Source: Verrucomicrobiia bacterium
Lineage (GTDB): Bacteria > Verrucomicrobiota > Verrucomicrobiia > Limisphaerales > Palsa-1400
Assembly (NCBI GenBank): GCA_025934545.1
Contig: JAICXV010000013.1
Location: 1-11,206, forward strand
Length of the DNA stretch: 11,206 nt
Direction of reading: 5' to 3'
Of the stretch, positions 1 to 11,206 are shown piece after piece. A program made the translations under genes and the position numbers. Position 1 is the stretch's first letter. Each line of letters starts with the position of its first letter. The notes below the pieces were generated by a model. The model saw only the letters and a program-made list of their open reading frames with translations. It was not told the DNA's origin and did no database searches.

Positions 1-1245
1 GAAGTCACCGATCGGCAGAACGTCTCCGGTTTTAGGAAATCCACCCAGTGCTTGAGTCACCCAGCCGCTGCTCGTTGCGATATCTTCGGCGGGAATATTC
101 TGGCCGACCAATTCGGCTAATTCGTGCAGGGGCAGGGCACCGTCGATTTCCCAGGTGTTTTCATTTCGGCGGATGACCAACGGTTTTTCCTGGTCGAACT
201 CATCCTGAATCTGGCCGACAAGTTCTTCCAAAATATTTTCGAGACTGACTAGGCCGGTCGTGCCGCCGTACTCATCGACGACAATGGCGAGATGAAGTTT
301 TCGTTCGAGAAAAAGTTGCAGCAGCTTTTCCAGGCGTGTCGTTTCCGGAACGTAAATCAGTTTGCGCGCAACGGGCGTCAAATCGGCGCCGTGCTTTGCT
401 TTTTTGCGCATGGCGTAAAGGTCTTTGATGTGAACGACGCCGCGAGTTTTGTCCGGGTCGCCGCCATCGGCCAACGGGAAACGCGAGTAACGCGTTTTTT
501 CGGCAACCTCGAGACATTCTTCGATCGTCGCATCAGTATCGAGCACGACGATTTCTGTGCGCGGACGCATGACATTGCGCGCTATGCGGCGGGTGAGGTC
601 GAGCGCGTTGATGAGGATTTCCCGGCTGAGACGGGAAGCGTGCGCGCGGCGTTCGCCAAGCATGACGCGCAATTCTTCCTCGGAATGCACCATGGTCGAG
701 TCCATCACCGGTTCGAGTCCGACCCGGCGAAGAATCCATTGCGCGGAATGGTTCAGCGCCCAGTTGATCGGATAAAACGCGATGTAGAACCAATGGAGCG
801 GGCGAGCAATGTTGAGTGCAGCCGGCAAAGTTTTTTGGATGGCAAACCATTTGGGACCCAATTCGCCGAGGACGATTTGCAAAAAAGTCAGCACGGTAAA
901 GCCGACGGCGAAGGAAATGGAATGTTGGGCCCGTTCGGATTGAATGTGCATCGCGCGCAAAATTGGTTCGAGCAAACTGGTGAAGACCGGTTCGCCGATC
1001 CAGCCGAGCCCGAGGCTGGCGATGGTGATTCCGAGCTGAGTCGCGCTCAGATAATTGGTGAGGTTTTGCAGGATGTGCCGCGCAAGTTTGGCGCGACCAT
1101 GATTTTTGGCGATGAGACCGTCGAGTTGAGTATCGCGCAGTCGCACAAACGCAAATTCGGCGGCGACAAAAAAACCATTCGCCAGCACGAGTCCGATGAC
1201 CGCGGCGATCTGAAACAGGTTGGACATAATCATGTCCGTGTTCAC
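1..1245 (-). CDS. CNNM/CorC-family membrane protein (DUF21 + CBS pair + CorC_HlyC), 3' end cut by window
   Basis: The 415 codons seen encode an inner-membrane protein of the HlyC/CorC (CNNM, DUF21) family. Members are linked to magnesium or cobalt efflux and the old 'hemolysin' label is misleading; the ion here is unknown. The DUF21 membrane domain spans about residues 8-190, with AAEFAFVRLR at 28-37, GITIASLGLGWIGEP at 72-86 and the family motif LGELGPKWFA at 126-135. A CBS pair follows at about 220-345, with VMRPRTEIVVLD at 225-236 and VDEYGGTTGLVSLENILEE at 322-340. The CorC_HlyC domain begins near residue 364 (WEIDGALPLHEL) and runs off the window edge. I chose the GTG at 1243-1245 because it forms a GTGA overlap with the upstream stop and has GAGGTGA at 1250-1256 just before it. 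The ATG codons at 1233 and 1227 are in frame but poorly spaced from that site. It is the last visible gene of a three-gene operon. Confidence 0.93.
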   Translation of the reverse strand, partial: MNTDMIMSNLFQIAAVIGLVLANGFFVAAEFAFVRLRDTQLDGLIAKNHGRAKLARHILQNLTNYLSATQLGITIASLGLGWIGEPVFTSLLEPILRAMHIQSERAQHSISFAVGFTVLTFLQIVLGELGPKWFAIQKTLPAALNIARPLHWFYIAFYPINWALNHSAQWILRRVGLEPVMDSTMVHSEEELRVMLGERRAHASRLSREILINALDLTRRIARNVMRPRTEIVVLDTDATIEECLEVAEKTRYSRFPLADGGDPDKTRGVVHIKDLYAMRKKAKHGADLTPVARKLIYVPETTRLEKLLQLFLERKLHLAIVVDEYGGTTGLVSLENILEELVGQIQDEFDQEKPLVIRRNENTWEIDGALPLHELAELVGQNIPAEDIATSSGWVTQALGGFPKTGDVLPIGDF

Positions 1246-2228
1246 AGCGTCACCTCGCCGAAAATCACTTTCAGGATGTCTTGAAGGCTGACAATTCCTC
1301 GCTCGCGTTGTTCGCGGTCAAGCACGATGGCGAGACGGTCGCCGGTGCGTTGCATTCGCCGCATCGCTTCTTCCAGAAGCAAATCTTCGGCGAGAAAAAG
1401 TGCGCCGTGGGCATAGGCCGACGCCTGCTTTTGCAGATCGAGATCGTCCCGAAAGAGCACGGCATCCATATCCATGGTGCCCATGACGCGTTTGGTATCG
1501 GCGCGAAAAATAGGCATGCGCGTAAGATTGCGTTCGCGACAGACGTTGACGACTTCGGACATCGGGGTCGTGTCGGTAATCGAAACGACGTCGGAAAATG
1601 GAACGGCGATGTGACGTACGCGCACATTTTGCAAATCAAGCACGCGATTAATCATGGCGCGTTCTTCGGAAGTCAGGCTGGGCGCCGATTCCTGCATGAC
1701 AAGGCGCAGTTCCTCGCGATTGCGGAACAGGCGGCCTGTGAAGGCACGTCCTCCAGTCAAACCCAGCAAACCCGATGAAAACCACGCCGCAATGGTTGCC
1801 AGAGGCGACAAAATCAAATGGAAAAATCGAAATGGCGGCGCAAGCAACATCGTGAGGCGATTGGGAAAACGCTGGAACAATGTTTTCGGCAACAATTCGC
1901 ATGCGATATAGAACACGAATACAAGGACGATGAAGGCGACTGTCCACCACAGGCGATGTCCGCCGAGCCAATCGAATAGTTCGAACGCACCGATGCTGAA
2001 AATGGCGATGTTCGCCGCGGTGTTGCCGACCAGAATCGTCCAAAGAAAGTCTTCCGGGTTCTCGAGATAACTGTTGAGCACGGCTGCGCGGCGATTGGCC
2101 GCCCGCATCAAGTGACGAACACGCAGGCGATTGAGCGCGAGCACGCCGGATTCCATTCCTGAAAAAAGAAACGACAGTGCCCCGCAGAAAATCAGCGCGA
2201 TCAAGGAAATGATATCGGCGTTGCTCAT
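1242..2228 (-). CDS. Short CNNM/CorC-family protein (DUF21 + CBS pair, no CorC_HlyC domain)
   Basis: This 328-aa protein is the middle member of the operon. The DUF21 membrane domain covers about residues 1-170: a first helix at 5-23, SGMESGVLALNRLRVRHL at 23-40, ILVGNTAANIAIFSIGAFEL at 65-84, a strongly hydrophobic helix at 95-110 and the family motif ACELLPKTLF at 109-118. A CBS pair follows at about 205-325. The chain stops right after the second CBS (SLQDILKVIFGEVTL), so the roughly 80-residue CorC_HlyC domain of its two neighbours is missing. The second CBS reads LAIVLDREQRERGIVSLQDI at 299-318, where relatives have DEYGGT or DEFGGT, so the usual nucleotide-binding loop looks changed. 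The start overlaps the previous stop by ATGA. GGAGGT lies 12 nt upstream and GGAAAAG is directly adjacent. It may pair with a full-length paralogue; that is inference. Confidence 0.92.
   Translation of the reverse strand: MSNADIISLIALIFCGALSFLFSGMESGVLALNRLRVRHLMRAANRRAAVLNSYLENPEDFLWTILVGNTAANIAIFSIGAFELFDWLGGHRLWWTVAFIVLVFVFYIACELLPKTLFQRFPNRLTMLLAPPFRFFHLILSPLATIAAWFSSGLLGLTGGRAFTGRLFRNREELRLVMQESAPSLTSEERAMINRVLDLQNVRVRHIAVPFSDVVSITDTTPMSEVVNVCRERNLTRMPIFRADTKRVMGTMDMDAVLFRDDLDLQKQASAYAHGALFLAEDLLLEEAMRRMQRTGDRLAIVLDREQRERGIVSLQDILKVIFGEVTL
1250..1256 (-). promoter_or_regulatory. Shine-Dalgarno site deciding a GTG start
   Basis: GAGGTGA, read on the minus strand, lies 4 nt before the GTG at 1243-1245. 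It lies inside the last codons of the upstream gene, which fits translational coupling. It is too far from the downstream in-frame ATG codons (1233, 1227) to serve them well. Confidence 0.6.
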
Positions 2229-3451
2229 CTTTTCCGGACGACCTCCACCAACAGCTCGCGAATACGGCGTTCGTCTGCGCCTTCGACAGTAAAGCGCAGT
2301 CCGCGAAAGGTAATTGCTTCACCAACGCCAGGGACAACCCCTGCTTGTTCCATCACCAATCCAGCGAGCGTTTCGCACCCGTCCAATTCGCCGAGCGCCG
2401 GGTATTCGCGGCGAAAATCGTCGATCCGAACAGCGCCGCTGACGCGCCATTTACCATCGCCAAGCTTCTGGATAACCGCGCTGGCCGCTTCCGGGTCGCG
2501 CCGGATTTTGCCGATGACTTCGGTGAGAATATCTTCGATCGTGACAATGCCCGCCGTGCCGCCGAATTCATCCAGCACGATGGCAAGCCCGCGTTGCTGA
2601 CGTTGCAACGCTTTCAACAACTGTAGTAAATTCATCGTCTCGGGGACGAATGACGGGAATTCAATCGCAATCGACAAATCAATTTCGGGGTCTAATAACA
2701 ACGCGCGCGTGTTGAGCACGCCGACGATTGTGTCCGGTGTTTCATCAAACATCGGCAGACGGCGGTGTTTGTATTTTTTTGCCGCCGCAATCATTTCAGG
2801 AACGGCGAGATCATCGGGAATAGCTGTCATTTGCGAACGCGGTTTCATGACATCCTTCGCCTGCCGTCGGTCCAGCCCAATGATTTGCAGGATGATTTCT
2901 TTTTCGCTGGCCGCCAGCGCGCCCTGCTGAAAGGCCATCTCCAAAAGCTCCTGATATTCGTCATCCGAAAGTTGGGCTGCGGGCTGGACAGAAGCGGGAA
3001 CTGTGGCACGCAAAATGAAATTCGTAAGCTGTTGGGCCACAAAACGAAGCGGCTTGCTGAACGCTTGCAAAATAAGCATGGGCGGGGCCACCCGGCGCGA
3101 CCAGGTTTCCGACGCGCGAACGGCCAAAGTTTTCGGCGCAACTTCGCAAACGAGCAGGACGAAAAAAAGCACGCCGAGCAACGTCCACACCATTGGCCAG
3201 CGATCTGTGATCGTCATCCAAAAAACAACCGCGACGATGCCGGCATTGGCGAAAGAATTGCCGAGGACAATCGTGGCTAAAAGATCCTGCGAATGCGCGA
3301 GCAAACCACTGACAGTCTTGGCTGCGCGCGAACTGCTGTGGTCAAGCTGACGGACTTGCCATTTGCCAAGCGCGAAGAGCGCGGTCTCGGCCAGCGCAAA
3401 AAAAAAGCTCGCGCCGGCGAAGATCGCCAGGACTGTAAACGCAATGGCCAT
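2225..3451 (-). CDS. CNNM/CorC-family membrane protein, full length (DUF21 + CBS pair + CorC_HlyC)
   Basis: This 408-aa protein is the first gene of the minus-strand operon and has the complete family layout. The DUF21 membrane domain spans residues 1-190. It has ALAETALFALGKWQVRQL at 19-36, IVLGNSFANAGIVAVVFW at 61-78, a hydrophobic helix at 88-101 and the CEVAPKTLAVR motif at 102-112. The CBS pair lies at about 200-315, with VMKPRSQMTAIPDD at 201-214 and VLDEFGGTAGIVTIEDILTE at 292-311, the classic nucleotide-binding second CBS. The CorC_HlyC domain occupies about 330-405 (WRVSGAVRIDDF; VPGVGEAITFRGLRFTVEG). The family acts in the inner membrane, probably in divalent-cation transport or sensing, with the CBS pair as an ATP/Mg-responsive regulator. 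I see no clear Shine-Dalgarno sequence before the ATG and no better upstream in-frame start. Confidence 0.94.
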   Translation of the reverse strand: MAIAFTVLAIFAGASFFFALAETALFALGKWQVRQLDHSSSRAAKTVSGLLAHSQDLLATIVLGNSFANAGIVAVVFWMTITDRWPMVWTLLGVLFFVLLVCEVAPKTLAVRASETWSRRVAPPMLILQAFSKPLRFVAQQLTNFILRATVPASVQPAAQLSDDEYQELLEMAFQQGALAASEKEIILQIIGLDRRQAKDVMKPRSQMTAIPDDLAVPEMIAAAKKYKHRRLPMFDETPDTIVGVLNTRALLLDPEIDLSIAIEFPSFVPETMNLLQLLKALQRQQRGLAIVLDEFGGTAGIVTIEDILTEVIGKIRRDPEAASAVIQKLGDGKWRVSGAVRIDDFRREYPALGELDGCETLAGLVMEQAGVVPGVGEAITFRGLRFTVEGADERRIRELLVEVVRKR

Positions 3452-3594
3452 GGCGGGAATGTGAGGTATGAGAGGCTCGGGAAAAAGGAAAAATGATGCG
3501 TAAACCTTCGTAACTGCACCGTACCTCTACCCGCTCTCTGACCGATGGTGATGTGGGTATTAAACGCCGAATTTCTCTCATTCTTACATGCGAG

Positions 3595-3628
3595 ACCCCT
3601 AAAAATAAGGGTTTTACCCCTAAAAATA
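3595..3628. repeat. Two 13-bp direct repeats (ACCCCTAAAAATA) spaced 21 bp
   Basis: ACCCCTAAAAATA occurs at 3595-3607 and again at 3616-3628. The start-to-start distance is 21 bp, about two DNA helical turns, so a protein bound to both copies would sit on one DNA face. The first copy also sits in an imperfect inverted repeat (CCCT...AGGG, 3597-3611). Function is not known; a regulator binding site is the simplest guess. Confidence 0.6.
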
Positions 3629-3635
3629 GCCTATT

Positions 3636-3652
3636 TGAGAAAGTATTTCTCA
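3636..3652. repeat. Perfect palindrome TGAGAAA-GTA-TTTCTCA
   Basis: Seven-base arms at 3636-3642 and 3646-3652 are exact reverse complements around GTA. The half-site TGAGAAA recurs at 3704-3710, and a close variant TTTCTCTCA lies at 3572-3580. The short 3-nt centre and scattered half-sites suit a dimeric DNA-binding regulator better than an RNA hairpin. No T-run follows, so it is not an intrinsic terminator. Confidence 0.5.
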
Positions 3653-3738
3653 GCGATTTTGGGGGTTGTTAATGACTTTTTTACGAGGGAGAAAGCTGCG
3701 TTATGAGAAAAACCCGCAATGTGGCATGAGATTTTCTA

Positions 3739-3768
3739 TTGCATTGTTTCGACACTATGTTTTATAAC
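3739..3768 (+). promoter_or_regulatory. Possible sigma70-type promoter for the pilN-like operon
   Basis: TTGCAT at 3739-3744 and TATAAC at 3763-3768 are separated by 18 nt and resemble -35 and -10 boxes. Transcription would begin near 3775 and give a leader of about 187 nt before the ATG at 3962. The region is AT-rich, so a chance match is possible. Confidence 0.35.
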
Positions 3769-3788
3769 CGCCTCCGTGATAACCGATG

Positions 3789-3820
3789 CATTCGCGACTG
3801 TATAACCTACAGTCGCAATG
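3789..3820 (+). promoter_or_regulatory. Strong stem-loop in the pilN-operon leader (hairpin 1)
   Basis: GCGACTGTA (3794-3802) and TACAGTCGC (3808-3816) form a perfect 9-bp stem with loop TAACC. The stem continues through one bulged C (3793) with CATT (3789-3792) pairing to AATG (3817-3820), giving 13 pairs. No T-run follows. It could be a structured RNA element or, read as DNA, an operator just downstream of the promoter. Confidence 0.6.
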
Positions 3821-3826
3821 GTGGGA

Positions 3827-3850
3827 CCAAGTCGACGAGACACGATTTGG
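3827..3850 (+). promoter_or_regulatory. Stem-loop in the pilN-operon leader (hairpin 2)
   Basis: CCAAGTCG (3827-3834) pairs with CGATTTGG (3843-3850) with one G-U wobble, giving 8 pairs and an 8-nt loop. It starts 6 nt after hairpin 1. The compensable wobble and its place between two other stems support a structured leader, but covariation evidence is not available here. Confidence 0.45.
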
Positions 3851-3863
3851 CCAAGTTGAAACC

Positions 3864-3898
3864 GTTTCGCTTTCCCAGCGGAACAGAAAGGAGTGTTC
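3864..3898 (+). promoter_or_regulatory. Stem-loop 3 with an overlapping alternative stem
   Basis: GTTTCGCT (3864-3871) pairs with AGCGGAAC (3877-3884), 8 pairs with one wobble and loop TTCCC. The downstream arm is shared with an alternative pairing: GAACA (3881-3885) with TGTTC (3894-3898), which would place AAGGAG in its loop. The two stems cannot form together. That arrangement is seen in switches, but the second stem is only 5 bp and could be chance. Confidence 0.4.
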
Positions 3899-3961
3899 GT
3901 CGTCCCGGCCCCTGGCCTCGGTTCAAGGAGTGTAGCTTTAACTTTTTTATTCAGGTGACGT

Positions 3962-4651
3962 ATGCCTATTCGCATTAACTTGCTGGCGGAGGCGCAATCC
4001 GCCGAAGACCTGCGTCGCCGTGACCCGGTTAAACGGGGCATTTGGATCGGCAGCTTCCTCGTTGCGCTGACTCTTCTCTGGTGCGCAAAACTTCAGTTCG
4101 ATATCTGGCATGAAGGTGTTACACGCACCCGTCTGGAGAAAGACTGGGCCCTGAAAGAGCCCAAATACAAAGCGCTCGTCGCGATGCAGGAAAAATCCAT
4201 TCGCCTCGAGTCGATGGACAGCAATCTCGACCGTTACGCCACCAATCGCTTTCTTTGGGCCAACGCCCTCAACGCTGTTCAGCACAGCATTGTCGATGAT
4301 ATCCAGATCACGCGCATTCGCGGCGAACAATCCTTTGAGATGACCAACCCGGAGAATGCGACCAACAACACCGCCAATGGCCCCGTCGTCATTCACAAGC
4401 CCGGCGTCGCCACCGAAAAGATTCGGATCGTTCTCGATGCTCGCGATTTCAACAACCAGAACCAGACCTGGACAAAATTCAAAGAAGCGCTCGCCAAGAA
4501 CGAATATTTCAAACTCCATTTGAAACGCGGCGAGAGTTTCGTGCTCGACGGCACTCAAAGCGCGCCACAACGCGACCCCGCCGATCCGCTTCACGAATAT
4601 GTCACCTTCAGCCTGGTTTCCAAATTACCGGAGGTAAAGCGTTATGAATAA
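3962..4651 (+). CDS. pilN: PilN-like inner-membrane assembly protein (type IV pilus / T2SS-like)
   Basis: This 229-aa bitopic membrane protein fits PilN, which joins PilO and PilP in the inner-membrane alignment complex linking the cytoplasmic ATPase platform to the secretin. The start MPIRINLLAE carries the conserved cytoplasmic IRINLL motif through which PilN binds PilM. After a charged stretch comes one membrane helix at about 28-44. A periplasmic helical part follows at about 50-110. The C-terminal domain, about 153-224, resembles a ferredoxin-like fold (EKIRIVLDARDF ... YVTFSLVSKL). Residues 120-150 are Asn/Thr-rich and less conserved. AGGTGA at 3953-3958 precedes the ATG closely. It overlaps the next gene by 8 nt. 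The PilN call rests on the N-terminal motif, topology, size and gene order, since sequence conservation in this family is low. GspL-like is the alternative. Confidence 0.78.
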   Translation: MPIRINLLAEAQSAEDLRRRDPVKRGIWIGSFLVALTLLWCAKLQFDIWHEGVTRTRLEKDWALKEPKYKALVAMQEKSIRLESMDSNLDRYATNRFLWANALNAVQHSIVDDIQITRIRGEQSFEMTNPENATNNTANGPVVIHKPGVATEKIRIVLDARDFNNQNQTWTKFKEALAKNEYFKLHLKRGESFVLDGTQSAPQRDPADPLHEYVTFSLVSKLPEVKRYE

Positions 4652-5246
4652 CCTCCCCAAAGCCAAGCGCGACCAGTTGATCCTCGTCGCCGTCATGACG
4701 GCCGCAATTATCGGCGCGCTGATATTCTTCGTCGCCGAATCCCAACGTGCCGAACTGCGCCGCACCGCCCTTAAAACTGAAACGGTTCGCGCCAAACTCA
4801 ATCAGGCGGACAAACTTTCCCGCGAAGAAGGCCAATTGCTCACCCGTTTGCAAACGGTTGTTAAAGACCTGGGCGGTCGTGAAGCGTTGCTCGCTCCGGA
4901 ACGCGATACCTATGCCTGGTTCTTGCAAAGCCTGGCCCAATTCCTTTCGATTCATCGCGGCGCCGGCGTCACTGCTGCGGGCATCAGCCAGCCGGAAGTA
5001 GGCGACGCAGTGTTGCTCCCGAAATTCCCTTACAAAAGCGCTACCTTTCACGTGAAGTCCAACGGTCACTTCCACGATTTCGGACGGTTCGTCGCCGATC
5101 TCGAAACACAATTTCCTTACGTGCGCGTGCAATCGGTTGAACTGACGCATGCCCCCGCTGGTCCTTCGACCGATCCCGAAAAGCTGAACCTCACTTTTGA
5201 CATTGTCATGTTGATGCAACCCTCAACCCCAATTGAAAACCGATAA
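4644..5246 (+). CDS. pilO: PilO-like inner-membrane assembly protein
   Basis: This 200-aa protein has a short cytoplasmic N-terminus and one membrane helix at about 11-30. A charged coiled-coil-like stretch follows at about 33-75, then a periplasmic domain at 85-192. The segment GHFHDFGRFVADLETQFPYV at 141-160 matches the usual PilO pattern in which a small-residue/His-Asp stretch leads into the helix of the ferredoxin-like domain. PilO forms a heterodimer with PilN and contacts PilP. The start codon lies inside the end of the pilN-like gene, and GGAGGT at 4630-4635 sits 8 nt upstream, a good ribosome site. Its stop overlaps the next start by one base (TAATG). Order, topology and motif agree, so the call is fairly secure; GspM of a type II system is the closest alternative. 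Confidence 0.8.
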   Translation: MNNLPKAKRDQLILVAVMTAAIIGALIFFVAESQRAELRRTALKTETVRAKLNQADKLSREEGQLLTRLQTVVKDLGGREALLAPERDTYAWFLQSLAQFLSIHRGAGVTAAGISQPEVGDAVLLPKFPYKSATFHVKSNGHFHDFGRFVADLETQFPYVRVQSVELTHAPAGPSTDPEKLNLTFDIVMLMQPSTPIENR

Positions 5247-5776
5247 TGCGCTCTTCAACACATAACGGGCGCAAGGCTGGAGCGGTCATCTTGGTCGTGA
5301 GCGTGTCCGTTTGGATGCTCCTCACCCTTGTCGGTTGCAGTGATCCCGCCAAATCAGCCGCGCCCGTGAAAAAGGCGGATGATAAAGCCAAACTTTCGCA
5401 AGCCGACACCAATGTTGTCGTCCTGGAAACCAAAGCCGTTTTTGATGATGACCCGAAAACGACCAAAGACCCATTTTTCCCGAGTTCCAAACGCCGTCTG
5501 TCCAAGCCGACCATCGCTAAAAGTGGCGTGCCGGAAACTTCCAAATCGGTGGAACTTCGTTTGCGCGGCGTCGTCGGCTCCCCGGGCCGCTTCATTGCCA
5601 CTATTAATGACAAAACATTTGCCGAGGGAGACAAATCGCAGGTATCGGCCGGCTCCAACCAAACCCTCGTAGTGAAAGTGACCAAAATCACCGAGCGCTC
5701 CGTCACCGTCGTGGTCGATGGTGAACCAGCGCCGCGCGAGCTCACGCTCGATACGATCCAGGAGGCCCGGAAATGA
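5246..5776 (+). CDS. pilP: PilP-like lipoprotein linking the inner-membrane complex to the secretin
   Basis: This 176-aa protein has a signal sequence ending in the lipobox LVGC, with the lipidated Cys at residue 31, as in PilP, an inner-membrane lipoprotein of type IV pilus systems. A polar linker rich in Lys, Asp and Ala follows at 34-70. The DPFFPS segment at 75-80 matches the DPF motif that precedes the folded domain in PilP. The C-terminal beta-rich domain at about 102-172 (LRLRGVVGSPGRFIATINDK; FAEGD; VVKVTKITERSVTV) resembles the PilP/GspC homology-region fold that docks on the secretin N0 domain. It starts at the TAATG junction with the pilO-like gene and ends in an ATGA overlap with the secretin gene. 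GspC is less likely because of the lipobox. Confidence 0.78.
   Translation: MRSSTHNGRKAGAVILVVSVSVWMLLTLVGCSDPAKSAAPVKKADDKAKLSQADTNVVVLETKAVFDDDPKTTKDPFFPSSKRRLSKPTIAKSGVPETSKSVELRLRGVVGSPGRFIATINDKTFAEGDKSQVSAGSNQTLVVKVTKITERSVTVVVDGEPAPRELTLDTIQEARK
5760..5765 (+). promoter_or_regulatory. Strong Shine-Dalgarno site for the secretin start
   Basis: AGGAGG lies 7 nt before the ATG at 5773. It favours that start over the in-frame ATG at 5824, which begins a more typical signal peptide but lacks a good ribosome site. Confidence 0.6.
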
Positions 5777-7512
5777 ACTACCGCTTCGCCAATAAACGTC
5801 AGTTGAGATCGCAGATAAAGCCTATGAAAATCAAATTGTCGCTCATTCTTGCCCTGGCAGTTGCCCTCACCGGCATCTGTCGCGCCGAAGGCCAGGACGC
5901 AGCCAAAACCAAATCCACCCCGACAGACGCCAGCGCCGGCCTCAAAGCTGTCACCAATGCATCCCCTGACGAGGTGGCCGCGGTCATCGAGTTTAACTCC
6001 GATACCTCGCTGCCGCAGGCCGTGCAGACGCTCGCGCGTTCCGCCGGCATCAACATCCAGTTTGACCCCATGCTGGTCAACGCCACCAAGGCAGACGGCT
6101 CGCCCTTGCCGCCGCCGGTCGTCAACGCCGTGCGCTGGGAGAAAATCACCGCGCGCCAGGCTTTGACCGCGCTGTTGGAGAACTACAATTGGCGTCTCGT
6201 CCAGGACGTGAACACCGGCATCGCCCGTGTCACCCGCAAAGACACCAACTCCGAGCCGATGGTCACCACCGTCATCCAACTCAACTACGCCAACCCGACA
6301 AACATCGCCATGGCGGTCACCAACACTCTTTCCAAAGGCAGCAAAATCATCGCTGACCTGCGCACCAGCCAACTGGTTGTGCTCACCCAGGAAAAAGAAC
6401 TCGACGGCGCAGTCGCTCTCATCAAAAAGCTCGACCGCGCGACCCGCCAGATTCTTATCGAAGCCAAGCTCGTCGAAACGACGCGCAACCCGCATTCTCT
6501 TAAAGGCGTTGACTGGACCGGCACACTTGCCGCCCAGAATGTCACGTTCGGAAACGGCATCACTTCCGGATCAATTGCTCAGAACGGCACGTCGGGTGGT
6601 CCGACGATAATCGGCGGTTCCTCTGCCAAACCTGATGGTGCGCCAATGACTGGCAACGTTGCCGGCGGTGGTGGTGGCGGTCTGACCAATATCACTTCAC
6701 TTCTGACGCAGGTCGGAAATGGCGGCTTTAGTTTGAATACTGCTCGCGGTTTCAGCCCGGCCACAGCGTTCCTTAATGCCGATGGCGTTCACGCTGTCAT
6801 GAGCTTCCTCAATACTGACTCCGACACCAAATCCCTTGCGTTACCGCGCACGGTCGCACTTGATGGCGTCGCAACGGAATTGTCCGTCGTCCGCAACGTC
6901 CCCGTTTTCGAACAAGAACAAAGTGCAGGCGCGGCCGGCACCCAACCTCTTGCCACGGCGAAGCCGAACTACGAGAAAAAAGTCGGCAACACCATCATCA
7001 ACGAAGTCGGCATCAAGTTGAACGTTGTTCCGCACATTGTCGGCATGACCAACGTCATGATGCAGATTGCGCCTGAAATTTCCGCGAAAGAACTCCAGTT
7101 GGAAACCCAGACCCTCAGCGGTCAGGTCAATTCCGCCCCCGTCTTTTCACGCCGCAAAATCACCACCGAAGCCGTTGTCCCCAGTGGTTTCACTCTCGTG
7201 GTCGGCGGACTTGACAACGACAATACCTCGCAGGTTATGACCAAGGTTCCGTTGCTCGGTGACATTCCAGGACTCGGTGCGCTCTTCCGCAGTTCGGACA
7301 AACAACGCACGAAGCAAAACCTGTTGATCTTCGTCACGCCGACCATTGTATCGGAGAGCGACTACCAAAGTACGCCGAGTGATTTCCTGAAGAACAAATT
7401 TACTCCGATGCCTGAAAAGGATGAAAGCGCATGGGACAGCGGCAAGCCTTATGACTGGACCAAACCGGTCAGTCCTGATGTCCAGGTCCGCAGTCCGAAG
7501 GCCACTGAATAA
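5773..7512 (+). CDS. pilQ: Secretin (PilQ/GspD-like outer-membrane pore)
   Basis: This 579-aa protein is a secretin, the multimeric outer-membrane channel of type IV pilus and type II systems. A signal peptide covers about residues 18-38 (KIKLSLILALAVAL ... CRA) after a long basic n-region if the ATG at 5773 is used. An STN/N0-like domain follows at about 69-157, then one N1-type domain at about 163-222 (TTVIQLNYANPTNIAMAV; LVVLTQEKELDGAVALIKKL). The secretin core spans about 226-528. It has a Gly-rich insertion at 258-304 and the hallmark C-terminal motif KVPLLGDIPGLGALFRS at 491-507, followed by LLIFVTPTIV at 517-526. A polar 50-residue tail ends the protein. It lacks AMIN domains and is shorter than proteobacterial PilQ. 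It overlaps the pilP-like gene by ATGA and closes the tight part of the operon. Confidence 0.92.
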   Translation: MNYRFANKRQLRSQIKPMKIKLSLILALAVALTGICRAEGQDAAKTKSTPTDASAGLKAVTNASPDEVAAVIEFNSDTSLPQAVQTLARSAGINIQFDPMLVNATKADGSPLPPPVVNAVRWEKITARQALTALLENYNWRLVQDVNTGIARVTRKDTNSEPMVTTVIQLNYANPTNIAMAVTNTLSKGSKIIADLRTSQLVVLTQEKELDGAVALIKKLDRATRQILIEAKLVETTRNPHSLKGVDWTGTLAAQNVTFGNGITSGSIAQNGTSGGPTIIGGSSAKPDGAPMTGNVAGGGGGGLTNITSLLTQVGNGGFSLNTARGFSPATAFLNADGVHAVMSFLNTDSDTKSLALPRTVALDGVATELSVVRNVPVFEQEQSAGAAGTQPLATAKPNYEKKVGNTIINEVGIKLNVVPHIVGMTNVMMQIAPEISAKELQLETQTLSGQVNSAPVFSRRKITTEAVVPSGFTLVVGGLDNDNTSQVMTKVPLLGDIPGLGALFRSSDKQRTKQNLLIFVTPTIVSESDYQSTPSDFLKNKFTPMPEKDESAWDSGKPYDWTKPVSPDVQVRSPKATE

Positions 7513-7531
7513 ATAAAAACGAACACGCAAC

Positions 7532-7567
7532 CTATGCCCTTAACGCGACTTAAAACCGCAAGCATAG
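7532..7567 (+). repeat. Small inverted repeat in the pilQ - NHL-gene gap
   Basis: CTATGC (7532-7537) and GCATAG (7562-7567) are exact reverse complements separated by 24 nt. The right arm touches the ribosome site at 7566-7572. Six pairs with so large a loop is weak, and no T-run follows, so this is not a terminator. It could be chance. Confidence 0.25.
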
Positions 7568-7572
7568 AGAGG
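7566..7572 (+). promoter_or_regulatory. Shine-Dalgarno site deciding the start of the NHL/cohesin-like gene
   Basis: AGAGAGG lies 6 nt before the ATG at 7579. The earlier in-frame ATG at 7534 has no such site and would add 15 residues before a normal signal peptide. Confidence 0.55.
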
Positions 7573-7578
7573 CAATAT

Positions 7579-10560
7579 ATGAATAAAAGATTCTGCGGCT
7601 TCGCCCCGATTGCAGTGCTCTCCGTAGCTTTGCTCTCCTTCGCCATGGCAGCCACGGCGGAAATCGACGTGCAAACGCTCGGCGGCGGACGTCTGGTCGT
7701 CGGCGGCCACGATTACGGCAATGCCGATGGCAACACGTTTACCAACGCGCAATTCAACACGCCTTGGGGCACCGTCCTGGATTCCTCCGGGAACATGTAC
7801 ATGGCCGATCGTCTGAATAATGCGGTTCGCAAAATTACTCTTCCGGGCAACACGCTCAGCAGCCAGACCTCGACGTATCTGTCGGGCCTCAATGCTCCGA
7901 TCGGTGTGGTTTGCGATGGCAACGATAACCTCTATGTCCTGACCAGCGACAACGTCATTCGCGAATACAACAAATTCAAAAACCTGGTCGCCTCCAATTA
8001 TCTTGGCGCGATTTCCGGCCCGAGCGCAATGACGCTCGCGCCCAACGGCAGCAGCCTCTATGTCTGCTATACGAGCGGTTGTATCATTGAAGCCTATCAA
8101 AACGGTTCAACTCGCCTGATCTTGAGCGGTTGCGGCACGATGCGCGGCATTGGTGTTTTGCCGAGCGGCGAAATCGTTGTCAGCCTCAACAACAGTAGTT
8201 CTTTTACAAACGCGATTGTCGTATGTGCGACCAATAACGTGGATCCGAGCGCCCCGACGATCCGTGTTCTCGCCGGCAATAACGGCACTGGATATGTCGA
8301 TGGCACCGCGGGGTTCGCAAAGTTTAATTCCCCCTACGGTTTGGCGGTAACAGTTGATGGCAAAGTGGTCGTTGCCGACCGCCTCAATAACCGTGTCCGT
8401 CTTGTCGACGGTTCCGGCACTACGACGACTCTTTACGGAATCGATCCGACAAATTGGAACAGTTCTTACTTTCCGGGTTGGGCGGATGGCAATCAATCCA
8501 CCGCCGCCTCTCGCGAACCGGTAAGCGTGTGTATTTCGACCAACGGTCTCGTCTTCACCACTGAAGTTTACTATCACATCCTTCGCGAAGTGACCGGCAG
8601 CGGGTTAACCACCGGGGCGACCGGCGGCGGCACCAACGGCACACCCGTTACCATTCCGCCTCCAACATTTTCCCCGAATTGCGGTTATTACCCGCAATGC
8701 CAGACCATCACCGTCAACAGCAGCGGCGCCAATGTCTATTATACGACCGACGGTGCCGAGCCGACGACCAATAGCATTTATGTTCCAACGCCGAACGGTG
8801 TCGGCACATTCACCTGGTGCAATTCGACCAACAGCCTCGTCGGCCTGAAGATGAAAGCGTTTTCAGGAACGAACGCGAGCGTGACCGTCACCGGCGTGGC
8901 CTGTGGTGACAACGAAATCGGATTCTCCAAGGACATTGTCGCCGGCGTCGGTTCGACAATCGTTGTGCCGGTTGTCGTCAATTTGCAGTCGAACGGTGTT
9001 TTGAAATCGTTGCAATTTCGGGTTGAAGTTACGCCGGCGAACGGGGCGCCGGATACCGTCACGATTCTGGATGTTTTGGCAATCGGGTCGAATGATTTCG
9101 TGCGGGTGACCGGCCCGGGCAACGCAGTCAATTACTCGTTGTTCCCATATGCAGCTGCCGGAAATGGACGCGGACTGGTCATTTCGGCGGCTGGTTCCAC
9201 CTCGGGTTTTACCGTCAACAACTTCGCCACCGTTGCTATGCTCAAAATCGGTATTCCGAAAACTTGCACCGTCGGTCAATCATATCAGCTGAATGTATTG
9301 TTCCCGTCCGCGACATCAGATGGCGTGCAGGCCGATGTTCCGCTGACCGTTACACCAGCGCGCAGTATCACCATCCAAAATGTTCAATATCTGGCGGGCG
9401 ACTCTTCGCCGGGCCGTTGGTATAACGCGGGAGATTTCGGCGACTCGATCCTATCGAACTCCGACGTTAACAACGCTCTCTATGCGTCAGTGAACATTCG
9501 TGTGCCATATAGCTTCAGCGATGCGTTCCGCGCGATGGATACCGCGCCGGAAACCCCCGACGGGTTGATTGGCAGCGGCGATATTACGTTCCTCGACTGG
9601 CAAACAATCCTGTTCCGTTCGGTTGGCATCGACACCAACAACTGGTTGCGATTCTGGGGAAATAACGGCCTGCCACAACATCAATCGACCTCGCAGATCG
9701 TGACGCCGCACGGCCCAATTGCACCCAAGCTTGTAACCCCCGGCAGTGTTTGGTTGCGGCAGGCGTTCGTTGCTTCTTCCACCGCGACTTCACAATTGCC
9801 CGGCAACTTCTGTTCGTTGCCTGTGTATGTGAAAGTCGGACCTAATTTCAACCTGTCCGGCATGCAATTCCGCGCGACGCTCGTGCCAGAAGGCAACGCG
9901 CCGATGCCCGGTGCCATCACTTTCACACCTGCCGGCAATATCACTGGCGGACAAGTGCTCCCCGGTCTTTCTCCAAACGACATTGTTTGTGCGTGGTCTC
10001 TCGGCGCCTTTGCTACTCCGTTGCAAAACAGCAATTACCTTGGCCAGATTGGCTTCACCATTCCCGGTGGCGCCCAACAAGGCCAGCGTTACACCTTGCA
10101 GTTTTCCTACGTCGACGGTGCGCCAAACTTGAACACCTTCTACCAACTGGAAAGTTTCCCCGGCTCGGTTTGGGTGATGTCCAACGCAACGACCGCTCCT
10201 TCGCGAACGTCCGACGAATGGAAGAACTATTTCTTCGGCAGCGTGACCAACGCGCTGGCTGACGACAATGCTGACCCGGACGGCGACGGTGTACCGAACT
10301 GGAAAGAATTCATGGCCGGCACCAGCCCGACCAACGCCGCTTCCTGCCTGCACTTTAATTCCGCATTCAACAGCTCCGGTAACACCACGTTGAGCTGGTT
10401 GAGCGCACCGGCCAAGACTTACGTCATCGAAGGCTCTTCCTCTATTAATGCCACTTCCTGGACATCCCTCGGGACGGTTCTCGGCGATGGCACGGTTCAA
10501 CAAGTCACCGAGCCCAACAACGGCACGGTCCAATTTTACAGGATTCGTTTACAACCATGA
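7579..10560 (+). CDS. Large secreted NHL-propeller protein with chitobiase-like, cohesin-like and dockerin-like modules
   Basis: This 993-aa exported protein starts at the ATG with a good ribosome site, in a typical signal peptide (MNKRFCGFAPIAVLSVALLS ... AMAATA). NHL-type beta-propeller repeats cover about residues 40-340 (FNTPWGTVLDSSGNMYMADR; FNSPYGLAVTVDGKVVVADR). Residues 360-440 form a chitobiase C-terminal-like domain (PPTFSPNCGYYPQ; VYYTTDGAEPT). A cohesin-like beta sandwich follows at about 445-598 (STIVVPVVVNLQSNGVLKSL). Residues 604-685 resemble a dockerin, with two Ca-loop-like motifs, GDFGDSILSNSDVNNAL and DGLIGSGDITFLDW. A second cohesin-like domain lies at about 720-865. DPDGDGVPNWKEF near 900 is a calcium-loop repeat. 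The last 70 residues form a beta domain ending FYRIRLQP, a tail common in verrucomicrobial secreted proteins. No catalytic residues are recognisable, so a binding or surface-assembly role is likely. It lies 66 nt after the secretin gene, consistent with co-transcription. Confidence 0.88.
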   Translation: MNKRFCGFAPIAVLSVALLSFAMAATAEIDVQTLGGGRLVVGGHDYGNADGNTFTNAQFNTPWGTVLDSSGNMYMADRLNNAVRKITLPGNTLSSQTSTYLSGLNAPIGVVCDGNDNLYVLTSDNVIREYNKFKNLVASNYLGAISGPSAMTLAPNGSSLYVCYTSGCIIEAYQNGSTRLILSGCGTMRGIGVLPSGEIVVSLNNSSSFTNAIVVCATNNVDPSAPTIRVLAGNNGTGYVDGTAGFAKFNSPYGLAVTVDGKVVVADRLNNRVRLVDGSGTTTTLYGIDPTNWNSSYFPGWADGNQSTAASREPVSVCISTNGLVFTTEVYYHILREVTGSGLTTGATGGGTNGTPVTIPPPTFSPNCGYYPQCQTITVNSSGANVYYTTDGAEPTTNSIYVPTPNGVGTFTWCNSTNSLVGLKMKAFSGTNASVTVTGVACGDNEIGFSKDIVAGVGSTIVVPVVVNLQSNGVLKSLQFRVEVTPANGAPDTVTILDVLAIGSNDFVRVTGPGNAVNYSLFPYAAAGNGRGLVISAAGSTSGFTVNNFATVAMLKIGIPKTCTVGQSYQLNVLFPSATSDGVQADVPLTVTPARSITIQNVQYLAGDSSPGRWYNAGDFGDSILSNSDVNNALYASVNIRVPYSFSDAFRAMDTAPETPDGLIGSGDITFLDWQTILFRSVGIDTNNWLRFWGNNGLPQHQSTSQIVTPHGPIAPKLVTPGSVWLRQAFVASSTATSQLPGNFCSLPVYVKVGPNFNLSGMQFRATLVPEGNAPMPGAITFTPAGNITGGQVLPGLSPNDIVCAWSLGAFATPLQNSNYLGQIGFTIPGGAQQGQRYTLQFSYVDGAPNLNTFYQLESFPGSVWVMSNATTAPSRTSDEWKNYFFGSVTNALADDNADPDGDGVPNWKEFMAGTSPTNAASCLHFNSAFNSSGNTTLSWLSAPAKTYVIEGSSSINATSWTSLGTVLGDGTVQQVTEPNNGTVQFYRIRLQP

Positions 10561-11206
10561 GAACGCAACCATTTAACACGGAAATGATCACCAATATGAA
10601 AACGCGTCTCACCACCCTGCGGCCGAACCTCGGCTCGGTTCTTCGAGCCACGGCTTTGGTATTCGGACTGGTCCTGGCAACTGCGGCGTCCCTGCACGCT
10701 CAAAGTGTGACGACCGTTATTTCGTCGAACCTGTTCGAACCGAATAGCGTCGCCATCGATGCCAACAACGTTCTCTATATCACCGACGGTGCGAACGACC
10801 GCGTCATGAAATTCAATCCGTCCACCGGCAACTTCGTGTCGCTGGCCGGCTCAATCGGTCACACTGGCACGAACAACGGCACCGCCACGGCGGCGCGGTT
10901 CTTTCAACCTGCCGGGATCGTTACCGCTCGCGGCGGTTTGATTGTTGCAGATTCACAAAATCATCTCTTACGATTCGTCAGTTTCAACGGCGTGGTCAGC
11001 AACTTCGCTGGGGTATTCAGCCAGTTTGGTGGCAACGTCGATGGCCCAGCCGCGACGGCGCAATTCAGGTATCCGCTCGGGTTGGCGACCGACACCAATG
11101 GCAATATTTACGTGGCTGATTCAGGCAACGGTTCCATTCGTATCATCGATACGAATAACAATGTTTCCACCTTAGCGACCGGTTTCTATCAACCGTCCGC
11201 CGTTGC
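10557..11206 (+). CDS. Secreted NHL-repeat protein, 3' end cut by window
   Basis: An open frame runs from the ATG at 10557 to the window end (216 codons and 2 nt). Its start overlaps the previous stop by ATGA, suggesting coupled translation. Other in-frame ATG codons at 10584 and 10596 are possible starts; the last gives a shorter signal peptide (MKTRLTTLRP ...). In the long version the hydrophobic core lies at about 31-45 with probable cleavage after LHA at 48. NHL-type propeller repeats follow: PNSVAIDANNVLYITDGAND, PAGIVTARGGLIVADSQNHL and YPLGLATDTNGNIYVADSGN, each followed by a short R/K-(I/F) strand. The repeats resemble those of the upstream protein, so the two may be related by duplication. 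C-terminal modules are outside the window. Role unknown; NHL propellers usually bind protein or other ligands. Confidence 0.87.
   Translation, partial: MRTQPFNTEMITNMKTRLTTLRPNLGSVLRATALVFGLVLATAASLHAQSVTTVISSNLFEPNSVAIDANNVLYITDGANDRVMKFNPSTGNFVSLAGSIGHTGTNNGTATAARFFQPAGIVTARGGLIVADSQNHLLRFVSFNGVVSNFAGVFSQFGGNVDGPAATAQFRYPLGLATDTNGNIYVADSGNGSIRIIDTNNNVSTLATGFYQPSAV

Follow-up and report, generated by a model that had tools for sequence, protein, structure and literature searches.

Plasmid countertranscripts such as CopA/CopT are structured antisense RNAs that lie inside the leader that they control, and at such loci both strands fold; c-di-GMP riboswitches also occur before pilus genes. In Neisseria gonorrhoeae, a cis-acting small RNA adjoins pilE and, in the extract of that report used here, serves recombination at the pilin locus via a G4 structure (PMC3547852). 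The Sinorhizobium meliloti RNAs AbcR1/2 carry several CUCC-type motifs, placed either in a loop or between stems, and NfeR1 has three identical anti-Shine-Dalgarno motifs (extract of PMC8844928).

Between the promoter and the start of a pilN-like gene of a Verrucomicrobiia bacterium, there is a genus-specific RNA of ~150-160 nt, which is conserved and structured and matches no Rfam family. Its likeness to CopA/CopT is that a structured antisense RNA would lie inside the leader it would control; here, however, the place is a genome contig, ahead of a pilus operon, and neither a promoter nor a terminator was identified on the minus strand. Like the gonococcal RNA, as the extract describes it, it would be a cis RNA that neighbours a type IV pilus gene, but one preceding an assembly operon. 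The minus-strand fold has two ACACUCCUU motifs, in its tail and in an internal loop, which resemble the anti-Shine-Dalgarno motifs of the rhizobial sRNAs, likened by their description in the extract (PMC8844928); AbcR1/2 and NfeR1 act in trans, however, whereas the RNA here would be antisense to a leader and shows no terminator at its end. 6S RNA (RF00013) is of similar size and structured, and it was rejected as the identity of the domain: the domain itself is unmatched to RF00013, and the single match in each of the two genomes that carry it lies elsewhere. A sequence-only reading of this DNA had recognised no known RNA class, the c-di-GMP riboswitch included, and the Rfam scans agree. At E≤5 the window (the whole stretch of DNA that was analysed, 11,206 nt) gave two matches, neither in the region; at E≤10 the 281-nt regions of the two genomes gave two matches and one, to unrelated families and far under gathering scores; and no Rfam riboswitch, of the c-di-GMP or any other class, matched either region at E up to 10.

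Both genomes come from uncultured Verrucomicrobiota. The window's own genome (G000) is 73% complete, and its nearest relative (G001, locus L032 in the MAG Verrucomicrobiales bacterium isolate RYN_623) is 67% complete. The PilN of G001 is 78% identical to that of G000, and this is the sole close relative found; the two pilN genes share 179/229 residues, 513/687 bases and 38/82 fourfold sites. The secretin of the operon matches PF00263 (E 1.2e-35), while its second and third genes match the GspM/XpsM model (E 1.6e-6) and the PilP model (E 0.011), each under the curated cut-off; pilN itself has no match in Pfam or NCBIfam, and its name is taken over from the sequence-only reading. A divergent CNNM-type gene (3451-2225) lies upstream of the pilN region. 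After the secretin, two large NHL-repeat proteins are encoded on the same strand (7534-11204), the first also having a CHB_HEX_C_1 domain and the second extending past the contig end.

Matches to pilN were found in 40/58 genomes, and 30 loci were fetched. In all 24 of the fetched loci outside the family a PilM-sized ORF ends directly before pilN; in the six family genomes there is none (the G004 contig has only 248 nt upstream of pilN). In four of these six, pilM is located elsewhere (G002-G005; L057-L060), and in the incomplete G000 and G001 only a weak paralogue and no pilM, respectively, were found. Because a PilM-sized ORF precedes pilN outside the family and not inside it, the leader region occupies the slot of pilM.

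A candidate promoter, proposed by the sequence-only reading, was missed by our sigma-70 consensus scans, but has gained family-wide backing: TTGCAT-N18-TATAA was found by script upstream of pilN in 5/6 family genomes, and the sixth, G001, reads TTGCAA-N18-TATAAC. Transcription of pilN is predicted to start near 3775, ~6 nt ahead of helix P0 (Table 1). Measured by script in five genomes, the -10 box stands 193, 179, 174, 149 and 32 nt ahead of pilN, so the gap between promoter and gene is variable, its content differing between genera. That this promoter was inherited from pilM is unproven, and we set the idea aside: CTTGCA is found upstream of pilM in 6/24 scored relatives (0.29 expected), but of the four pilM genes that have moved elsewhere in the family one has it too, and it therefore looks like a general -35 box.

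Several further blocks are seen near these promoters. A 22-nt block over the promoter, TGGCATGAGATTTTCTATTGCA (3722-3743), is identical in G000 and G001 and exceeds what a bare promoter needs. Farther upstream, at 3636-3652 and 3679-3694 of the window, the alignment with G001 has an inverted repeat, TGAGAAAGTATTTCTCA, conserved in G001 in a slightly altered form, and a second conserved block, TTTTACGAGGGAGAAA; both look like regulator-binding DNA sites. At the 6S promoters of G000-G005, a GTTCTTTG-like block stands ~20 nt ahead of CCCTGCCA, with no obvious consensus -35/-10 pair by eye.

Table 1. Features of the pilN leader region (positions in the window)
Feature	Position	Strand	Remarks
pilN promoter	3739..3768	+	TTGCAT (3739-3744), 18-nt spacer, TATAAC (3763-3768)
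Conserved structured RNA domain	3779..3926	-	Y-shaped fold; plus fold related, less defined
Closing helix P0, arm 1 (AACCGA-GC)	3781..3789		Partner 3915-3923
P1 hairpin	3792..3818		3792-3802/3808-3818
Long arm, side 1	3823..3843		3823-3827 + 3833-3843; pairs with 3893-3912
Hairpin P2 (CCAAGTCG/CGATTTGG)	3827..3850	+	Alternative to long arm
P3 hairpin	3864..3884		3864-3871/3877-3884; one compensatory G-C to A-U change
First AAGGAGTGT	3888..3896		Minus ACACUCCUU; UCCUU part unpaired in internal loop of minus fold
Long arm, side 2	3893..3912		3893-3902 + 3908-3912
Possible sequestering strand CGUCGU	3898..3903	+	Pairs with GUGACG of pilN ribosome-binding site (3955-3960)
Closing helix P0, arm 2 (GC-TCGGTT)	3915..3923		Partner 3781-3789
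Second AAGGAGTGT	3925..3933		Minus ACACUCCUU; 5' tail just outside P0
pilN Shine-Dalgarno-like AGGTGA	3953..3958	+	Predicted also to pair with about codons 17-20 of pilN
pilN-like gene	3962..4651	+	First of pilN-pilO/gspM-like-pilP-like-secretin; ORFs

Between the -10 box and the start codon, 156/201 columns are identical between G000 and G001 (gaps counted as mismatches), against 38/82 fourfold sites in pilN, which argues that the leader is under constraint; within the domain, 115/148 columns are identical. The remaining four family genomes gave no leader similarity in a DNA search, two of them matching in pilN only. The three consecutive stems that had been read from the sequence (3789-3820, 3827-3850 and 3864-3884) are present in G000, by sequence and by folding, and recur in G001, so that conservation and covariation of the stems are found within the genus, in one relative. 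Two parts of the earlier fold need amending: it missed the closing helix P0, and its second stem, P2, competes with a long arm (3833-3843/3893-3902) which joins the P2 loop to the first AAGGAGTGT. We had ourselves first read this loop pairing as a P2 pseudoknot; the long arm of the Y fold accounts for it better.

The exact interval 3775-3961, folded as one strand, does little better than chance (z -1.34, 22/200 shuffles as good), while 3772-3890 and the matching part of the relative reach z -3.35 and -4.51, with 0/200 shuffles as good for each. Across the domain, the two-species alignment (3779-3926) gave z -8.07 on the minus strand and -5.92 on the plus strand, with 0/1000 shuffles as good on either, and a repeat of the test gave -8.21 and -5.57. 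In the coding windows of pilN from the same species pair, on both strands, 17 of the 18 lie between z -2.1 and +0.5, and one is at -3.5. We judge the domain to be almost certainly a structured RNA under selection, probably regulatory, and very likely to act in cis at pilN, by whichever strand.

As to which strand this is, the minus strand was folded as a control. On it the 148-nt domain reaches -63.4 kcal/mol in G000 (z -5.06) and -60.6 in G001 (z -5.75), and on the plus strand -54.4 (z -3.51) and -46.8 (z -3.90); the MFE and centroid structures coincide on the minus strand in both species, and not on the plus. The minus-strand Y fold has 46 pairs, with 91/92 cells standard; substitutions affect both partners in four pairs and a single partner in three. 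Seven of its pairs are G-U on the minus strand in at least one species and are therefore A-C on the plus. Its covariation measures were reached by 27/500 shuffles, and when the structure was slid along the alignment 29-46% of cells paired; as only two sequences carry the element, this covariation is thin and offers support rather than proof. Helix by helix, the eight pairs of P0 are the same in both species (a 1x1 mismatch within it differs), and the 15 pairs of the long arm form on the minus strand in both. P1 keeps 11/11 pairs on the minus strand in both species, three changed on both sides and two on one, whereas on the plus strand 5/13 same-register pairs fail in one species, three of them among the minus-strand 11, and the G000 plus fold forms P1 with a bulge instead. 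In P3 the pair 3867/3881 of G000 is U-G on the plus strand and a C-A mismatch on the minus.

The strand test was calibrated on the 6S RNA of the same genomes. For single sequences, the true strand was picked by lower z in 23/30 and by energy in 26/30, and alignment z picked it in 42/45 pairs, these 45 being made from 10 of the 30 loci, so that pairs share sequences and a single RNA family is the yardstick. The minus-plus difference in z is -2.6 for the domain, whose borders were chosen after the plus fold was seen, against a mean of -2.5 for 6S RNA. In alignment windows of at least 148 nt, the minus strand is better in 10/10, whereas in shorter ones the plus strand is better in 14/22 and the minus in 8/22 (minus in 18/32 overall); short windows favour the plus strand because P2 and P3 form well as hairpins on it. 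Single-sequence windows of 120 nt are mixed, one in G000 giving z -3.0 for the plus strand and -1.9 for the minus. Consensus scans found no minus-strand promoter or terminator at the domain ends; by eye only, a TTAAAG/TTAAAA box precedes ACACTCC on the minus strand, and the P3 of G001 reads there as a terminator-like hairpin, but inside the domain. The 6S promoters of the family, by eye, are likewise unlike the consensus. We give the minus strand an even chance, or a shade better, of being the functional one, and the plus strand somewhat less than an even one.

The explanation that we put first, at just short of an even chance and with a plus-strand leader close behind, is a Y-shaped minus-strand RNA antisense to the pilN leader. 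The domain may be such an antisense RNA, and not a leader, because the minus strand folds better over the whole domain and keeps more of its substituted pairs intact. Computationally, a conserved structured RNA lies opposite a leader, as a cis-antisense RNA does, and the plus strand folds significantly too; against the minus-strand reading, the conserved family promoter reads in the plus direction into the domain. The RNA would start near 3934 and end near or beyond 3779, forming a Y from the closing helix P0, the hairpin P1 and the long arm with P3 as its cap. Its complementarity to the pilNOPQ leader transcribed from the family promoter would be complete, so that the RNA could pair with this leader and thereby stop or alter translation, or bring RNase III cleavage.

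The first-contact sites would be the two ACACUCCUU motifs, which are free or partly free in the fold, the second being partly paired once more flank is folded. The sequence-only reading had pointed to this doubled 9-nt word, and both copies are indeed present and are identical in G001; on the plus strand, where the word reads AAGGAGUGU, neither copy precedes a start codon at a normal distance. In the antisense proposal, the word is doubled and unchanged because the ACACUCCUU motifs serve first contact. The sense leader, for its part, would fold as partly mirrored hairpins, as leaders in plasmid countertranscript systems do. A fuller version of this proposal, which we consider rather unlikely, is a chromosomal countertranscript pair, in which the folded pilN leader and the Y-shaped antisense RNA would meet via the doubled AAGGAGUGU/ACACUCCUU and set the output of pilNOPQ.

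The strongest rival, to which we assign a chance appreciable but under one half, is a cis-acting leader on the plus strand: the mRNA from ~3775 would fold its first 150 nt into P0, P1 and P3, together with either P2 or the long arm. In such a leader GUGUUCGUC (3893-3901) could pair with the P2 loop or, via its CGUC, with the pilN ribosome-binding site, and pilN translation could be switched on or off because GUGUUCGUC has these two alternative partners. The family-wide promoter, with its predicted start just before P0, favours this reading, as do the plus-strand folding that beats shuffles and the preference of short windows for the plus strand. P2 keeps 8/8 plus-strand pairs in both species despite two one-sided changes, and P2 and P3 together keep 18/18 through five substitutions, a result reached in 311/20000 trials of random placement and by 10/2000 random mutants of equal divergence. 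Energy after mutation is not the argument, because in the 106-nt core, on the plus strand, 389/2000 random G000 mutants equal or exceed G001 in stability. The P2 and long-arm folds are ~2 kcal/mol apart or less, and the pairing of CGUC(GU/AC) with GUGACG is retained through two one-sided changes, G001 having CGUCAC.

Against a plus-strand leader, the fold across the domain is less stable and less defined than that of the minus strand in both species, there are two A-C mismatches in the P1 of G001 and one in the lower arm of both species, and no consensus fold stands out in 3886-3961 (z +0.44). Shuffling often yields helices of the length of the switch elements: 15 of at least 6 bp were observed, against a mean of 9.8 in 200 shuffles. 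With 60 nt of pilN added to the fold, the probability that GGUGA in the ribosome-binding site is unpaired is 0.00-0.01 in either species. The switching stem of the sequence-only reading fares poorly here: GAACA (3881-3885) can pair with TGTTC (3894-3898) as it had said, but by eye the 5 bp shrink to 3 bp in G001, and the stem is unconserved there. Its weak pairing of AAGGAGT (3925-3931) with ACTTTTT (3941-3947) can form, and this G-U-rich helix is kept in G001. A transcription attenuator was also considered and rejected, as neither species has a plus-strand terminator in its leader: no terminator hairpin with a T run occurs in 3600-4150 of G000, and the single match in G001 lies inside pilN.

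Regulation of the CsrA type, in which both AAGGAGTGT copies would be GGA sites bound by CsrA, is very improbable. The AAGGA-type GGA motif does occur twice, unchanged in G001, and csrA genes are present in 15/30 relatives, 3/6 family genomes included; none was found, however, in G000 or G001, at their 73% and 67% completeness, and both GGA sites lie clear of the pilN ribosome-binding site. In the family, moreover, csrA goes with flagella, FlhA being found in the same 3/6 genomes, and in two of the three neighbourhoods read (L071, L073) csrA adjoins a gene which, from its sequence, we take to be FliW-like.

Slightly less probable still is an explanation without RNA structure, either by DNA-level palindromes serving as operator sites or by an upstream leader-peptide gene. 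In G000, P1 has the form of a perfect inverted repeat of 9 bp, but its outer arms differ between the species and yet remain complementary, unlike those of an operator. G000 has a 49-codon frame (3786-3935) with its ATG 18 nt past the -10 box, and G003, G004 and G005 (L006, L004, L007) have frames at nearly the same place, so that in four genomes an ATG 16-18 nt past the -10 box opens 43-57 codons that end near the pilN start. In G001, however, this frame has no start (ATG to AAG) and meets a stop after 14 codons, and the four peptides look unrelated (by eye, unaligned); for these reasons we rejected a conserved leader-peptide gene. The least probable explanation is a chance fold, conserved only through overlapping promoter and ribosome-binding signals: the restriction to two genomes, the poor score of the exact interval 3775-3961 and the stability of random plus-strand core mutants would fit it, but the shuffles of the domain on either strand, the pilN coding windows and the Y-fold pairs kept through compensatory changes speak against it.

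The domain was found in 2/320 genomes of the order, G000 and G001, and outside the genus no genome searched gave a convincing copy. Searches were run with two models, each built from two sequences, R1 from the plus fold and R2 from the minus. Among the 320 order genomes, R1 found G000 and G001 strongly, matched G001 weakly at one further position and picked up 11 more genomes with E values of 0.05-0.97 only; in a sample of 384 genomes of the class it found G000 and two more at E 0.003-0.004, about chance level for 384 genomes. Of the 15 weak R1 loci, the four whose alignments were inspected had common fragments only. R2 found 2/39 relatives at E≤1, 2/320 order genomes at E≤0.1 and 1/387 phylum genomes at E≤0.01, in a sample not listing G001. 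The larger searches used stricter filters, which lose weak matches, and older forms of the element may be missed because two-sequence models reach near relatives only. A PilN scan of GTDB contigs gave six loci, with the element in one (L032), and the exact 19-nt core was not found in viral contigs.

Separately, the minus strand of G004 (L004) folds strongly at the corresponding place, between 208 and 88 nt before pilN, where its sequence does not resemble that of G000. The best of three windows gave z -4.2, and one of 13 windows of 120 nt gave -4.3; the fold has another shape, and R2 has no match in G004. In G003 and G005, the three windows tested held no strong minus-strand fold; farther upstream, G003 reaches z -3.6 on the minus strand.

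The sequence-only reading had proposed a new cis-regulatory RNA for this leader. An RNA element tied to the operon is a good reading, because a conserved fold that fits no Rfam family separates a conserved promoter from pilN; it is the coding strand that has become doubtful, the minus strand folding better. At this locus, a reading confined to the coding strand may pick the wrong RNA, because it is the reverse strand of the whole domain that folds better. Control of pilus operons in Verrucomicrobiota seems little studied, a search of the open-licence literature showing no title on it among those listed, and a conserved RNA in the slot of pilM, unmatched in Rfam, offers a direct entry to it. 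If the countertranscript pair is true, it would control the assembly of a type IV pilus or of a type II-like secretion machine.
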